NCBI RefSeq assembly: GCF_030269305.1
Contig: NZ_BSTC01000019.1
Location: forward strand, 1-64,000
DNA length: 64,000 bases
Direction: 5' to 3'
DNA from: Kineosporia sp. NBRC 101731
Lineage (GTDB): Bacteria > Actinomycetota > Actinomycetes > Actinomycetales > Kineosporiaceae
Positions 1-64,000 of this stretch are shown in pieces (position 1 is the first letter of the stretch; every line of letters begins with the position of its first letter). Under the pieces are notes generated by a model. That model made no database searches. It worked only from the letters and a program-made list of their open reading frames with translations, and was not told where the DNA came from. The position numbers and the translations under genes were made by a program.

Positions 1-76
1 ACCGGAACGTCCGATCCTCCTGCAGCATCGCGCTGATCGCGACCCGCTCCCCAAACGTCAACCGTTCACCCGGCAC
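1..76 (-). CDS. IS30-like transposase, N-terminal fragment cut by window edge
   Basis: The reverse strand from a GTG at 76 reads MPGERLTFGERVAISAMLQE and continues open to base 2. A GGAGG lies about 6 bases before this GTG and decides the start. The pattern RLT-x2-ER-x2-I resembles the N-terminal helix-turn-helix of IS30-family transposases, which bind element ends and precede a DDE catalytic domain. Only about 25 residues are visible, so the family call rests on this short motif and the integrity of the gene cannot be judged. If right, an insertion element lies just beyond the DUF3159 operon. Confidence 0.5.
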   Translation of the reverse strand, partial: MPGERLTFGERVAISAMLQEDRTFR

Positions 77-135
77 AAGCACCCTCCACCACCATCAGGA
101 CTGGTGCAACGACCGTACTAACCCGCCACCTTCTC

Positions 136-195
136 CGTGATCATGCCAAGTGTCCCCGGAGTGCTAGAACGCCGGGGACACTTGGCATGATCACG
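136..195. repeat. Dispersed palindrome, copy 1 (compact form)
   Basis: A perfect 24-bp inverted repeat (136-159 and 172-195) with outer ends CGTGATCATGC flanks a 12-base loop that contains GCTAGAAC. It shares its arms with the palindromes at 27320 and 47127. It lies 66 bases past the stop of the DUF3159 gene and before the IS30-like gene start. It could act as a terminator, but the sequence conservation between copies exceeds what a terminator needs. Confidence 0.85.
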
Positions 196-261
196 ACGAG
201 GAAAATCAAGGGCCTTCGCCCTCGGCAGTTGCAGAACGTCGGGGAGGTGGGCCGCCCCGGG

Positions 262-1011
262 TCAGTACGGGGTTTTCGGGCTCTCGTCCGGGTCGACCAG
301 GATCACGGGTTCGGCCGGCTTGACCACGGGCACCGATCGCAGCACCAGCCACATCAGCCAGAGGGCCAGGGCGAAGAGGGGCAGACCCAGCACGGTGGCG
401 TTCAAGGTGCCCAGCAGCGCGGTCTTGTCGGCCAGCCACAGCGGGATCTGCACGGCCAGGCGGACCAGGAACAGGGCGGCGAAGATCCAGGTGGCCAGCA
501 CGTAGACCCGGGTCCGGGCCGGGTGCTTGCGCCACTCGAACATCTCACCGGTGATCGGCCCCACGAAGATGCCGACGATCGGCCAGCGCACCAGCGCCGA
601 GATGATCGCACCGGCGGCGGAGGCAGCGTTCTTGAGGATGCTGGGCAGGAAGAAGTCCGAGGCGCGGCCGGTCTTGCTGGCCACGTAGGCACCGATCGCG
701 ATGCCGATGACGCCCGAGAAGACCTGGGTCAGGGGCTCACGGGCGATCAGGCGCCAGACGATCAGCACGGCCAGGGGCACACAGGCGGCGATGACCGACG
801 GCCGCAGCTCGTGGGTGATCGCGAAGACCAACGAGAAGACCGCGTACGGCAGGACCGACTCGATCACACCCCGCGGGCCGCCGATGCTCTTCTTCAGGTC
901 GAACTCGGCCGCCACGGCCGCGCCGAACTTGCCCTGGACCACGGCCTCGGCCGCGTGCTCCGCCTGTTCGGTCACGTGGTGGTGCTCCCCCGACATCCGC
1001 GACTCGGTCAT
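262..1011 (-). CDS. DUF3159 family membrane protein
   Basis: This 249-aa protein matches the actinobacterial DUF3159 family in length and layout: a short charged N-terminus, then about six hydrophobic segments from residue 50 to 225. The motif GGPRGVIES just before the first segment and the loop MFEWRKHPARTR are visible. No enzymatic role is established for the family. The ATG overlaps the stop of the OB-fold gene (ATGA at 1008-1011), so the two are translationally coupled. In Streptomyces-type genomes this pair is commonly followed by Trk potassium-uptake genes; here a palindrome and a transposase start follow instead. Confidence 0.85.
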   Translation of the reverse strand: MTESRMSGEHHHVTEQAEHAAEAVVQGKFGAAVAAEFDLKKSIGGPRGVIESVLPYAVFSLVFAITHELRPSVIAACVPLAVLIVWRLIAREPLTQVFSGVIGIAIGAYVASKTGRASDFFLPSILKNAASAAGAIISALVRWPIVGIFVGPITGEMFEWRKHPARTRVYVLATWIFAALFLVRLAVQIPLWLADKTALLGTLNATVLGLPLFALALWLMWLVLRSVPVVKPAEPVILVDPDESPKTPY

Positions 1012-1469
1012 CAGCTTCCCGTACCGGGCACGAGTTCGTACCGCGGGTTGTAGATGGTGGCGGTGCCGCTGGCCTCACAGACCACGCCCTGCACCCGGAT
1101 GCGCCGGCCGGGCTCGACCCCGGCGATGTGGCGACGCCCCAGCCAGATGACGGAGATGCTGCCGCTGCCGTCGTACAGCTCGGCCACCAGCGCCGGGACA
1201 CCGGCCCGGGGCCGCAGCGTGACCGCGCGCAGCGTGCCGCAGACCATCGCGGGCTGCCGCGACTTCAGCTGCGCGATCGGCGTGCCACCCAGCCGGACCG
1301 CATGCTCCTGCTCCTCGTCCGCGTGCACCACGTGCTGGGGTGCCGTGAACTTGGCCAGGGCCCGGCGCAGGCCGAAGCGCTCGGCCTTCTCGGCCGCTCT
1401 GGTTTCTACCGACGCGATCGTCGCCTGATCACCGGTGATCTGCTTACCCACAATTTTCAGCGTACCCAT
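1011..1469 (-). CDS. OB-fold nucleic-acid-binding protein
   Basis: A 152-aa protein with a C-terminal OB fold (about residues 65-145). The strands VCGTLRAVTLRP, ALVAELYDGSGSISVIWLG and RIRVQGVV match the single-stranded-nucleic-acid-binding OB module found in RecG/tRNA-anticodon-type proteins. The N-terminal 60 residues are charged and probably helical. The start at MGTLKIVGKQ was chosen because homologous actinobacterial proteins begin close to the fold; an open frame extends 29 codons further upstream. It overlaps the DUF3159 gene by ATGA. A role in RNA or DNA binding is inferred from the fold alone. Confidence 0.75.
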   Translation of the reverse strand: MGTLKIVGKQITGDQATIASVETRAAEKAERFGLRRALAKFTAPQHVVHADEEQEHAVRLGGTPIAQLKSRQPAMVCGTLRAVTLRPRAGVPALVAELYDGSGSISVIWLGRRHIAGVEPGRRIRVQGVVCEASGTATIYNPRYELVPGTGS

Positions 1470-1621
1470 CCCGGACCCGCTCTCCGACCGTCCCCCGGCT
1501 ATCGGAAGAGTGGCCAACAGCACTCTTTCCCTGTCTGGCGAACTCCTGCTCAACAAGGTAATTCAGATTTTATTCCCGCGCTCGGGGACAACCTTGATCA
1601 AGTCTTGACCCTCATGAGAAA

Positions 1622-1662
1622 GCCGTCCGCCCGGCACCCGATACGGATGCCGGACGGACGGC
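1622..1662 (-). terminator. Hairpin between DUF3710 and OB-fold genes
   Basis: The 15-base arms at 1622-1636 and 1648-1662 pair with one mismatch around an 11-base loop. On the reverse strand the stem is followed by a short T-rich stretch. It probably ends the dut-DUF3710 transcript. Confidence 0.6.
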
Positions 1663-1687
1663 TCACGAGCATGTCCGGACCCTCGAC

Positions 1688-1737
1688 GGACCCGACTGGA
1701 CCCAACTGGACCCAACTGGACCCGAATGGACTCAGCG
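1688..1737. repeat. 10-bp tandem repeat at the 3' end of the DUF3710 gene
   Basis: Four adjacent copies of GGACCCRACT (the last ends AAT) plus a partial fifth run from 1688 to 1737. The partial copy overlaps the TGA stop of the DUF3710 gene at 1732-1734. Confidence 0.85.
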
Positions 1738-2511
1738 CAGTTCGGTGATCTCCGGGCCCCGCTCCGGCGGGCGCAGGGAATCGGGCCGCCCGGCCTGATC
1801 GGCCGTGCCCTCCTCCCCCTCCGACTGGGCGTTCTCGGGCAGGCGCAGCGGCAGCAGTTCCCGCGGGGCCATCGCCTCGGTACCGCGCACCACCACCACG
1901 TCGCGCACCAGACGCTCGAGCTCCTGCGCCTTCTCCTCGTCCAGCGCCGCGGCACCGTGGAAGACCGCGCGCAGGAACCAGCGCGGCCCGTCGACACCGG
2001 AGAACCGGGCGGGCTGGAGCACGGTGCGGCCGTCGGGGGTGCGGGCCGGCACCTTGGCCAGGAGCTCCCGGCCGAACACGCCGGGAACGTCGTCCACCTC
2101 GCCGCCCTGACGGCTCACGCTGGCGGAGATCTCGCTGCGGATCTCGTCCCAGATGCCGGAGGTCCGCGGGGCCGCGAACGCCTGCAGCTGCACCGCCGAG
2201 TCCTCGAGCTGCACGGTCGCCGCGATCACCTTGCTGGTCTCCTCCTCGATCTCGAGGCGGATCTGGATCGTGCCCTCCTTGGCGGGCAGCCGGATCGCGC
2301 CGAGATCGATGTAGGTCTCCTCGGCGTCGGCCTCCGACTCGTCCCAGGGGCCCTTCGACCGGTCGTAGACGTCGGTGAGGGGCGACAGGGTCCGTCCCGT
2401 GGACGCCTCACCCGACGTCCCCTCCGCCGCATCGTCCGTGGAACCCGTGGACGCCGTGACCTCGTCGACGCCGGTGGCGTCGTCCCCCTTGTTGCGTCGG
2501 AACCAGCTCAT
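1732..2511 (-). CDS. DUF3710 domain-containing protein
   Basis: A 259-aa soluble protein. It has an acidic Ser/Thr-rich N-terminus (residues 1-55), then the DUF3710 core from about 60 to 225 with YIDLGAIRLPA, RQGGEVDDVPGVFG and GVDGPRWFLRAVF clearly visible, and an acidic low-complexity tail. The function of the family is unknown. The gene overlaps dut by ATGA at 2508-2511; this dut-DUF3710 pairing is conserved in actinomycetes. The 10-bp tandem repeat enters its final codons, so the C-terminus may vary between strains. Confidence 0.88.
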   Translation of the reverse strand: MSWFRRNKGDDATGVDEVTASTGSTDDAAEGTSGEASTGRTLSPLTDVYDRSKGPWDESEADAEETYIDLGAIRLPAKEGTIQIRLEIEEETSKVIAATVQLEDSAVQLQAFAAPRTSGIWDEIRSEISASVSRQGGEVDDVPGVFGRELLAKVPARTPDGRTVLQPARFSGVDGPRWFLRAVFHGAAALDEEKAQELERLVRDVVVVRGTEAMAPRELLPLRLPENAQSEGEEGTADQAGRPDSLRPPERGPEITELR

Positions 2512-3059
2512 CAGTGCTCTCCTCGTTGCGTTGCCTGCCCCGTCGCCGGCACCGTCGCCGTGCCCGTGGACCCGAACCCACCTTCACCGCGGGCCGAGCC
2601 CGGCAACCGCCCGGCCTCGACGAAGTACGCCCGGCTCACCGCTTGCACCACCAGCTGGGCGATCCGGTCACCCCGCTTCAGCTCGACCGGTGTCTCGCGG
2701 TCGGTGTTCAGCAGCGTGACCCTGATCTCCCCGCGATATCCCGCGTCGACCGTGCCGGGGGCGTTGACCACCGTCAGACCGCACCGTGCGGCCAGGCCCG
2801 ACCGCGGGTGCACGAAGGCGGCGTACCCGTCGGGCAGCGCGATCGCGACACCGGTCGGGACCGTCTGGCGCTCACCGGGCCCCAGGGTCACGTCGACGGT
2901 CGTGACGAGGTCGGCCCCGGCGTCACCGGGGTGGGAGTAACCGGGCACGGGGATCTCGGGGTCGAGGCGCTGGATCAGCACCTCGACCTGGCCGGGCGCG
3001 AAGCCTGGCCGGCCGGGACCCTCGTCGATGGCGCCGGCGGGCGCGGAAGGCGTGCTCAC
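2511..3059 (-). CDS. dut: dUTP diphosphatase
   Basis: Hydrolyses dUTP to dUMP and PPi, keeping uracil out of DNA and supplying dUMP for thymidylate synthesis. The trimeric-dUTPase motifs appear in order: HPGDAGADL (43-51), PRSGLA (85-90), GTVDAGYRGE (102-111), RGDRIAQLV (129-137) and the C-terminal ARGEGGFGSTG. The GTG at 3059 gives 182 aa, slightly longer than a typical dUTPase because of a short Pro/Gly-rich N-terminal extension. An open frame continues upstream, but it runs antisense through the divergent DUF3093 gene and carries no family motif. The stop overlaps the DUF3710 start. Confidence 0.95.
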   Translation of the reverse strand: MSTPSAPAGAIDEGPGRPGFAPGQVEVLIQRLDPEIPVPGYSHPGDAGADLVTTVDVTLGPGERQTVPTGVAIALPDGYAAFVHPRSGLAARCGLTVVNAPGTVDAGYRGEIRVTLLNTDRETPVELKRGDRIAQLVVQAVSRAYFVEAGRLPGSARGEGGFGSTGTATVPATGQATQRGEH

Positions 3060-3131
3060 GGTGGAACAGCCTAGCCAGCGCTCGCCACCACCTGGCGCAC
3101 ACTCCGGATCCGGGCGTGGGAAGCTGATTTC

Positions 3132-3593
3132 ATGAGCTCGGATCAGCAGCGTAAGACCGGCGTCACGAATCTCGTGGAGTCCCTCCGCCCTTCTCCTGTG
3201 ATGTGGCTCGTCCTCGTCGTGCTCGGTGCCTCGTTCGGACTGATCCCCGGCCCCATCAACACCACGATCGCCGTGGTCACCGGGGTGGCCACGGCCGTAC
3301 TCGCGGTGGTCCTGGTGTTCGCCTTCACCCCGCGCCTGCAGCTGGCGAAGGGCGTCTTCTCGGCCGGCCGGGCCAAGGTGCCCGCATCGCTGGTCGCGAA
3401 GGTGGAGCCGCTCGACGCGGCTCAGATGAGGGCCGCGCACGGCGTCGATCTGGACGCGCGCGCGTACCTCTGCACCCGGGCCTGGGTGCACACGGGCATC
3501 AGGGTCACCCTGAACGACCCGCAGGACCCCACGCCCTACTGGCTGATCTCGACCCGCAGGCCGCAGGAATGGGTGCGGGCGCTGGGCTCGTGA
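3132..3593 (+). CDS. DUF3093 family membrane protein
   Basis: A 153-aa protein with two N-terminal transmembrane segments (about residues 23-65) and a C-terminal cytoplasmic domain. The family signature near the end is plain: CTRAWVHTGIRVTLNDPQDP followed by PYWLISTRRP. DUF3093 proteins are found next to dut in actinomycetes and have no assigned function. The gene diverges from dut with 72 bases between starts, so a two-way promoter must lie there. Confidence 0.85.
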   Translation: MSSDQQRKTGVTNLVESLRPSPVMWLVLVVLGASFGLIPGPINTTIAVVTGVATAVLAVVLVFAFTPRLQLAKGVFSAGRAKVPASLVAKVEPLDAAQMRAAHGVDLDARAYLCTRAWVHTGIRVTLNDPQDPTPYWLISTRRPQEWVRALGS

Positions 3594-3637
3594 CCGAACC
3601 CGCGCGCCCCCCACTCAGTTCGTCCGCCGCCTGAACC

Positions 3638-3937
3638 TCAGGCCGCGCACTCCTTGCAGATGAGCTGGCCGTTCTTCTCGCCCGCCAGCTGGCTGCGGTG
3701 GTGCACCAGGAAGCAGCTCATGCAGGTGAACTCGTCGGCCTGCCGGGGCAGGACCCGGACGGAGAGCTCCTCGTTGGAGAGGTCGGCGCCGGGGAGCTCA
3801 AAGCCCTCCGCCGCCTCGGTCTCGTCCTCGTCGACCGAGCCGGTCGACTTGTCCACCCGGCGGGCCTTCAGCTCTTCGAGCGAGTCCTCGTTGAGGTCGT
3901 CGTCAGTCTTGCGCGGCGCGTCGTAGTCGGTTGCCAT
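3638..3937 (-). CDS. DUF4193 family zinc-ribbon protein
   Basis: A 99-aa acidic protein whose N-terminal two thirds is charged and probably disordered. The C-terminal 30 residues hold a zinc ribbon with two cysteine pairs, CMSC and CKEC, separated by FLVHHRSQL and further residues. This is the DUF4193 signature, an actinobacterial family of unknown role. It converges with the DUF3093 gene, with 44 bases between stops. Confidence 0.9.
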   Translation of the reverse strand: MATDYDAPRKTDDDLNEDSLEELKARRVDKSTGSVDEDETEAAEGFELPGADLSNEELSVRVLPRQADEFTCMSCFLVHHRSQLAGEKNGQLICKECAA

Positions 3938-4537
3938 GGTTGAGTCACGCTCCGGTGTGTGGAACCCATGAGGACGCGCCCTCCTCCCGCGCCCGCACGT
4001 GCAGGGCCGGCCGAGGTTGCGTTTCCCCCATGGGAACGAGATTGCTGGTCGCTACTGGTGGTACTGGTCTTGCTGTCTTACGCCGAGGTGACGGTGCTCG
4101 CGCCCTGCACGTTCGAGGTCGTTGCTACCGGACTGTGGACCAACGCGTCCGGAGCCTGATTTGTGCCCGCTCTCGCGGCAGGGATTGTGCACCAGTCCAG
4201 CGCCGTTGGCCATCCCGCCACCCCGGGAGATCGCCACGAATTCCCGTCACTGTGCGGATGAGAGCTCACTGTCCGTCGCCAGACAGGGCCCCTAACGGGT
4301 GGTCGTCACGAAATGTTCCCGCACCGGTCGGCTCCCGGGGCCCTGGGACCTGTTACGACCACGGAGGGTAGAACGTAGAGTGGCAGGCGGTGCAGTGCGC
4401 CTCACCGACGACTCACGGCCTGTTCGCAGAACGTCGTCATCCGTGGGAAACACCATGCACCAGCGCCGGGTGGAGATGGCCCCCGTCGCCGAAGGGCTCG
4501 CCGGACACTGTTCGGGGGCGAGTGAGGGAGATAGCTC
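3938..4537. other. Intergenic region of 600 bases with no confident gene
   Basis: This stretch separates the DUF4193 start from the 76-aa gene, so promoters for both should lie here; none stands out. A forward frame beginning with GTG near 4380 ends at 4541 and overlaps the next ATG by ATGA, but its composition is not convincingly coding. Part of the region (4110-4300) shows weaker GC bias than neighbouring genes. Confidence 0.5.
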
Positions 4538-4768
4538 ATGAGCGAGTTCGTCGCGCAGATCAGGGGTCGTGCGGAAGAGGCGCTGACCTGGCTGCAGCAG
4601 GCGCAGGCCAGCGGGGACGAGTACCTCGTCAACGTCTCGCTCGACCAGATCGAGTCGATCGCCCGCGTGGCGGCCGACCACCAGATCCCTCTGGAGGGGC
4701 TGGCCGAGTCGCTCAGCGCCTACGGCCTGCAGGTCCCCCAGGGCCGCCCCAATGAGGCGACGGCCTGA
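4538..4768 (+). CDS. Small helical protein of unknown function
   Basis: A 76-aa protein preceded by GAGGGAG about 10 bases before the ATG. It appears all-helical: RAEEALTWLQQAQASGDEY, then LDQIESIARVAADHQIP and LAESLSAYGLQVP. It is acidic and has no signal peptide. I do not recognise the family. Codon third positions are strongly G/C, as expected for a real gene here. Two copies of a 10-bp sequence (TTCAGCGATR) lie 22 bases past the stop. Confidence 0.65.
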   Translation: MSEFVAQIRGRAEEALTWLQQAQASGDEYLVNVSLDQIESIARVAADHQIPLEGLAESLSAYGLQVPQGRPNEATA

Positions 4769-4790
4769 GGGGACCTGGTCGGAAACACCG

Positions 4791-4810
4791 TTCAGCGATG
4801 TTCAGCGATA
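4791..4810. repeat. 10-bp duplication downstream of the 76-aa gene
   Basis: TTCAGCGATG is followed directly by TTCAGCGATA. It lies between the 76-aa gene and the convergent inositol monophosphatase gene and resembles the short repeats at other gene ends in this window. Confidence 0.7.
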
Positions 4811-4836
4811 CCGGTGGCGTAGGCGCCCGTAGGGGG

Positions 4837-5712
4837 TCACACCGGGTCGGAGTCGGCGTCCAGCTGCCCAAGGACGTCGCAGAGCCCCTCCAGGAGGGGT
4901 GACGCCGCTCCGACGACCATCGCCCCGCCCGCCGGGGCACCCCGCAGTCCGCTCAGCGCCCCACCGGCCTCGGTGAGCACGAGCACCGCGGCGGCGATGT
5001 CCCAGACGTTCACACCGCGCTCGTAGTAGGCGTCGACCGTTCCGGTCGCGACGCCGCACAGGTCGAGCGACGCACTGCCGATCCGGCGGATGTCCCGGAT
5101 CCGCGGCAGCACCCCCGTCAGCACCCGGGCCTGGCCCGCCCGCCGGGTCGCGGCGTAGCCGAACCCGGTGGCCACCAGGGCCTGGTCGAGCTCCGGCGGG
5201 ATGCCCAGCTTCAGCTCCCGCACCGGCGAGCCGTCACCGGGAGCCAGCGCGGCCCCCAGGCCCCGGCCGGCCGTCCAGGTGTCACCGGTGGCCGGGTTGT
5301 GCACGCAGGCCGCGACCGGCGTCCAGGCGCCGTCGACCGTCGGGTCGCCCTCGACCACGGCCACGCTGACCGCGTACGCGTCGATGCCGTACCGGTAGTT
5401 CACCGTGCCGTCGATCGGGTCGAGCACCCAGGTCAGGCCGGAGTCGCCGGGGGCGTAGCCGTTCTCCTCGCCGAGCAGGCCGTCGTCCGGGCGCTGGGCG
5501 GCCAGCTGCTCACGCAGCAGCTTCTCCACGGCCCGGTCCATCGCCGTGACGATGTCGGTCGCCGTGGACTTCGTCGACTCCACCGCGCGGGCATCCGGGT
5601 CGTCGGCCAGGCCGGCCCGGATCAGGTCGCCACCGGCCCGGGCGACCCGCTCGGCCAGGGTCCGCAGGGCCGCAGCGTCATGGGCCGTGTCGTGGCCCGT
5701 GCCGTTGCTCAT
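4837..5712 (-). CDS. suhB: Inositol-1-monophosphatase family protein
   Basis: A 291-aa Mg-dependent phosphatase. Visible metal and active-site motifs are GEEN (81-84), DPIDGTVNY (98-106) and VWDIAAAVLVLTEAGG near residue 225, all standard for the family that hydrolyses inositol-1-phosphate and related sugar phosphates. In actinomycetes this step supplies inositol for phosphatidylinositol and mycothiol. The exact substrate cannot be read from sequence. The ATG at 5712 overlaps the ferrochelatase stop (ATGA), so it is the second gene of a two-gene unit; a pairing with ferrochelatase is common in the phylum. Confidence 0.9.
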   Translation of the reverse strand: MSNGTGHDTAHDAAALRTLAERVARAGGDLIRAGLADDPDARAVESTKSTATDIVTAMDRAVEKLLREQLAAQRPDDGLLGEENGYAPGDSGLTWVLDPIDGTVNYRYGIDAYAVSVAVVEGDPTVDGAWTPVAACVHNPATGDTWTAGRGLGAALAPGDGSPVRELKLGIPPELDQALVATGFGYAATRRAGQARVLTGVLPRIRDIRRIGSASLDLCGVATGTVDAYYERGVNVWDIAAAVLVLTEAGGALSGLRGAPAGGAMVVGAASPLLEGLCDVLGQLDADSDPV

Positions 5713-6851
5713 CAGGAGACCTCGGCCGGGGAACCGCTCGCGAGGGGCTTGTCGACGGGCAGCACCCAGTCCACCCCACAGGCCGCGGGCTTGTCCGGGT
5801 GACGCAGGTTGGCGCAGCAGCCGGCCGGGCAGACGTCGTGCCAGGGGCCCGAGCCGGCCTTCGAGGGGCGGTCGGGGTTCTCTCCGCGCTCGGTGGCGGC
5901 GCGCTCGACCACCAGGGCGGCCAGGGTCTGCGCGAACGCCGCGGCCCGCCCCGAGGTGGCGGCCCGCACGAACGGCAGGTCGAGGTCGCGGGCGATCTCG
6001 AGCGCCTCGGTGTCCAGGTCGAAGACGACCTCCATGTGGTCGCTCACGAACCCGATCGGCACGCACACCACGCCCGGGACGCCGGCCTGCTTCAGCGCGG
6101 TCAGGTGGTCACCGATGTCCGGCTCCAGCCAGGGCTGGGACGGCGGGCCGGAGCGCGAGCAGTAGACCAGGTCCCACTCGGGGACGGTGTCGAGGCCGAG
6201 CCGGGACACCACCGCCTCGCAGGCCTCCCGGTGGGTCTTCGTGTAGGCGTTGCCGCCGGGACCGGAGGCGTCGTCCATGGCATTCGGGATCGAGTGCGTC
6301 ACGAAGGCGATACGCGAACCGGCCGGCAGCGACTCCAGACCCTCCTGGATCGAGTCGGTGATCGGCTGCTGGAACCCGTCCTGGTCGAAGTAGTGGCGGA
6401 TCTTGTCCACCCGCATCGAGCGGCCCTCGTGGGCCAGCGTCACCAGGGCCTCGGCCAGGTCCTCGCGGTACTGGCGGCAGCCGGAGTAGCTGGGGTAGGC
6501 ACTGGTGACCACGGCCAGCACCCGCCGGGCCCCGGCCTCGTGCGCATCGCGCAGCACGTCGGTCGTGAAGGGCGCCCAGTTACGGTTGCCCCAGTAGACC
6601 GGCGTGGCGTCGAGATCGACGCCGGCGGCGGCGAGCTGCTCGCGCAGGTTCGCGAGCAGCAGCCGGTTCTCGTCGTTGATCGGGCTGCGGCCGCCGAAGT
6701 GGTGGTAGTGCTCGGACACCTCCAGCAATCGCTCCCGCGGGATGCCCCGGCCCCGGGTCACGTTCTCCAGGAACGGCATGACCTCGTCCGGGGCCTCGGG
6801 GCCCCCGAACGAGAGCAGGAGGACTGCGTCGTACGGCTTCAAGGAGCTCAC
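5712..6851 (-). CDS. cpfC: Coproporphyrin III ferrochelatase with Fe-S cysteines
   Basis: Inserts Fe(II) into coproporphyrin III in the Gram-positive haem pathway. The 379-aa protein begins with LLLSFGGPE, carries [16 protein letters not shown] and the active-site region [10 protein letters not shown], then [15 protein letters not shown] with the conserved metal-site glutamate. Near the C-terminus is CPAGCC followed by a further cysteine, the [2Fe-2S] ligand pattern of actinobacterial ferrochelatases; a cysteine in the YSGCRQ loop would be the fourth. The start is GTG with an in-frame TAG 6 bases upstream and no Shine-Dalgarno, so translation may be leaderless. Confidence 0.93.
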
Positions 6852-6898
6852 GGGCTAGATCCTGCCAAGCCCGGGACCGGACCGCGCGCCCGGGTGGG

Positions 6899-6936
6899 GT
6901 GTCGGTCGCGTGTCGGTCGCGTGTCGGTCGTGTCGG
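6899..6936. repeat. 11-bp tandem repeat upstream of the ferrochelatase gene
   Basis: Just over three copies of GTGTCGGTCGC lie 48 bases upstream of the ferrochelatase GTG. The surrounding 348-base gap (6852-7199) must also hold divergent promoters for cpfC and sepH; I see no convincing -10/-35 pair. Confidence 0.8.
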
Positions 6937-7199
6937 GGCGCATCTGGGCGGGTCGGGAACCCGTCCCGGCGTGCCGCACCCACCGACGGCGACCGCCCGC
7001 ATCCATAATCGGGTTCGTCTCCCCATCAACCGCGCAACGTGATTTCATCGACACCCAGGTCACGATGGACACTGGGTGCTCAGCTGTGGAATCGGCCGAT
7101 CAGCGAACTCGGCGCCGACTCGCCCATGCACGTGCTTCGCCGACGAGGTACGAAGTGGCACAGTCTTCACGCAGGCCGCGGTAGCCGGAGGGAGTGGAC

Positions 7200-8531
7200 A
7201 TGGAAGATCTTTCGCTCGTCGGCGTCCATGATGACGGTGAACACCTGCTGGTCGCGGGGCCCAACGGCCAGCGATTCCGGTTGCGGGTGGATGATGCGCT
7301 GAGGGCAGCGATCCGTCGCGACCGCGCCCGCCTGAGCCAGATTCAGATCGAGTCGGAGGGCCGGTTGCGCCCCCGCGAGATCCAGGCGCGGATCCGGGCG
7401 GGAGAAACGGCCGAGGAGGTCGCGGAGACCGCCGGCCTGTCCATCGACCATGTGCGTAAGTACGAGGGCCCGGTGCTCGCCGAGCGCGGTTACGTGGCCG
7501 AGCAGGCCCGGCGGGTGCGGGTGCGCCGCGGTGGCGGCTCCGAATCACTGTCGCTGGACGACACCGTCGCCGAGCGGCTCTCCGCCCGCGAGGTGGACTC
7601 CGACTCGGTCACCTGGGACGCCTGGCGCGGTGACGACGGGCTCTGGGTGCTCGTGCTCGAGTTCATCGCCGGCTCCACGCTCCGCCAGGCCCGCTGGCTG
7701 TACAACGCCGGGCTGCGCAACGTCACGGCGCACAACGACGAGGCCCGCTGGCTGACGGAAGACGAGCCGCAGCCCGACCGGGGCACCGGGGCGGCACCCA
7801 CCGCCACCTCCCCCAACGGCATGCGCCGCCTCAGCCCGGTGCGTGGCTTCGACCCCTACGACCAGGAACGGGCCGACTCCCCGGTGGCCCGGGCCCCGTA
7901 CGAGGAGCCCGCCGCCGTCAATCTGCTCGACACCCTGCGCGAGCGTCGCGGCCGCCGCAGCCGCGTGATCAACGATGACGACGACCGCGCGGGTCACGCC
8001 GACCCGGTCCGCGAGGCGATCGACTCCCTGCTCAGCCGCTCCGACACGATGGGTGAGCCGCCGGCCGCCCACCCCGCCCGCTCGCGGCCGCAGGACGCCC
8101 GCGACGGCGAGGTCCTGGTGCTGCCCGACGCCGAGTCGTTGTACGACCTCGACGATCTGAGCGACCCGGACGACGACGATGATGACGACACCGATCCCAC
8201 GGTGACCCGGACGGCCCAGCAGCGCACCGACCGCAGCGACCGCGACCGTCTCGACCGCGACCGCAGCGAGCGCGAACGGTCGGAACGGGAGCGCGAGCGG
8301 GCCGAGCGCGAGCGCCGGGAACGCGCCGAACTCGAGCGGGCCGAACAGGAACGCATCGAGCGCGAGGCCGCCGGCGCCGACAGGCCGGAGAAGGCCGAGA
8401 TCGACGTGGACGCGGTGGCGCCGGAAGAGGTCCCGGTCCCGGCCGGTCGCCGCCCGGGTGGCAACCGTAAGCAGCGCCGGGCCAGCGTGCCGTCCTGGGA
8501 CGACATCGTCTTCGGGCAACGGCGCGACTGA
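7200..8531 (+). CDS. sepH: Septation protein SepH
   Basis: SepH (formerly DUF3071) promotes FtsZ assembly and cell division in actinobacteria. The N-terminal domain (MEDLSLVGVHDDG through about residue 100) contains the helix-turn-helix EVAETAGLSIDHVRKYEGPV. The middle is Pro/Asp-rich and disordered, and residues about 340-390 form a highly charged Arg/Glu repeat that may be a single helix or coil. The C-terminus ends with RKQRRASVPSWDDIVFG, the conserved terminal motif. The ATG at 7200 was chosen over the GTG at 7194 because GGAGGGA sits 6 bases upstream of it. Confidence 0.93.
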   Translation: MEDLSLVGVHDDGEHLLVAGPNGQRFRLRVDDALRAAIRRDRARLSQIQIESEGRLRPREIQARIRAGETAEEVAETAGLSIDHVRKYEGPVLAERGYVAEQARRVRVRRGGGSESLSLDDTVAERLSAREVDSDSVTWDAWRGDDGLWVLVLEFIAGSTLRQARWLYNAGLRNVTAHNDEARWLTEDEPQPDRGTGAAPTATSPNGMRRLSPVRGFDPYDQERADSPVARAPYEEPAAVNLLDTLRERRGRRSRVINDDDDRAGHADPVREAIDSLLSRSDTMGEPPAAHPARSRPQDARDGEVLVLPDAESLYDLDDLSDPDDDDDDDTDPTVTRTAQQRTDRSDRDRLDRDRSERERSERERERAERERRERAELERAEQERIEREAAGADRPEKAEIDVDAVAPEEVPVPAGRRPGGNRKQRRASVPSWDDIVFGQRRD

Positions 8532-8546
8532 GTTCTGGCAACCACT

Positions 8547-8591
8547 GATGCAGGACGCCCACCACGAGTGTCGTAGTGGGCGTCCTGCATC
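8547..8591. terminator. Bidirectional hairpin terminator after sepH
   Basis: Perfect 16-bp arms (8547-8562 and 8576-8591) enclose a loop that itself can form a 4-bp stem. It sits between convergent stops and probably serves both genes. Confidence 0.8.
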
Positions 8592-8613
8592 TGGGTGGTC
8601 GGCTCTTGAAGGT

Positions 8614-9714
8614 CTAGCTCTGGTGCACCAGCATCGGGATCTCGGTCTCGACGCTGGTGCGGGAGCCGTGCAGCCCGAGCAACCGCAGCACCTGGGGCCG
8701 GGCCGTGCGGGAGTCCACCACCGCGACCGGCCCGGTCGCGGCCGTCACCACGTCACCGATGCGCGGCAGCACGTGCGGTGAGACCGGCCCGAACCAGTTC
8801 TCGGCCACGGCCTGCTCCTTCGTGACCACGACCATGTCGCCGCCGACCCGGGCGTGCCAGGCCGCGGCCACGTCGTCGGCCGCGCCGTTCTCGCAGTAGA
8901 GCTGCAGCGAGCGCGGCTCCCCACCCAGGTGCCGCACCCCGGTGAGCATCTCGGGCTCGCTCGCGAGGTCGAGACGGTTCTCGAAGGGAACGTCGACCAT
9001 GCCGTGGTCGGCGGTGACCACCATCAGGCTGTTGCCCGGCAGGCCGGCGGCGAGCTGCTGGGCGCAGGCGTCGATGCGCTCCAGCTCACCGGTCCAGTTC
9101 CAGGAGCGGCAGCCCTGCTCGTGGCCGATCTTGTCGAGGTCGCCCCAGTAGACGTAGATCAGCGCGCCCTTGGACTTGCGGGCGGCGGCGATCGCGACGT
9201 CGACCCGTTCCTCGAGCGACTGGGCGGCGATGAACCGGCCCCCGCGCTGCACCGCCTCGGTGAGGCCGGAGCCGTCGAAGAAGGCCGGGCCGATCCGGAC
9301 CACGTCGCGACCGGCGGCCACGACCTGCTCGAACACGGTGGTCGCGGGCTGCCAGCGGCGCGGGTCGACCTCCGGGTCCCACATCAGCTCGTTGAACACG
9401 CGGTCGCGGTCCGGGTCGAGCACCTCCAGGCCGACCAGGCCGTGGGCACCGGGCAGCAGCCCGGTGCCCAGCATGCCCAGGCTGGTGGCCGTGGTGCTGG
9501 GGAAGCCGGACGTGAGCGTGGTGGAGTGCGGGTGCTCGCGCAGACGGCGCAGGAACGGCGCGTGCCCGGAGCTGGCGGCGAGCAGCTGGTTGCCCAGGCC
9601 GTCGACGAGCAGCACCACGACGGTGCGGGCCTTCGGCAGCAGCCTCCCGCCCTTCTTCGCGGACAGGGAGAGCGCCGCGGACGGCAGGACGTCCGCGAGG
9701 GTGGGGAGGGCCAA
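8614..9714 (-). CDS. Alkaline-phosphatase-superfamily phosphodiesterase
   Basis: A 366-aa protein of the type I phosphodiesterase/nucleotide pyrophosphatase fold. It has LLVDGLG (first metal Asp), SGFPSTTATSLGMLGTG (nucleophile Thr), YVYWGDLDKIGHEQG and VVTADHGMVDVP (later metal ligands), in the expected order. There is no signal peptide, so it should be cytoplasmic. The family hydrolyses phosphodiester bonds in nucleotides or lipids; the substrate is unknown. It starts 4 bases after the DUF5998 gene stops, so they form one unit, a pairing I recall from other actinomycetes. Confidence 0.85.
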   Translation of the reverse strand: MALPTLADVLPSAALSLSAKKGGRLLPKARTVVVLLVDGLGNQLLAASSGHAPFLRRLREHPHSTTLTSGFPSTTATSLGMLGTGLLPGAHGLVGLEVLDPDRDRVFNELMWDPEVDPRRWQPATTVFEQVVAAGRDVVRIGPAFFDGSGLTEAVQRGGRFIAAQSLEERVDVAIAAARKSKGALIYVYWGDLDKIGHEQGCRSWNWTGELERIDACAQQLAAGLPGNSLMVVTADHGMVDVPFENRLDLASEPEMLTGVRHLGGEPRSLQLYCENGAADDVAAAWHARVGGDMVVVTKEQAVAENWFGPVSPHVLPRIGDVVTAATGPVAVVDSRTARPQVLRLLGLHGSRTSVETEIPMLVHQS

Positions 9715-9717
9715 GGG

Positions 9718-10329
9718 TCAGACCCTGGCCGTCGCCGCGGACAGGGCCCGGGCGAAGGCCTTGGCCCCCTGCACCGCGGGTTCGCCCTCGGCCTCGGCCG
9801 ACAGCCGCACGGTGATGTCATCGGCGGCCAGGGTGCCGGTGTAACCGTGGTCGGCCTCGCAGTCCGGGTCGGCACAGGAGGCGGGCTCCAGGTCGACGCG
9901 GGTCAGGGAGCCCCAGCCGATGGTCAGGCTCAGCTCGCGGGGCACGACCCCCTTGCGGTGGTGCTCAGGGGCCGTGACGGCGTGCGAGAGCACCACCGAC
10001 GTGACCTTGCTGAGCGGCACTGCCTCGGTCGAGGCGGAGGCGTAGGGCTCCGGACTGAGGGCGTCCGGATCATGGTCGTCGGCGTGCGCGACCACCAGCC
10101 GGGTCGGGGTCAGCGACAGCACGGTCACGTGCCGGCGCACCTCCACCCTGTCGAAGGTGGTCTCCTGCTGCACCAGGTACGACACCACCTCCTCACCGGC
10201 GATGGCGACGTCCAGCGCGTCGAGCACGAGCGAGGGGTAAAAACCCGCACGCTCCACCTCGGCGACCAGTTCGTCGGGCAGGCCGCTCTTCTCGCTCACG
10301 GTGGCGTCCGTCCCGGGTCCTTCACGCAT
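9718..10329 (-). CDS. DUF5998 family protein
   Basis: A 203-aa soluble protein with LVLDALDVAIAGEEVVSYLV, VVAHADDHDP and a C-terminal CADPDCEADHGYTG containing two cysteines. It matches the actinobacterial family DUF5998, which lacks an assigned function and is usually found beside the phosphodiesterase gene that follows here. The start MREG was kept, although a GTG 10 codons in (VSEKSG) would also fit. Confidence 0.75.
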   Translation of the reverse strand: MREGPGTDATVSEKSGLPDELVAEVERAGFYPSLVLDALDVAIAGEEVVSYLVQQETTFDRVEVRRHVTVLSLTPTRLVVAHADDHDPDALSPEPYASASTEAVPLSKVTSVVLSHAVTAPEHHRKGVVPRELSLTIGWGSLTRVDLEPASCADPDCEADHGYTGTLAADDITVRLSAEAEGEPAVQGAKAFARALSAATARV

Positions 10330-10412
10330 TGCCCCATCTTGTCACTCCGGGATGGGGTCGGCGCAGGCCCACGCCCGGCGGAGGCGTCCGTCGTCCACCA
10401 TTCGGCTTTTCC

Positions 10413-10436
10413 GGCCGCCGGTCAGGCCGCCGGTCA
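10413..10436. repeat. 12-bp duplication at the 3' end of the acetyltransferase fusion gene
   Basis: Two adjacent copies of GGCCGCCGGTCA end 3 bases before the stop codon of the next gene on the reverse strand. Confidence 0.7.
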
Positions 10437-10439
10437 GGC

Positions 10440-13079
10440 TCAGGAGGAGAGTTCGCGTCGGATCGTGTCGGAGCGTTCGGCCGGCCGGGACACCCGGATC
10501 ACGGCGTCGAGCACCGCGAGCCCGTTCCCGGCGACCACCACCGGGTTGAGTTCCAGCTCCGCCACCTCGGGCAGCTCGTCGGCCAGACAGGCGAGACGGC
10601 CGAGCACGTTCTCCAGGGCGGGCACGTCGACCGGCTCGGCTCCCTGGTGGCCGAAGAGCTTCGGTGCGGCCCGTACCGAGCGCACCAGGTCGGAGACGTC
10701 CACGGTGGTCAGCGGCGGGATGCGGTGGGCGATGTCGCCGAGCAGGCCGCTCGCGTCGCCCCCCAGCCCGAACGAGACCACCGGGCCGAACAGCGGGTCC
10801 TCCACCGTGCGCAGCACGCAGGCCACCCCCGGCTCGGACATGCTCTGCACCACCAGGTCACCACTGCCGAGCGTCGCCTGCATCTGGGCGAAGTCAGCCA
10901 TCAGCTCGGCCTCGTCCTCGATGTTGAGCCGTACTCCCCCGAGGTCGACGCGGTGACGCAGATGGGGCGCGGTGGTCTTGAGCACCACCGGGTACCCGCT
11001 CTGACGCGCGGCCGCGGCGGCCTCCGCCGCTGTGGTCACCGGGGTCCGCGGCCAGAGATCGATGCCGAAGGCCTTCAGGAGTTTCGCCGAGGCCCCGGGG
11101 TCGAGGGTGGTGCTGTCCTGGCCGGGGGACGCGGCCAGCGCCTGCGCCACCACGGCCCGCGCGCCGGCCAGGTCGAGGTCGTCCGGGTCGAACCGCTCCC
11201 CCGGGTCACGACGGCGCCAGCGGGCGTACCACTCGGCCTTCGCCAGGGCCCTCACCGCCTCCTCGGGCGTCGGGTACGACGGGATCAGACGTGGGTTGGA
11301 CAGGGCCCGGTTCACCCCGTGCACGCCGAGGAAACACGCGGCCACCGTGATGTCGGGCGCCTGGGCGGACACCTCGGACAGGGCCCGGGCCACCTCCCCG
11401 GCCTCGGTGGCGATGGGCGGGATGAACGCGGCCACCACCGACTGCACGCCCTCGGCGGCGAACGCCTCGGTGAGGGCGGCCCGGAACTGGGCCGGGTCGG
11501 CCTGGGGGTGCAGGGCGACGGGCTTGTGGACGACGACCAGCCCGGCCGCTACGCACCCGTCCGCGATCAGGGTGCTGAGGGCGTCACTGTTGCCGACGAT
11601 GGCCACGTTGGGCCCGGCGGGCAGCGGCTGGTTCATCACCAGCTGGGCCACGTCGAGCATCTCGGCCACGGTCTGCACCCGGATACAGCCCGACTGCCGC
11701 AACATGGCATCGAACGCCTCCCGCGGCGCCGTACTCGCACGCACCGAATGCCCGGGCGGCACGCCGAAACTCGACAGGCCGGACTTCAGCACGATGACCG
11801 GCTTGGACCGGGCCAGGCGCCGGGCGATGCGGGAGAACTTGCGCGGGTTGCCGAAACTCTCCAGGTACAGGCCCACGGCGTCGGTGCCCGCGTCCTCCTC
11901 CCAGTACTGCATGCAGTCGTTGCCGGAGACGTCGGCGCGGTTACCGGCGGACAGGAACGTGGACACGCCCAGACCTCGCCGCTCGACCGCGTCGAGCACC
12001 GCCACGGCCAGCCCACCGGACTGCGAGAACAGGCCCAGACGGCCCTCTTCCGGCAGGGCGGGAATGAGCGAGACGTTCAGGCGCACGGCCTTGCCGGCAT
12101 TGATCAGGCCCCACGAGTTCGGCCCGACCACGCGCATGCCGTGAGAACGCGCCAGCCGCACCAGTTCCCGCTGGCGGGTCAGGCCCTCGTCGCCGGTCTC
12201 GGCGAAACCGCTGGATAAAACCACTATTCCGCGCACGCCGTGCTCGGCGCACTCTCGCACCACGTCGAGCACACCCTCGGCCGGGATGGCGACCAGAGCC
12301 AGGTCGACCGGACCCTCGATGTCGCGCAGGCTCTTCACGGTGGCCAGCCCGAGCAACTGGTCCGCCTCCTGGTGCACCACGTGCAGGGTGCCGGTGAAGC
12401 CGCCCGCGATGATGTCTTCCAGCAGCCGGTGCCCGACGGTCGCCACGCGGCGGCTCGCGCCGATCAGCACCACCGAGGAGGGGTTGAGCAGCCGCTCCAT
12501 GCTGCGCGACTCGGCGCGGTGCTCCCGGGCCTCCATCACCGCCCGCGACCTCTCGGTCGGGTCGATGGTGAACCGCACCTCGATCACCCCGTCGTCGAAC
12601 CGCGAGGTCAGCTCGTACCCGGCGTCCTGGAACACGGTGATCATCTTGCGGTTGCGCGGCAGCACGTCGGCCACGAACCGGCGGATGCCGTTCTCCCGGG
12701 CGGCCGCGGCCAGATGCTCCAGCAGCACCGAGCTGATGCCCCGGCCCTGATGCGCGTCGCTGATGTTGAACGCGACCTCGGCGGCGTCGGAGCCGGCGTC
12801 GAGCCGGTCGTAGCGGCCCACGCCCACGATGTCGTCGCCGAGTACCGCGATCAGGGCCACCCGGTCGGCGTGGTCGACATTGGTGAAGTGATGCAGGTCG
12901 CGCGGGGACAGCCGGGGCATCGGCGCGAAGAACCGCAGATAGATCGATTCCGGCGACTGGTGCACGTGGAATCGCTGTAACGCGTCGGCGTCGTCGGCCG
13001 TGATCGGGCGCAGATGGGCCGTCGCACCGTCCCGCAGTACGACGTCCGCTTCCCAGTGCAGGGGGTAGTCCCGGGCCAT
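10440..13079 (-). CDS. GNAT / NDP-forming acyl-CoA synthetase fusion (PatA-like)
   Basis: An 879-aa fusion. Residues 1 to about 165 are a GNAT acetyltransferase with the acetyl-CoA loop HQGRGISSVLLEHL. Residues from about 185 form the acyl-CoA synthetase (NDP-forming) CoA-binding part, with a catalytic-type histidine in GVPPGHSVRAS, followed by a C-terminal ATP-grasp domain (GASAKLLKAFGI, GYPVVLKTTAP). This order, acetyltransferase first, is the actinobacterial form of Pat, which acetylates lysines in acyl-CoA synthetases and other proteins in response to acetyl-CoA. The synthetase half is usually non-catalytic in such fusions, so it is probably a sensor. Confidence 0.88.
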   Translation of the reverse strand: MARDYPLHWEADVVLRDGATAHLRPITADDADALQRFHVHQSPESIYLRFFAPMPRLSPRDLHHFTNVDHADRVALIAVLGDDIVGVGRYDRLDAGSDAAEVAFNISDAHQGRGISSVLLEHLAAAARENGIRRFVADVLPRNRKMITVFQDAGYELTSRFDDGVIEVRFTIDPTERSRAVMEAREHRAESRSMERLLNPSSVVLIGASRRVATVGHRLLEDIIAGGFTGTLHVVHQEADQLLGLATVKSLRDIEGPVDLALVAIPAEGVLDVVRECAEHGVRGIVVLSSGFAETGDEGLTRQRELVRLARSHGMRVVGPNSWGLINAGKAVRLNVSLIPALPEEGRLGLFSQSGGLAVAVLDAVERRGLGVSTFLSAGNRADVSGNDCMQYWEEDAGTDAVGLYLESFGNPRKFSRIARRLARSKPVIVLKSGLSSFGVPPGHSVRASTAPREAFDAMLRQSGCIRVQTVAEMLDVAQLVMNQPLPAGPNVAIVGNSDALSTLIADGCVAAGLVVVHKPVALHPQADPAQFRAALTEAFAAEGVQSVVAAFIPPIATEAGEVARALSEVSAQAPDITVAACFLGVHGVNRALSNPRLIPSYPTPEEAVRALAKAEWYARWRRRDPGERFDPDDLDLAGARAVVAQALAASPGQDSTTLDPGASAKLLKAFGIDLWPRTPVTTAAEAAAAARQSGYPVVLKTTAPHLRHRVDLGGVRLNIEDEAELMADFAQMQATLGSGDLVVQSMSEPGVACVLRTVEDPLFGPVVSFGLGGDASGLLGDIAHRIPPLTTVDVSDLVRSVRAAPKLFGHQGAEPVDVPALENVLGRLACLADELPEVAELELNPVVVAGNGLAVLDAVIRVSRPAERSDTIRRELSS

Positions 13080-13180
13080 TGCCCCAGGCTACGCAGGAAG
13101 GGCCGGGACGGGCAGGGCCCTGGTTCCCCCAACCTCCTCTGTTCGTGATCGGGGCCCGCCCGCACGGCAGGATCGGGGGC

Positions 13181-13807
13181 ATGGAATTTGAGGACGTCGT
13201 CCGTGGACGACGGATGGTGCGTACCTACGACCCCGATCGACCCGTGGGCCGGGAGGTGCTGGGCCAGATCCTGGACCTCGCGGTCCGGGCCCCCAGCGCC
13301 GGGTTCAGCCAGGGGTGGGACTTCGTGGTGCTGAGCACGCCGGAGCAGGTGGAGCGCTTCTGGGGGGCCACCGCGCCCGGGGAGGGGGAGGCGGACCGCT
13401 GGCTGCGTGGCATGCGCACGGCCCCGGCGCTGATCCTGTGCCTGTCCGACCGCAACGCCTACCTGGACCGCTACGCCGAGCCGGACAAGGGCTGGACCGA
13501 CCGCGACGAGGCGCGCTGGCCGGTGCCGTACTGGGATGTGGACACCGGCATGGCCTCGATGATCATCCTGCTGGCCGCGGTGGACGCCGGGCTGGCGGGC
13601 TGCTTCTTCGGGGTTCCGCCGGAGCGTCGCGAGGCGGTGCTGACGACCTTCGCGATCCCTGCCGACCGGCGCATCGTGGGGGTGATCAGCCTGGGACATC
13701 CACCGGCGCCGGGCACCGACCGCCGGTCCCCGTCGCTGCGCCGGGGTCGCCGTGGAGTCGAAGAGGTCTCGCACGAAGGAACTTTCGGTAATCCGTTCCG
13801 CCCCTGA
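13181..13807 (+). CDS. Nitroreductase family protein
   Basis: A 208-aa flavin-dependent oxidoreductase. MEFEDVVRGRRMVRTYDPD contains the conserved FMN-phosphate arginines, RAPSAGFSQGWDFVV matches the A-P-S-x2-N/G-x-Q/P FMN motif, and GLAGCFFGVP is the later FMN-binding loop. It could reduce nitro compounds, quinones or an F420/FMN-type substrate; the sequence does not say which. The ATG at 13181 is used because the family begins at this point. It diverges from the PatA-like gene by about 100 bases. Confidence 0.85.
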   Translation: MEFEDVVRGRRMVRTYDPDRPVGREVLGQILDLAVRAPSAGFSQGWDFVVLSTPEQVERFWGATAPGEGEADRWLRGMRTAPALILCLSDRNAYLDRYAEPDKGWTDRDEARWPVPYWDVDTGMASMIILLAAVDAGLAGCFFGVPPERREAVLTTFAIPADRRIVGVISLGHPPAPGTDRRSPSLRRGRRGVEEVSHEGTFGNPFRP

Positions 13808-13893
13808 CCAGTTTTCTGTCAATCCTGTCAGAGGCGACTACCAGGATTCCCGCCCGGTCCTGCCAGGAAGCACCGGCAGAGTTCTTCTCACGA

Positions 13894-13910
13894 CAGCGAA
13901 ACAGTCGCTG
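13894..13910 (+). promoter_or_regulatory. Leader hairpin 1, upstream of basic peptide gene 1
   Basis: CAGCGA and TCGCTG pair around AACAG, 23 bases before the ATG. The flanking sequence from about 13862 is nearly identical to that before peptide gene 2, beginning CCAGGAA and running through AGAGTTCTTCTCAC. Confidence 0.7.
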
Positions 13911-13933
13911 GCACAACAACTGAGGAGTCAGAC

Positions 13934-14053
13934 ATGGCGAAGATCCTGAAGGCCCGCAAGCGTCGTCCGGTCGCCAGGCCGCAGGCGCCGGCCCAGCGTC
14001 GCGAGCAGGAGAACACCACCCCGCAGGACCCCGCCCGGGGCGAGCAGCGCTGA
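13934..14053 (+). CDS. Small basic peptide 1 (MAKILKARKRRPV family)
   Basis: A 39-aa peptide starting MAKILKARKRRPV, with a GAGGAG ribosome site 7 bases upstream. The first 13 residues are identical to peptide 2; the rest (Gln/Arg/Pro-rich) differs. There is no cysteine and no membrane segment. I do not recognise the family. The identical N-terminus and conserved untranslated leader point to duplication. A nucleic-acid- or ribosome-binding role would suit the charge, and export by the downstream ABC transporter is another possibility; both are inference. Confidence 0.65.
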   Translation: MAKILKARKRRPVARPQAPAQRREQENTTPQDPARGEQR

Positions 14054-14085
14054 GGCACCCGCGGCGCGAGTCACACGCGTCGTGC

Positions 14086-14120
14086 GGGGCCGGCGGGCAC
14101 CACGTGTACCCGCCGGCCCC
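14086..14120 (+). terminator. Hairpin after small peptide gene 1
   Basis: Twelve-base GC-only arms (14086-14097 and 14109-14120) flank an 11-base loop. There is no T tract, so it may be a partial terminator or a transcript stabiliser. Confidence 0.5.
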
Positions 14121-14299
14121 GCCGGGGCGGCTCACCGACACGCAACGTGACCACCCGGCCCGTACACCCCTGACCCCTGCGCCCCTCCACTTGACCGGCC
14201 CATCCTCGTTATCCGCGTGAATGTGGTTGCGCTCGTAGGTTTTCCACAGTGATCACTGGTGTCTATTGCCAGGAAAGATCAGCAGAGTTCTTCTCACGG

Positions 14300-14316
14300 C
14301 GGCGAAACATTCGCTG
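14300..14316 (+). promoter_or_regulatory. Leader hairpin 2, upstream of basic peptide gene 2
   Basis: CGGCGA and TCGCTG pair around AACAT, with one G-T wobble compared with hairpin 1. It lies 23 bases before the ATG, exactly the spacing of hairpin 1. Confidence 0.7.
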
Positions 14317-14339
14317 CCACAACCACGAAGGAGCCAGAC

Positions 14340-14453
14340 ATGGCGAAGATCCTGAAGGCCCGCAAGCGTCGTCCCGTCGAGAAGCCGCTGCCGAAGAAGC
14401 ACAAGAAGGAGCTGCAGCCGCAGCCGGAGCAGGGCCCCGAACCGCGGGACTGA
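14340..14453 (+). CDS. Small basic peptide 2 (MAKILKARKRRPV family)
   Basis: A 37-aa peptide. Residues 1-13 match peptide 1 exactly; the tail EKPLPKKHKKELQPQPEQG is Lys/Pro/Gln-rich and unrelated. The ribosome site AAGGAG lies 6 bases upstream. The duplicated block covers about 110 bases (13862-13973 against 14269-14380), including leader and first codons. A strong terminator follows, so it can be expressed alone. The constant N-terminus with variable tail resembles precursor peptides, but there are no Cys, Ser or Thr to modify in the tail and no maturation enzyme nearby. Confidence 0.7.
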   Translation: MAKILKARKRRPVEKPLPKKHKKELQPQPEQGPEPRD

Positions 14454-14489
14454 TCCGGTCGCCGGCGCCGATCTCGCCCTCGGCAGGCC

Positions 14490-14535
14490 GGGGCCGGTGG
14501 ACACCTCAGGTGTCCACCGGCCCCGCCGGATTTTG
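14490..14535 (+). terminator. Intrinsic terminator after peptide gene 2
   Basis: Perfect 17-base arms (14490-14506 and 14508-14524) form a long GC stem and are followed by ATTTTGT. This is the clearest intrinsic terminator in the window and separates peptide 2 from the transporter transcript. Confidence 0.85.
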
Positions 14536-14614
14536 TCTCCCGGTCGGGCGGACCGGTCAAAGGCCGCTCCCAGCAAGCGATCGGCCACCGGTCAGGCCGG
14601 ACCGGGAGGATGAC

Positions 14615-14629
14615 CAGCAAAAGTTGCTG
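14615..14629 (+). promoter_or_regulatory. Leader hairpin 3, upstream of the Arg-rich mini-ORF
   Basis: CAGCAA and TTGCTG pair around AAG, 24 bases before the ATG. Compared with hairpins 1 and 2, base pair 5 changed on both strands (G-C to A-T), which supports selection on the stem. Confidence 0.6.
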
Positions 14630-14653
14630 TCCCGAAAACCGAAGGAGCTCGTC

Positions 14654-14698
14654 ATGGTCAAGGCCCGTCCCGCACGTCACCGGCGTGCAGTGACCTGA
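14654..14698 (+). CDS. 14-residue Arg-rich mini-ORF leading the ABC transporter gene
   Basis: The frame MVKARPARHRRAVT has a good ribosome site (GAAGGAG, 7 bases upstream), five arginines, one lysine and one histidine in 14 residues. Its stop lies 7 bases before the ABC transporter ATG, which has no ribosome site of its own, so transporter translation probably depends on this frame. It shares the leader hairpin with peptides 1 and 2 and a similar Lys-Ala-Arg core. It is either a true third member or a leader peptide that controls the transporter. Confidence 0.5.
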   Translation: MVKARPARHRRAVT

Positions 14699-14705
14699 TC
14701 CGCCC

Positions 14706-16607
14706 ATGACCACAACAGATTTCGACGATTCCGAGGCCGGGGACGACTCGGCCCGGCTGAGCTGGCCCGCGGTGCTGCGCCGGTTCTGGCCCCTGACCCG
14801 TGGGCGGCGCCTGGCCGTCGGGGGCGCGCTGATCTTCTACACCGCGGCGGTGATCGGCGACGCGGTCGGCGTCGAGCTGCTGGCCACCCTGATCGACGGC
14901 GCGGTCGAGAACGGCAGTCTGAAAGAGTTCTGGCACCCGGCCGGACTCTGGGCCGCCATCACCCTGGGCGCCGCCCTGCTCACCTACCTCGGTTCGGTGC
15001 TCACCGCGTCCGCCGCCGAGCAGTTCAGCCGGCGCCTGCGCGCCCGCACCCACGACCACCTGCTCACCGTGGCCCCCGAGGAACTCGACCGCCGCCGCCT
15101 CGGCGACGTGCTCTCCCGGGTGGTCGACGACACCGAGGAGGTGGAGCACCTGGTGGTCACCGGCCTGCTCGACGCCGCCTGCTCGATCCTGGCGGTGATC
15201 GTGTTCGGGGTGGCCGCGTTCCGCCAGAGCTGGCTGCTGGCACTGGTGGTCGTCGCCGCGGCCCCCGTGCTCTGGCTGCTCAACCGCTGGCTGACCGGGC
15301 GTACCCACCAGGTGTCGATGCGCACCCGGATCGCCCACGGCGAGCTCACCTCCGCCCTGGAGCAGAGCCTGACGAACTCGGCCCTGGTGCAGGCCTACAA
15401 CGGGCAGCGCAACGAGCACAGCCGGCTGGCCACCGTCTCGGGCCGGCTGATGCGCGCCCGGCTACGCCAGACCCGGCTGGCCGCGGTGCAGGGCCCGCTC
15501 ACCGAACTCGTCGAGATGGGAGGGCTTCTCGCCGTCATCGGGATCGGTGTCTACGACATCTCACGGGGCGGGCTGACCACCGGCGGGTTGCTGGCCTTCA
15601 CCGCGTACCTGACCTACCTGTACCCGCCGATCACCGCGGTCGGGCGGCTCGGCCTCACCGCCGCCTCGTCCGGTACCAGCGCGGCCCGGCTGACAGAACT
15701 ACTCGACCTGCGGCCCGCCGTGACCCAGGCCCGGGCCGACGGCGCCCTGCTGCTGCCCGCCCAGGCCTGTCTGCCGGCCTCGACCGGGCCGCTGCAGTCG
15801 GGTCTGCTGATCGAGGACGTCACCGTGCACTCCCCCGGCCGGGCCGACCGGCTGCACGACGTTCGCCTGTGGATCCCGCCGGGCGCCCTGGTGATGGTCA
15901 CCGGGCCGAGCGGCGCGGGGAAGTCGACGCTGGTCGAGCTGCTCGTGCGCTTCCGCGACCCGGACCGCGGGAGAGTACTGCTGGACGGGCGCGATCTGCG
16001 GGACTATCCGCTCAGCGAACTACGCAACCAGGTGACCCTGCTGCCCCAGGAACCCTTCATGTTCGACGAGAGCGTGCGCGAGAACATCACCTACGGCGTT
16101 CCCGACGACCCCGGCACCGGGGCTATCACCCTGGCGGCGCGGGACAGCGGCGCGGCCGAGTTCCTCGATCGTCTGCCCGACGGCCTGGCCACCCAGGTCG
16201 GCCAGCGCGGCCGGGCCCTGTCCGGTGGGCAGCGGCAACGGATCGCGCTGGCCCGGGCACTGCTGCGGGAAGGACCGGTCCTGGTGCTCGACGAGCCGAC
16301 CACCGGCCTGGACCCGGAGGCCGCCGGTCACCTGATCGGCACCCTGCGGCTGCTGACGGCCCGGGGTCGCACCGTGCTGCTCGTCACGCACGACCTGGAA
16401 CTGACCCGTTACGCCGATCAGGTGATCGAGCTGAGGGCCGGTCAGGTGCACCGCACGGTCGTGGCGCCGGAGGCCGCCACCCGGCCGATCGACCAGGGAC
16501 GGTCGGGACCGCACCGGAGCCGGGCCGAGCGCATCCGTTCCGAACGCGCCCGATCGCATCGGGCCGAGACGATCAGGGCCGAGACGATCAGGGCGGAGCA
16601 CAGCTGA
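14706..16607 (+). CDS. ABC exporter, fused permease and ATPase
   Basis: A 633-aa half-transporter of the lipid/drug/peptide exporter type. A six-segment permease spans about residues 35-320, with the coupling-helix region VAPEELDRRRLGDVLSRVVDD. The ATPase carries Walker A GPSGAGKST (400-408), LSGGQRQR (505-512) and Walker B VLVLDEPT (525-532). No protease or C39 domain precedes the permease. The C-terminal 45 residues are Arg-rich and contain a 15-bp direct repeat encoding AETIR twice. Only one subunit is encoded, so it must homodimerise. The substrate is unknown; the upstream small basic peptides are candidates by position only. Confidence 0.88.
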   Translation: MTTTDFDDSEAGDDSARLSWPAVLRRFWPLTRGRRLAVGGALIFYTAAVIGDAVGVELLATLIDGAVENGSLKEFWHPAGLWAAITLGAALLTYLGSVLTASAAEQFSRRLRARTHDHLLTVAPEELDRRRLGDVLSRVVDDTEEVEHLVVTGLLDAACSILAVIVFGVAAFRQSWLLALVVVAAAPVLWLLNRWLTGRTHQVSMRTRIAHGELTSALEQSLTNSALVQAYNGQRNEHSRLATVSGRLMRARLRQTRLAAVQGPLTELVEMGGLLAVIGIGVYDISRGGLTTGGLLAFTAYLTYLYPPITAVGRLGLTAASSGTSAARLTELLDLRPAVTQARADGALLLPAQACLPASTGPLQSGLLIEDVTVHSPGRADRLHDVRLWIPPGALVMVTGPSGAGKSTLVELLVRFRDPDRGRVLLDGRDLRDYPLSELRNQVTLLPQEPFMFDESVRENITYGVPDDPGTGAITLAARDSGAAEFLDRLPDGLATQVGQRGRALSGGQRQRIALARALLREGPVLVLDEPTTGLDPEAAGHLIGTLRLLTARGRTVLLVTHDLELTRYADQVIELRAGQVHRTVVAPEAATRPIDQGRSGPHRSRAERIRSERARSHRAETIRAETIRAEHS

Positions 16608-16630
16608 CGCCGGGCCGGCCCGGAAAAGGC

Positions 16631-17110
16631 TCAGAGAAAAATGATCCCGGCGATCCAGACCGCGGTGGCGAGAAGGCCGGCGGCCAGTTCGATGAGCATG
16701 GACAGGCCTACGGCCTTCACCGCCTGCACGGTGGAGGGCCACGCGGACGCGTGGTTTCCCAACCGCAGGAACTCGGCCAGATAGATGCCCAGGACGAAAC
16801 CGATGGGCAGGCCGATCACCGGGATGAGGAAGAATCCGAACACACCGAGTAACGCTCCGGCCGCCATGGTGATCCATGGCACACCGCCTTCCCGCAGACG
16901 CCGGCCGGGCAGGATGTACTTCACCACCGTGCCCAGCACCAGCACGGCGACGGCGAGACCGAACACGGTCCAGCCGCCGGCGGAGCTCTCGGCGTAGGCC
17001 CAGAGCAGCACGCCGACGGCCACGAGGAGCAGCCCGGGCAGCACCGGCACGATCACGCCGGCGAGCCCGCACACGACGAACACCGCGGCCAGGACGGTCG
17101 CGGTGTTCAT
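16631..17110 (-). CDS. DUF456 family membrane protein
   Basis: A 159-aa protein with about five transmembrane segments and the glycine-rich motif VPVLPGLLLVAVGVLLWAYAE typical of DUF456. GFFLIPVIGLPIGFVLGIYLAE forms the second conserved pair. The function is unknown; glycine-zipper helices suggest packing in the membrane. It converges with the ABC transporter gene, with 23 bases between stops, and no clear terminator is seen between them. Confidence 0.82.
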   Translation of the reverse strand: MNTATVLAAVFVVCGLAGVIVPVLPGLLLVAVGVLLWAYAESSAGGWTVFGLAVAVLVLGTVVKYILPGRRLREGGVPWITMAAGALLGVFGFFLIPVIGLPIGFVLGIYLAEFLRLGNHASAWPSTVQAVKAVGLSMLIELAAGLLATAVWIAGIIFL

Positions 17111-17185
17111 CGGTGGCCCATCAGAATCGGTAGCCCATCAGACAGGTCTAGAAGGGGTGATGAGGGACTCGGGGTGGCCCCTGCC

Positions 17186-17413
17186 TCAGCGCTCGCCCTC
17201 GGGAGCGATGGCAGGGGTGGGCGAGAGATTCTTCGTCTCGTCCTGAATCAGGGCCTCAGCGGCCGCCAGCGCATCCTTGTGCGCGTGACCGTGGTGAGCA
17301 CAGAAGAGGAGCTCGCCCCCGGCGGGCAGCGTGACCCGCATGTAGGCCCGGGCTCCGCAGCGGTCACAGCGGTCGGCCGCGGTCAGAGTTTCTTGAGCAA
17401 TGGCAGCACCCAC
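17186..17413 (-). CDS. DUF7455 small zinc-binding protein
   Basis: A 75-aa protein with RCDRCGARAYMRVTLPAGG and LLFCAHHGHAH, giving a CxxC...CxHHxH-type metal site. It matches a small actinobacterial family (DUF7455) seen upstream of the parE/gyrB-like gene in many genomes. The function is not established. It diverges from parE across a 402-base region that contains the parE promoter and LexA box. Confidence 0.8.
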   Translation of the reverse strand: MGAAIAQETLTAADRCDRCGARAYMRVTLPAGGELLFCAHHGHAHKDALAAAEALIQDETKNLSPTPAIAPEGER

Positions 17414-17731
17414 AGGTGACCTCCTTGAACATCCCGTCCGGGACCCTGACGGGAATGGACATCGGTGACACTGAGAGAACAGTCAAGCAGGCTTTACCCT
17501 TCCCTGGCACGGTCAGATCGGTCCGTTCGCTGTCCGCGTAGTCACAGCGGGACCACTGGACGCATCACAGCGGTCACCCAGTGCTACCGAGAGCGACGGG
17601 TCCGGAGTGACGTGAGAGACCCTGGGTCCGGCGCGTTGGTCACCGCGGCTTGCGGGCATCCGGGTAATCTGCCCGGAAGCGGGCCGAAACCACGCTGTCC
17701 GGTGCGGTCCGGGGACCTGTCGTGCCCCGGG

Positions 17732-17752
17732 TATATTCGAACGGACGTTCGA
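17732..17752 (+). promoter_or_regulatory. Probable LexA (SOS) box over the parE promoter
   Basis: TCGAAC-GGAC-GTTCGA at 17737-17752 is a perfect palindrome matching the actinobacterial/Gram-positive SOS box. It directly follows and shares one base with TATATT (17732-17737), a good -10 element. LexA bound here would block transcription of parE. No good -35 was found. The site lies 64 bases before the parE start. Confidence 0.65.
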
Positions 17753-17815
17753 CCGACGACCCAGACTCATGCCCGACCCACCCCCACACGCACCACCGAC
17801 AGCAAGGAGCCGCCC

Positions 17816-20005
<2,190 letters not shown>

Positions 20006-20057
20006 AACTTCACCCTGTGGGCTCAAGGCGGAGCGGAAACGGCCCGAAGATCTGGCC

Positions 20058-20828
20058 ATGAAGCGCCCGAGGTTGTCACCAGCCACTCCCTCCAGCCTCA
20101 GCCCACGGGGGAAGTCCATCAGTACGCAATTCACCTCCCACCTGCCGAACCTGCAGGTGCCGAGCTCATTGCATCACCTGCCCGGCCTGACCGGCAGTCG
20201 CAACGCGTCGCGGCGTCGCCACCGCCGGATCCTGGTCGGTTCCGGTGTGGCGCTCGCCCTGATCGCCGCGGCCGGTGCTGCCTACGCCGCGCGCAGCCGC
20301 CTGCGTCAGCTGCTGGGCAAGCCGCCGGCCGAGAACTCCGAACGCGGCCTGGACACGCTGACCGGTCTGCCCAACCGGGCCGAGGCCCAGTGGTGGCTGA
20401 ACACCCGGCTGGCCCGGGCCCGGAACCGGAACCACCGGCTGGCCGTGATGATCCTCGACATCAACGGTTTCGCTGAACTCAACGAGATCCACGGCCGTGA
20501 GGTCGGCGACCACGTGCTGCAGGTGACCGCGGCCCGCATGCAGTCGCAGCTGCGCACCGGCGACATGGTCTGCCGCGTCGCGAACGACACCTTCATGGTG
20601 ATCATGGACGCGATCGGTCCCGACCACCTGATCACCCGTATCGGTGAGCGCGTCGTGAACGCGGTCAGCGAGACGGTCAGCTTCCACGGCGAACCGATCA
20701 CCATCTCGGCCAGCATCGGGTTCGCCATCTCACAGGACAAGGACAAGACGCCGGATCTGCTGCTGGACCGCGCCGATCGGGCGCTGGTGCAGGCGAAGGC
20801 CTCCAACCGCAACGTGGTTCAGTTCTGA
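20058..20828 (+). CDS. Membrane-anchored degenerate GGDEF protein
   Basis: A 256-aa protein: a basic N-terminus, one transmembrane segment (ILVGSGVALALIAAAGAAYA), then a GGDEF-fold domain starting DTLTGLPNRAEA and containing VMILDINGFAELNEIHG. The active-site loop that should read GGDEF is ANDTF (in CRVANDTFMVI), so diguanylate cyclase activity is unlikely; it may bind GTP or c-di-GMP or only pack with partners. It follows parE by 52 bases on the same strand without a terminator, so the two may be cotranscribed. The start ATG has only a weak ribosome site. Confidence 0.8.
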   Translation: MKRPRLSPATPSSLSPRGKSISTQFTSHLPNLQVPSSLHHLPGLTGSRNASRRRHRRILVGSGVALALIAAAGAAYAARSRLRQLLGKPPAENSERGLDTLTGLPNRAEAQWWLNTRLARARNRNHRLAVMILDINGFAELNEIHGREVGDHVLQVTAARMQSQLRTGDMVCRVANDTFMVIMDAIGPDHLITRIGERVVNAVSETVSFHGEPITISASIGFAISQDKDKTPDLLLDRADRALVQAKASNRNVVQF

Positions 20829-20840
20829 CGAAGCACGGTG

Positions 20841-20875
20841 GTGGACGTTCACGCGCTCGGGCCGTGAACGTCCAC
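20841..20875. terminator. Bidirectional hairpin between GGDEF and CGNR genes
   Basis: Perfect 13-base arms (20841-20853 and 20863-20875) with a 9-base loop lie between convergent genes. Confidence 0.75.
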
Positions 20876-20895
20876 TGTCGTGGTTTGTAGCTTTC

Positions 20896-21423
20896 CTAAA
20901 CGTCTTTCGCGGCCTGCTGACGCCGGCGCAGTGCCGCGACATTCATCCGGGTACTGCATCGCGTCGAGCAGAACCGCCGGGACCGGTTCGCCGACGTGTC
21001 GATGAAGGCGTTGTCGCAGTCGGTGGCCGCACAGCGGCCGATCCGGGTGGCACCGTGCTCGGAGACCAGCATGGCCAGACCGAACAGTGCCTCGGCACAG
21101 ACGGTCTCGCTGGCGGAACCGGACTCGTCGTAGACGTGCAGATGCCAGCTGCTCTCGTCGTGCCCCGAGATCATCGGCCGGATCGGGTGTTTCGCGAGAA
21201 GATCGTTCAGCGCGGCCACCGCTGCCGGGCCGTCGCCCGCCGCCGACGCATTGACCATCCCGGTCAGGCCCGTCCGCAGACCGGCGAGCACGCCGACATC
21301 GTCCGCCGTCAGCCGGTCGGCCACCCACGGGCGGTCCCCCACATAGGTGCGCACGTCGTCCTCCGTGTCGATCGGGGTGTTCACCAGATCCACGGCCCGT
21401 TGTGCGTAAGCGGCAAAGTCCAC
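20896..21423 (-). CDS. CGNR zinc-finger protein
   Basis: A 175-aa protein. The N-terminal part is an ABATE-like helical domain, and the C-terminus carries the CGNR-type zinc finger with CAATDCDNAFIDTS and FCSTRCSTRMNVAALRRR. The usual Cys-Gly-Asn-Arg is Cys-Ser-Thr-Arg here, a common variant. The family is thought to be transcriptional regulators in actinomycetes, often next to genes for small-molecule handling. It diverges from the methyltransferase gene by 76 bases, which it may control. Confidence 0.83.
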   Translation of the reverse strand: MDFAAYAQRAVDLVNTPIDTEDDVRTYVGDRPWVADRLTADDVGVLAGLRTGLTGMVNASAAGDGPAAVAALNDLLAKHPIRPMISGHDESSWHLHVYDESGSASETVCAEALFGLAMLVSEHGATRIGRCAATDCDNAFIDTSANRSRRFCSTRCSTRMNVAALRRRQQAAKDV

Positions 21424-21499
21424 TTGTGCAGCTTACAGCCGCCGGGTTAGCGTAATGAGCAGATCGCCAATCAGCCCATTACAAGAACAGGGGACGCCC

Positions 21500-22363
21500 A
21501 TGACCAGCACCTCGACGCAGCCGGACTGGCAGGAGTGGCAGGACCAGTGGGACGCGCAGCAGGAGGCGTACCTGCCCGACCGGGAGCAGCGGTTCGCCGC
21601 GATGCTCGACGCGGTCGAGGCAACCCTGCTGCCGATCGCCCCGACCCGGTCGGCCGACCGTCATGACGAGAGCATCGAGGTGCCCCGGGACCAGATCGCC
21701 CCGCGCATCCTCGATCTGGCCGGCGGCACCGGCTCGATCAGCCGGCGGGTGCTGTGGCGGTTCCCGAAGGCGTCCACCGTGGTGCTCGACGTGGACGCGG
21801 CCCTGCTGGCCATCGCCCGCGGAACCTTCGCCGACGACCCGCGGGTGCGGATCGCGTCCGTCGATCTGGGCTACCGGAACTGGCCCGCGGCACTGGCCTC
21901 CGAGCTCGGCGAAGAGGTCACGGGGTCTTTCGACGCCGTTCTGACCGCAACCGCACTGCACTGGCTGACGCCGGAACGGGTGACCGGCGTCTACGCCGAG
22001 GCCCGGGACCTGCTGCGGCCCGGCGGGCTCTTCGTCAACGCGGACTACATGCCCGACGAGGGCCTGGCCTCCCTGACCGACGGCCTGGCCCGGGTGGAAC
22101 GGCGCGAGCGCACCGCCCGCTGGGAGGGTGGGGTGCCGAGCTGGGAGAAGTGGTGGGAGCTGATGCGCGCCGACCCGGACCTGGCCGGGCCGACCGCCCA
22201 GCGCGATGCCTTCTACGCCGAGCGCCGCGGCGACAACCACACCGAGTCGCTCAGGCCGTCGGCGTGGCACCTGGAGGCGCTGCGCACGGCCGGCTATCCC
22301 GAGACCGGGCTGGTGTGGCGGGGTTTGCTGGACGCAGCGGTCACGGGCCGCAACGCGTCCTGA
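21500..22363 (+). CDS. SAM-dependent methyltransferase
   Basis: A 287-aa class I methyltransferase. Motif I ILDLAGGTGSIS, the acidic VVLDVDAALLAIA, and motif IV FDAVLTATALHWL are clear; the HWL pattern suggests a type 11 or type 25 small-molecule methyltransferase. LLRPGGLFVNADYMPDEG follows. The substrate is unknown. The ATG at 21500 has AGGGGA 6 bases upstream; an earlier in-frame ATG at 21455 overlaps the intergenic region. Confidence 0.82.
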   Translation: MTSTSTQPDWQEWQDQWDAQQEAYLPDREQRFAAMLDAVEATLLPIAPTRSADRHDESIEVPRDQIAPRILDLAGGTGSISRRVLWRFPKASTVVLDVDAALLAIARGTFADDPRVRIASVDLGYRNWPAALASELGEEVTGSFDAVLTATALHWLTPERVTGVYAEARDLLRPGGLFVNADYMPDEGLASLTDGLARVERRERTARWEGGVPSWEKWWELMRADPDLAGPTAQRDAFYAERRGDNHTESLRPSAWHLEALRTAGYPETGLVWRGLLDAAVTGRNAS

Positions 22364-22379
22364 GCTCTCTCAGCCCCGG

Positions 22380-22427
22380 TTCGTGATCATGCGAACCTTC
22401 CCGGGGGAAGGTTCGCATGATCACGAA
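22380..22427. repeat. Dispersed palindrome, copy 2 (short form)
   Basis: Perfect 23-base arms (22380-22402 and 22405-22427) separated by two bases. The outer 11 bases CGTGATCATGC are shared with the other copies; the TTCTAGAA core is absent. It lies between the convergent methyltransferase and parC genes, 16 bases past the former, and could terminate both. Confidence 0.85.
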
Positions 22428-22434
22428 GGAGGAG

Positions 22435-24975
22435 TCAGTCCTCGGAGGGTGTTGCCTCGCTGCTGGTCTCACCCGTTGCCGCGGCCTCGACGTCCGCACC
22501 GAACAACGGCCGGGGACCGCTGATCGCGGCCACGGCGGCCTTGAGCGGCAGACCCGAACCGTCGCGGCGGGAGTCGGGGGCGGGCAGCTCGACCGCCGCA
22601 CCGGTGGAACCCGCGGCCAGGGCGGGCGACGGACCGGCCCAGGCAAGCAGCAGGGTGTCTTCACCCCGCACGAAGCGGTGGCAGCGGACGCCCGCGGTGG
22701 CCCGGCCCTTGGCCGGGTACTCGGCGAACGGGGTCAGCTTGGCCGCCCCGGTCTGGGTGCCGGGCAGCGCCGAACTGGCACCGGAGACCGTCACCACGAC
22801 GTTGCCCCACTCGCCGTCCTTGACGGTGAGATCGATGGCGCCGAACCAGATCACCTTCGCCCCGGCGGGCAGGTTGATGCCGGCCATACCGCCGGCCGCG
22901 CGGCCCTGCGGGCGCACCAGCTTGGCGCCGAACCGCAGCAGCTGCGCCTCGGAGCTGATGAACACCAGGTCGACCTCGTCGGTGGGCAGCTCGACCACGC
23001 CGACGACCTCGTCGCCGTCACGCAGGCCGATGACCTCCCACTCGTCCTTGTTGCCGGGGTAGTCGGTGACGACGCGCTTGACCACACCCTTCGCCGTACC
23101 GAGCGCCAGGCCGGCGGTCTCGGTGGCCAGCGAGGTCAGGGCCAGCAGCCGCTCCCCCTTGGCCAGGGTCACGAACTCGGTGGCCGGGGCCCCGCCCGAC
23201 AGAGTGGGCGCGGACGACGTGGGCGGCAGCGCGGGCATGTCGACCACGGGCACGCGGATCATCCGGCCCTGGCTGGTGATCGCTGCGACCTCACCGCGCA
23301 CGCTGGTCCGCACGGCCGACACGAGCACGTCGTGGGCCTGACGCTGTGACGGGTCGGACGGGATCAACGGCTCGGTGTTGGTGGTGCGGGCGAGCAGGCC
23401 GGTGGAGGAGAGCAGCACCCAGCACGGCGCGTCGGCGACCTCGAGCGGCGTGGCCGAGGTGGTGACCGCGGTGCCCGAACCCTCCAGCAGCACCGTGCGA
23501 CGGGGTGTGCCGTAGGTCTTGGCGACCTGGGCGAGCTCGCCGGAGATCAGCTTCCGCAGCACCTTGTCGTCGGCCAGGATCACGCTGAGCTCGTCGATCT
23601 CGCCCTGCAGCTCGGCCTTCTCCTTGTCGAGCTCGAGCTTGGAGTACTTGGTCAGGCGGCGCAGCGGCATCTCGAGGATGTAGTCGGCCTGGGTCTGGGT
23701 CAGCTCGAACGCCGCGATCAGACGCTCTCGGGCCATCGCCGTGTCGTCGCTGGAACGGATGATCCGGATCACCTCGTCGATGTCGACGATGGCGATCAGC
23801 AGACCGTCGACCAGGTGCAGCCGGTCCTGGCGCTTCTTGCGGCGGTGGGTGGTGCGGCGCCGGACCACGGTGATGCGGTGCTCGACGTAGACCGAGAGCA
23901 GCTCGACCAGGCCCAGGGTGCGCGGCTGACCGTCGACCAGCGCGACGTTGTTGATGCCGAACGACTCCTCGAGCGGGGTCAGCCGGTAGAGGTGCTCGAG
24001 CACGGCCTCGGGGTTGAAGCCCGTCTTGATCTCGATGACCAGGCGCAGGCCCTGCGTGCGGTCGGAGAGGTCGACCACGTCGGAGATGCCCTGCAGCTTC
24101 TTGGCCTGCACGAGCTCCTTGATCTTGCCGATCACCTTCTCCGGGCCGACCAGGTACGGCAGCTCGGTGACCACGACGCCCTGCTTGCGGGCGGTGACGT
24201 TCTCGATCGCGATGGTCGCGCGGGTCTTGAAACTGCCGCGGCCGCCCTTGTAGGCGTCGCGGATGCCCTCCAGCCCGATGATGCGCCCACCGGTGGGCAG
24301 GTCAGGACCGGGGATGAACCGCATCAGGTCGTCGAGCGTCGCGTTCGGGTGCATCAGCAGGTGCCGCGCCGCCGCGATCACCTCGATCAGGTTGTGCGGC
24401 GCCATGTTCGTCGCCATGCCGACCGCGATCCCGCTCGCACCGTTCACCAGCAGGTTCGGGAACGACGCGGGCAGCACCTCGGGCTGGCTGAGGCTGTTGT
24501 CGTAGTTCGGGACGAAGTCGACCGTGTCTTCGTCGAGACCGTTGGTCAGCTCGGTGGTCAGCGGGGCGGGCCGGGCCTCGGTGTACCGGGCGGCCGCCGG
24601 GCCGTCGTCCAGGGAGCCGAAGTTGCCGTGCCCGTCGACCAGGGGTGCCCGCATGGTGAAGCCCTGGGCCAGCCGCACCAGCGCGTCGTAGATGGCCGTG
24701 TCGCCGTGCGGGTGCAGCTTGCCCATCACGTCGCCGACCACGCGCGACGACTTCACGTGCGGACGCTCGGGCCGCAGGCCCATGTCCTGCATCGTGTAGA
24801 TGATCCGCCGCTGCACCGGCTTCAGCCCGTCACGCGCGTCGGGCAGGGCACGCGAGTAGATGACGGAGTACGCGTACTCGAGGAACGCGCCCTGCATCTC
24901 CTGCTCGACGTCGATGTCGACGATCCGCTCGGTGAAGTCCTCAGGCGGCGGGGTGTTGCGCGAACGACTGGCCAT
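22435..24975 (-). CDS. parC: DNA topoisomerase IV subunit A
   Basis: The DNA-cleaving subunit of topoisomerase IV. In 846 aa it has [37 protein letters not shown] and the catalytic tyrosine Y131 in [12 protein letters not shown], followed by the coiled-coil gate and a C-terminal beta-pinwheel. The GyrA box is replaced by [12 protein letters not shown], which fits ParC rather than GyrA. It works with ParE (17816-20005), encoded nearby on the opposite strand. The ATG at 24975 is chosen; the upstream 15 codons look non-conserved. An acidic low-complexity tail closes the protein. Confidence 0.95.
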
Positions 24976-25077
24976 GCCCGCATTGTCCCCCGTCCGGACA
25001 CCTGTTCGTACACCGGGCACGCGGGATGCGGTGAGAATTACTCCGGAGTGGCTCCGGTGAGGCCCTGTTCGGTGTTT

Positions 25078-25992
25078 TCAATCCGATTCGACCGGGTTCT
25101 GGCCCTGGCTCGGCTCCCGGAGAAAGCCCAGGAAGCGGGCCACCGCGGGGCTGTGCCGCCCGTGTGAGGGCCAGGCGATGCCGATCTGCCGCTCCGCCCC
25201 CGGATCCGTCAGTGGCAGATGCTCGGTGCCGGGCGTGGTGCCCGTGGTCGGCTGCGGGATCACCGCCACCCCCAGACCGGCCGCCACGAGGGCCCGGGCG
25301 GTGGCCACCTCACCGGTCTGGAGCGCCACGGACGGCACGAAACCGGCCTGACGACAGAGATGTTCGGTCAGCAGCCGGAGCTCCGCCCGGGGCCAGAAGG
25401 TGATGAACGGCTCGTCGGCGGCCTGGACCAGGGCGACGCGTCCCAGCCCGGCGAGCGGATGATCGTCGGCCACCACCAGGCACAGCCGCTGCCGTTCGAT
25501 CGGCGTCCAGGTCACGTCCTTCCAGTCCGGCACCGTGTCCGGACGGGTGCGCCCGGTGAGCGCCAGGTCGACCCGGCCCTCCGCCAGCCACTCGGCGATG
25601 TCGTTCGAATGCCCCTCCTGCAGCACAAATCTCACCTGGGGCGCCTGGGCCCGGTAACGATTGAGGACGAGGGGCACCACCGACTCCCCCAGCGACGCCA
25701 CGAAACCCATCCGGATCAGGCCCCGCTCGGGATGGTTCAGCTCGGTGATGCGCTCGCGGGCCGTGTCGATCTCGTGCACCACCCGCTGCGCGTGGCCGAC
25801 GGCCAGCCGTCCGCTCGCGTTCAGCCGTAGCCGCCCACCGACCCGGTCGAACAGCGGCGCCCCCAGATCCACCTCCAGCCGGGCCAGGGCCCGGGACACC
25901 GTGGGCTGCGGCACCCTCAGCTGGGCGGCGGCCAGCGAGACGTTCTCGGTCTCCGCGAGCACCGTCAGCCAGCGCAGGTCACGGTCGTCCAT
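25078..25992 (-). CDS. LysR family transcriptional regulator
   Basis: A 304-aa regulator. The N-terminal winged helix-turn-helix reads MDDRDLRWLTVLAETENVSL then AAAQLRVPQPTVSRALARLE, with the effector-binding domain from about residue 85. It diverges from an MFS transporter gene, a classic arrangement in which the regulator controls the transporter. Start choice is uncertain: an ATG 8 codons upstream has a better ribosome site, but MDD fits the family N-terminus. The inducer is unknown. Confidence 0.88.
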   Translation of the reverse strand: MDDRDLRWLTVLAETENVSLAAAQLRVPQPTVSRALARLEVDLGAPLFDRVGGRLRLNASGRLAVGHAQRVVHEIDTARERITELNHPERGLIRMGFVASLGESVVPLVLNRYRAQAPQVRFVLQEGHSNDIAEWLAEGRVDLALTGRTRPDTVPDWKDVTWTPIERQRLCLVVADDHPLAGLGRVALVQAADEPFITFWPRAELRLLTEHLCRQAGFVPSVALQTGEVATARALVAAGLGVAVIPQPTTGTTPGTEHLPLTDPGAERQIGIAWPSHGRHSPAVARFLGFLREPSQGQNPVESD

Positions 25993-26014
25993 GGCGGAAC
26001 TATACGTCTGACGC

Positions 26015-26034
26015 ATATCCGCGCTCCGGTATAT
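26015..26034. promoter_or_regulatory. Possible LysR-type operator
   Basis: ATAT-N11-TATAT (26015-26034) lies in the gap between the divergent LysR and MFS genes, with near-symmetric CCG/CGG inside. A second partial dyad, ATACGTCTGACGCATAT, overlaps it on the left. AT-rich dyads of this size fit LysR-type boxes. Confidence 0.4.
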
Positions 26035-26065
26035 GCATTTCACAGATGAGTGCCGCGAATCGACC

Positions 26066-27307
26066 ATGGAGGTTGTGTCCCCGGCCCCCAGTTTCACCCG
26101 CGCCGCCCTGACAGCCGCGGGCATCGCCTCGCTCGGCACCCTGCCGATGCAACTGCTCAGCAACCAGTCCGTGCTGATCCGTGCCGACCTGCACTTCGGT
26201 GATGCCGCGCAGGGACTCCTGATCTCCGCGTCCTCCGCCACCGCCGCCCTCGCCTCCGTGGCCATCACCAGATTCGGCGAGCGCCGGGGCCGGCGGGCCC
26301 TCACCCTGCTGGCCGCGACCGGAACTGCGGTCTGCGCCCTCGGTGCCGGTGCGGTCGCGGACTCGTACTGGGTGCTGCTCGCGTTCATCTGTGTCGGCGG
26401 CATCGGCAACGCCGGGCTCACCACGGCCGCGAACTTCAGCCTGTCGGAGACCGTCCCGCCCGGTCGGCAGGGCCTCGGATTCGGGATCAAGCAGTCCGCT
26501 CCCCCGGCCGCCGCCCTGATCGCCGGCCTGGCCGTGCCGGCTGTCGGCCTCTGGCTGGGGTGGCGCTGGAGCTACGCGATCCTCGGCGTCCTGGCGCTGG
26601 TCCTGATCCTGGTGGCCACCCGGATCCCGCGCCCGTCCGCGTCCTCCATCGCGAAGGTGACGGCCGCGCACGGTGACCCGGACGCCGCACCCCGCCTCGC
26701 CCTCCTGCTCACCGCCGTGGCGATGTGCACGGCCAACGGCGCGGCGATGTCGCTGGTCGCCTTCCTGCCGCAGTGGGCCCACGCATCGGGATTGAGGACG
26801 TCGGCGGCGGGTTTTCTGGTGGCCGCCGGCAGTGCGCTGGCGATCGCGGGGAGGTTGTTCGTGGGGTTCGGGGCCGATCGCCGGGTCGGCCGGAACCTGC
26901 CGGTCGTGACCGGGCAGATGGCGCTGGGCGCTATCGGTTTCGCCGTGCTGGCGCTGGGCACCGGGCCGTCGGTGGTGGTCGGTGGGCTGCTGGCCTTCGC
27001 GATCGGCTGGTCGTGGCCCGGCCTGCTGATCTTCGCGGTGGTGCGCCTGGGCCGGGACCGCCCGAACAGCGCCGCGGCGGTGGTGCAGGCGGGCGCTTTC
27101 GCCGGTGGAGGTTTCGGCCCCCTCTTCTTCGGCCTGGTCGCGAGCGCCTGGGGCTACCCGGTGGCGTGGTGGGTGATGGCCGTCGGGATGTCCGTCGGCG
27201 CGATGCTGCTGTTCGTGGCGAGGCGCCTGTTCGTGAGCGACCTGGCCCTCCGCCCGATGCCCCAGGACGCCCACCCCGCATCCATGCCCGCGCCCACGCC
27301 CACATGA
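26066..27307 (+). CDS. MFS transporter
   Basis: A major-facilitator protein of 413 aa with 12 predicted membrane segments. The loop between segments 2 and 3, RFGERRGRRALTL, is the expected basic motif A. GIKQSAPPAAALIAGLAVP in segment 5 resembles cyanate/aromatic-compound type MFS proteins. The substrate is unknown. It is probably controlled by the divergent LysR regulator. The ATG at 26066 is one choice; another in-frame ATG at 26033 would lie inside the presumed operator, and neither has a clear ribosome site. Confidence 0.85.
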   Translation: MEVVSPAPSFTRAALTAAGIASLGTLPMQLLSNQSVLIRADLHFGDAAQGLLISASSATAALASVAITRFGERRGRRALTLLAATGTAVCALGAGAVADSYWVLLAFICVGGIGNAGLTTAANFSLSETVPPGRQGLGFGIKQSAPPAAALIAGLAVPAVGLWLGWRWSYAILGVLALVLILVATRIPRPSASSIAKVTAAHGDPDAAPRLALLLTAVAMCTANGAAMSLVAFLPQWAHASGLRTSAAGFLVAAGSALAIAGRLFVGFGADRRVGRNLPVVTGQMALGAIGFAVLALGTGPSVVVGGLLAFAIGWSWPGLLIFAVVRLGRDRPNSAAAVVQAGAFAGGGFGPLFFGLVASAWGYPVAWWVMAVGMSVGAMLLFVARRLFVSDLALRPMPQDAHPASMPAPTPT

Positions 27308-27319
27308 CCCCCCTTTTTC

Positions 27320-27408
27320 TTCCGTGATCATGCAAAACCTCCCCGGAGTTCTAGAACTGTTGACCTGAGAGTTCTAGAACGCTGGGGAGGTTTTGCATGA
27401 TCACGGAA
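27320..27408. repeat. Dispersed palindrome, copy 3 (long form)
   Basis: Arms of 39 bases (27320-27358 and 27370-27408) pair with two mismatches around an 11-base loop. Each arm holds CGTGATCATGCAAAACCTCC and an inner GTTCTAGAAC, which is itself palindromic. It lies between the convergent MFS and sigma-factor genes, 12 bases past the MFS stop. Confidence 0.9.
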
Positions 27409-27430
27409 GGTTTTTTTGGGGGGACGACGC

Positions 27431-27465
27431 AAGAAACCCCCGGTCGTGATGACCGGGGGTTTCTT
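27431..27465 (-). terminator. Terminator of the principal sigma factor gene
   Basis: Perfect 15-base arms (27431-27445 and 27451-27465) with a 5-base loop lie 12 bases past the sigma-factor stop. The reverse-strand 3' arm ends GGGGGTTTCTT. Confidence 0.85.
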
Positions 27466-27477
27466 GGCTGACTGAGA

Positions 27478-29097
<1,620 letters not shown>

Positions 29098-29229
29098 GGA
29101 CTACCTTTCGTCGTGGGCGTATGCGGGCTCGACTGAGCCACGCTGCGCTGTTAACTACGGCTTGAAAATACGTCTGATGAGTGAGTGGGCGACCCAAGTA
29201 CTCAACGCAGGAAGGGCCCCGATGATGCC

Positions 29230-29258
29230 CGGTTAGCGTCGGTGATGTTGTGCGTCAA
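29230..29258 (-). promoter_or_regulatory. Candidate promoter of the sigma factor gene
   Basis: On the reverse strand TTGACG (29253-29258) is followed after 17 bases by TAACCG (29230-29235). The spacing and -35 are good; the -10 is only fair. The surrounding gap 29098-29412 holds no gene that I can see. Confidence 0.4.
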
Positions 29259-29412
29259 GCCCAGTCAACTGTTCATTGTTGCATACCTACGGGCAGGATG
29301 GCTAAACCCGCCGCAACATCCAGGGTAAGGCCTGCTGGCCGTCTGACCACCTGAATAGTGAAGGGTGCCGACCGTATGAAGTCTCTGTGACTACTCCAGG
29401 TTCACCGGACGG

Positions 29413-29994
29413 TCACCCTTGGGCAGCTTTTGCAGCCGCTTTGACCGACTTCTTGTGGTCCCTGACCTTCAGCAGAGAGTCGTCGTCGGTGACGTCGGCC
29501 ACCGAGCGGAAGCCCTCCAGGCCGTAGTCCCCGGCCGCCTTGCGCCACCCCTCCGGTCGTACCGCCGCCTGCTTGCCCAGCAGCGCGACGAAGATCTTCG
29601 CCTTCTGCGGTCCGTAACCCGGCAGGGCGTTCAGCCGCTTGTACAGCTCGGTGCCGGTGGTCACATCGCGCCAGACGGCCGAGGCGTCGCCCCCGTACCC
29701 CTCGACCACGGCCCGGGCCAGGTCCTGCACCCGGGCGCCCATCGACTTCGGGTAGCGGTGCACCGCGGGCGGCCCGGTCATGATCTCGGTGAAGCGCTCC
29801 GGGTCGGTCGCGGCCACGAGCTCCGGGTCGAGACCGTCGGTGCCGAGGCGGTCGGCGATCAACCGCGGGCCGGCGAAGGCCTTCTCCATCGGCACCTGCT
29901 GGTCGAGCAGCATGCCGGTGAGCAGTGCGAACGGGTCACGACCGAGCAGGTCGTCGGCTGCTTCCTGCTGAGCCAGACGGATCCGCAGGGTCAC
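29413..29994 (-). CDS. HhH-GPD family DNA glycosylase-like protein
   Basis: A 193-aa protein matching a small actinobacterial HhH-GPD family. LLTGMLLDQQVPMEKAFAGP opens it, and the helix-hairpin-helix LYKRLNALPGYGPQKAKIFVALLG is clear. The catalytic aspartate normally expected 20 residues after the hairpin is not obvious, so glycosylase activity is uncertain. The C-terminus is a Lys/Ala tail likely to contact DNA. The ATG overlaps the stop of the universal stress protein gene (ATGA at 29991-29994). Confidence 0.82.
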   Translation of the reverse strand: MTLRIRLAQQEAADDLLGRDPFALLTGMLLDQQVPMEKAFAGPRLIADRLGTDGLDPELVAATDPERFTEIMTGPPAVHRYPKSMGARVQDLARAVVEGYGGDASAVWRDVTTGTELYKRLNALPGYGPQKAKIFVALLGKQAAVRPEGWRKAAGDYGLEGFRSVADVTDDDSLLKVRDHKKSVKAAAKAAQG

Positions 29995-30485
29995 CGGATG
30001 CCCTGGTGCTCGTCGACACTGCTCATGGAGAGAGTGAAGACCTCACCGTCGTGACCGGAGTCGTCTAGCGGGGAACGCTGGTCGACCTTCACCGCCAGGA
30101 CCGGGCAGGAGGAGTCGAGCAGGATGCGCTGGGCGCTGCCCCCGAGGATGCGCTTGCCCACCCCGGTACGGCGGCGCAGGCCGATGACGATCAGCTGGGC
30201 ACCCGTCTCCTCGGCCACGGAGAGAATGTCGTCGGCCGGCTCGTAGGCGTCACGGATCCAGCGGATCTCGAGTTCGCCCCCGTCGAGCCCCAGTTCGGCG
30301 CAGACCCGGCGGACCTCGGCCTCCGGGGCGACCGGGGCCGGACGGCGATTGCCGAAGGGATCCACCGACGGTTGCTCGGAACTCACCACGATCAACCGGG
30401 TTCCGCGCACGCGGCACTCCTCGACGGCGCGCCGCAGCGCGGCCCGGCCCTCGGTCGTGGGCACAAATCCGACCAGTACTGGCAT
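29991..30485 (-). CDS. Universal stress protein
   Basis: A 164-aa single-domain UspA-type protein. It begins MPVLVGFVPTTEGRAALRRA and carries the ATP-binding signature GVGKRILGGSAQRIL (G-x2-G-x9-G-S type), so it probably binds ATP. These proteins act in stress and dormancy responses. The ATG at 30485 has AGGAGG 6 bases upstream; the frame stays open upstream without conservation. It is coupled by overlap to the glycosylase-like gene and diverges from the Nudix gene by 70 bases. Confidence 0.9.
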   Translation of the reverse strand: MPVLVGFVPTTEGRAALRRAVEECRVRGTRLIVVSSEQPSVDPFGNRRPAPVAPEAEVRRVCAELGLDGGELEIRWIRDAYEPADDILSVAEETGAQLIVIGLRRRTGVGKRILGGSAQRILLDSSCPVLAVKVDQRSPLDDSGHDGEVFTLSMSSVDEHQGIR

Positions 30486-30555
30486 AGGAAACCTCCTGCC
30501 CGGGACGTTACCCCACCGGGCACCCGGACGACACCGGCAACGTACGGTGATCCCC

Positions 30556-31053
30556 ATGGCCGGCGGCGATGGCAATGGATGGGTGACCTGCGGGTGCGGC
30601 CATCAGCACTGGGGCGTGTACGGAGCAGCCGGTCTGGCGCTGGTGCGCCCCGGTGCGCAGGGGCCGCAGATCCTGTTGCAGTTGCGGGCCGAATGGACGC
30701 ACGAGGGCGGCACCTGGGGTCTGGTCGGGGGTGCCCGCGACAGTCACGAGACGGTGTCCGAGGCCGCCCTGCGTGAGGCCGCCGAAGAGGCGGAGATCGA
30801 CCCCGCCCTGGTGACCGTCTCCGGCGAGTTCGTCGGCACGGACCACGGCGACTGGTCGTACACCTACGTGATCGGGCTCGCCGACCCGTCGTTGACCGTC
30901 GCCGATGTGACCCCGGAGAGCGACGCCCTGGAATGGGTCGACCTGGACGACGTGGCGTCCCGCACCCTGCACACCGCCTTCGCCCGCACCTGGCCGACGC
31001 TGCTCCAGGAGATCCGCGCCCGGCCGGCGCTCGTGACGGACCGGCCCCGCTGA
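30556..31053 (+). CDS. Nudix hydrolase
   Basis: A 165-aa enzyme with a full Nudix box starting GGARDSHETVSEAALREAAE at residue 58 and ending EEAEI. An N-terminal CGCGHQHWG motif precedes the fold and may bind metal or help dimerise. Nudix enzymes cleave nucleoside diphosphates linked to another moiety; ADP-ribose- or MutT-like activity is possible but not readable. A 13-bp tandem repeat and a terminator follow. Confidence 0.88.
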   Translation: MAGGDGNGWVTCGCGHQHWGVYGAAGLALVRPGAQGPQILLQLRAEWTHEGGTWGLVGGARDSHETVSEAALREAAEEAEIDPALVTVSGEFVGTDHGDWSYTYVIGLADPSLTVADVTPESDALEWVDLDDVASRTLHTAFARTWPTLLQEIRARPALVTDRPR

Positions 31054-31086
31054 CCCGTCGGGCGCCCCGTCCACCGACCGTCAGCC

Positions 31087-31177
31087 GGTCAGCCGATCCG
31101 GTCAGCCGATCCGGTCAGCCGATCCGGTCAGCCGATCCGGTCAGCCGATCCGGTCAGCCGATCCGGTCAGCCGATCC
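31087..31177. repeat. Seven perfect 13-bp tandem repeats
   Basis: GGTCAGCCGATCC is repeated seven times without a mismatch, with a partial unit just before (31080-31086). It lies between the Nudix stop and the hairpin terminator, with no intervening gene. Perfect identity suggests recent expansion. Confidence 0.95.
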
Positions 31178-31216
31178 GGGGAAGATCCGTGCGCCCAGAG
31201 CGCACGGATCTTCCCC
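31178..31216. terminator. Bidirectional terminator between Nudix and metX genes
   Basis: Perfect 17-base arms (31178-31194 and 31200-31216) with a 5-base loop lie between convergent genes, directly after the 13-bp repeats. Confidence 0.85.
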
Positions 31217-31255
31217 GGTCTGCCGGATGTCTCGGCCGGTGGACCCCGCCTGGGC

Positions 31256-32443
31256 TCAGTGGGTGGCGAGGGCCTGCTGCGCCGGTTCGCCCAGCAGCTC
31301 GACGAGGATCTCCCCCACCCGCTCGACCTCGACCAGGAAGCCGTCGTGCCCGTACGGCGAGTCGATGACGCGCAGCGGGGCGCAGTCCGGGATGCCGGCG
31401 GCGATCTCGGCGTTCTGCCCCGGGGTGTAGAGCCGGTCGCTGGAGATGGCGGCGACGGCGGTGCGGGCGGTGACCCGCCCCAGCCCGGCGGCCACCCCGC
31501 CCCGGCCGCGACCGACGTCGTGCGAGTTCATCGTCTGGGTGAGCACCAGGTACGAGTTGGCGTCGAACCGATGGGTGAGCTTGTCCGCGTGGTGGTCGAG
31601 GTAGGACTCGACCGCGAAGCGCCCACCACCGCCGAGCGGATTCTCCCCCGGCTGGGGCAGACGGCCGAAGCGCAGGTTGATCTCCGCCTCCGACCGGTAG
31701 GTGGTGTGCGCGATCCGGCGGGCCACCCCGAGACCGTTGTGCGGGCCCTCGCCGGGCCCGGCACCGTAGTAGTCGCCGCCGTGGAAGTTCGCGTCACACC
31801 GGATCGCCATCATCTGCGCCGAGCACCAGGCGATCTGGTCACCGGTCGCGGCGGCGGTGGAAGCCAGGACGAACAGCCGTTCCACCCGCTCCGGCTCCAT
31901 GATCGCCCACTCCAGGGCGCGCATGCCGCCCATCGAGCCGCCGACCACGAGGGCCCAGCGATCGATGCCGAGCAGGTCGGACAGCATCACCTCGGCGGAG
32001 ACCTGGTCGCGCACGGTGATGTAGGGGAACCGGCTGCCGTACGGGCTGCCGTCGGCGCTGTGCGGGTCGGCACTGGAGGGGCCGGTGCTGCCCTGGCAGC
32101 CCCCGAGCACGTTGGGGGCCACCACGAACCAGCGGTCGGTGTCGAGCTCTCGCCCGGGACCGATCAGACCGTTCCACCAGCCCGGGGTGGGGTGGCCGGG
32201 ACCGGCGTCTCCCGTGACGTGGCTGTCGCCGGTGAGGGCATGCAGGACCAGCACGGCGTTGTCACCCGAGGGCGAGAGCGTGCCCCAGGTCTCGTAGGCC
32301 ATCTCGACGTCGTCGAGACGGCCGCCGCGTTCGAGCGTCACACTCCCGATCCGGGTGAACCTGCGGCCCCCGCGGGAATCTCCGGCCCGCCAGGCCCCGG
32401 ATGCCGGCGGCACGGCGGGCACGGAATCCTCCTGCGTACTCAT
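31256..32443 (-). CDS. metX: Homoserine O-acetyltransferase
   Basis: Transfers acetyl from acetyl-CoA to homoserine, the activating step of methionine synthesis. The 395-aa alpha/beta hydrolase has VLVLHALTGDSHV (oxyanion region), VVGGSMGGMRALEWA with nucleophile Ser170, and SPYGHDGFLVE with the catalytic histidine. It directly abuts metY (start one base from the metY stop), so acetylhomoserine passes straight to the next enzyme. Both lie under the SAM-IV riboswitch. Confidence 0.95.
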   Translation of the reverse strand: MSTQEDSVPAVPPASGAWRAGDSRGGRRFTRIGSVTLERGGRLDDVEMAYETWGTLSPSGDNAVLVLHALTGDSHVTGDAGPGHPTPGWWNGLIGPGRELDTDRWFVVAPNVLGGCQGSTGPSSADPHSADGSPYGSRFPYITVRDQVSAEVMLSDLLGIDRWALVVGGSMGGMRALEWAIMEPERVERLFVLASTAAATGDQIAWCSAQMMAIRCDANFHGGDYYGAGPGEGPHNGLGVARRIAHTTYRSEAEINLRFGRLPQPGENPLGGGGRFAVESYLDHHADKLTHRFDANSYLVLTQTMNSHDVGRGRGGVAAGLGRVTARTAVAAISSDRLYTPGQNAEIAAGIPDCAPLRVIDSPYGHDGFLVEVERVGEILVELLGEPAQQALATH

Positions 32444-33760
32444 TCAGCCGACCTTAACCGCCCGGAATCCGGCCTCCAGGTCGGCGAGAATGTCGGTGAT
32501 GTTCTCCAGGCCCACGGCCAGACGCACCAGCCCCGGCGTGACGCCGGTGGCCAGCTGCTCCTCCTCGGAGAGCTGGCTGTGGGTGGTGCTGGCCGGGTGG
32601 ATGACCAGGCTGCGTACGTCTCCGATGTTGGCGACCAGGCTGTGCAGTTCGAGAGCGTCGACGAAGCGGCGCCCGGCCTCGACCCCACCGTTGATCTCGA
32701 AGGCCACGACAGCCCCGGCACCCTTCGGCGCGTACTTCTGGGCCAGCTCGTACCAAGGGCTGCTGGGCAGACCGGCGTAGGCGACCGACGCCACCTCGTC
32801 ACGCCCCTGGAGCCAGGTAGCGACCGCCTGGGCGTTCTCCACGTGCCGCTCGATCCGCAGGCTGAGCGTCTCCAGGCCCTGGGCGATCACCCAGGCGTTG
32901 AACGGCGAGGCGGCCGGGCCGAGGTCACGCAGCAGCTGCACCCGGGCCTTGAGGATGTAGGACAGGTTCGCCCCGAGCGGGCTGCCGACGCCGAGGTCAC
33001 GCCCGTAGACCAGCCCGTGGTAGCTGGGGTCGGGCTGGTTGAAGCCCGGGAAACGCTCCGGCTGGGCCGTGTAGTCGAAGTTGCCGCTGTCGACGATCAC
33101 GCCGGCGATCGCGCCCCCGTGCCCGCCGATGTACTTCGTGGCCGAGTGCACGACCACGTCGGCACCCCACTCCAACGGGCGGATCAGGTACGGCGTGGCC
33201 ACCGTGTTGTCGACGATCAACGGCACACCCACCTCGTGCGCCACCCCGGCCACACCCTCGATGTCGAGGATGTCCTGCTTGGGGTTGGAGATGGTCTCGC
33301 CGAAGAAGGCCTTCGTGTTCGGGCGCACCGCGGCGCGCCAGGAGGCGAGGTCGTCGGGGTTCTCGACGAAGCTGACCTGGATGCCGAGCTTCGGGAACGT
33401 GTAGTGGAACAGGTTGTAGGTGCCGCCGTAGAGGCTCGGGCTGGACACGATGTGGTCACCGGCCTCGGCCACGTTCAGCAGCGCGAGGGTCTCGGCGGAC
33501 TGCCCGGACGCCACCAGCAGGGCCCCGACACCGCCCTCCAGGTTGGCCAGGCGCTGCTCCACCACGTCGGTGGTGGGGTTGTTGAGCCGGGTGTAGATGT
33601 TCCCGAACTCCTTGAGCCCGAACCGGTTCGCGGCCTGCTCGGTGTTCTCGAACACGTACGACGTGGTCTGGTAGATCGGCAGCGCCCGCGCACCGGTCGC
33701 GGGGTCGGGGCTCTGCCCCGCATGAATCTGACGAGTTTCGAACGACCAGTCGGCGCTCAT
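32444..33760 (-). CDS. metY: O-acetylhomoserine sulfhydrylase
   Basis: A PLP enzyme that makes homocysteine from O-acetylhomoserine and sulfide. The 438-aa protein carries SADWSFETRQIHAGQ, the PLP-binding lysine K209 in VVHSATKYIGGHG, and QTTSYVFENTEQAANRF typical of MetY rather than cystathionine gamma-synthase. The ATG at 33760 has GGAGGAG 5 bases upstream. A SAM-IV riboswitch lies 92 bases upstream, so high SAM should shut off this gene and metX. Confidence 0.95.
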   Translation of the reverse strand: MSADWSFETRQIHAGQSPDPATGARALPIYQTTSYVFENTEQAANRFGLKEFGNIYTRLNNPTTDVVEQRLANLEGGVGALLVASGQSAETLALLNVAEAGDHIVSSPSLYGGTYNLFHYTFPKLGIQVSFVENPDDLASWRAAVRPNTKAFFGETISNPKQDILDIEGVAGVAHEVGVPLIVDNTVATPYLIRPLEWGADVVVHSATKYIGGHGGAIAGVIVDSGNFDYTAQPERFPGFNQPDPSYHGLVYGRDLGVGSPLGANLSYILKARVQLLRDLGPAASPFNAWVIAQGLETLSLRIERHVENAQAVATWLQGRDEVASVAYAGLPSSPWYELAQKYAPKGAGAVVAFEINGGVEAGRRFVDALELHSLVANIGDVRSLVIHPASTTHSQLSEEEQLATGVTPGLVRLAVGLENITDILADLEAGFRAVKVG

Positions 33761-33851
33761 GGGTACTCCTCCAGGCTCAGGGGCACAGGCCATCGACCCG
33801 TGCCCGGGCGGACCCGGAGGTCCGCCGGCAATGAGACGGGTCGACTGGTGT

Positions 33852-33963
33852 CGACCGCGCTTGCTGTCGCAACTGCGACGGCCTGGTCATCACCCGGGGC
33901 ACCCCACCGCGGAACGAGGGTTGCCGACCAGCAAGCCGGGGCTTGTCGCTGGTACTCATGACC
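33852..33963 (-). promoter_or_regulatory. SAM-IV riboswitch upstream of metY-metX
   Basis: The reverse strand starts GGTCATGAGTACCAGCG and continues with CAAGCCCCGGCTTGCTGG, CGGCAACCCTCG, CCGCGGTGGGGTGCCCC and GGGTGATGACC, closing P1, then GTCGCAGTTGCGAC and CAGCAAGCGCGGTC. This order matches the SAM-IV aptamer known from actinobacteria. Past its end, a hairpin GTCGAC-N4-GTCGAC overlaps the last aptamer bases, and two more hairpins (33808-33825 and 33781-33805) lie before the metY ribosome site; they are the likely expression platform. Confidence 0.9.
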
Positions 33964-33972
33964 TAGGACTGC

Positions 33973-33978
33973 ACAGTA
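33973..33978 (-). promoter_or_regulatory. Probable -10 element of the metY transcript
   Basis: TACTGT on the reverse strand would start transcription near 33966, almost exactly at the riboswitch 5' end. The -35 is poor. Confidence 0.4.
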
Positions 33979-34049
33979 ATTGAGCGGACCGGGGTTGGCC
34001 CAGACCGTCTCAGGATCTGGACCGTTCAGGGGATGTCGTGCGGGACACA

Positions 34050-35204
34050 TCATTCCGCGTCAGCCCGCACCGGAGCCTCCACCCACGGCGGGGCAATGCC
34101 TGCGGTACAGAGCATCTCGACCAGCCCGGCCAGACGGGGCAGGGGCTCGGGCAGTTCCGGGCCCTCCTCACGCAGCCGTTCCATCAGCAGCCGGGTCCGC
34201 ACCCCGTTGCCCCGGTACCAGGCCAGCAGGGCCAGAACCGCCAGCAGGGGTGCGCGCTCGGAGGCTGTGCCCCGCCGGGCCAGCACTGCGAGAATCTGCT
34301 CGCCCCGGGCCAGCAGCACCCGGTCGGGCAGTTCGCTGAACAATTCCTCCCAGTAGCCGGACAGGTCGGGCGGAGACTGCCCCGCCAGCAACTGGTTCAG
34401 GAACCGCTGCCGGGTCGGGCCCGGTGCCGCCGCCAGCCGGACGAAGATCGCGTCGCGCAGGAACGAGTCGTGCAGCGGCCCCAGTGCCAGCTGATCGGTG
34501 TTCCAGCCCTTCGCTTCTCCCAGCAGGGCGTTCCAGGTACGCCACCAGATCCGGCGGGCCCGCTCACCGTGCTCGCCCGGCACCTCCGGCTCGCCCCCTT
34601 CCCCGACCGGCACGGCCTGCCCCACGTCACCGATCACGTCGGCCTCGCTCGTGGCCAGCCGGTCTCCGCGCAGCACGTGGGCCATCGCCACCCGGCTGGC
34701 CTCCACCTCGCTCAACGGCCGCCCGCCCGGTGGGCAGCACGACCCGTCCGGGCAGAGCATCGACCGGAAAGCGGTGGGCGTGACCCCGATGAGGTCGTAC
34801 AGCCACAACCCGGCCCGCGCGATCCGCTGCGGCAGGGCCCGGACCACCATCGGGGGCGGCACCGCGAGCGCGTCCGGCACCGCGATCAGGGCGACCACCC
34901 GGACCGGCAGGCCGTCCTGCGCGTCCTTCTCCGGTTCTCCCGGCGCACCGCCGAAAGCGGCCGACGCCGGCCCGGTCAGGGCCTCGATCGCGGCGTCGAG
35001 CACAGCGGTCACCCCGGCTGCCTGATCACCACCGAACCAGACCGGGGCCATGTCGATGCGCAGCATCGAGCCGACCCGCCCCCGCGGGCCCTGCAGGGCC
35101 ACCAGGACGAGGCTGTTGAGCGGCCGGAAGCCGAGGGTGTACCAGACAGCCGCGATCAGGTCGGCGGGCCCGGCTTCGTTCACGGTGAGGTCGGAGGAGG
35201 ACAT
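34050..35204 (-). CDS. DUF4192 family protein
   Basis: A 384-aa cytoplasmic protein of the actinobacterial DUF4192 family. It begins with the diagnostic ADLIAAVWYTLGFRPLNSLV and has SMLCPDGSCCPPGGRPLSEV with a Cys cluster near residue 160, then a helical C-terminal half containing LLAVLALLAWYRGNG. The function is unknown. The ATG at 35204 has GGAGGA before it; the open frame continues upstream without conservation. Confidence 0.85.
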   Translation of the reverse strand: MSSSDLTVNEAGPADLIAAVWYTLGFRPLNSLVLVALQGPRGRVGSMLRIDMAPVWFGGDQAAGVTAVLDAAIEALTGPASAAFGGAPGEPEKDAQDGLPVRVVALIAVPDALAVPPPMVVRALPQRIARAGLWLYDLIGVTPTAFRSMLCPDGSCCPPGGRPLSEVEASRVAMAHVLRGDRLATSEADVIGDVGQAVPVGEGGEPEVPGEHGERARRIWWRTWNALLGEAKGWNTDQLALGPLHDSFLRDAIFVRLAAAPGPTRQRFLNQLLAGQSPPDLSGYWEELFSELPDRVLLARGEQILAVLARRGTASERAPLLAVLALLAWYRGNGVRTRLLMERLREEGPELPEPLPRLAGLVEMLCTAGIAPPWVEAPVRADAE

Positions 35205-35308
35205 GCCACGACCCTGCCCGGGAGCCCCGGCCCACCGGACGGTCCCGACCACCCCTGTGGACAACCCCGGGGTCGTGCCTGCTGTGGACAGCAGGACCGG
35301 AGCATCGT

Positions 35309-36166
35309 TCAGAAATCGCGGAAGCACGGGCCGCCGGAGAGCTGCGCCAGCCCGCGCCGGTCACCGACCTCGAACCCGGCGGTGTGCGGCTGCGCGGTCG
35401 GGGTGCGGTACATCAGCTCAGCCGGGTCGTCCACGTGGTCCAGGCCGATCACGTGCCCGAACTCATGCAGCACCACGGCATCGATGCGGGCCTGCCCGTC
35501 GGCCCAGGTGGCCACCTCGGACAGGTGCTCACGATTGAGGTAGACCACTCCGCTGACGTAGCGCCGGGTGCCCGGCCCGGCCCCCGACACGGTGTCCGGG
35601 CCGCCGAGCCCGGCGTAGCCCTTCATGTGTGGGTACTCGGTCGGGTCGGTCCAGGCCACCAGCACCGGCGACCAGCGGTCCCCGTAGCGCCCGCGGTCCT
35701 GGGCCGGCCGGTTCACCGTCGGCGCCTCGTCGGTCGGGCCGTCGTAGGTGAACCGCAGCCCGGTGATCCGTCCGGCCTCGGCGACGGCCCGGTCGATCGC
35801 CTTCTGCCCGCCGGGCGGGGCACCCTCGCCGCGCACCACGTAGTGCACCGGCCGGCACGGGTCCCAGCGCACCGGGACGGCGGATCCGTCGTCCTGGTAC
35901 TCCAGCAGCTCGTAGCCACCGGTGCCGGAGGGCGCCGGGGCCGGGGCGGCCAGCGGGGCGCTGGCCAGGTCCTGCGGCAGGGCCGGGTGCATGCCCTCTC
36001 CACCACCGCGCATCCAGCGTCCGGTGGAGTCGGAGGCGAAGACCAGGGAGATGCCGAACATCAGCACCAGACCGACGGTGAGGGCGGCCACCAGGAGGGT
36101 CGATAGGCGTGGCGCGCCGGAGGCGCCCGGAGCGCCCGCCGACGGCTCCCGACGGGCCGTGTCCAT
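35309..36166 (-). CDS. Matrixin-type zinc metalloprotease, membrane anchored
   Basis: A 285-aa protein with one N-terminal transmembrane segment (about residues 22-44) or uncleaved signal, so the catalytic domain faces outward. The metzincin zinc site HEFGHVIGLDH (234-244) is complete, with the following DHVDDPAELMY giving the Met-turn. Matrixin-like proteases act on extracellular or envelope proteins. It lies upstream of DUF4192 on the same strand with 104 bases between them. No propeptide cysteine switch is evident. Confidence 0.87.
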   Translation of the reverse strand: MDTARREPSAGAPGASGAPRLSTLLVAALTVGLVLMFGISLVFASDSTGRWMRGGGEGMHPALPQDLASAPLAAPAPAPSGTGGYELLEYQDDGSAVPVRWDPCRPVHYVVRGEGAPPGGQKAIDRAVAEAGRITGLRFTYDGPTDEAPTVNRPAQDRGRYGDRWSPVLVAWTDPTEYPHMKGYAGLGGPDTVSGAGPGTRRYVSGVVYLNREHLSEVATWADGQARIDAVVLHEFGHVIGLDHVDDPAELMYRTPTAQPHTAGFEVGDRRGLAQLSGGPCFRDF

Positions 36167-36240
36167 ACCAAGGAGTTCGTCCGGGAGCCCGGGCCGCTAC
36201 ATCGGCCCAAAGGGTGGAACACCGATCACCGACGGGGAGA

Positions 36241-36283
36241 ACGCGTGCCCCGGGCCTGACAACCGAACCGGGCGGACACGCGT
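36241..36283 (-). terminator. Possible terminator of the GGDEF gene
   Basis: ACGCGTG (36241-36247) and CACGCGT (36277-36283) close a stem that contains an inner CCCGG/CCGGG pair. It lies 20 bases past the GGDEF stop. Confidence 0.5.
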
Positions 36284-36302
36284 CCTCACTGCTGTGAACG
36301 GC

Positions 36303-37910
36303 CTATCCGACCACCGCGGCATTGCCGCCCGCGCGCTTGGCCGCGTACATCGCCTCGTCCGCGCGGCGCAGCCATTCGTGCTCGTCGATCGGCGCGGTGC
36401 GCACGGCCACCCCGATACTCGCGCTGATGCGCGCCCCCGCCGACTGCGGGCAGTGGCGGATCGTCTCCTGCAGGCGCTCCGCCAGGGCCACGGCGCGCCC
36501 CTCCTCCAGGGCCGCGATCACCACGAACTCGTCGCCGCCCCACCGGGCGACCACGTCTTCCAGCCGGGCCGCGGTGCGCAGCGCCGTCGAGACCTCACGC
36601 AGCACGACGTCACCGGCCAGGTGCCCCTGCGAGTCGTTGACCTCCTTGAAACCGTCGAGGTCGATGAGCAGCAGCGCCACGGGCTCCCCGACCGGCAGGG
36701 AGGCAGCCTCGGAGATCGCGTCGGCTCCGCCGCGGCGGTTCACCAGGTTGGTCAGCGAGTCCAGCCGCGCGGCCCGGGCGAGTACCTTGCGCTCGTCCGC
36801 GCCCCGCAGCAGATCGACACGGGCCCGGAAGAGCGCGTCGAGCAGGGTGGAGGTCTCGTCCGCCCGCCGGCCGGCCAGGGTCAGGTACTCGATCGTCCCG
36901 CTGCCCGGGTCGTTCAGCGGCGGGTGCTCGGCCAGCGCCACCTCGTAGGCCAGCACCTGCCGTTCGGAGTCGACGACGTGCCCGCGCACGACCGCCAGGG
37001 CCCGGGCCCCGATCGCCGCGCCCTCGACGGCCCGGTCCTGGCGGGCCAGGGCCCGGACCATGCCGATCGCCCAGAAGACCTGAGCGGACGCGGCTTCGGG
37101 GCCTCGTTCGAGAATGCCCGGGATGGCGGTGAGTTGGGCCTGGGCCAGGGCGGGGTCACCGAGCATCGCCTCGTACAGGGCGACGAGCACCTGGCGTTCC
37201 AGCTCGACCACCCGGTACGTGCGGCCGCCGTCGGCAACGGCGGCCCGGCTGATGGTGGCCACCGCCTCGGCCAGGTCGTCCCGCCCGGGGGCGAAGGGCG
37301 GGCGGTGCGCGGCCCGCACCCCGCGCTCGGCGTGCTCGAAGGCCAGGTTGCTCAGCCGGGAGACCTGCTGGTGGCGGGGCAGGAACCGCTCCACGGTGTC
37401 GAGGCGCTGCCGGATCTCCCGGGCTCCCTCGCGAACCCCGATCATGCGGTGGGCCAGCATCAGCGCGGCCAGCGCGGTCTGCACCTCCGGGTCGAGCAGG
37501 TCGTCCAGGGCCGAGGCAGCTGCCGCGCCGTGGGCCAGCTGCTCCACGGCCTGCTCCAGCTGACCCTCACGACGCAGCAGCTCGACCAGCAGCGCGCGGG
37601 CCTGTACGGCCCCGGCGACCTGCCCGGTGCGGCGGCACAGCGCGATCAGCTCACGGGCGACCGTGACGGCGATGGAGGTCTCCCCCAGCGTCATCAGGCA
37701 CAGGCCCTGCACGTAGAGGGCCGCCGCGTGGGCGTGGGGTTCGGGTACGGACCGCAGCGCCTGCTCGACCTCGGCGAGAACATCCTCGGCAAAGCCGTCC
37801 TGAGCCCGGACGACCCAGTCCTGCCGGGCCTCGAGCACGGCATCGGCGGTCCACCGCACGTGGGCGCTCGCGCCGGAACCGGCGAGCGGGACCAGGCCCG
37901 GGCCGGACAT
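36303..37910 (-). CDS. Diguanylate cyclase with helical-repeat sensor region
   Basis: Makes c-di-GMP from GTP. The C-terminal domain reads DSLTNLVNRRGGADAISEA, LLLIDLDGFKEVNDSQGH and RWGGDEFVVI, with an intact active-site GGDEF. The N-terminal 350 residues are Ala/Leu-rich helices resembling TPR repeats (ALYVQGLCLMTLGETSIAV, ALLVELLRREGQLEQAV), a likely protein-binding sensor; no membrane segment is present. The start is uncertain: ATG 37910 has no ribosome site, while a perfect AGGAGG at 37961-37966 overlaps a GTG and precedes an ATC at 37952 by 8 bases. Confidence 0.87.
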   Translation of the reverse strand: MSGPGLVPLAGSGASAHVRWTADAVLEARQDWVVRAQDGFAEDVLAEVEQALRSVPEPHAHAAALYVQGLCLMTLGETSIAVTVARELIALCRRTGQVAGAVQARALLVELLRREGQLEQAVEQLAHGAAAASALDDLLDPEVQTALAALMLAHRMIGVREGAREIRQRLDTVERFLPRHQQVSRLSNLAFEHAERGVRAAHRPPFAPGRDDLAEAVATISRAAVADGGRTYRVVELERQVLVALYEAMLGDPALAQAQLTAIPGILERGPEAASAQVFWAIGMVRALARQDRAVEGAAIGARALAVVRGHVVDSERQVLAYEVALAEHPPLNDPGSGTIEYLTLAGRRADETSTLLDALFRARVDLLRGADERKVLARAARLDSLTNLVNRRGGADAISEAASLPVGEPVALLLIDLDGFKEVNDSQGHLAGDVVLREVSTALRTAARLEDVVARWGGDEFVVIAALEEGRAVALAERLQETIRHCPQSAGARISASIGVAVRTAPIDEHEWLRRADEAMYAAKRAGGNAAVVG

Positions 37911-38317
37911 CGACGGGGCCGGGTGTGCGTGGTGGGCGTCGGACGAACTGATGGTGCCCACCTCCTGGTACGGGTGTGTCTGCTTCGTAGGGCTAACGTC
38001 ACTTCCTGTCGCTACGGCACGCACAGTGCGACGTACCGGGCTTTCCGTAGTATTCCGCTCACGGCTGTGTCGCGCTTCCCTCCACGCCGATGTTTCGACA
38101 CCGAGCGCCAGAATCGGGGTTCCACCCGCCGATAAACGACAAAGTATTCGTCGTCGTTTCATCGGTGCGAAGAGTTCAGCTGAGACTATTGTCACGATTC
38201 GCTACTGATCCATCGCGCGACGTGTCCGGTCCGAAGGGCCCGGAGCCATGCCGGACGAAGGTCCCCGGCTAGTGTTGAAGACGGAATAGCCACTCGGTTT
38301 CCTCGGGAGCGCCCAGC
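37911..38317. other. Divergent intergenic region, AT-richer than surroundings
   Basis: This 407-base gap separates the GGDEF and phosphofructokinase genes. It contains a 7-base dyad AAACGAC/GTCGTTT (38134-38140 and 38153-38159) and lower GC than its neighbours at 38000-38210. An open reverse frame covers part of it, continuous with the GGDEF gene, but its composition is not coding-like. No promoter is convincing. Confidence 0.5.
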
Positions 38318-39541
38318 ATGTCCGTACGTCGTGTCGCACTGCTCACCGCAGGTGGTCTGGCCCCCTGCCTGTCCTCCGCCGTCGGCGGCCTGATCGAGCG
38401 CTATACCGAGATCGCGCCGGACGTCGAGATCATCGGCTACCGCAACGGTTACGCCGGCCTTCTGAGCGGCGACCACATCGAGGTCACACCGCAGATCCGC
38501 GAGCGCGCCCACCTGCTGCACCAGTTCGGCGGCAGCCCGATCGGCAACAGCCGCGTCAAGCTCACCAACGTCGCCGACTGCGTGAAGCGTGGCCTGGTGC
38601 AGGAGGGCCAGGTGCCGCTCCAGGTCGCCGCGGAGCAGCTGACGAAAGACGGCATCGACGTGCTGCACACGATCGGCGGCGACGACACCAACACCACCGC
38701 CGCCGACCTGGCCGCGTACCTGCACGAGAACGGCTACGAGCTGACCGTGGTCGGCCTGCCGAAAACCATCGACAACGACGTGGTGCCGATCCGCCAGAGC
38801 CTGGGTGCCTGGACCGCGGCCGAGCAGGGCGCGATCTACGCGCGCAACGTCGTCGCCGAGCACTCCTCGAACGAGCGCATGCTCATCGTGCACGAGGTGA
38901 TGGGCCGGAACTGCGGCTGGCTGACCGCCGCCACCGCCTCCGAGTACCACGAGTGGGTGACCACCCAGAAGTACGCGGGTTTCGGCAACGACCCGAAGGC
39001 CTGGGACGTGCACGCCGTGTTCGTGCCGGAGCTGAGCTTCGACATCGAGGCCGAGGCCGCCCGCCTGCGCCGGCAGATGGACGAGGTCGGCGCCGTGAAC
39101 ATCTTCCTGTCCGAAGGGGCCGGGGTCGAGACCATCGTCGAGGAGCTCATCGCCCGCGGCGAGGAGCCCGACCGGGATGCGTTCGGTCACGTCAAGCTGG
39201 ACACGATCAACCCGGGTCAGTGGTTCGCGAAGCAGTTCGCCGAGAAGGTCGGCGCGAACAAGGTGCTCGTGCAGAAGAGCGGGTACTTCGCCCGCTCGGC
39301 CGCGGCCAACACACAGGACCTGCGCCTGATCAAGGGCTGCGTCGACCTGGCCGTGCAGAGTGCCCTGGAGGGCACCAGCGGCGTCATCGGCCACGACGAG
39401 GAGCAGGGCAACCGGCTGCGGGCGATCGAGTTCCCGCGCATCAAGGGCGGTAAGCCGTTCGACACCGAGCAGGCCTGGTTCGGCGAGCTGCTCGGCGCGA
39501 TCGGCCAGGAGAAGGGCAAGCCGGTGGCTACCAGCCACTAG
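38318..39541 (+). CDS. pfp: Pyrophosphate-dependent 6-phosphofructokinase
   Basis: Phosphorylates fructose-6-phosphate in glycolysis, reversibly, using pyrophosphate. The 407-aa protein has GGDDTNTTA (121-129) where ATP enzymes have Gly for the second Asp, and the PPi-type PKTIDND (148-154), so PPi specificity is well supported. EVMGRNCGWLTAATA is the sugar-phosphate site. The ATG at 38318 has GGGAGCG upstream. It stands alone on its transcript, followed by a strong terminator. Confidence 0.93.
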   Translation: MSVRRVALLTAGGLAPCLSSAVGGLIERYTEIAPDVEIIGYRNGYAGLLSGDHIEVTPQIRERAHLLHQFGGSPIGNSRVKLTNVADCVKRGLVQEGQVPLQVAAEQLTKDGIDVLHTIGGDDTNTTAADLAAYLHENGYELTVVGLPKTIDNDVVPIRQSLGAWTAAEQGAIYARNVVAEHSSNERMLIVHEVMGRNCGWLTAATASEYHEWVTTQKYAGFGNDPKAWDVHAVFVPELSFDIEAEAARLRRQMDEVGAVNIFLSEGAGVETIVEELIARGEEPDRDAFGHVKLDTINPGQWFAKQFAEKVGANKVLVQKSGYFARSAAANTQDLRLIKGCVDLAVQSALEGTSGVIGHDEEQGNRLRAIEFPRIKGGKPFDTEQAWFGELLGAIGQEKGKPVATSH

Positions 39542-39560
39542 GGTTTTCTGCGTTCGATGC

Positions 39561-39600
39561 AACCCCCGCCGGTCCGGCAGCGTCTGGACCGCGGGGGTTT
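39561..39600 (+). terminator. Intrinsic terminator after pfp
   Basis: AACCCCCGC...GCGGGGGTTT arms (39561-39569, 39591-39599) enclose a second pair GGTCC/GGACC. Confidence 0.8.
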
Positions 39601-39643
39601 CGTCCGTTTCCCCCGCCGCACGGAAGCCAAGGGAGAGTCACCC

Positions 39644-40057
39644 ATGGGCGCCATCCGCCTCGTCCTCAATGTGCTCTGGTTCGTTCTCGCCGGGTTCTGG
39701 CTGTCGCTGGGCTACGCGCTCGCCGGCGTGCTCATGTTCCTGCTCATCGTCACGATCCCGTTCGGGGTCGCGTCGTTCCGCCTGGCCGGGTTCGTACTCT
39801 GGCCGTTCGGGCGCACGATCGTGAAGCAGCACGACGCCGGCACGCCATCGCTGATCGGCAACGTGCTCTGGTTCGTGCTCGCCGGGGTGTGGATCGCCAT
39901 CGGTCACGTGGTCACCGGGATCACCCTCTGCCTGACCATCGTCGGCATCCCGTTCGGCTGGGCCAACATCAAGCTGGCCCTGGTCGCGCTGGCACCGCTG
40001 GGCAAGGAGGTCGTCTCCTCCGACGACCCGCGCGCCCTGCCGGTGGCCTGGGCATAG
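39644..40057 (+). CDS. YccF domain membrane protein
   Basis: A 137-aa inner-membrane protein made of two tandem YccF repeats: LNVLWFVLAGFWLSLGYALA and GNVLWFVLAGVWIAIGHVVT, each followed by an IPFG turn. About four membrane segments are predicted. The function of the family is unknown. The ATG at 39644 has GGGAGAG 9 bases upstream; the frame extends upstream into the pfp terminator, which rules out a longer protein. Confidence 0.88.
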   Translation: MGAIRLVLNVLWFVLAGFWLSLGYALAGVLMFLLIVTIPFGVASFRLAGFVLWPFGRTIVKQHDAGTPSLIGNVLWFVLAGVWIAIGHVVTGITLCLTIVGIPFGWANIKLALVALAPLGKEVVSSDDPRALPVAWA

Positions 40058-40132
40058 ACGAAGCACAGACGAGGCACGGACGAGCCGTAAAGGATTTGGT
40101 GCGCGGGCTCCGGATGGAAGAACCTTCTCGGT

Positions 40133-41788
40133 ATGTCTGCAACCCTGCTCGCCCGCGACCTCGCAGCCGGGCACGGTGACCGTCAGCTCTTCACCGGGCT
40201 CGACCTGGTCGTCGCCCCCGGTGACGTGGTGGGCCTGGTCGGCGCCAACGGCGCCGGCAAGTCAACCCTGCTGAAAATCCTTGCCGGGCTGGAGGAGTCC
40301 GAGAACGGCAAGGTCTCCCTGAGCCCCGAGCAGGCCATCGTCGGTTACCTGCCGCAGGAGCACGAGCGGCGGCCCGAAGAAACCGTGCTCGAGTTCCTGG
40401 CCCGGCGCTGCGGCATCACCGCCGTCCAGGCCGAACTCGACGCCGCCACCGAGGAGCTGGCCGGCGGTGGGGACGGCGACTCCTACTCGGTCGCGTTCGA
40501 CCGCTGGATGGCGCTCGGCGCCGCGGACTTCGACGAGAGGGCCGAGCAGGTCACCGAGGAGATCGGCCTGCGGTCGGGCCTGGTCGGTGGACTGCGGACG
40601 CCCATGGTCTCACTGTCGGGCGGCCAGGCCGCCCGCGCGGGGCTGGCGTCGCTGCTGCTCAGCCGGTACGACGTGATCCTGCTCGACGAGCCGACGAACG
40701 ACCTCGACCTGGCCGGGCTGGACCGGCTGGAGCAGTTCGTCACCGAACTGCGCTCAGGGGTCGTGGTGGTCAGCCACGACCGGGAGTTCCTGGCCCGCAC
40801 GGTGACCCGGGTGGTGGAGCTCGACCTGGTCCAGCAGCAGGTCAGCGTGTACGGCGGCGGTTACGAGGCCTATCTGGAAGAGCGCGAGGTGGCCCGGCGG
40901 CACGCCCGCGAGGCCTACGAGGACTACGCCGACACCAAGTCTGGCCTGGAGGAACGCGGCCGCACGCAGCGCAACTGGATGGAGCAGGGCGTGCGCAACG
41001 CCCGGCGCAAGGCCACGGACAATGACAAGAACGTCAAGGCCTTCCGGGCCGAGTCGTCCGAGAAGCAGGCCGCCAAGGCCCGGCAGACCCAGCGCCTGAT
41101 CGAGCGACTCGATGTGGTCGAGGAACCGCGCAAGGAATGGCAGCTGCAGTTCGAGATCGCCACCGCCTCCCGCTCCGGTGCGGTGGTAGCCACGCTCGAC
41201 GCCGCGGTGGCGCAGCGCGGTGACTTCCGCCTCGGGCCCCTGACCCTGCAGATCGACTGGGCCGACCGCATCGCCATCACCGGCCCCAATGGCTCGGGCA
41301 AGACCACGCTGCTGTCCCTGTTGCTGGGCCGGCTCGCCCCCACGTCGGGCCGGGCCGCGCTGGGCTCGGGCGTGGTGGTCGGCGAGATCGACCAGGCCCG
41401 TTCGGCGTTCACCGGTGAGAGGACCGTGATGCAGTCCCTGGGCGCACAGGTGCCGGACTGGCCGGACGCCGACGTGCGCACCCTGCTGGCGAAGTTCGGG
41501 CTCGGAGCCCGGCACGTGTCCCGCCCGGCCGGCACTCTCTCCCCCGGCGAGCGCACCCGCGCCGGGCTGGCCCTGCTGCAGGCCCGCGGGGTGAACCTGC
41601 TGGTGCTCGACGAGCCCACGAACCACCTCGACCTGCCCGCGATCGAGCAGCTGGAGCAGGCGCTGGACTCGTTCGGCGGCACCCTGCTGCTGGTCTCGCA
41701 CGACCGGCGGATGCTGGAGGCGGTGCGGGTGACCCGCCGCTTCGGTGTGGCGGCCCAGGACGGGGTCGGCACGGTCTCGGAGACCTGA
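40133..41788 (+). CDS. ABC-F family ATPase
   Basis: A 551-aa soluble protein with two ABC ATPase domains and no membrane segments. Walker A motifs are GANGAGKST and GPNGSGKTT; signatures are LSGGQAARAG and LSPGERTRAG; Walker B motifs are VILLDEPTNDLD and LLVLDEPTNHLD. The charged linker at residues 240-330 matches the ribosome-binding P-site tRNA-interaction region of ABC-F proteins, which act in translation or antibiotic protection. Which subfamily it is cannot be decided here. Its stop lies one base before a dispersed palindrome. Confidence 0.9.
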   Translation: MSATLLARDLAAGHGDRQLFTGLDLVVAPGDVVGLVGANGAGKSTLLKILAGLEESENGKVSLSPEQAIVGYLPQEHERRPEETVLEFLARRCGITAVQAELDAATEELAGGGDGDSYSVAFDRWMALGAADFDERAEQVTEEIGLRSGLVGGLRTPMVSLSGGQAARAGLASLLLSRYDVILLDEPTNDLDLAGLDRLEQFVTELRSGVVVVSHDREFLARTVTRVVELDLVQQQVSVYGGGYEAYLEEREVARRHAREAYEDYADTKSGLEERGRTQRNWMEQGVRNARRKATDNDKNVKAFRAESSEKQAAKARQTQRLIERLDVVEEPRKEWQLQFEIATASRSGAVVATLDAAVAQRGDFRLGPLTLQIDWADRIAITGPNGSGKTTLLSLLLGRLAPTSGRAALGSGVVVGEIDQARSAFTGERTVMQSLGAQVPDWPDADVRTLLAKFGLGARHVSRPAGTLSPGERTRAGLALLQARGVNLLVLDEPTNHLDLPAIEQLEQALDSFGGTLLLVSHDRRMLEAVRVTRRFGVAAQDGVGTVSET

Positions 41789-41789
41789 C

Positions 41790-41856
41790 GGGGAAGGTTC
41801 GCCTGATCACGAGCCCCTGGCCTTGTTCGTGATCAGGCGATCCCCCCACCTTCCCC
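41790..41856. repeat. Dispersed palindrome, copy 4 (degenerate)
   Basis: Outer arms GGGGAAGGT/ACCTTCCCC (41790-41798, 41848-41856) and inner arms CGCCTGATCACGA/TCGTGATCAGGCG (41800-41812, 41827-41839) pair, with an unpaired bulge on the right. The TGATCA core and GGGGAAGGTTCG flank match copy 2. It lies one base after the ABC-F stop. Confidence 0.75.
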
Positions 41857-41906
41857 GGTGATCGTTTCGAAGTGTTCTTGTCGGTGGTCGCGGGCAGAGT
41901 AGGTGC

Positions 41907-43505
41907 GTGCTCCTCACCGAGATCGCCGCGGCCTCCGAGGCCGTGGCCGCAGCGTCCGCCCGGCGCGACAAGGTCGCGCTGCTGGCCGCCTGTCTGCGTC
42001 GGGCCAGCGGTTCGGACGCGCCGGTGGTGGCGGCCTGGCTGTCCGGGCGCACCTTCCAGCGGCGCACCGGGCTGGGGTGGGCCTCCCTGCGGGCGGTTCC
42101 CCCACCTGCGGTGTCGCCGTCCCTCACGGTTCACATGGTGGACGCGCAACTCGCCCGGGCCTCGCTGCTCACCGGTGCGGGGTCGAGCGGTGAGCGGCAG
42201 AGGATCGTGCTCGAGCTCCTCGCCGCGGCCACCGCCGGTGAGCAGCGGCTGCTGTCCGGCCTGATCTCCGGCGAGCTGCGCCAGGGCGCCGCGGCCGGGC
42301 TGATCGTCGACGCTGTGGCCAAGGCCGCCGAGGTCCCCCTGGCCTCCGTGCGCCGGGCCCTGGCGGTGCACGGCGACCTGCCCGACGTGGCCGCGGCCGC
42401 GCTGGAGGGTGGCGAGAGCGCCCTGGCCGCGTTCCAGCTCTCGGTCGGCCGGCCCCTGGCCCCGATGCTCGCCGCCCCGGCCCCCGAACTCGGTGCGGCA
42501 CTGATGAAGACCGGCCCCGCCGGCGTGGAGTGGAAGCTCGACGGGGTACGGGTACAGATCCACCGGCAGGGCGACACGGTGGCCGTGTTCACCCGCACCC
42601 TCGACGACATCACCGCACGCGTGCCCGAAGTGGTCGAGGCGGTGCGGGGTCTCGACGTGGCCGACGCCATTCTCGACGGTGAGGTGATCGCGTGCGCCGC
42701 CTCCGGCCGACCCGCCCCGTTCCAGGTCACCTCCGCCCGGGTGGCCCGGCATGACATCGAGAAGGCAAGGTCAGCAACCCCTTTGAGTCTCACCCTGTTC
42801 GATGCCCTGCACGTGGACGGCGACGACCTGATCGATCGGCCCGGCACCGACCGGCGCACGCGCCTCGAGGCCGCGGCCCCGGAACTCCTCGTTCCCCGGC
42901 ACGTCGTCGACGACCCGTCCGACGAGGCCGCGGTGACCGGGGCGCGGGCGTTCGCGGCCGACACCCTGGCCCGGGGGCACGAGGGGGTGGTGGTGAAGTC
43001 GCTGGCCGCCGCCTACACGATGGGCCGACGTGGTGCGGGCTGGGTGAAGGTCAAGCCCCGCATCACCCTCGACCTGGTGGTGCTCGCGGCCGAGTGGGGG
43101 CACGGCCGGCGCACCGGCAAACTCTCGAACCTGCACCTCGGCGCCCGCGACCCGGACGGTGAGTACGGCCCGCCCGGCGGCTTCGTCATGCTCGGCAAGA
43201 CCTTCAAGGGCCTCACCGACGTGATGCTCGACTGGCAGACCGGGAGGCTGCGCGAGCTGGCCGAGCGCGAGTCGACGTGGGTCGTGCACGTACGCCCCGA
43301 ACTGGTCGTCGAGATCGCCTTCGACGGCGTGCAGCGCTCGCCGCGCTACCCGGCCGGCCTGGCCCTGCGCTTCGCCCGGGTCCTGGCCCATCGGCCGGAC
43401 AAGCCCGCCGCCGAGGCCGACACGATCGCGACCGTCCGCAGCCACCACGTCGTCGAGGAGGGCGAGACGAAAACGCCCGCCGAGGCGGAGCAGGAGGAGG
43501 CATGA
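41907..43505 (+). CDS. ligB: ATP-dependent DNA ligase
   Basis: A 532-aa ligase. The N-terminal DNA-binding domain (1-180) is followed by the adenylation domain with the active-site lysine K210 in EWKLDGVRVQIH, FDALHVDGDDL, EGVVVKSLAAAY and the terminal WVKVKPRITLDLVVLAAEWG, then an OB fold. This architecture matches actinobacterial LigB, a non-essential ligase for repair; the main replicative ligase would be NAD-dependent and is not here. The GTG at 41907 gives the usual N-terminus; a GTG four bases earlier is out of frame. Confidence 0.93.
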   Translation: MLLTEIAAASEAVAAASARRDKVALLAACLRRASGSDAPVVAAWLSGRTFQRRTGLGWASLRAVPPPAVSPSLTVHMVDAQLARASLLTGAGSSGERQRIVLELLAAATAGEQRLLSGLISGELRQGAAAGLIVDAVAKAAEVPLASVRRALAVHGDLPDVAAAALEGGESALAAFQLSVGRPLAPMLAAPAPELGAALMKTGPAGVEWKLDGVRVQIHRQGDTVAVFTRTLDDITARVPEVVEAVRGLDVADAILDGEVIACAASGRPAPFQVTSARVARHDIEKARSATPLSLTLFDALHVDGDDLIDRPGTDRRTRLEAAAPELLVPRHVVDDPSDEAAVTGARAFAADTLARGHEGVVVKSLAAAYTMGRRGAGWVKVKPRITLDLVVLAAEWGHGRRTGKLSNLHLGARDPDGEYGPPGGFVMLGKTFKGLTDVMLDWQTGRLRELAERESTWVVHVRPELVVEIAFDGVQRSPRYPAGLALRFARVLAHRPDKPAAEADTIATVRSHHVVEEGETKTPAEAEQEEA

Positions 43506-43659
43506 GGCTCCGTGCCCACCGACGGGACGGCCCCGGCGAGCAGCCTCGTGACGCCGACCCCGACGCGAGATGACAAGACACGGAAGACCGGACGGAGCTG
43601 GACAACCGGGGCACCTCACTGGAGCCCCGCCGTACGACGAGGGAAAGGCACGCGACCCC

Positions 43660-44496
43660 ATGGCATCACAGCCCGGCAACGCGGCCTCAGGATCTGAGGC
43701 CTCGACAGCGGTGCACGACGACGACCATCCGGACCCCGACAACCTCGAGTCGCACCTGGCCGGTGACACCCCGTCCGAGCATGAGGGCCGCCTGGTACTC
43801 ACCGGGCTGCTGCTGTTCCTCGGGACGGCGCTGCTCGGTGGGTTCGTGCTGATCGGTGTGCTCGTGGCGACGGGCCTACCCGGCGTGCCGAAGATCGATC
43901 ACGACGTGTCGACCGGGGCGCACGGCTACGTGGTGGACCGGCCCTGGCTGGCCGACATCCTGACGGTGATCGGACACGTCACCGAGCCGTTCGTGATCCG
44001 CGCGATCTTCCTGGTGCTGGCGATCGTGCTCTGGCGGCGCGGAGCCCGCCGGGCGGTGGCCTGGATGGTCGCGACGCTGGTCATCGGCGGCACGCTCAAC
44101 CCCCTGATCAAGCTGCTGGTCGAGCGGAACCGGCCGGACCTGCCCGACCCGGTCTACCTGGCCTCGGGGTCGAGCTTTCCCTCCGGACACACCACCAACG
44201 CCGTGATGTTCGCCGGCATCGTGCTGGTGCTCCTCGAGCCCAGCCTGCGGCACCACGTACGGGCCCCCGGCGACGGCCGGTCCGTGCGCAGTACCCGAGG
44301 GCGGGTAGCGCTGTGGGTGGGAGCGTTCGCGTGGCCGGTCTTCGTCGCGCTCGACCGGCTCGGCCTGGGCGTGCACTACCTGACCGACGTCGTCGGCGGG
44401 TTCTTCTTCGGACTGTCGGTGCTGCTGATCACGCTGGTGGCGTTCAGCCGGAGCAGCACGCTGAAACTCTGGCCGCGGAAACAACCGAACACCTGA
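43660..44496 (+). CDS. PAP2 family phosphatase, integral membrane
   Basis: A 278-aa membrane protein with an acidic N-terminus and about six transmembrane segments. The three PAP2 motifs are all present: KLLVERNRPD (K-x6-RP), SFPSGHTTN (PSGH), and RLGLGVHYLTDVVGG (R-x5-H-x3-D). Such enzymes dephosphorylate phosphatidic acid or undecaprenyl pyrophosphate on the outer face. The ATG at 43660 was chosen because GGGAAAGG precedes it; a longer open frame runs 30 codons upstream. Confidence 0.9.
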   Translation: MASQPGNAASGSEASTAVHDDDHPDPDNLESHLAGDTPSEHEGRLVLTGLLLFLGTALLGGFVLIGVLVATGLPGVPKIDHDVSTGAHGYVVDRPWLADILTVIGHVTEPFVIRAIFLVLAIVLWRRGARRAVAWMVATLVIGGTLNPLIKLLVERNRPDLPDPVYLASGSSFPSGHTTNAVMFAGIVLVLLEPSLRHHVRAPGDGRSVRSTRGRVALWVGAFAWPVFVALDRLGLGVHYLTDVVGGFFFGLSVLLITLVAFSRSSTLKLWPRKQPNT

Positions 44497-44506
44497 CCGA
44501 ACCCGA

Positions 44507-44541
44507 CAGCCCCGCCGGGTGACTGACACCGGGCGGGGCTG
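44507..44541. terminator. Hairpin between PAP2 and DUF397 genes
   Basis: Ten-base arms CAGCCCCGCC/GGCGGGGCTG (44507-44516, 44532-44541) with a second short inner stem lie between convergent genes. Confidence 0.75.
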
Positions 44542-44581
44542 GAGGACGTCCACCATGAGGTTCGGACGAAAGGCGACCCGC

Positions 44582-44782
44582 CTACACGAGGTGGTCGAAC
44601 TCGCCCTTCTTCGCGCCGTCGAGCCACGCGTCCCACTCACCGGGGGTGAACGAGAGCACGTCGCCGGTCTCGCCGTTTTTCGAGTAGCGCACCTCGATCA
44701 TCTCGCCGGTGCGGCGCATCTCGACGAACTCGTCACTGCCGTCGGCGCCGCTGGCCCTGATCCACCCGCTGTCGATGCCCAT
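44582..44782 (-). CDS. DUF397 domain protein
   Basis: A 66-aa protein typical of the actinomycete DUF397 family: IEVRYSKNGETGDVLSFTPG then EWDAWLDGAKKGEFD. Such proteins usually accompany an XRE-type regulator and are thought to modulate it; no such partner is adjacent here. The ATG at 44782 follows GGGGAG; a GTG codon precedes it directly and could also serve. Confidence 0.85.
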   Translation of the reverse strand: MGIDSGWIRASGADGSDEFVEMRRTGEMIEVRYSKNGETGDVLSFTPGEWDAWLDGAKKGEFDHLV

Positions 44783-44839
44783 CACGAACTCCCCGTATGC
44801 CGGAAATCACCGTACGAACAGGGGCAGCGTACCGATACG

Positions 44840-45769
44840 TCAGACGTCGCCACGGCCCTTGCGGTCGTTCTCCTCGGCGAGGAAGCGCTCGAGCTCGGCG
44901 CCCAGCTCGTCGGCGGTGGGCAGCTCACCCGGGCCGTCCGCGAGCGGCAGCGCATTGCCCTCACCGGCGACGTAGGCGTCGTACTGCTGCTCCAGGGCAC
45001 TCACCACGGCAGCCACCTCGGGCTGCCCGGCGACCTGTTCCTCAATGGCGGCGCGGGTCTCGATGCCGGCCTCGATGAGCGTGCCGGTGGGCAGTGTCAG
45101 GTCGCTGACGTCGGCCACGGCGTCGACCAGCACCACGGCAGCATCGGGGAACTCGGCCTGGGTCAGGTAGTGCGGCACGTGCACGGCAAATCCCGCGGCA
45201 TCTCTACCGGCCTGGCCCAGTCGTAACTCCAGCAGGCCGGCGACGTTGCCCGGGACCTGCACATTGCCGGCCCAGATGTTCTTGATGTCGATCAGGTTCT
45301 TTCGGGTGGCGTGCGCGGTCATACCGGAGGGGCGCGTGTGCGGCACCGCCATCGGGATCGCGTGCACGCCGATGGTCAGGCGCACGTTGTAGTGGTCGAC
45401 GAGCTCCGTGACCGCGGCCACGAAACGCTCCCACTGGATGTCCGGCTCCGGGCCGGTCAGCATCAGGAAGCCGCGCCCCTCGACGTCTTTGACCTCCTCG
45501 AGCACCAGCTGGGGAGCCTCGTAGCTCTCCCAGCGGTTCTCCATGAAGGTCATCGCCGGGCGCCGCGCGCGGTAGTCGTAGAGCTGGTCGACATCGAATG
45601 TGGCCAGCACCCGGTGTTCCAGCGAGCTGAGCAGGTGCTCTCCCGCCAGCCGGCCCGCGTTGCCCGCGTCGATGAAACCTCCGAGCGCGTGCAGCAGCAC
45701 AGGGTGTTCGAGAGCGCCCTCTTCGGGCTGCTCGTCGGCGAGCGTGTAAAGATCCCGCGGATCCAGCAC
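44840..45769 (-). CDS. PAC2 family protein
   Basis: A 309-aa protein of the PAC2 family (proteasome assembly chaperone 2-like). ALGGFIDAGNAGRLAGEHL, RPAMTFMENRWESYEAPQLV and LTGPEPDIQWERF are characteristic. Many actinomycetes have proteasomes, and PAC2 homologues are present even where their role is unproven. The GTG at 45769 is preceded by GGAGGAGG with 6 bases spacing, the best start. No proteasome gene is nearby. Confidence 0.87.
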   Translation of the reverse strand: MLDPRDLYTLADEQPEEGALEHPVLLHALGGFIDAGNAGRLAGEHLLSSLEHRVLATFDVDQLYDYRARRPAMTFMENRWESYEAPQLVLEEVKDVEGRGFLMLTGPEPDIQWERFVAAVTELVDHYNVRLTIGVHAIPMAVPHTRPSGMTAHATRKNLIDIKNIWAGNVQVPGNVAGLLELRLGQAGRDAAGFAVHVPHYLTQAEFPDAAVVLVDAVADVSDLTLPTGTLIEAGIETRAAIEEQVAGQPEVAAVVSALEQQYDAYVAGEGNALPLADGPGELPTADELGAELERFLAEENDRKGRGDV

Positions 45770-46017
45770 GAGCGTCCTCCTCCATCGCCGGGCGCGGTTA
45801 CTCACCGTCGCGCATTGTGCTCGTCCCGGCCCGTTCCGCGACGCGCATCGACGATGGCGCCGATGCGCCGAAACGGGCACCCGGCATCTACAACGCTACC
45901 GGCACGTCGGTAAATCCCCGATCCGGCTCCACCCTCAGCGAACAGGCAGGCGCACACCCGCAGATGCCGCATCCGGCCCAGGACCGGACACGACATCCAC
46001 GGTGCGGATCAACCGGT

Positions 46018-46944
46018 TCACTCAGTGTCATCCGATGCGCCCGGCTCCGGGGCCGGTTCGGCGCTCCGGTCCTCGGCGAGGATCAGGTAGATCCGGCGCC
46101 GGGCCTCGTCCAGCGCCTGTCGTGCCCGCTCGACCTGCTCGTCCGAACCCAACCGGGCGACCTGCTGGGTGGCCTGACCGAGGGCACCCATGCCCTCGAA
46201 CAGGGTCTGCACCCGCTGCCGCTGACCCGGACCGGCCATCGCCCACGGTTCGGCGTACTCGGACGGGTTCTGCTGCACCGACTCGCGTCCGGCATCGGTG
46301 ATCGAGAAGACCTTGCGACCCCCCTCGGCGTCCTCCGCCCGCACCAGCCCTTCGTCCTGCAACTGCTGCAGCACCGGGTAGACCGATCCCGGGCTGGGCC
46401 GCCACAGGCCACCACTGCGCTTGGTCAGCTCACCCATGATCGCGTAACCGTGGTAGCCCTGAGCGGGCTCCTCGGCCAGCAGCGCGAGGATCGCGGCCCG
46501 CACGTTGCCCCGCGGACGACGCCCACCCCGGTCACCGCGACCCTCACCGCGACCGGGACCACCACCACCGGGACCCCAGCCACCCCGGCCGAACCCACCC
46601 GGGCCGAACCCCCCGGGACCGAAACCACCCGGACCGAAACCACCCGGACCGAACGGCCCCTGCCCGAACCGGCCGAAACCACGCCGGCCACCCGGGCGCC
46701 CGTCACCGAACCCCTCGCGACCGTCCTCGTCCTCCGGGAAGTCCTCGGGGTCGTTGCCCCGCCCGGCCGCCCGCGGCCCGAAACCCGGCCCGAACCCGCG
46801 ACCGGGACCGAACCGCCCCCGCCCGAACCGCCGGCGCGAACCGTGCCGCCCGTCGCCGTCGTCAGCCCCCGGGGAACCCCAGGCCGGATCGTCGCGGTCG
46901 ACCTCGTACGCCTGCTCGTCGTTGTCCTTCTGCGCCTGCTTCAT
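46018..46944 (-). CDS. PadR family regulator with Gly-rich N-terminal extension
   Basis: A 308-aa protein. The C-terminal half is a PadR winged helix: RAAILALLAEEPAQGYHGYA, WRPSPGSVYPVLQQLQDEG and GRKVFSITDAGRE, then a helical dimerisation tail. The N-terminal 125 residues are low complexity, with acidic then Arg/Gly-rich tracts and five near-exact FGPGG units encoded by a 15-bp repeat, unlike usual 110-200-residue PadR proteins. The ATG at 46944 follows AAGGAG. A 32-bp nested palindrome 44 bases upstream is a likely autoregulatory site. Confidence 0.88.
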   Translation of the reverse strand: MKQAQKDNDEQAYEVDRDDPAWGSPGADDGDGRHGSRRRFGRGRFGPGRGFGPGFGPRAAGRGNDPEDFPEDEDGREGFGDGRPGGRRGFGRFGQGPFGPGGFGPGGFGPGGFGPGGFGRGGWGPGGGGPGRGEGRGDRGGRRPRGNVRAAILALLAEEPAQGYHGYAIMGELTKRSGGLWRPSPGSVYPVLQQLQDEGLVRAEDAEGGRKVFSITDAGRESVQQNPSEYAEPWAMAGPGQRQRVQTLFEGMGALGQATQQVARLGSDEQVERARQALDEARRRIYLILAEDRSAEPAPEPGASDDTE

Positions 46945-46987
46945 CACTAGCTCCTTCAGATCTGCCGGAGCTCCCGATGAGCTTCGG

Positions 46988-47019
46988 CGATACGTTGACG
47001 ATATATCGGTAACGTATCG
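46988..47019. promoter_or_regulatory. Nested palindromic operator upstream of the PadR gene
   Basis: CGATACGTT (46988-46996) and AACGTATCG (47011-47019) form perfect 9-base arms around CGATATATCG (46999-47008), itself a perfect palindrome. PadR regulators bind dyads of this type, so autoregulation is probable. Confidence 0.65.
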
Positions 47020-47126
47020 CTGTCGATAGCATTCCCGAGAGGAGCAGCCGGCAGAGGACGATGTGGTCGGGGCCTCCAGGCGCCCCCGGCGCCCGTAGAC
47101 GTCATCGACGCCCCCCAAAAAAACGC

Positions 47127-47209
47127 CGTGATCATGCAAAATCTCCCCGGCGTTCTAGAACTCTCGAGCTCACAGTTCTAGAACGCCGGGGAGATTTTGC
47201 ATGATCACG
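47127..47209. repeat. Dispersed palindrome, copy 5 (long form, perfect)
   Basis: Perfect 36-base arms (47127-47162 and 47174-47209) around an 11-base loop. Each arm reads CGTGATCATGCAAAATCTCC, then CCGGCGTTCTAGAACT. It lies 50 bases past the PhoD stop and upstream of the PadR gene. Confidence 0.92.
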
Positions 47210-47224
47210 AACGAGGTGTCGGGG

Positions 47225-47264
47225 CCACCTCAAGCCACCTCAAGCCACCTCAAGCCACCTCAAC
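47225..47264. repeat. 10-bp tandem repeat overlapping the PhoD stop codon
   Basis: Four copies of CCACCTCAAG (the last CCACCTCAAC). The final copy contains the PhoD stop at 47260-47262. Confidence 0.9.
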
Positions 47265-49080
47265 GGCCCGAGAGGTCCCGGGCCATTGCGACCGTGAGCG
47301 GATAGCGGGCCGGGTCCCAGTCCTGCTCGGTGAGGGCCCACTGGTTTTCCGGCTCCTGCCCACCGGAGGGGATGGAGAGCCGGTTGCGCGGGGGCAAGGG
47401 CTGCGCCTCACGGGTCGACTCCAGCATCACGCGGGCCGCGCGACCCTCGAGAATCAGCGTGGAAATGGCGTTCCCGAAGATCGGGCCGCCGATCGAGCCC
47501 CACGACATGACGGTCTCGGGAATGGTGCGCGGACGGGTGAACAGCAGCCTCGCCAGGCGGGTGACAGGCCCGGTCCAGGAGATGCTGAACGCCAGTCGCA
47601 TGACCCACGGGATGGTGTTGTGCACGGGCGAGCAGGTCAGCTGGTAGACCTTCGACGCTTCGGCGGGCACGGAAGACATCAGCGCCGTGACATCGGCCTC
47701 GCAGATGTAGCTGTGGTGCACGTCGCCGGACAGCACGCAGACGGTGGCCGGGGCCTGCGGCCCCGACGCCACGTCGGCGATCAGCCGGGCGAGCCGGTCG
47801 AACGATTCGCGGAACGCCGGCCAGTGCTCCAGATCGGCCGCGCGGCGTAGTTTCTCGCCCAGTACGGCGCGGCGGCCGGTGCCCTCGGCGAGATGCTCGC
47901 TCCAGGCCTCGATCTGGTGCAGGGCGGGCGCCATCAGCCAGGGCAGGGAGGTACCGATGAGCAGGTGGTCGTAGTCGCCCCGGGTGCGCTCCTCGACCCA
48001 GGCGAACTCGTCCTCGGACAGCATCGACCGGTAGTCGCCGTCGAGCATCCGCCCGCACCGCGAGTCGATCACCACCAGCCGGGTACGCCCCAGGTCACGC
48101 CAGAACGACCAGCGGTAGCCCTTGCCCCCGTCCGCCTCGGCGTCGGCCATCACCGCGAACTCCCGCAGCATCGGGGCGGCGTCCTCGTCCACCTCGGCCA
48201 GCGCCCGCACCCGCTGGTACACCTCGTCGGCGGCCAGTTCGTCCGGCGACAGGTTCCCGATGTGCTGGTACACCCAGTACGAGACCAGACCGCCGATGAT
48301 GCGCTCGGCCCACCAGTCGGTCTTCTTCACGTCGGCCCGCCACGAGCGCGAGGTGTTCCAGTCGTCGTGCACGTCGTGGTCGTCGAAGATCATCGCGATC
48401 GGCACGGTCGACATCAGCCAGCGGATCTGCGGATCGCTCCACGACTCGTGGTAGAGCCAGGTGTACTCCTCGAAGTCGGCGACCTCGCCGTGCGGGGGCC
48501 GGGAGATGTCCCGGTGATCGGCGATGCGCTGCTGGGTGAGCTCGGTGGTCTCGTCCGCATAGACCTGGTCGCCGAGCATGACCATCAGGTCGGGCCAGCC
48601 GTCACCGGAATCGTTGGCCACCCGGACGGCGTAGGCCTCCAGGGCGTCCACCCCGTACTTACGTCGCCCCTTGACCGTGCGTTGGGTGGCGACCCGGCAC
48701 GAACCGTAGGCGATGCGCTGCGGACGATCGGGGTCGAGCGTGCGGATCCGCGAGGAGGGGAGAACACCGGGGGCCGGATGTGGCGAATCCGACACGCCGG
48801 ACGTGCCCGACAGTCCGGTAGTGCGCACCGGTGGCCACACCAGTTCGCCGTCCAGGCGCACGTCGTACTCGATCACCTCCCCCTCCGGGAGGCCGGTGAC
48901 CGGTACGAGGGCGTAGTGATGGCCGCTGACCTCGAAGGTCTTCTCGGTGGTGCCGAGCACAGAAACTTCACAGCGGGTGTCCACCTCGACCCAGAGAGTG
49001 GCGTGAGCAGCACCGACATGCCGAAGGACAGGACCGAGGATCAAGGAGGGCACCTTCCCTTCGTACCGCAGGCCCGGCAT
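47260..49080 (-). CDS. PhoD-family phosphodiesterase/alkaline phosphatase
   Basis: A 606-aa Fe/Ca-type metallophosphatase. An N-terminal fibronectin-like domain (to about 120) precedes the metallophosphoesterase core with LMVMLGDQVYADE, IFDDHDVHDDWN, TSLPWLMAPALH and VCVLSGDVHHSYI. No signal peptide is seen, unlike secreted PhoD, so this is the cytoplasmic-looking actinobacterial branch. The substrate is unknown. Its start lies only 20 bases from the divergent PBP start. The C-terminal codons sit beside a 10-bp repeat that covers the stop. Confidence 0.88.
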   Translation of the reverse strand: MPGLRYEGKVPSLILGPVLRHVGAAHATLWVEVDTRCEVSVLGTTEKTFEVSGHHYALVPVTGLPEGEVIEYDVRLDGELVWPPVRTTGLSGTSGVSDSPHPAPGVLPSSRIRTLDPDRPQRIAYGSCRVATQRTVKGRRKYGVDALEAYAVRVANDSGDGWPDLMVMLGDQVYADETTELTQQRIADHRDISRPPHGEVADFEEYTWLYHESWSDPQIRWLMSTVPIAMIFDDHDVHDDWNTSRSWRADVKKTDWWAERIIGGLVSYWVYQHIGNLSPDELAADEVYQRVRALAEVDEDAAPMLREFAVMADAEADGGKGYRWSFWRDLGRTRLVVIDSRCGRMLDGDYRSMLSEDEFAWVEERTRGDYDHLLIGTSLPWLMAPALHQIEAWSEHLAEGTGRRAVLGEKLRRAADLEHWPAFRESFDRLARLIADVASGPQAPATVCVLSGDVHHSYICEADVTALMSSVPAEASKVYQLTCSPVHNTIPWVMRLAFSISWTGPVTRLARLLFTRPRTIPETVMSWGSIGGPIFGNAISTLILEGRAARVMLESTREAQPLPPRNRLSIPSGGQEPENQWALTEQDWDPARYPLTVAMARDLSGR

Positions 49081-49100
49081 GACCGCTACCGTCGGGCACC

Positions 49101-51038
49101 GTGAACCGTCGCGTCCTGATCTATGTCCTGGTGGCCGTGCTGGTCCTCGCGGGAGCAGGGGGTACAGCCCTGTACCTGCTGCGCGGGGGCGACAACAGCG
49201 GAGCGCAGAAAACCGCGGCCGAGGCGTTCGGCCGGGCCTGGGCGGGCGGGAACCTCGGCACCATCGGCTGGGCCGGCGGCCAGGCAGGCACCACGGACGA
49301 CCCCGCCCAGGCGGTCCAGACCACCACCGCCGGCCTGACGTCCGAGAAGACCGACAAGCCCTCCGACGTCACCGTGGGCAAGGTCACCGAGTCGGCGAGT
49401 GGCGACACGGCGACCGCACCGCTGCACGTGACCTGGACCCTGGCCCGCGACCGGACGTGGGAGTACGACACCACGCTGACGCTGGTGAACCAGGACGACA
49501 GCTGGCTGCCGCAGTACGTGTCCACGCTGGTGCACCCGGACCTGACCGGTGACCTCGCCACCGCCACGCTGAAGGCGAGCACGGTGACGGGCAAGCGCGG
49601 CCAGATCCTCGGCGCGAACGACAAGGTGCTGGTCGAGGACCGCCCGGTGGTCGTAGTCGGGATCCACAAGGCAAAAACGGACGACGTGGAACAGACGGTG
49701 ACCAGGGTCGCCGGAGTGGTCGGTGTGGACGGCGCGGCCCTGCTCAAGCGGGTGAAGGCGGCCGGTGCCGACACCTTCGTCGACGTGATCACCCTGCGCA
49801 GGGCCGCCTACAACCAGGTGAGCGCCCGGCTCAAACCGATCCCCGGGGTGGTGTTCCAGACCAAGGACGTCGCGCTCACCCCCTCCTCCGACTTCGCCCG
49901 GCCGCTGTTCGGGAACGTCGGCGCGGCCACGGCCGACATCGTCAAGGAGTCGGACGGGCGGGTGCAGGCCGGCGACGAGACCGGCCTGTCCGGCCTGCAG
50001 CGCACCTACGACGAGCAGCTCGCCGGAACCCCGGGCGTGGTCGTGACGGCCGTGCCGAAGGAGGGTGAGGGCAAGGAGATGTTCCGGGCCGACGCGACCG
50101 ACGGCAAGGACCTCCAGCTCACGCTCGACCTGGAGATCCAGAACGCCGCGGACAAGGCGATCGCGACGGCGACGCACCTGGCCGGGATGGTCGCGATCGA
50201 CGCGAAGACCGGCAACATCCTGGCGATCGCCAACGGTGGCCCGAACGGCAACGGCTACAACCGCGCCCTGCTCGGCCAGTACGCGCCCGGCTCGACCTTC
50301 AAGATCGCGTCCGGCCTGGGCCTGGTGGAGTACGGCGGGATGACCGCGAACAAGACGGTGGCCTGTCCCAAGGCCCTGACGGTCAGCGGCAAGAAATTCA
50401 CCAACGCGGAGGACGAGGTCCTCGGCAAGGTGCCTTTCTCCAGTGACTTCGCCCACTCGTGCAACACCGCGTTCGTCGGCAGCGCGAAGCTCATCAGCCA
50501 GGCGCAGCTGGCCGAGGCCGCGGGCTCGCTGGGCTACGGACAGCCCAACGCCACCGGCGTCACGGCCTTCACCGGACAGGTCCCGACCAAGGGCGACACC
50601 GTCGCCCACGCCGCCGCGATGATCGGCCAGGGCACCGTGCTGGTCAGCCCGATGGCCGTGGCGAGCGCGTCCGGCGCGATCGCCTCCGGCACCTGGCACG
50701 CGCCGAAGCTGGTGCTGAACGGCACCGGGAACGACGAGGCCACGGCCGATGTCGACCCGGTGAAGCTGGATACCAAGAGCGCGCGGACGATGCGCTCACT
50801 GATGCGCACGGTGGTCACCAGCGGTACGGGTACCGGCATGAAGAACGTGCCCGGCGGGCCGGTCTCCGGCAAGACCGGCACCGCGGAGTACGGCACCGAC
50901 ACGCCCCCGAAGACGAACGCCTGGTTCACCGGTTTCCAGGGCGACATCGCGTTCGCGGTCCTCGTCGAGGACGGCGGTTTCGGCGCCAAGAGTGCAGTGC
51001 CGGTGGCCAAGAAGTTCCTGACCGATCTCGCGTCGTAG
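49101..51038 (+). CDS. Penicillin-binding protein (class B transpeptidase)
   Basis: A 645-aa cell-wall enzyme that cross-links peptidoglycan. One N-terminal anchor (residues 5-27), an NTF2-like MecA-type domain (35-150), a dimerisation domain, then the transpeptidase with SxxK at S398 (STFK), SCN at 453-455 and KTGTA at 591-595. It resembles the low-affinity PBP2a-like group and so might confer beta-lactam tolerance. The GTG at 49101 has no ribosome site and no room for a leader, since the PhoD start is 20 bases away. A GT87-like gene follows by 37 bases. Confidence 0.92.
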   Translation: MNRRVLIYVLVAVLVLAGAGGTALYLLRGGDNSGAQKTAAEAFGRAWAGGNLGTIGWAGGQAGTTDDPAQAVQTTTAGLTSEKTDKPSDVTVGKVTESASGDTATAPLHVTWTLARDRTWEYDTTLTLVNQDDSWLPQYVSTLVHPDLTGDLATATLKASTVTGKRGQILGANDKVLVEDRPVVVVGIHKAKTDDVEQTVTRVAGVVGVDGAALLKRVKAAGADTFVDVITLRRAAYNQVSARLKPIPGVVFQTKDVALTPSSDFARPLFGNVGAATADIVKESDGRVQAGDETGLSGLQRTYDEQLAGTPGVVVTAVPKEGEGKEMFRADATDGKDLQLTLDLEIQNAADKAIATATHLAGMVAIDAKTGNILAIANGGPNGNGYNRALLGQYAPGSTFKIASGLGLVEYGGMTANKTVACPKALTVSGKKFTNAEDEVLGKVPFSSDFAHSCNTAFVGSAKLISQAQLAEAAGSLGYGQPNATGVTAFTGQVPTKGDTVAHAAAMIGQGTVLVSPMAVASASGAIASGTWHAPKLVLNGTGNDEATADVDPVKLDTKSARTMRSLMRTVVTSGTGTGMKNVPGGPVSGKTGTAEYGTDTPPKTNAWFTGFQGDIAFAVLVEDGGFGAKSAVPVAKKFLTDLAS

Positions 51039-51075
51039 TACTCACCCAGGGAAAGGGTCGGTAGAGTCCCGGCCG

Positions 51076-52452
51076 ATGACCGGGACCAGCAGATTCGACC
51101 GAGGGCTGCGGATATGGCTGGTTGTGATGCTGCTGGCCTGCGTGGGCCTGGCGGTGGGCTGGGCCGCCAAGGCCCCTTGCGTGGACACCTACACCACTCC
51201 TGACGGCCAGGTGGCGCTCGACTGGCGGGACGCGCGGCAGTACTCGCTGCACTGTTACTCCGACGCGATCCCGCTGTACGGGGTGGACCACCTCCAGGAC
51301 GGCACGCTGCCGTACAAGACCACCTGGACCGACGCCGACGGCACCGTGCGGGCCATGGAGTACCCGGTGGTCACCGGCATGCTCCAGTACGTCGGCATGC
51401 GGTTCACGAAGGTCTACGTCGGCATCACCGGCGACACCGGGCCGGAGGTGGTGCCCTACTTCGTGATCATGGCGATCGTGCTGGCGATCTCCTGGCTGGT
51501 GGCAGTGGCCTGCACCATCCCGCTGGCGGTGCGCAAGTGGGAGGTGGTGCTGATGGCACTCTCCCCGCTGGTGTTCGTGCACGCCTTCACCAACTTCGAC
51601 ACCCTGGCCGTGGCCCTGGCCGCCGCCGGGATGCTCGCCTGGGCCCGGCAACGGCCTCTGCTGGCCGGCCTGCTGCTGGGGATCGGCGCGGCGGCCAAGC
51701 TTTACCCGTTGTTCATCCTCGGGCCGCTGCTGATCCTCTGCTGGCGCTCGGGAACGCTGAAGCCGTGGTGGAAGGCCACCCTGGCGGCCGCCGGGGCCTG
51801 GATCGCCTGCAACGCCCCGTTCGCGCTGCTCTACCCGCGCGGCTGGTGGGAGTTCTTCCGGCTGAACTCGACCCGCCCGGCCGACCACGACTCGATCTAC
51901 AACGCGATCACGACCTTCACCCGCTGGGAAGGGTTCGACGGCCCGCTGTACGCGGGTCAGTCGCCGGAGAAACTCAACACCTTCAGCCTGGCTGCCTTCC
52001 TGGTGCTGTGCCTGGTGATCGGGGTGATCGGGCTCACCTCACCGCGCCGGCCCCGGCTGGCCTCGCTGGTCTTCCTGGTGGTGGCCGCGTTCCTGCTGAC
52101 CAACAAGGTGTGGAGCCCGCAGTACTCACTGTGGCTGGTGCCCCTGGCCGTGCTGGCCCTGCCCCGGGTCTGGGTACTGCTGGTCTGGATGGTCACGGAC
52201 GCCTACCTCTGGTACCCCCGGCTGGGGTACTTCCTCGGCCTGCAGGACCCGTCCCGGGGCAACTCCCCCGAGCGGTTCCTCACCGTGGTGGTGCTGCGTG
52301 ACCTGCTGGTGCTGCTCATCTGCGCCATGATCGTCCACACGATCTACCGGCCCCAGGCCGATCCGGTACGGCGGCAGGGTGTGGACGATCCGGCCTTCGG
52401 GCCCGTCGATGATCATCTTCCGGACCGCAGACTCGTTCCCCAGCGGGGATGA
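51076..52452 (+). CDS. GT87-like membrane glycosyltransferase
   Basis: A 458-aa polytopic protein with about 10 membrane segments. The first extracytoplasmic loop has CVDTYTTPDG and LYGVDHLQDG, and later FVHAFTNFDTLAVALAAAG, AAAKLYPLFILGPLLILCWR and NKVWSPQYSLWLVPLAVLAL are typical of the GT87/DUF2029 mannosyltransferase-like group that uses polyprenyl-phosphate sugars. The acceptor is unknown. It lies between the PBP gene and an M50-like gene with which it shares an ATGA overlap, suggesting envelope function. Confidence 0.82.
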   Translation: MTGTSRFDRGLRIWLVVMLLACVGLAVGWAAKAPCVDTYTTPDGQVALDWRDARQYSLHCYSDAIPLYGVDHLQDGTLPYKTTWTDADGTVRAMEYPVVTGMLQYVGMRFTKVYVGITGDTGPEVVPYFVIMAIVLAISWLVAVACTIPLAVRKWEVVLMALSPLVFVHAFTNFDTLAVALAAAGMLAWARQRPLLAGLLLGIGAAAKLYPLFILGPLLILCWRSGTLKPWWKATLAAAGAWIACNAPFALLYPRGWWEFFRLNSTRPADHDSIYNAITTFTRWEGFDGPLYAGQSPEKLNTFSLAAFLVLCLVIGVIGLTSPRRPRLASLVFLVVAAFLLTNKVWSPQYSLWLVPLAVLALPRVWVLLVWMVTDAYLWYPRLGYFLGLQDPSRGNSPERFLTVVVLRDLLVLLICAMIVHTIYRPQADPVRRQGVDDPAFGPVDDHLPDRRLVPQRG

Positions 52453-53219
52453 CCCCTACCCTTGGCGAAATGTCAGCGGTGAACTCCGATTTCTCCCGTC
52501 TCAACTGGGACAACCTCTCCTGGGACTCCCTCGGCGACGAGCGCGTCATGGTGATCGTGCTGGGGGTCGCAGCGGTCGTGCTGACCGGCGAGCGCACCAC
52601 CTGGCACGTGCTGCGCAACGTGGTGACGATCGCCCACGAGGGTGGCCACGCCGTGATCGCGCTGCTCATGGGCCGCGAGCTGGCCGGTATCAAGCTGCAC
52701 TCGGACACCTCCGGCGTGACGCTCTCCCGGGGCAAGCCACGCGGCCTGGGCATGATCTTCACCGCGCTCGCGGGCTACCCGGCGCCGGCCGTGATCGGTG
52801 TGGGGCTGGCGGCGCTGATCGGGCTCGACCTGATCACCGTGCTGCTGTGGGTGGTGGTGGGCCTGCTGGCGGTGCTGCTGACACAGATCCGCAACGCCTT
52901 CGGGGTGCTCACGGTGGTCGTCACCGGTGGTGCGGCGGTGGCGGTGATGGTCTGGGGCAACGAGCGCACGGCGCTGGGCTTCGCCTGCGCGGTGACCTGG
53001 CTGCTGCTGATCGGCGGGCTGCGCGCAGTGATCGAGCTGCAGAGTTCCCGCCGGGCGCAGGGCAGCGGGCGGCGCGGTGGGCCCCCGGTGACCTCGGACG
53101 CCGATCAGCTGGCCTGGCTGAGCCACGTCCCCGGCGTGTTCTGGGTCACGGTGTTCTTCCTGCTGTCCCTGGCCTCGATCGTGGCCGGTGGCTGGCTGAT
53201 GCTGAGCTGGAACCCGTAG
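52449..53219 (+). CDS. M50-like membrane metalloprotease
   Basis: A 256-aa membrane protein with the zinc-binding motif HEGGH (63-67) in the first hydrophobic region and six or so membrane segments. It matches the M50B-like family common in actinomycetes (peptidase M50 family, DUF-level annotation). A second M50 motif (NxxPxxxLDG) is not seen, so activity is uncertain. Its ATG overlaps the stop of the GT87-like gene (ATGA); a second in-frame ATG 7 codons on would remove the overlap. Confidence 0.83.
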   Translation: MTPTLGEMSAVNSDFSRLNWDNLSWDSLGDERVMVIVLGVAAVVLTGERTTWHVLRNVVTIAHEGGHAVIALLMGRELAGIKLHSDTSGVTLSRGKPRGLGMIFTALAGYPAPAVIGVGLAALIGLDLITVLLWVVVGLLAVLLTQIRNAFGVLTVVVTGGAAVAVMVWGNERTALGFACAVTWLLLIGGLRAVIELQSSRRAQGSGRRGGPPVTSDADQLAWLSHVPGVFWVTVFFLLSLASIVAGGWLMLSWNP

Positions 53220-53229
53220 GTGCCACGGG

Positions 53230-53262
53230 CCCCCGGCCGGATTCGCACCGACCGGGGGTTCG
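53230..53262 (+). terminator. Terminator after the M50-like gene
   Basis: Eleven-base arms (53230-53240, 53248-53258) pair with one G-T wobble around a 7-base loop. A second weaker stem at 53264-53300 may serve the convergent SRPBCC gene. Confidence 0.65.
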
Positions 53263-53310
53263 AGGGCCCTGCCGAGACCGTGCCGGCATCGCGGCAGGCC
53301 CTTGCGCGCC

Positions 53311-53760
53311 CTAGAGACAGACCTGGGCGAAGTCGTCCAACCGGTGCTCCCATTCCTGCTGCATCCGCTGCCGCTGCTCCGCGGGCAGGCCCTCGTGCCA
53401 CAGCCGCAGCCGCGTACCGCCCGTGACCGGGGTCAGATCGAGTTCGACCAGACTGGGTTCGTCGTCGGCGTCCCCGGAGTGCCACGACAGTCGCAACTGC
53501 TCCAGAGGGTGATAGCTACGCACCATGCCGGCCTCACCCTCGTCACTCATGAAGCTGTGCCCCTCGCCGCGCAGCACGGCACCGTGACCCAGCCAGACAG
53601 AGGTGCCGACCGGACTTACCAAGATGTGCCAGACGTGACCCGCGCTACCGGCGAGCACCCTGCGCACGTACACCAGCTGCGGTCCGGGTACGACATCATC
53701 GTCGGTGAGCGCGGGTGGCAGCCCAGCCTCCACCCGACCCAACTGCACGAATGTGGACAT
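53311..53760 (-). CDS. SRPBCC-fold protein
   Basis: A 149-aa protein with the START/AHSA1-type fold: VLAGSAGHVWHILVSPVGTS, MVRSYHPLEQLRLSWHS, ELDLTPVTGGTRLRLWHEGLP and the C-terminal helix QEWEHRLDDFAQVCL. Such proteins bind hydrophobic ligands or act as Hsp90 co-chaperone-like factors; the role is unknown. The ATG at 53760 follows AAGGGGG by 4 bases; an ATG 8 codons upstream is possible. It diverges from prs by 179 bases. Confidence 0.82.
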   Translation of the reverse strand: MSTFVQLGRVEAGLPPALTDDDVVPGPQLVYVRRVLAGSAGHVWHILVSPVGTSVWLGHGAVLRGEGHSFMSDEGEAGMVRSYHPLEQLRLSWHSGDADDEPSLVELDLTPVTGGTRLRLWHEGLPAEQRQRMQQEWEHRLDDFAQVCL

Positions 53761-53939
53761 GTAGCCCCCTTGCGATTCAGCCATACCGATCAGCACCCCC
53801 TCCCCGAGCCGGAGGGGCCAGTTTTCGGTCATCGTCGATAAACAGTCGGCCGATGGGAAGGGTGCTTCAATCCCCCAAAAGCTTGTCGCATGAAAAGTCT
53901 GGGAACATGGCGGCAACACCCCCGTGAGAGGTACCGCTG

Positions 53940-54932
53940 GTGAACACTGTTTCGATCCAAAGCCGGAAGACGCTCCAGGTCTTCTCCGGCCGGGCATACC
54001 CAGAGCTGGCTGAGGAGATCGTCAAGTATCTCGACGTGAGCCTGACGCCTCAATCCGCCTACGAGTTCGCCAACGGCGAGATCTTCGTGCGGTTCGAGGA
54101 GTCGGTGCGTGGGGCGGACGCCTTCGTGGTCCAGTCCTGCGGCGCAGGCATCAACACCTGGGTGATGGAGACCCTGATCATGATCGACGCGCTCAAGCGC
54201 GCGTCAGCCGATCGGATCACCGTGGTGCTGCCGTTCTACCCGTATGCGCGCCAGGACAAGAAGCACCGGGGCCGGGAGCCGATCTCCGCCCGGCTGATCT
54301 CCGACCTGCTGCGGACGGCCGGCGCCGATCGACTGATGACGGTCGACCTGCACACCGACCAGACGCAGGGCTTCTTCGACGGCCCGGTCGACCACCTCTT
54401 CGCCCTGCACCTGCTCACCGACCATGTCGCGAGCAAGTACAAGGGTGAGGAGATCACCGTGGTCGCGCCCGACTCCGGCCGCGTTCGCGTGGCCGAGCGC
54501 TGGGCCGACCGGCTGGGTGGCACGCCGCTGGCCTTCATCCACAAGACCCGTGACCCACGCATGCCGAACACCGTGGTCACGAACCGGGTCGTCGGTGACG
54601 TCGAGGGCCGCACCTGTGTGCTGGTCGACGACATGATCGACACCGGGGGCACGATCACCAAGGCCGCCACCAAGCTCTTCGAGCAGGGTGCGAAAGACGT
54701 GATCATCGCCGCCACCCACGGCATCCTGTCCGACCCCGCGACCGAGCGGCTGCGTGACTGCGGTGCCACGGAGATCGTGCTCACCAACACGCTGCCGATC
54801 GACTCCGACCGGCTGCTGCCGAACTTCACCGTGCTCTCGATCGCCCCGCTGATCGCCCAGGCGATCCACGAGGTCTTCGAGGACGGTTCGGTCACCTCGC
54901 TCTTCAACCTGGACGAGGTGTCGGGCGAGTAG
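53940..54932 (+). CDS. prs: Ribose-phosphate diphosphokinase
   Basis: Makes PRPP from ribose-5-phosphate and ATP for nucleotide, His and Trp synthesis. The 330-aa protein has the flexible-loop DLHTDQTQGFFDGPVDHL, the PRPP loop VLVDDMIDTGGTI and KHRGREPISARL in the ATP site. Length and motifs fit class I enzymes. The GTG at 53940 has GAGAGG 8 bases upstream. A terminator follows. Confidence 0.94.
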   Translation: MNTVSIQSRKTLQVFSGRAYPELAEEIVKYLDVSLTPQSAYEFANGEIFVRFEESVRGADAFVVQSCGAGINTWVMETLIMIDALKRASADRITVVLPFYPYARQDKKHRGREPISARLISDLLRTAGADRLMTVDLHTDQTQGFFDGPVDHLFALHLLTDHVASKYKGEEITVVAPDSGRVRVAERWADRLGGTPLAFIHKTRDPRMPNTVVTNRVVGDVEGRTCVLVDDMIDTGGTITKAATKLFEQGAKDVIIAATHGILSDPATERLRDCGATEIVLTNTLPIDSDRLLPNFTVLSIAPLIAQAIHEVFEDGSVTSLFNLDEVSGE

Positions 54933-54949
54933 CACGCCCCGCTCTGTCT

Positions 54950-54985
54950 GTCGCCGCCTCCGGGGTCGCCCCCCGAGGCGGCGAC
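54950..54985 (+). terminator. Terminator after prs
   Basis: Arms GTCGCCGCCTC and GAGGCGGCGAC (54950-54960, 54975-54985) pair perfectly; the loop can extend the stem further. Confidence 0.8.
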
Positions 54986-55055
54986 ATGCTTTGTCAGGCC
55001 CTGAACGGCAGGCTCGGACCGTCGCTGACGCTCACGTGTCCCGGGGGAACCTGCT

Positions 55056-57440
55056 GTGTTCGAACGTCCTGACCGTCCGGTGACCGGAATGACCGGAACG
55101 ACCGGCGTGACCGGCGCACTGGTCCTTCTCCTGGGAACGGCGATCGGCCCGGCCCACGCCGACTCCACCCTCCCGCTGCACACCCAGGTGAGGGACGTGC
55201 GGCTCCTGGGGGCCTCGTCCACCGGTGTGGCAGTACTTCAAGACGGTGCCTCCACCGCGGACCCGGACGTCGTCCACACCGGTCTCTGGGGGCTGGACCT
55301 GACCGCCCGCCCGCAGATGCCCACCACCGAGGGTTTCCGGCAGCAGTACCTCACCGGTGACGTGTCCGGTGACGTCCTGGCCTGGGGCATGGCCTTCCAC
55401 GGCTCGAACTCCTCCAGCTCCACCCTGTACCGCACCGACCTGGCGACCGGGAGCACCACACTCGACGGCCGGACCTCCGGTGTGAGCTTCCGGCTGGCCG
55501 GGAACAGCTGGCTGACGCGGCCCGACCCGTTCGCCACCCTGCCGTTCGGGTCTGAGGGCCTCCAGCTGCTGCCGTTGGCCACCGCCCCGGGCGACGCGGT
55601 AGCGGGCTGGCCGGGAGAGAGCGAATTCTTCACCCCGCCGGCCACAGCCGCCCTGGCCGGCTGGGACTCGGACGCCACTTCGGCCGCCGTCGTCACGCGC
55701 GCCTACGGGAAGGACGACAACCCCTTCAGTCCCACGGGCAACCTCCAGGTCCAGGTCCAGCCGCTGGCAGGAGGCCTGCCTCAGCCTCTGGCGACGACCG
55801 ACGGCGCCGACGTCACCGATCTGGCTCTCGGCACCGGCACGATCGCCTGGAGCACCCAGGACTCCTCGGGTGTGCGCCGGGTCTCGACCGCCGCCCGCAC
55901 CGGCGGCACCCCGGTCAGCCACGTCGAGGCCGACCCGAAGGCCGACCTGGACCACCTCGCCGTGCGGGATGACGGCACCGTCGGCTATCTCGTGCCCACC
56001 GGCACCGGAACCGTCCTGCGGACCGTCAGCGGTTCAGCGGTGCGGGACGTCTCCCTGCCCACCGGCAGCGCCGGCCTGGACGCGGTGGGTGGCGACTTCG
56101 TCACCGCCACCGGCCGCGGTGACTCCCCCGGTGTCTACCGGATCGGCGCCGACGGCACCCCGGTTCTGGCAGCACGCGTCCAGGCTCCCGAGAACCCGGT
56201 CGGCAGCTGGGATCTCGACGCCGGAAAGCTCTACTACGCCGATCGCGCGAAGGGATCGGGGCGAACTCTGGCCCTGTGGGCGCGATCGATCGGGACCGGG
56301 GCGGAGCTGGGTGACGAGATCTCGATGGCATCCCCCGCCGGGGGCGTGCCGCAGGAGCGGAACGCCCTGCCGATCGCCTTCTCCGGCGCCCGGGGCATCG
56401 TCGGCAGCCCGAAGTACAACCTGCAGTGGGACCTGCTCGACCGCGACCGGCACACCGTCTCGATCGAGGAGACACCGGTGAAGACCCGCAGGGGCACCGT
56501 GGTCGTCGCCGCCGAACCGCAGGTGTCCGGCGCATACGCCTTACTGGGTGGCCAGATTCACCGTACGGACGGCGAACTGCTGGGATCGCTGCCCGCTGCG
56601 GCCCGGGTGGCCGGCCGGCAGAGCCTCTTCGGCCCGAAGGTGCTGTACGGCACCACCGCCGGACGACGCGGCCAGGTCTGGCTCCTGGATGCCGAGAAGC
56701 GCAAGGCCGTGATGCTTTTCGAGCAGACCTGCGACCACGCCCCACCGGTCGCCCTGTGGGGCCGCACCGCAACCTGGCTGAACTGCGGCGCCACCCGCCT
56801 CGCCGTGCGCGACCTGGTGACCGGCGCCATCCGAAGTGTGGCGACCGGCATCGTCCCCACCACGGAGCCCGCCGACATCGAACTCAGCATCGGCGAGGGC
56901 TCGCTCGCCTGGGTGGCCGCCGGAGACGCAGCAGTGCTCGATCTGTCCGCCGGGGACAGCACTCCGGTGCACCTGCCCGGCACCACCCGTTCCCTGGCCC
57001 TCGACCGGGGCCTGGTCGCCCGTTCGCTGGAGCGCGAGAACCCATACGAACCTATGGATCTCATGGTCTCAGACCTTCCCTTCGAGGTGACGTCGCACCC
57101 CCGGCTGACCGGTTCGGTACGTCTGCTGGGCTTCAGCCCCGACGGCGACGGCGTCCGCGACACCTGGGCCCCGGCCTTCGACACCACCGAACCCCTGGCC
57201 TGGGCGACCCTGACCATCACGTCGGAGAGGACCGGCCGTACCGTCCAGAAGATCACCACGAAAGACACGGCGGACGGAGCCGTTCGGGACCTCATCTGGG
57301 ACGGTTTCACCAGCTCGGGCCTCGGCGCCGCCCGCGGGTACTACCGCTGGACCCTGACCGCCGCCTCCCCGTCCGGCGCCGCCCTCACCACCGCCACCGA
57401 CGGAGCCACGATCTCCGGCCGCATCGAACTGAGCAGCTGA
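55056..57440 (+). CDS. Exported beta-propeller-like protein with FlgD-type C-terminal domain (paralogue A)
   Basis: A 794-aa protein with a signal peptide (LVLLLGTAIGPAHAD, cleavage near residue 35). The body is a series of beta-blades with repeated GxxxAW and D-x-A-T type strands, probably two propellers. The C-terminal 100 residues begin GFSPDGDGVRDTW and contain WDGFTSSGLGAARGYYRWTL, the FlgD-Ig-like fold with a Ca-type DGDG loop seen on secreted proteins. A cysteine pair lies near residue 565. It is followed by a paralogue with the same layout. I know no function; a cell-surface scaffold or sensor is possible. Confidence 0.75.
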   Translation: MFERPDRPVTGMTGTTGVTGALVLLLGTAIGPAHADSTLPLHTQVRDVRLLGASSTGVAVLQDGASTADPDVVHTGLWGLDLTARPQMPTTEGFRQQYLTGDVSGDVLAWGMAFHGSNSSSSTLYRTDLATGSTTLDGRTSGVSFRLAGNSWLTRPDPFATLPFGSEGLQLLPLATAPGDAVAGWPGESEFFTPPATAALAGWDSDATSAAVVTRAYGKDDNPFSPTGNLQVQVQPLAGGLPQPLATTDGADVTDLALGTGTIAWSTQDSSGVRRVSTAARTGGTPVSHVEADPKADLDHLAVRDDGTVGYLVPTGTGTVLRTVSGSAVRDVSLPTGSAGLDAVGGDFVTATGRGDSPGVYRIGADGTPVLAARVQAPENPVGSWDLDAGKLYYADRAKGSGRTLALWARSIGTGAELGDEISMASPAGGVPQERNALPIAFSGARGIVGSPKYNLQWDLLDRDRHTVSIEETPVKTRRGTVVVAAEPQVSGAYALLGGQIHRTDGELLGSLPAAARVAGRQSLFGPKVLYGTTAGRRGQVWLLDAEKRKAVMLFEQTCDHAPPVALWGRTATWLNCGATRLAVRDLVTGAIRSVATGIVPTTEPADIELSIGEGSLAWVAAGDAAVLDLSAGDSTPVHLPGTTRSLALDRGLVARSLERENPYEPMDLMVSDLPFEVTSHPRLTGSVRLLGFSPDGDGVRDTWAPAFDTTEPLAWATLTITSERTGRTVQKITTKDTADGAVRDLIWDGFTSSGLGAARGYYRWTLTAASPSGAALTTATDGATISGRIELSS

Positions 57441-57718
57441 AAAACCTTGCCGTGATCACGAACAGGTGAGGGAGGACGCAGGGCCACCACGTCCCGAGGT
57501 CTTGCTGGGGCGCATCGCGGGAGGACCGGCTCGAAAGGGTGGTTGTGCGGCGGGTCCCTTCCAAGAAAGGACACGGTCGGCGAACGGCACGCACGGTGGA
57601 CCGGTTTCCGGCTCCGGTCACGGACCCGTATCGAGATGGGGCCCGTGGGATGCGTGCATCCACACCGATCCGGGAGCACCATGCCCACGTGTCCGGATCC
57701 ACGGTGGGAGAACCTCAG

Positions 57719-60001
57719 ATGAGCCGCGAGACGCCGGTCGCCCCGTCCCTGGTCGTGCGTCCGCGCTCGGCACCCGATCTGGAAGTCCGGATCTCACCCG
57801 ACACCGATCTCTCCCTGTCGCCGGTTCCACCGACCCCACCGCCCGCCGGCCTCCACCGGCAGGATGTCCCCCAGGAGAACCCGCACCGCCCGATCCGGTA
57901 CGCCCGGCCGGCCCTTGGCCTCGTGGCCCTGTCCCTGATCGTCGCCGGCGCCGTCGACACCCCGGGCAACACCGGCGAACCGGTCCGCACCCGGGCCCAG
58001 GCCCTGGCCGCGCGCACGGTGGCGCCGACGGCGACGCTGCGGATCGCCGGGCACCCGGCGTCGACCGCGGTGCGGCTGATCGGCGCCTCGCAGGACGGCA
58101 TCGCGATCTGGCAGGGCGCCCCCACGGGCATCGACAGCGAGGGGACGCCGGCCCCCGCCACCGTCTACACCGGGGCCCTGACCGGGCGGGACGGCACCCT
58201 GCGCCTGACCGCGCGGCCCGGTGCCGGGGAACCCACCCGGGACGGCTCGCTGGTGCGGCTCAGCGTGGCCGGCCCCACGCTGGCCTGGTACGAACTCGGT
58301 GGCGGGGACGGCGGCCGCCCCGCCTACCCGCAGGAGCACCGCCTCGACCTGGCCGGGGGCCGGGACCTCACGAATGACCGGGCGGGCTCCCTGGCCGTCC
58401 GGCAGAAACTGCGGGGCGGCGACGCGACGGCGCCGTACGCCCAGATCGACCCGGACGGCCGGCTCGCCACGCAGAAGCCGGGTCGCTGGCTGGAGTTCGG
58501 CGGGATGCAGGCCCGGATCGTGGCCCGGGAGGGCCGCTGGGTGCTCGAATCCCGCCGAGGAGAGCGGGGGAACGTGGCCCGGGCACTCCTGCCGCACGGC
58601 ATCAACGTCAACTCCGGGCTCGACGCCGTGGGCGACCGCTTCTACACCGCCTCCAGCGGGCTGACCCCGGCCGTCTACGTGATCCAGGGCCGTTCGGTGA
58701 CCCAGGTCGCGAAGATCCCGGCGGCACGCTTCCCGATCACGTCCTGGGCCCTGGCCGCCGGCACGCTGCACTTCACCGACCAGTCGGCCGGGAAGCAGGC
58801 CACACACGTCTTCAGCACCGTGCTGACCGGCGCACCGGACGCGATCACCCGGAGCCCTTCGACCCGGCTGCGGCAGACCACCGGGCCGGTCCCCCTGGCC
58901 TTCTCGGCCGGGCGGGGTGCTCTCGCCGCCCCGGGCGCCCCCGGGGAATGGCTGCTGCTCGACCAGGGCTCCACGACCGCCCGGGTGGCCCAGCGCCTGA
59001 TCACGCGCAAGGGCGCCCAGCAACGCATCACCGACGATTCCCCCGCCGTCTCCGGCCCGTACACGCTGGTCGCGGGCCAGGTGTTCCGGCCCGACGGTGA
59101 GCTGGTCTGGCGCGAGCCGGCCGCGGCCGCCCTCGCCGGGCAGGACGACCTGTACGGCGCGGACGTCGTCTATGCGGTGCCCGAGGGCGGGCGGGACGCG
59201 AAGGGCCACGACCTGGCCGGTGTCTGGTCGGTCAACGTCGAGCGCCCGCTGCCGGTGCGTCTGGAGAGCAGCAGCTGCGCGAAGGCTCCGCCGGTCTCGA
59301 TCTGGGCCGGAACGGCGGCCTGGGCGAACTGCGACGGCAGCCACATCACGGTGCAGGACCTGCGCACCGGCGGGATGCGCGACATCGACACCGGGCTGGG
59401 CCTGATCATCGGCTCCGGTCCGGCGCCGATCACCGGCCTCACCCTGCGCGAGGGGGTCCTGGCCTGGCGCGACGGCGACGCCCTCAGCCTGGTCGACCTC
59501 TCCGACCCGCGGTCGTCACCGATCGTGCTGCCGGGCCCCACCGGCGGCTTCACGCTGGACGGGAACCTGGTGGCCCGGCAGACCGCGCAGGGGCTCGTGA
59601 TCGACCGGCTGCCGTTCACGGTGAACCTCCGGCCACGCCTGATCGCCGCCGCCGCACCGCTGGGATTCACCCCGGACGGCGACGGGAGGTTCGACCGCTG
59701 GCAGCCGCAGTTCGACGTCACCCGGCCGGTGCGCGACGCGCGGCTGCGCATCGTGGCTCCGTCGGGACGGGTGGTGCGCACGTTCCGGATCTCCGGCGGC
59801 GCCGACGGCAGCCTGCGCGGCATCAACTGGGACGGGCGCTCCGACGCGGGCCGGCCACTGGCCGAGGGCCCCTACGCGTGGGAACTCACCGCCCGGGCCG
59901 TGGACAGGGCCGGCACCCTGACCTCGGCCGGCTCCCTCACCCGGGCCCGGGGCACGATCGAGATCAGCTCCACGGCCCGGAGCAGGCCGAAGGCCCGATA
60001 A
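57719..60001 (+). CDS. Membrane-anchored beta-propeller-like protein with FlgD-type C-terminal domain (paralogue B)
   Basis: A 760-aa protein. Residues 1-65 are cytoplasmic and Pro-rich, one membrane segment follows (ALGLVALSLIVAGAV), and the remainder is exported. The layout copies paralogue A: beta-propeller-like blades, a cysteine pair (SSSCAKAPPVSIWAG...NCDG) where A has CDHAPPVALWG...NCG, then GFTPDGDGRFDRW and INWDGRSDAGRPLAEGPYAW. It differs in having an anchor instead of a cleaved signal. The ATG at 57719 has GGGAG 8 bases before it; the open frame upstream is not conserved. Confidence 0.75.
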   Translation: MSRETPVAPSLVVRPRSAPDLEVRISPDTDLSLSPVPPTPPPAGLHRQDVPQENPHRPIRYARPALGLVALSLIVAGAVDTPGNTGEPVRTRAQALAARTVAPTATLRIAGHPASTAVRLIGASQDGIAIWQGAPTGIDSEGTPAPATVYTGALTGRDGTLRLTARPGAGEPTRDGSLVRLSVAGPTLAWYELGGGDGGRPAYPQEHRLDLAGGRDLTNDRAGSLAVRQKLRGGDATAPYAQIDPDGRLATQKPGRWLEFGGMQARIVAREGRWVLESRRGERGNVARALLPHGINVNSGLDAVGDRFYTASSGLTPAVYVIQGRSVTQVAKIPAARFPITSWALAAGTLHFTDQSAGKQATHVFSTVLTGAPDAITRSPSTRLRQTTGPVPLAFSAGRGALAAPGAPGEWLLLDQGSTTARVAQRLITRKGAQQRITDDSPAVSGPYTLVAGQVFRPDGELVWREPAAAALAGQDDLYGADVVYAVPEGGRDAKGHDLAGVWSVNVERPLPVRLESSSCAKAPPVSIWAGTAAWANCDGSHITVQDLRTGGMRDIDTGLGLIIGSGPAPITGLTLREGVLAWRDGDALSLVDLSDPRSSPIVLPGPTGGFTLDGNLVARQTAQGLVIDRLPFTVNLRPRLIAAAAPLGFTPDGDGRFDRWQPQFDVTRPVRDARLRIVAPSGRVVRTFRISGGADGSLRGINWDGRSDAGRPLAEGPYAWELTARAVDRAGTLTSAGSLTRARGTIEISSTARSRPKAR

Positions 60002-60049
60002 AGTCGGTTGACTCATCGGGCCCCCGGCCTAAAACTGAGCGGGAATGGG

Positions 60050-60616
60050 TCAGGACGTGACGATGTTGCCGTCCTCGACCGAAACCGTGATGGGGGTCAG
60101 CGACTTGTTCGCCGGCCCGGAGACGAAAGCGCCCGTGGTCTTCTCGAATACCGAATTGTGCAGCGGGCACACCAGCTGGTCACCCTTGACCGCAACGGTG
60201 GCACCCTGGTGCGGGCAGACCGCGGAGAACGCTGCGGGCTTGTCGGCCTCGGGCATCGCCACGATGATCGGTGCGCCGTCGAGCGTGAAGCCGGCGGCGT
60301 CACCCACGGCGATGTCCGACACCGGGGCGATCACCTCCGCGCTGCCCGCGCCGGCCGACGTGGTCGCATCGGCCGCGGCCGACGTCTCCCCGGCCGCCGA
60401 GGTCTCGCTCGAGGTGCTGCCCGTGCTCGATGAGGCAGTATCGTCGTCGCTCCCGCCGCCACAGGCCGCCAGGCCTGCGGCTCCCAGCAGGGTGAACGAG
60501 CAGACCGCCATGGCCCGCCGGCGGCTCAGCCCGTTGGTCGTGTCAGTCGCAGCGGTGGCTTCCTCGGTGGCGGAAGCCGTCTGCGTCTCTCCGGTGCTGC
60601 GGAGGGTTGCAGTCAT
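60050..60616 (-). CDS. Tat-exported Rieske iron-sulfur lipoprotein
   Basis: A 188-aa protein with a twin-arginine signal (SRRRAMAV) running into a lipobox LAAC (C52), so it should be exported folded and lipid anchored. A Ser/Thr/Ala-rich linker follows. The Rieske site is complete: CPHQG (C134, H136) and CPLHNS (C150, H153), binding [2Fe-2S]. Stand-alone Rieske lipoproteins probably transfer electrons at the membrane; the partner is unknown. The ATG at 60616 has GGAGGA 6 bases upstream. It diverges from hrpA by 96 bases. Confidence 0.9.
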   Translation of the reverse strand: MTATLRSTGETQTASATEEATAATDTTNGLSRRRAMAVCSFTLLGAAGLAACGGGSDDDTASSSTGSTSSETSAAGETSAAADATTSAGAGSAEVIAPVSDIAVGDAAGFTLDGAPIIVAMPEADKPAAFSAVCPHQGATVAVKGDQLVCPLHNSVFEKTTGAFVSGPANKSLTPITVSVEDGNIVTS

Positions 60617-60712
60617 GGTTGGTCCTCCCATGAGGTCGTTGAAGGTGCAAATAGTAGTGACAGGGACTGTGCGAAACGCAAGTTCTTCTGCCGTGTCGAG
60701 GATTTCGCGAAG

Positions 60713-63700
60713 ATGAGCACACAAACCTGGGACCGAGCTGTACGCGAGCTGCGGGTTGACCTGAACGACGTGTCCCTGAGTGACGCACGCCGTCTCGGCC
60801 GCCAGCTCGATTCGGTGCTGCATTCACGCCGGCGCAGCGACGACGAGAAGACGGCCGAACTGGCCCGGATCGAGCGGGAGATCGGCACGGCGCGGGCAAG
60901 AGTTGAGACCCGCCGCGCAGCCGTGCCCGTGATCACCTATCCGGAGCAACTACCGGTCAGCCAGCGTCGTGACGACCTGATGAAGGCGATCGCCGAGAAC
61001 CAGGTCGTGATCGTTGCCGGCGAAACCGGTTCGGGCAAGACCACCCAGCTGCCGAAGATCTGCCTGGAACTGGGCCGCGGCGTGCGCGGGCTGATCGGGC
61101 ACACCCAGCCCCGGCGCCTGGCGGCCCGATCGGTGGCCGAGCGCATCGCCGAGGAGGTCGGCTCCGAACTCGGCGAAACCATCGGTTACACCGTGCGTTT
61201 CACCGACCAGGCGAGCGAATCGACCCTGGTGCGACTGATGACCGACGGCATTCTGCTGGCCGAGATCCAGCGCGACCGGCTGCTGTCCCGTTACGACACG
61301 ATCATCATCGACGAGGCGCACGAGCGCAGCCTGAACATCGACTTCCTGCTCGGTTACCTCAAGCAACTGCTCCCCCGCCGCCCCGACCTGAAAATCATCA
61401 TCACCTCGGCCACGATCGACCCGCAGGCGTTCTCCCGGCACTTCGCCGACGCGCCGATCGTCGAGGTCTCGGGCCGTACCTACCCGGTCGAGGTGCGCTA
61501 CCGGCCTCTGGTGCTCGTCGAGGAGACCGACGAAGAGGGCATCGTCAGCGAGATCACCCGCGACCCGATCGAAGCCGTGATCGAGGCGGTCGACGAGCTC
61601 GAGGCCGAGGGGCCGGGCGACGTGCTGGTCTTCTTCAGCGGTGAGCGCGAGATCCGCGACGCCGCGGAGGCTCTGGGCCGGCATGTGGGCGCACACACCG
61701 AGGTGGTGCCGCTGTACGCCCGGCTGAGCGCGGCCGAACAGCACAGGGTCTTCTCCCCGCACAGCGGCCGGCGCATCGTACTGGCCACGAACGTCGCCGA
61801 GACCTCGCTCACCGTGCCGGGAATCCGCTACGTGATCGACCCGGGCACGGCGCGCATCAGCCGTTACAGCTTCCGCACCAAGGTGCAGCGGCTGCCGATC
61901 GAGCCGGTCTCGCAGGCGTCGGCCAATCAGCGCAAGGGCCGCTGCGGGCGGCTCTCCGACGGTATCTGTATCCGCCTCTACAGCGAGGACGACTTCGAGA
62001 ACCGGCCTCCGTTCACCGATCCCGAGATCCTGCGCACCAACCTGGCGGCGGTCATCCTGCAGATGACGTCGCTGAACCTCGGCGAGGTGGAGAAGTTCCC
62101 GTTCCTCGACCCGCCCGACCCGCGCCAGATCAAAGATGGTGTGGCACTGCTGCACGAGCTCGGGGCGATCGACCCGGCCGAGACCGACGCGCGCAAGCGC
62201 CTCACCGGCATGGGCCGCACCCTGGCGCAGCTGCCGGTCGACCCGCGCCTGGCCCGCATGCTCGTCGAGGCCGACCGGAACGGTTGTCTGGGCGACGTTC
62301 TCGTCATTGTGGCGGCGCTGTCCATCCAGGACCCGCGCGAACGGCCGACCGACAAGCAGGCTCAGGCCGACCAGTTGCACGCCCGGTTCAAAGACCCGCG
62401 CTCCGACTTCCTGGCCTACATCAACCTCTGGAACTACGTCGTCGGAAAGCAGAAGGAATTCGGCTCCGGACGTTTCCGCCGGATGTGCCGCGACGAGTTC
62501 CTGCACGGCCAGCGCATCCGCGAGTGGCAGGACCTGCACGGCCAGCTGCGGCAGGTGCTGCGCAGCGCGGGGATCCGGGTGGCGGGTGGACGCGCGACGT
62601 CCAGTTTCGATCCCGATTCCCTCGACGCTGCGGACCTGGGAGAGATGGAGGACGCCCTCGAGCCCGTCGACGACGGGACGGCCGAGAAGGTGCATCTCTC
62701 CTTGCTCTCCGGTCTGCTCTCGCAGGTCGGCCTGAAGGAGGGCGAGACCCGGGAGTACCTGGGCGCCCGCAGCGCGAAGTTCACCATCCAGCCCGGTTCC
62801 GCCCTGGCCCGCAGCACGCCCCGCTGGGTGATGGTGGGTGAACTGGTGGAGACCACCCGGCTCTGGGGCCGCACCGCCGCGCGCATCGACCCGTTGTGGA
62901 TCGAGCGGCTGGGCGGGCACCTGGTCAGGCGCCATTACAGCGAGCCGCGCTGGGAACGTAAGCGCGGTTCCGCCGTGGCCACGGAACGCGTGACGCTGTA
63001 CGGCATTCCGGTGGTGACGGGGCGTACGGTCGGCTACGGCCGGATCGACCCGGAGGTCTCGCGCGAGCTGTTCATCCGGCACGCCCTGGTCGAGGGCGAC
63101 TGGCGCACCCAGCACGAGTTCTTCCACGAGAACCGCAAGCTGCTGGACGATGTCGGGTCGCTGGAGGACAAGGTCCGGCGCCGCGACATCGTGGTGGACG
63201 ACCAGGCCCTGTTCGACTTCTACGACCAGCGCGTGCCCGCCGACGTGGTGTCGGTGGCGCACTTCGACTCGTGGTGGAAGAAGGCCCGCCGCGACCGGCC
63301 CGACCAGCTGAGCTTCTGGACGTCCATGCTCTTCGCCCCCGAGGCCCCCCAGGTCGCGGCCGAGGACTACCCGGCCACCTGGCGGGCCGCCGGACTGGAC
63401 CTGAAGGTGACCTATCAGTTCGAGCCGGGTACGGCCGCCGACGGCGTGACCGTGCACCTGCCCCTGGCCGCGCTGAACCAGGTGCGCGAGCAGGACTTCG
63501 AGTGGCAGATCCCGGGCCTGCGCACGGAACTGGTCACCGAGCTGATCCGCTCGCTGCCCAAGCCGATCCGTAAGGGCCTGAGCCCGGCCCCCGACCGGGC
63601 CAAGGGGGTGCTGGATCGGCTGGCCGACACCGAACCCGGCTCCGAGCCACTGTTCCCGGCGCTGGAGGACGAGCTGTACGAGCTGACCGGGGTGGACATC

Positions 63701-64000
63701 CCGGAGGGCTCGTGGGACCTGACCAAGGTGCCCGACCACCTGCTGGTGACATTCCGGGTGCACGACGAGAAGGGCGCCCGCCTCGCCGAGGGCAAGAGCC
63801 TGGCGAAGCTACGGGAGAAACTGCGACCGAAGCTGCGCCAGGAGATCTCCTCCGCCGTTGCCCAGGTCGAGGCGAAGAACCTGAAGACCTTCCCGGACGC
63901 GGCCGTTCCGCGCAGTGTGGAGCACCGGGTCGCGGGGCTCACCGTGCAGGGCTACCCGGCGCTGGTCGACCGGGGCGACCACGTCGACGTCGTGGTGCTG
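60713..64000 (+). CDS. hrpA: ATP-dependent RNA helicase HrpA, 3' end beyond window
   Basis: A DEAH-box helicase open for 1096 codons to the window edge; full HrpA is about 1300 aa. Walker A GETGSGKTT is at 103-111, DEAH at 200-203, TSATI after that, and the helicase C domain has LATNVAETSLTVPG and the Q-x2-R-x-GR-like NQRKGRCGR. The C-terminal HrpA domains (HA2, OB fold and DUF3418, around RKGLSPAPDRAKGVL) follow. HrpA acts in mRNA processing and rescue of stalled ribosomes. The start ATG lacks a strong ribosome site. Confidence 0.95.
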   Translation, partial: MSTQTWDRAVRELRVDLNDVSLSDARRLGRQLDSVLHSRRRSDDEKTAELARIEREIGTARARVETRRAAVPVITYPEQLPVSQRRDDLMKAIAENQVVIVAGETGSGKTTQLPKICLELGRGVRGLIGHTQPRRLAARSVAERIAEEVGSELGETIGYTVRFTDQASESTLVRLMTDGILLAEIQRDRLLSRYDTIIIDEAHERSLNIDFLLGYLKQLLPRRPDLKIIITSATIDPQAFSRHFADAPIVEVSGRTYPVEVRYRPLVLVEETDEEGIVSEITRDPIEAVIEAVDELEAEGPGDVLVFFSGEREIRDAAEALGRHVGAHTEVVPLYARLSAAEQHRVFSPHSGRRIVLATNVAETSLTVPGIRYVIDPGTARISRYSFRTKVQRLPIEPVSQASANQRKGRCGRLSDGICIRLYSEDDFENRPPFTDPEILRTNLAAVILQMTSLNLGEVEKFPFLDPPDPRQIKDGVALLHELGAIDPAETDARKRLTGMGRTLAQLPVDPRLARMLVEADRNGCLGDVLVIVAALSIQDPRERPTDKQAQADQLHARFKDPRSDFLAYINLWNYVVGKQKEFGSGRFRRMCRDEFLHGQRIREWQDLHGQLRQVLRSAGIRVAGGRATSSFDPDSLDAADLGEMEDALEPVDDGTAEKVHLSLLSGLLSQVGLKEGETREYLGARSAKFTIQPGSALARSTPRWVMVGELVETTRLWGRTAARIDPLWIERLGGHLVRRHYSEPRWERKRGSAVATERVTLYGIPVVTGRTVGYGRIDPEVSRELFIRHALVEGDWRTQHEFFHENRKLLDDVGSLEDKVRRRDIVVDDQALFDFYDQRVPADVVSVAHFDSWWKKARRDRPDQLSFWTSMLFAPEAPQVAAEDYPATWRAAGLDLKVTYQFEPGTAADGVTVHLPLAALNQVREQDFEWQIPGLRTELVTELIRSLPKPIRKGLSPAPDRAKGVLDRLADTEPGSEPLFPALEDELYELTGVDIPEGSWDLTKVPDHLLVTFRVHDEKGARLAEGKSLAKLREKLRPKLRQEISSAVAQVEAKNLKTFPDAAVPRSVEHRVAGLTVQGYPALVDRGDHVDVVVL

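Follow-up and report, generated by a model that had tools for sequence, protein, structure and literature searches.

The DNA analysed here, a stretch of 64,000 nucleotides from a Kineosporia species (hereafter the window), carries a self-contained module, found in the searches made only in Kineosporia, in which a single ABC half-transporter gene is accompanied by at least one gene encoding a peptide of about 37 residues. In our preferred, though unproved, reading, which we hold tentatively as possible rather than probable, the peptides may be exported by the ABC protein, which would recognize their constant head. The components identified in the window are as follows.

13827..13882, + strand: promoter-like array of unit 1, GTCA-N11-CAG-N19-CAG-N11-AGnnT (exact match, constant spacing)
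13894..13910, + strand: hairpin of unit 1, CAGCGA-AACAG-TCGCTG (stem and shuffle tests)
13934..14053, + strand: peptide gene 1, 39 aa (ORF, head comparison, codon statistics)
14084..14122, + strand: terminator-like hairpin without a T run, following peptide 1 (hairpin search)
14247..14288, + strand: promoter-like array of unit 2, a variant with CAG boxes 23 apart and lacking GTCA where expected, then CAGAGT (spacing)
14300..14316, + strand: hairpin of unit 2, CGGCGA-AACAT-TCGCTG (stem and shuffle tests)
14340..14453, + strand: peptide gene 2, 37 aa (ORF, head comparison, codon statistics)
14489..14535, + strand: intrinsic-terminator-like hairpin following peptide 2, with ATTTTG next to it (hairpin search)
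14556..14611, + strand: promoter-like array, third copy, preceding frame 3 and the ABC gene (exact match)
14615..14629, + strand: hairpin of unit 3, CAGCAA-AAG-TTGCTG (stem, fold and shuffle tests)
14654..14698, + strand: 14-aa frame MVKARPARHRRAVT, probable tail-less head relic (head profile; linkage inferred)
14706..16607, + strand: ABC exporter half-transporter, 633 aa, ABC_membrane and ABC_tran (Pfam, NCBIfam, solved relatives)

The earlier note had asked whether such frames recur beside the same ABC family in related genomes, and they do so in all six Kineosporia genomes examined, which contain 13 peptide genes beside seven ABC copies. The ABC orthologues are 72-95% identical to that of the window (one genome has two copies), and all 13 strong peptide matches adjoin them. 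Among seven other genomes of the family, four yielded only ABC matches of 33-37% identity and three yielded none at E 1e-60. The neighbours in the window include genes for a nitroreductase and a DUF456 protein (Pfam). In K. babensis, the peptide and exporter genes are still linked but occupy a different locus, and the usual site lacks them, with 169 bases between the nitroreductase and DUF456 genes; the ABC gene is the only one of the 11 window genes compared that is present at the K. babensis cassette locus. A peptide profile applied to 394 genomes of the class, including the window's own, gave no convincing outside relative (best E 0.006; 19 candidates scored per genome). An RNA model of the leader, applied to 296 genomes including the window's own (15 candidates scored per genome), matched nine others at E 0.005 (best 3e-4), and none of the nine outside loci inspected contains the phased pattern described below. 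One outside RNA match (L093) has a 93-codon frame starting with MAK and was rejected; the frame lies inside an 826-codon open frame, and an SGGQ motif was not found in the locus. The next-best matches of the model within the genus were two, with E 0.0013 and 0.0038. In the open-licence literature, nothing was found on the cassette.

The peptide genes, of which there are one to five per genome and up to four before one exporter, encode products of 36-40 residues. The exact common head MAKILKARKRRPV of the two window peptides was confirmed to the base, and across the 13 peptides the head is near-invariant and basic (MAKILKARxRRP[VA]; net charge +4 to +6). The tails are variable, rich in P, Q, E and K and kept in length, contain 0-2 I, L, V, M or F residues each and end in RD in 10 of the 13 peptides and in RDN in one more; aromatic residues and Cys are absent from all 13. 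Every peptide gene has a third-position GC of 0.89-1.00, the raw pN/pS of the head over all pairs is 0.42, and in the two close pairs that are full-length and equally long the head shows no non-synonymous change. Judged from these substitutions, the head is under purifying selection and the tail is changing. Diversifying selection on the tail was considered and not adopted: one pair has seven non-synonymous and no synonymous changes, which is not significant (p about 0.19, from site counts), and a second has 7.5 non-synonymous versus 3.5 synonymous changes. Pfam, NCBIfam and PADLOC gave no match for the window peptides of 39 and 37 aa, PHROGs matched one of the 13 peptides at E 0.48 only, and a search of PDB with the 13-row peptide profile gave no match.

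The ABC reading frame starts at 14706, seven bases past the stop of the third frame, as described earlier. Its product contains PF00664 (E 1.5e-33) and PF00005 (E 1.4e-31) in one chain and, on this domain composition, is predicted to be an ABCB/MsbA-type exporter. Among the best 60 of 246, the solved relatives are ABCB-type exporters (ABCB1), MsbA and Sav1866, with the yeast a-factor exporter among them. The 19 Pfam families listed for this protein at an E value of 1 or lower do not include a C39 peptidase domain, so that it does not appear to be a peptidase-containing (PCAT) exporter. Because all 25 NCBIfam models among the matches listed fell below their curated cut-offs (e.g. MsbA, 311.7 versus 602), no named equivalog can be assigned. 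Assignment as a defence gene was rejected; the PADLOC matches (mad3, E 2.2e-32, and others) fall on the generic ATPase portion.

The leader that precedes these genes resembles, for the most part, a promoter followed by one hairpin, and most of its conservation fits a promoter architecture. The phased pattern GTCA-N11-CAG-N19-CAG-N11-AG-N2-T, which was derived from the cassette leaders themselves, has exactly 12 matches in the six whole genomes, all inside the cassette, and occurs in each genome; the reversed control has none in the same genomes. We infer that the element is a promoter. Copies of the element together with the hairpin precede 11 of the 13 peptide genes (eight exact and three variant), and two genes (G2_P2 and G3_P3) have no leader. 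For four of the seven exporters, the element also lies ahead of the gene or of the short frame in front of it, i.e. directly before the ABC gene itself in genomes G004 and G005 and before a short frame and the ABC gene in the window and G002; the remaining three exporters directly follow a peptide gene. RNAalifold proposed an upstream hairpin, CTGCC-N10-GGCAG, in which two pairs have changes on both sides and which was retained in the RNA model. Since two of the phased boxes coincide in part with its arms, we read it as probable DNA sites, although it may also act as RNA. The cassette proposed in the earlier note, with a constant head, a variable tail and a linked exporter, was borne out in six of six genomes and at the joint second locus of K. 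babensis, but its leaders proved mostly promoter-like. Selection on the head, synteny, the joint second locus and the cassette-specific upstream pattern argue that the short frames are genes belonging with the exporter.

The hairpin downstream of the element shows compensatory changes. The three window stems (13894-13910, 14300-14316 and 14615-14629) end 23, 23 and 24 bases before the ATG, and the wobble and the double change reported for them are present. A stem of 4-8 pairs was found at the equivalent place in all 14 leaders tested, a 15th (G3_P4) being omitted as identical there to G3_P2; the shuffle p values were 0.0004 to 0.11 and below 0.05 in 11 of the 14, with the 5' arm placed by hand and the rows related and hence not independent. 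The loop varies from 3 to 8 bases. RNAalifold on a MAFFT alignment of the leaders did not find this hairpin, which we attribute to loops of differing length and to misalignment of the 3' arm; it was found by the hand-placed test and in a 7-row alignment of mostly equal loops. Several leaders favour shifted or differently closed pairing in isolated-arm folds.

A hairpin followed by TTTT ends 7 of the 11 leader-headed peptide units, and three run into the exporter. Such a hairpin and TTTT occur at seven of the eight sites preceding another leader copy, a hairpin without TTTT occurs at all three sites running straight into the ABC gene, and the combination was seen in five of the six genomes (not G001). 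The third frame, which the earlier note had grouped with the two peptide genes, kept its position and stem, but its kinship to the head is weaker: it ranks third among 3,727 start-codon 13-mers in the window, and its score on the head profile (21.5) is barely above that of the fourth (20.3). Although its leader contains the full phased pattern, the RNA model gives this leader only 13.8 bits (E 0.039). No clear Shine-Dalgarno sequence precedes the ABC start codon in the window. The third frame probably represents a remnant of the peptide head without a tail, its translation being coupled to that of the ABC gene, a linkage suggested by the 7-base gap.

Under the export reading, the peptides would be independent gene products, the exporter would come under the same control through the shared promoter-like element, and it would recognize the constant head and carry the peptides out of the cell, leaving the tail free to drift; in the window, translation of the relic head would feed the exporter start codon. 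The co-occurrence, the joint second locus, the shared pattern, the terminator distribution, the selection on the head and the exporter-type relatives are consistent with this reading. Against it stand the composition of the peptides, which is unlike that of membrane-active bacteriocins, the kept tail length and final RD, which are unlike unconstrained drift, the basic head, which suits nucleic-acid or ribosome binding equally well, and the absence of a T run from the unit 1 hairpin in the window. Substrates of ABCB-type exporters are, moreover, mostly small or lipidic. No peptidase, modification or immunity gene was recognized near the cassette, whose neighbours were partly classified.

Precursors of RiPPs and double-glycine peptides with PCAT exporters likewise have a conserved N-terminal part, a variable C-terminal part and an adjacent exporter. 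The Kineosporia peptides share this layout but have no double-glycine site, C39 domain or recognized modifying enzyme, and their tails lack Cys and aromatic residues. They also resemble the products of leaderless bacteriocin operons of Actinomycetota, which encode short cationic peptides with no separate leader, sometimes in multiple copies, with ABC transport genes (PMC11580447). Those peptides are described there as having a mean length of 50, being more hydrophobic, containing tryptophans and having PH-domain proteins nearby, whereas no PH-domain neighbour was recognized here; with 36-40 residues and no aromatic residue or Cys in 13 of 13, the peptides do not appear to be leaderless bacteriocins of the aureocin A53 type.

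The main rival, possible though on balance doubtful, is that the peptides are intracellular arginine-rich proteins binding RNA or the ribosome, the head perhaps binding the leader hairpin to autoregulate the peptides and the exporter, which would handle another compound. The head charge, the lack of aromatic residues and the hairpin with compensatory changes before both peptides and exporter fit this, and the P22 N peptide NAKTRRHERRRKLAIERDT, a short arginine-rich segment that binds the small boxB leader hairpin, offers a precedent (PMC11480772). N-like binding by the head may be argued from charge and position. No sequence homology was found, however, the loop differs from P22 boxB and varies in length, proline 12 would break a helix, the profile and PDB searches gave no match beyond the PHROGs one, and two peptide genes have no leader. 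Autoregulation also leaves the tail diversity and tandem copies unexplained.

It is unlikely that the frames are cis-acting leader peptides, with ribosome stalling on the basic head controlling transcription or translation of the exporter. The model would be BmrB-BmrC/BmrD of Bacillus subtilis, in which a small ORF with stem-loops lies directly upstream of an ABC exporter that is under the cis control of a single leader peptide, BmrB, the terminator being situated within the BmrB coding sequence (PMC4191407). The three ABC genes situated after a peptide gene, a strong hairpin lying in between or at the start of the frame, and the 14-aa frame ending seven bases before the ABC start suit such a role. 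It may apply to those three exporters, but it does not hold as a general rule. Kineosporia has up to four peptide genes per exporter, most units have their own leader and terminator and do not lead into the exporter, full-length tails of conserved length are retained, the G004 exporter starts directly after a leader with no peptide frame between, and that of G005 has its own leader copy. Because the leaders are promoter-like, some of them before the exporter, and units end in a hairpin and TTTT, we favour trans-acting gene products, and the regulatory-leader alternative of the earlier note is disfavoured.

Still less probable is a riboregulator in which the conserved TTCTTCTC block hides the Shine-Dalgarno sequence. 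The pairing probability is at least 0.60 in 9 of 11 leaders with the CT block, but only 3 of the 11 do better than shuffled blocks at a level of 4% or less, pairing with a Shine-Dalgarno sequence is to be expected of CT-rich blocks anyway, 4 of 15 leaders have no such block, and it lies at the transcription start expected from a promoter; this mixed result led us to set the candidate aside. That the frames are decaying functionless copies is very improbable, the short third frame and varying copy number being outweighed by the third-position GC, the purifying selection on the head, and the phased pattern and hairpin with TTTT kept across the genomes.

More speculatively, and rather improbably, the cassette might be a previously undescribed two-component peptide system in which the head both addresses diversifying hydrophilic tails to a dedicated exporter and binds the hairpin of most cassette mRNAs, balancing synthesis and export, in a mobile module with its own promoter class. 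Annotation readily overlooks short genes of this kind. If exported, the peptides would represent a type of secretion that dispenses with the usual leader, peptidase and hydrophobic core; should they bind RNA, they would be host-encoded autoregulatory peptides tied to a transporter.

The window sequence contains all that the earlier note described here: the three short frames, the head common to the peptides, the three stems at the stated distances, and the start of the ABC exporter gene.

Cassette features in the window
13934-14053, peptide frame 1 (unit 1)
14340-14453, peptide frame 2 (unit 2)
14654-14698, third frame
14706-16607, ABC exporter gene

The cassette flanks include a nitroreductase gene and a DUF456 gene, together with what we take, from their translations, to be an acyl-CoA synthetase-like gene and a parE-like gene. 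The genome assembly comprises 8.26 Mb in 88 contigs. A SAM-IV riboswitch (106.6 bits) was also identified in the window at 33852-33963 on the minus strand.

A profile search of this genome and five other Kineosporia genomes (G001-G005), with 150 candidates scored per genome, yielded 13 strong peptide copies (E < 1e-12) distributed in all six: two each in the window genome, G002 and G004, five in G003, and one each in G001 and G005. All 13 adjoin an ABC gene, and the next-best match had an E-value of 0.46. The ABC orthologues of the six genomes share 72-95% identity with that of the window. G003 contains two copies, the first 77% and the second 81% identical to the window's; the second lies in tandem (7871-9988 of the extracted locus L034) with its own peptide gene. 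Among seven genomes of the family outside Kineosporia, ABC matches reached just 33-37% in four, and none was found at E 1e-60 in three. A search of named genomes for the ABC membrane domain, possibly leaving out the window's own genome, gave 3 loci out of 131 pattern candidates, with relatives in Kineosporia only (K. mesophila, K. babensis, and K. rhizophila). The recurrence of the peptides beside the same ABC gene, which the earlier note had proposed as a check, was seen in six of six Kineosporia genomes. No convincing peptide relative outside the genus was found across 394 genomes of the class (19 candidates scored per genome).

In G001-G004, the cassette occupies the same position as in the window. 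In K. babensis it sits on a different contig, beside presumed thiamine-synthesis genes; of 11 window genes compared with that locus, the ABC gene alone is present, accompanied by its peptide gene. At the usual site in K. babensis (L100), the nitroreductase gene (ending at 4226) and the DUF456 gene (ending at 4056) are just 169 bases apart. In K. rhizophila, a minus-strand frame (L097 11124-11696) lies between the nitroreductase gene and the cassette; its translation resembles part of a substrate-binding protein of the metal-chelate type.

The peptides are 36-40 residues long and share the head M[AT][KR]I[LI]K[ANP]R[KHDT]RRP[VA], while P, Q, E, K, R, D, N, and A account for a fraction of 0.79-0.96 of the tails. 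Aromatic residues and Cys are absent from all 13; 10 end in RD and one in RDN. The GC3 of their genes is 0.89-1.00. The head is under purifying selection: its raw pN/pS, over all pairs of the 13 related peptides and uncorrected for relatedness, is 0.42, and both close full-length pairs of equal length contain no non-synonymous head change. Unit 1 of the window and its K. mesophila counterpart have nearly identical leaders and heads and very different tails, and the ABC proteins of the two are 95% identical; recombination between repeated heads would be a simple explanation for such heads with differing tails. Neither of the two full-length window peptides matched anything in Pfam, NCBIfam, or PADLOC; PHROGs gave one match among the 13 peptides (E 0.48), and a profile of the 13 found none in the PDB. 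The peptides lack the features of leaderless bacteriocins (PMC11580447).

A stem of 4-8 pairs was found at the same place in all 14 leaders tested (p < 0.05 in 11), with loops of 4-8 bases in this test and 3-8 as first placed. In a 7-row alignment, changes on both sides occur in 5 of 12 pairs (three in the leader hairpin and two in an upstream hairpin), and 89.3% of cells pair vs 83.3% after shuffling, a level reached in 1 of 500 shuffles; in slid controls, pairing drops to 29-54%. The main compensatory changes are in the leaders of G004_P1, G005_P1, G003_P5, the G005 ABC gene, and the window third frame. These paired changes, the pairing above shuffles, and the stem at a constant place uphold the claim that the stem itself is kept, beyond its sequence, though the number of independent events is small. 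A leader RNA model detected 13 strong sites in the six genomes (seven being its own training rows), all within the cassette; the next match had an E-value of 0.0013. The head and the hairpin would also fit peptides that act inside the cell by binding RNA or ribosomes, a role that we consider somewhat less likely than peptide export and that leaves the tails and the multiple copies unexplained.

The invariant columns of 12 aligned upstream regions include C7 A8 G9, A21 G22, and T25. The spacing GTCA-N11-CAG-N19-CAG-N11-AG-N2-T is constant in 12 of 15 leaders, a count that leaves out G2_P2 and G3_P3, the 2 of 13 peptide genes that are second of a pair and have no leader. In the deviating leaders, the CAG boxes are 23 apart (two leaders) or one reads AAG, and GTCA is missing from its place in all three. 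The exact pattern occurs at 12 sites in the six whole genomes, every one within the cassette, and the reversed-pattern control at none; since the pattern was derived from these same leaders, the informative result is that no other sites turned up. The nAGnnT hexamer retains the two most critical bases of a -10 box, an A and a T; if it is read as such, the mRNA would be predicted to start close upstream of the hairpin. A leader copy also precedes the exporter gene in G005, and in G004 the exporter start codon directly follows the leader.

Of the 13 peptide genes, 11 have a strong hairpin on their 3' side, and G2_P1 and G3_P2 run directly into a second peptide gene. A four-T run follows the hairpin in seven of eight places preceding another leader copy (the exception is window unit 1) and in none of the three running straight into the ABC gene, and 7 of 11 leader-headed units have a hairpin and TTTT at their end. 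As called in two genomes, the ABC frame opens over a hairpin that is terminator-like in other units and that would be translated here within the N-terminal ~25 residues (DAQAxAGGHLxV...GPAG).

ABC frame, as called, starts over a terminator-like hairpin
L097 about 10700-10809, minus strand, K. rhizophila
L034 5538-5620, G003

The third frame shares M-x-K-x-x-x-A-R-H-R-R-x-V with the heads without gaps and ranks 3 of 3,727 in the window. Among six loci scanned, it is present just in the window and K. mesophila, with one non-synonymous and three synonymous differences. It has a good SD, whereas the ABC start, 7 bases past its stop, has no clear one; it is probably a tail-less relic that couples translation. 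That the short frames in general act as a cis-acting leader, by analogy with BmrB-BmrCD, an example of such a leader at an exporter (PMC4191407), is improbable; this would fit the last frame before the exporter but not the others.

The exporter chain is of the ordinary ABCB/MsbA type, with no named equivalog among the NCBIfam models listed; unlike PCAT systems, it has no peptidase domain. Its C-terminal tail (window 16400-16607) is repetitive and arginine-rich (RAERIRSERARSHRAETIRAETIRAE) and differs strongly among the seven ABC copies. Peptide export is the simplest reading, because a two-gene module with a common upstream element combines a multiplied, diversified peptide with one exporter. 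We hold it only tentatively, because hydrophobic or aromatic residues are lacking in the peptides and no processing gene was recognised. If export is correct, the ABC exporter would carry these fixed-head, tail-diversified peptides out of the cell.
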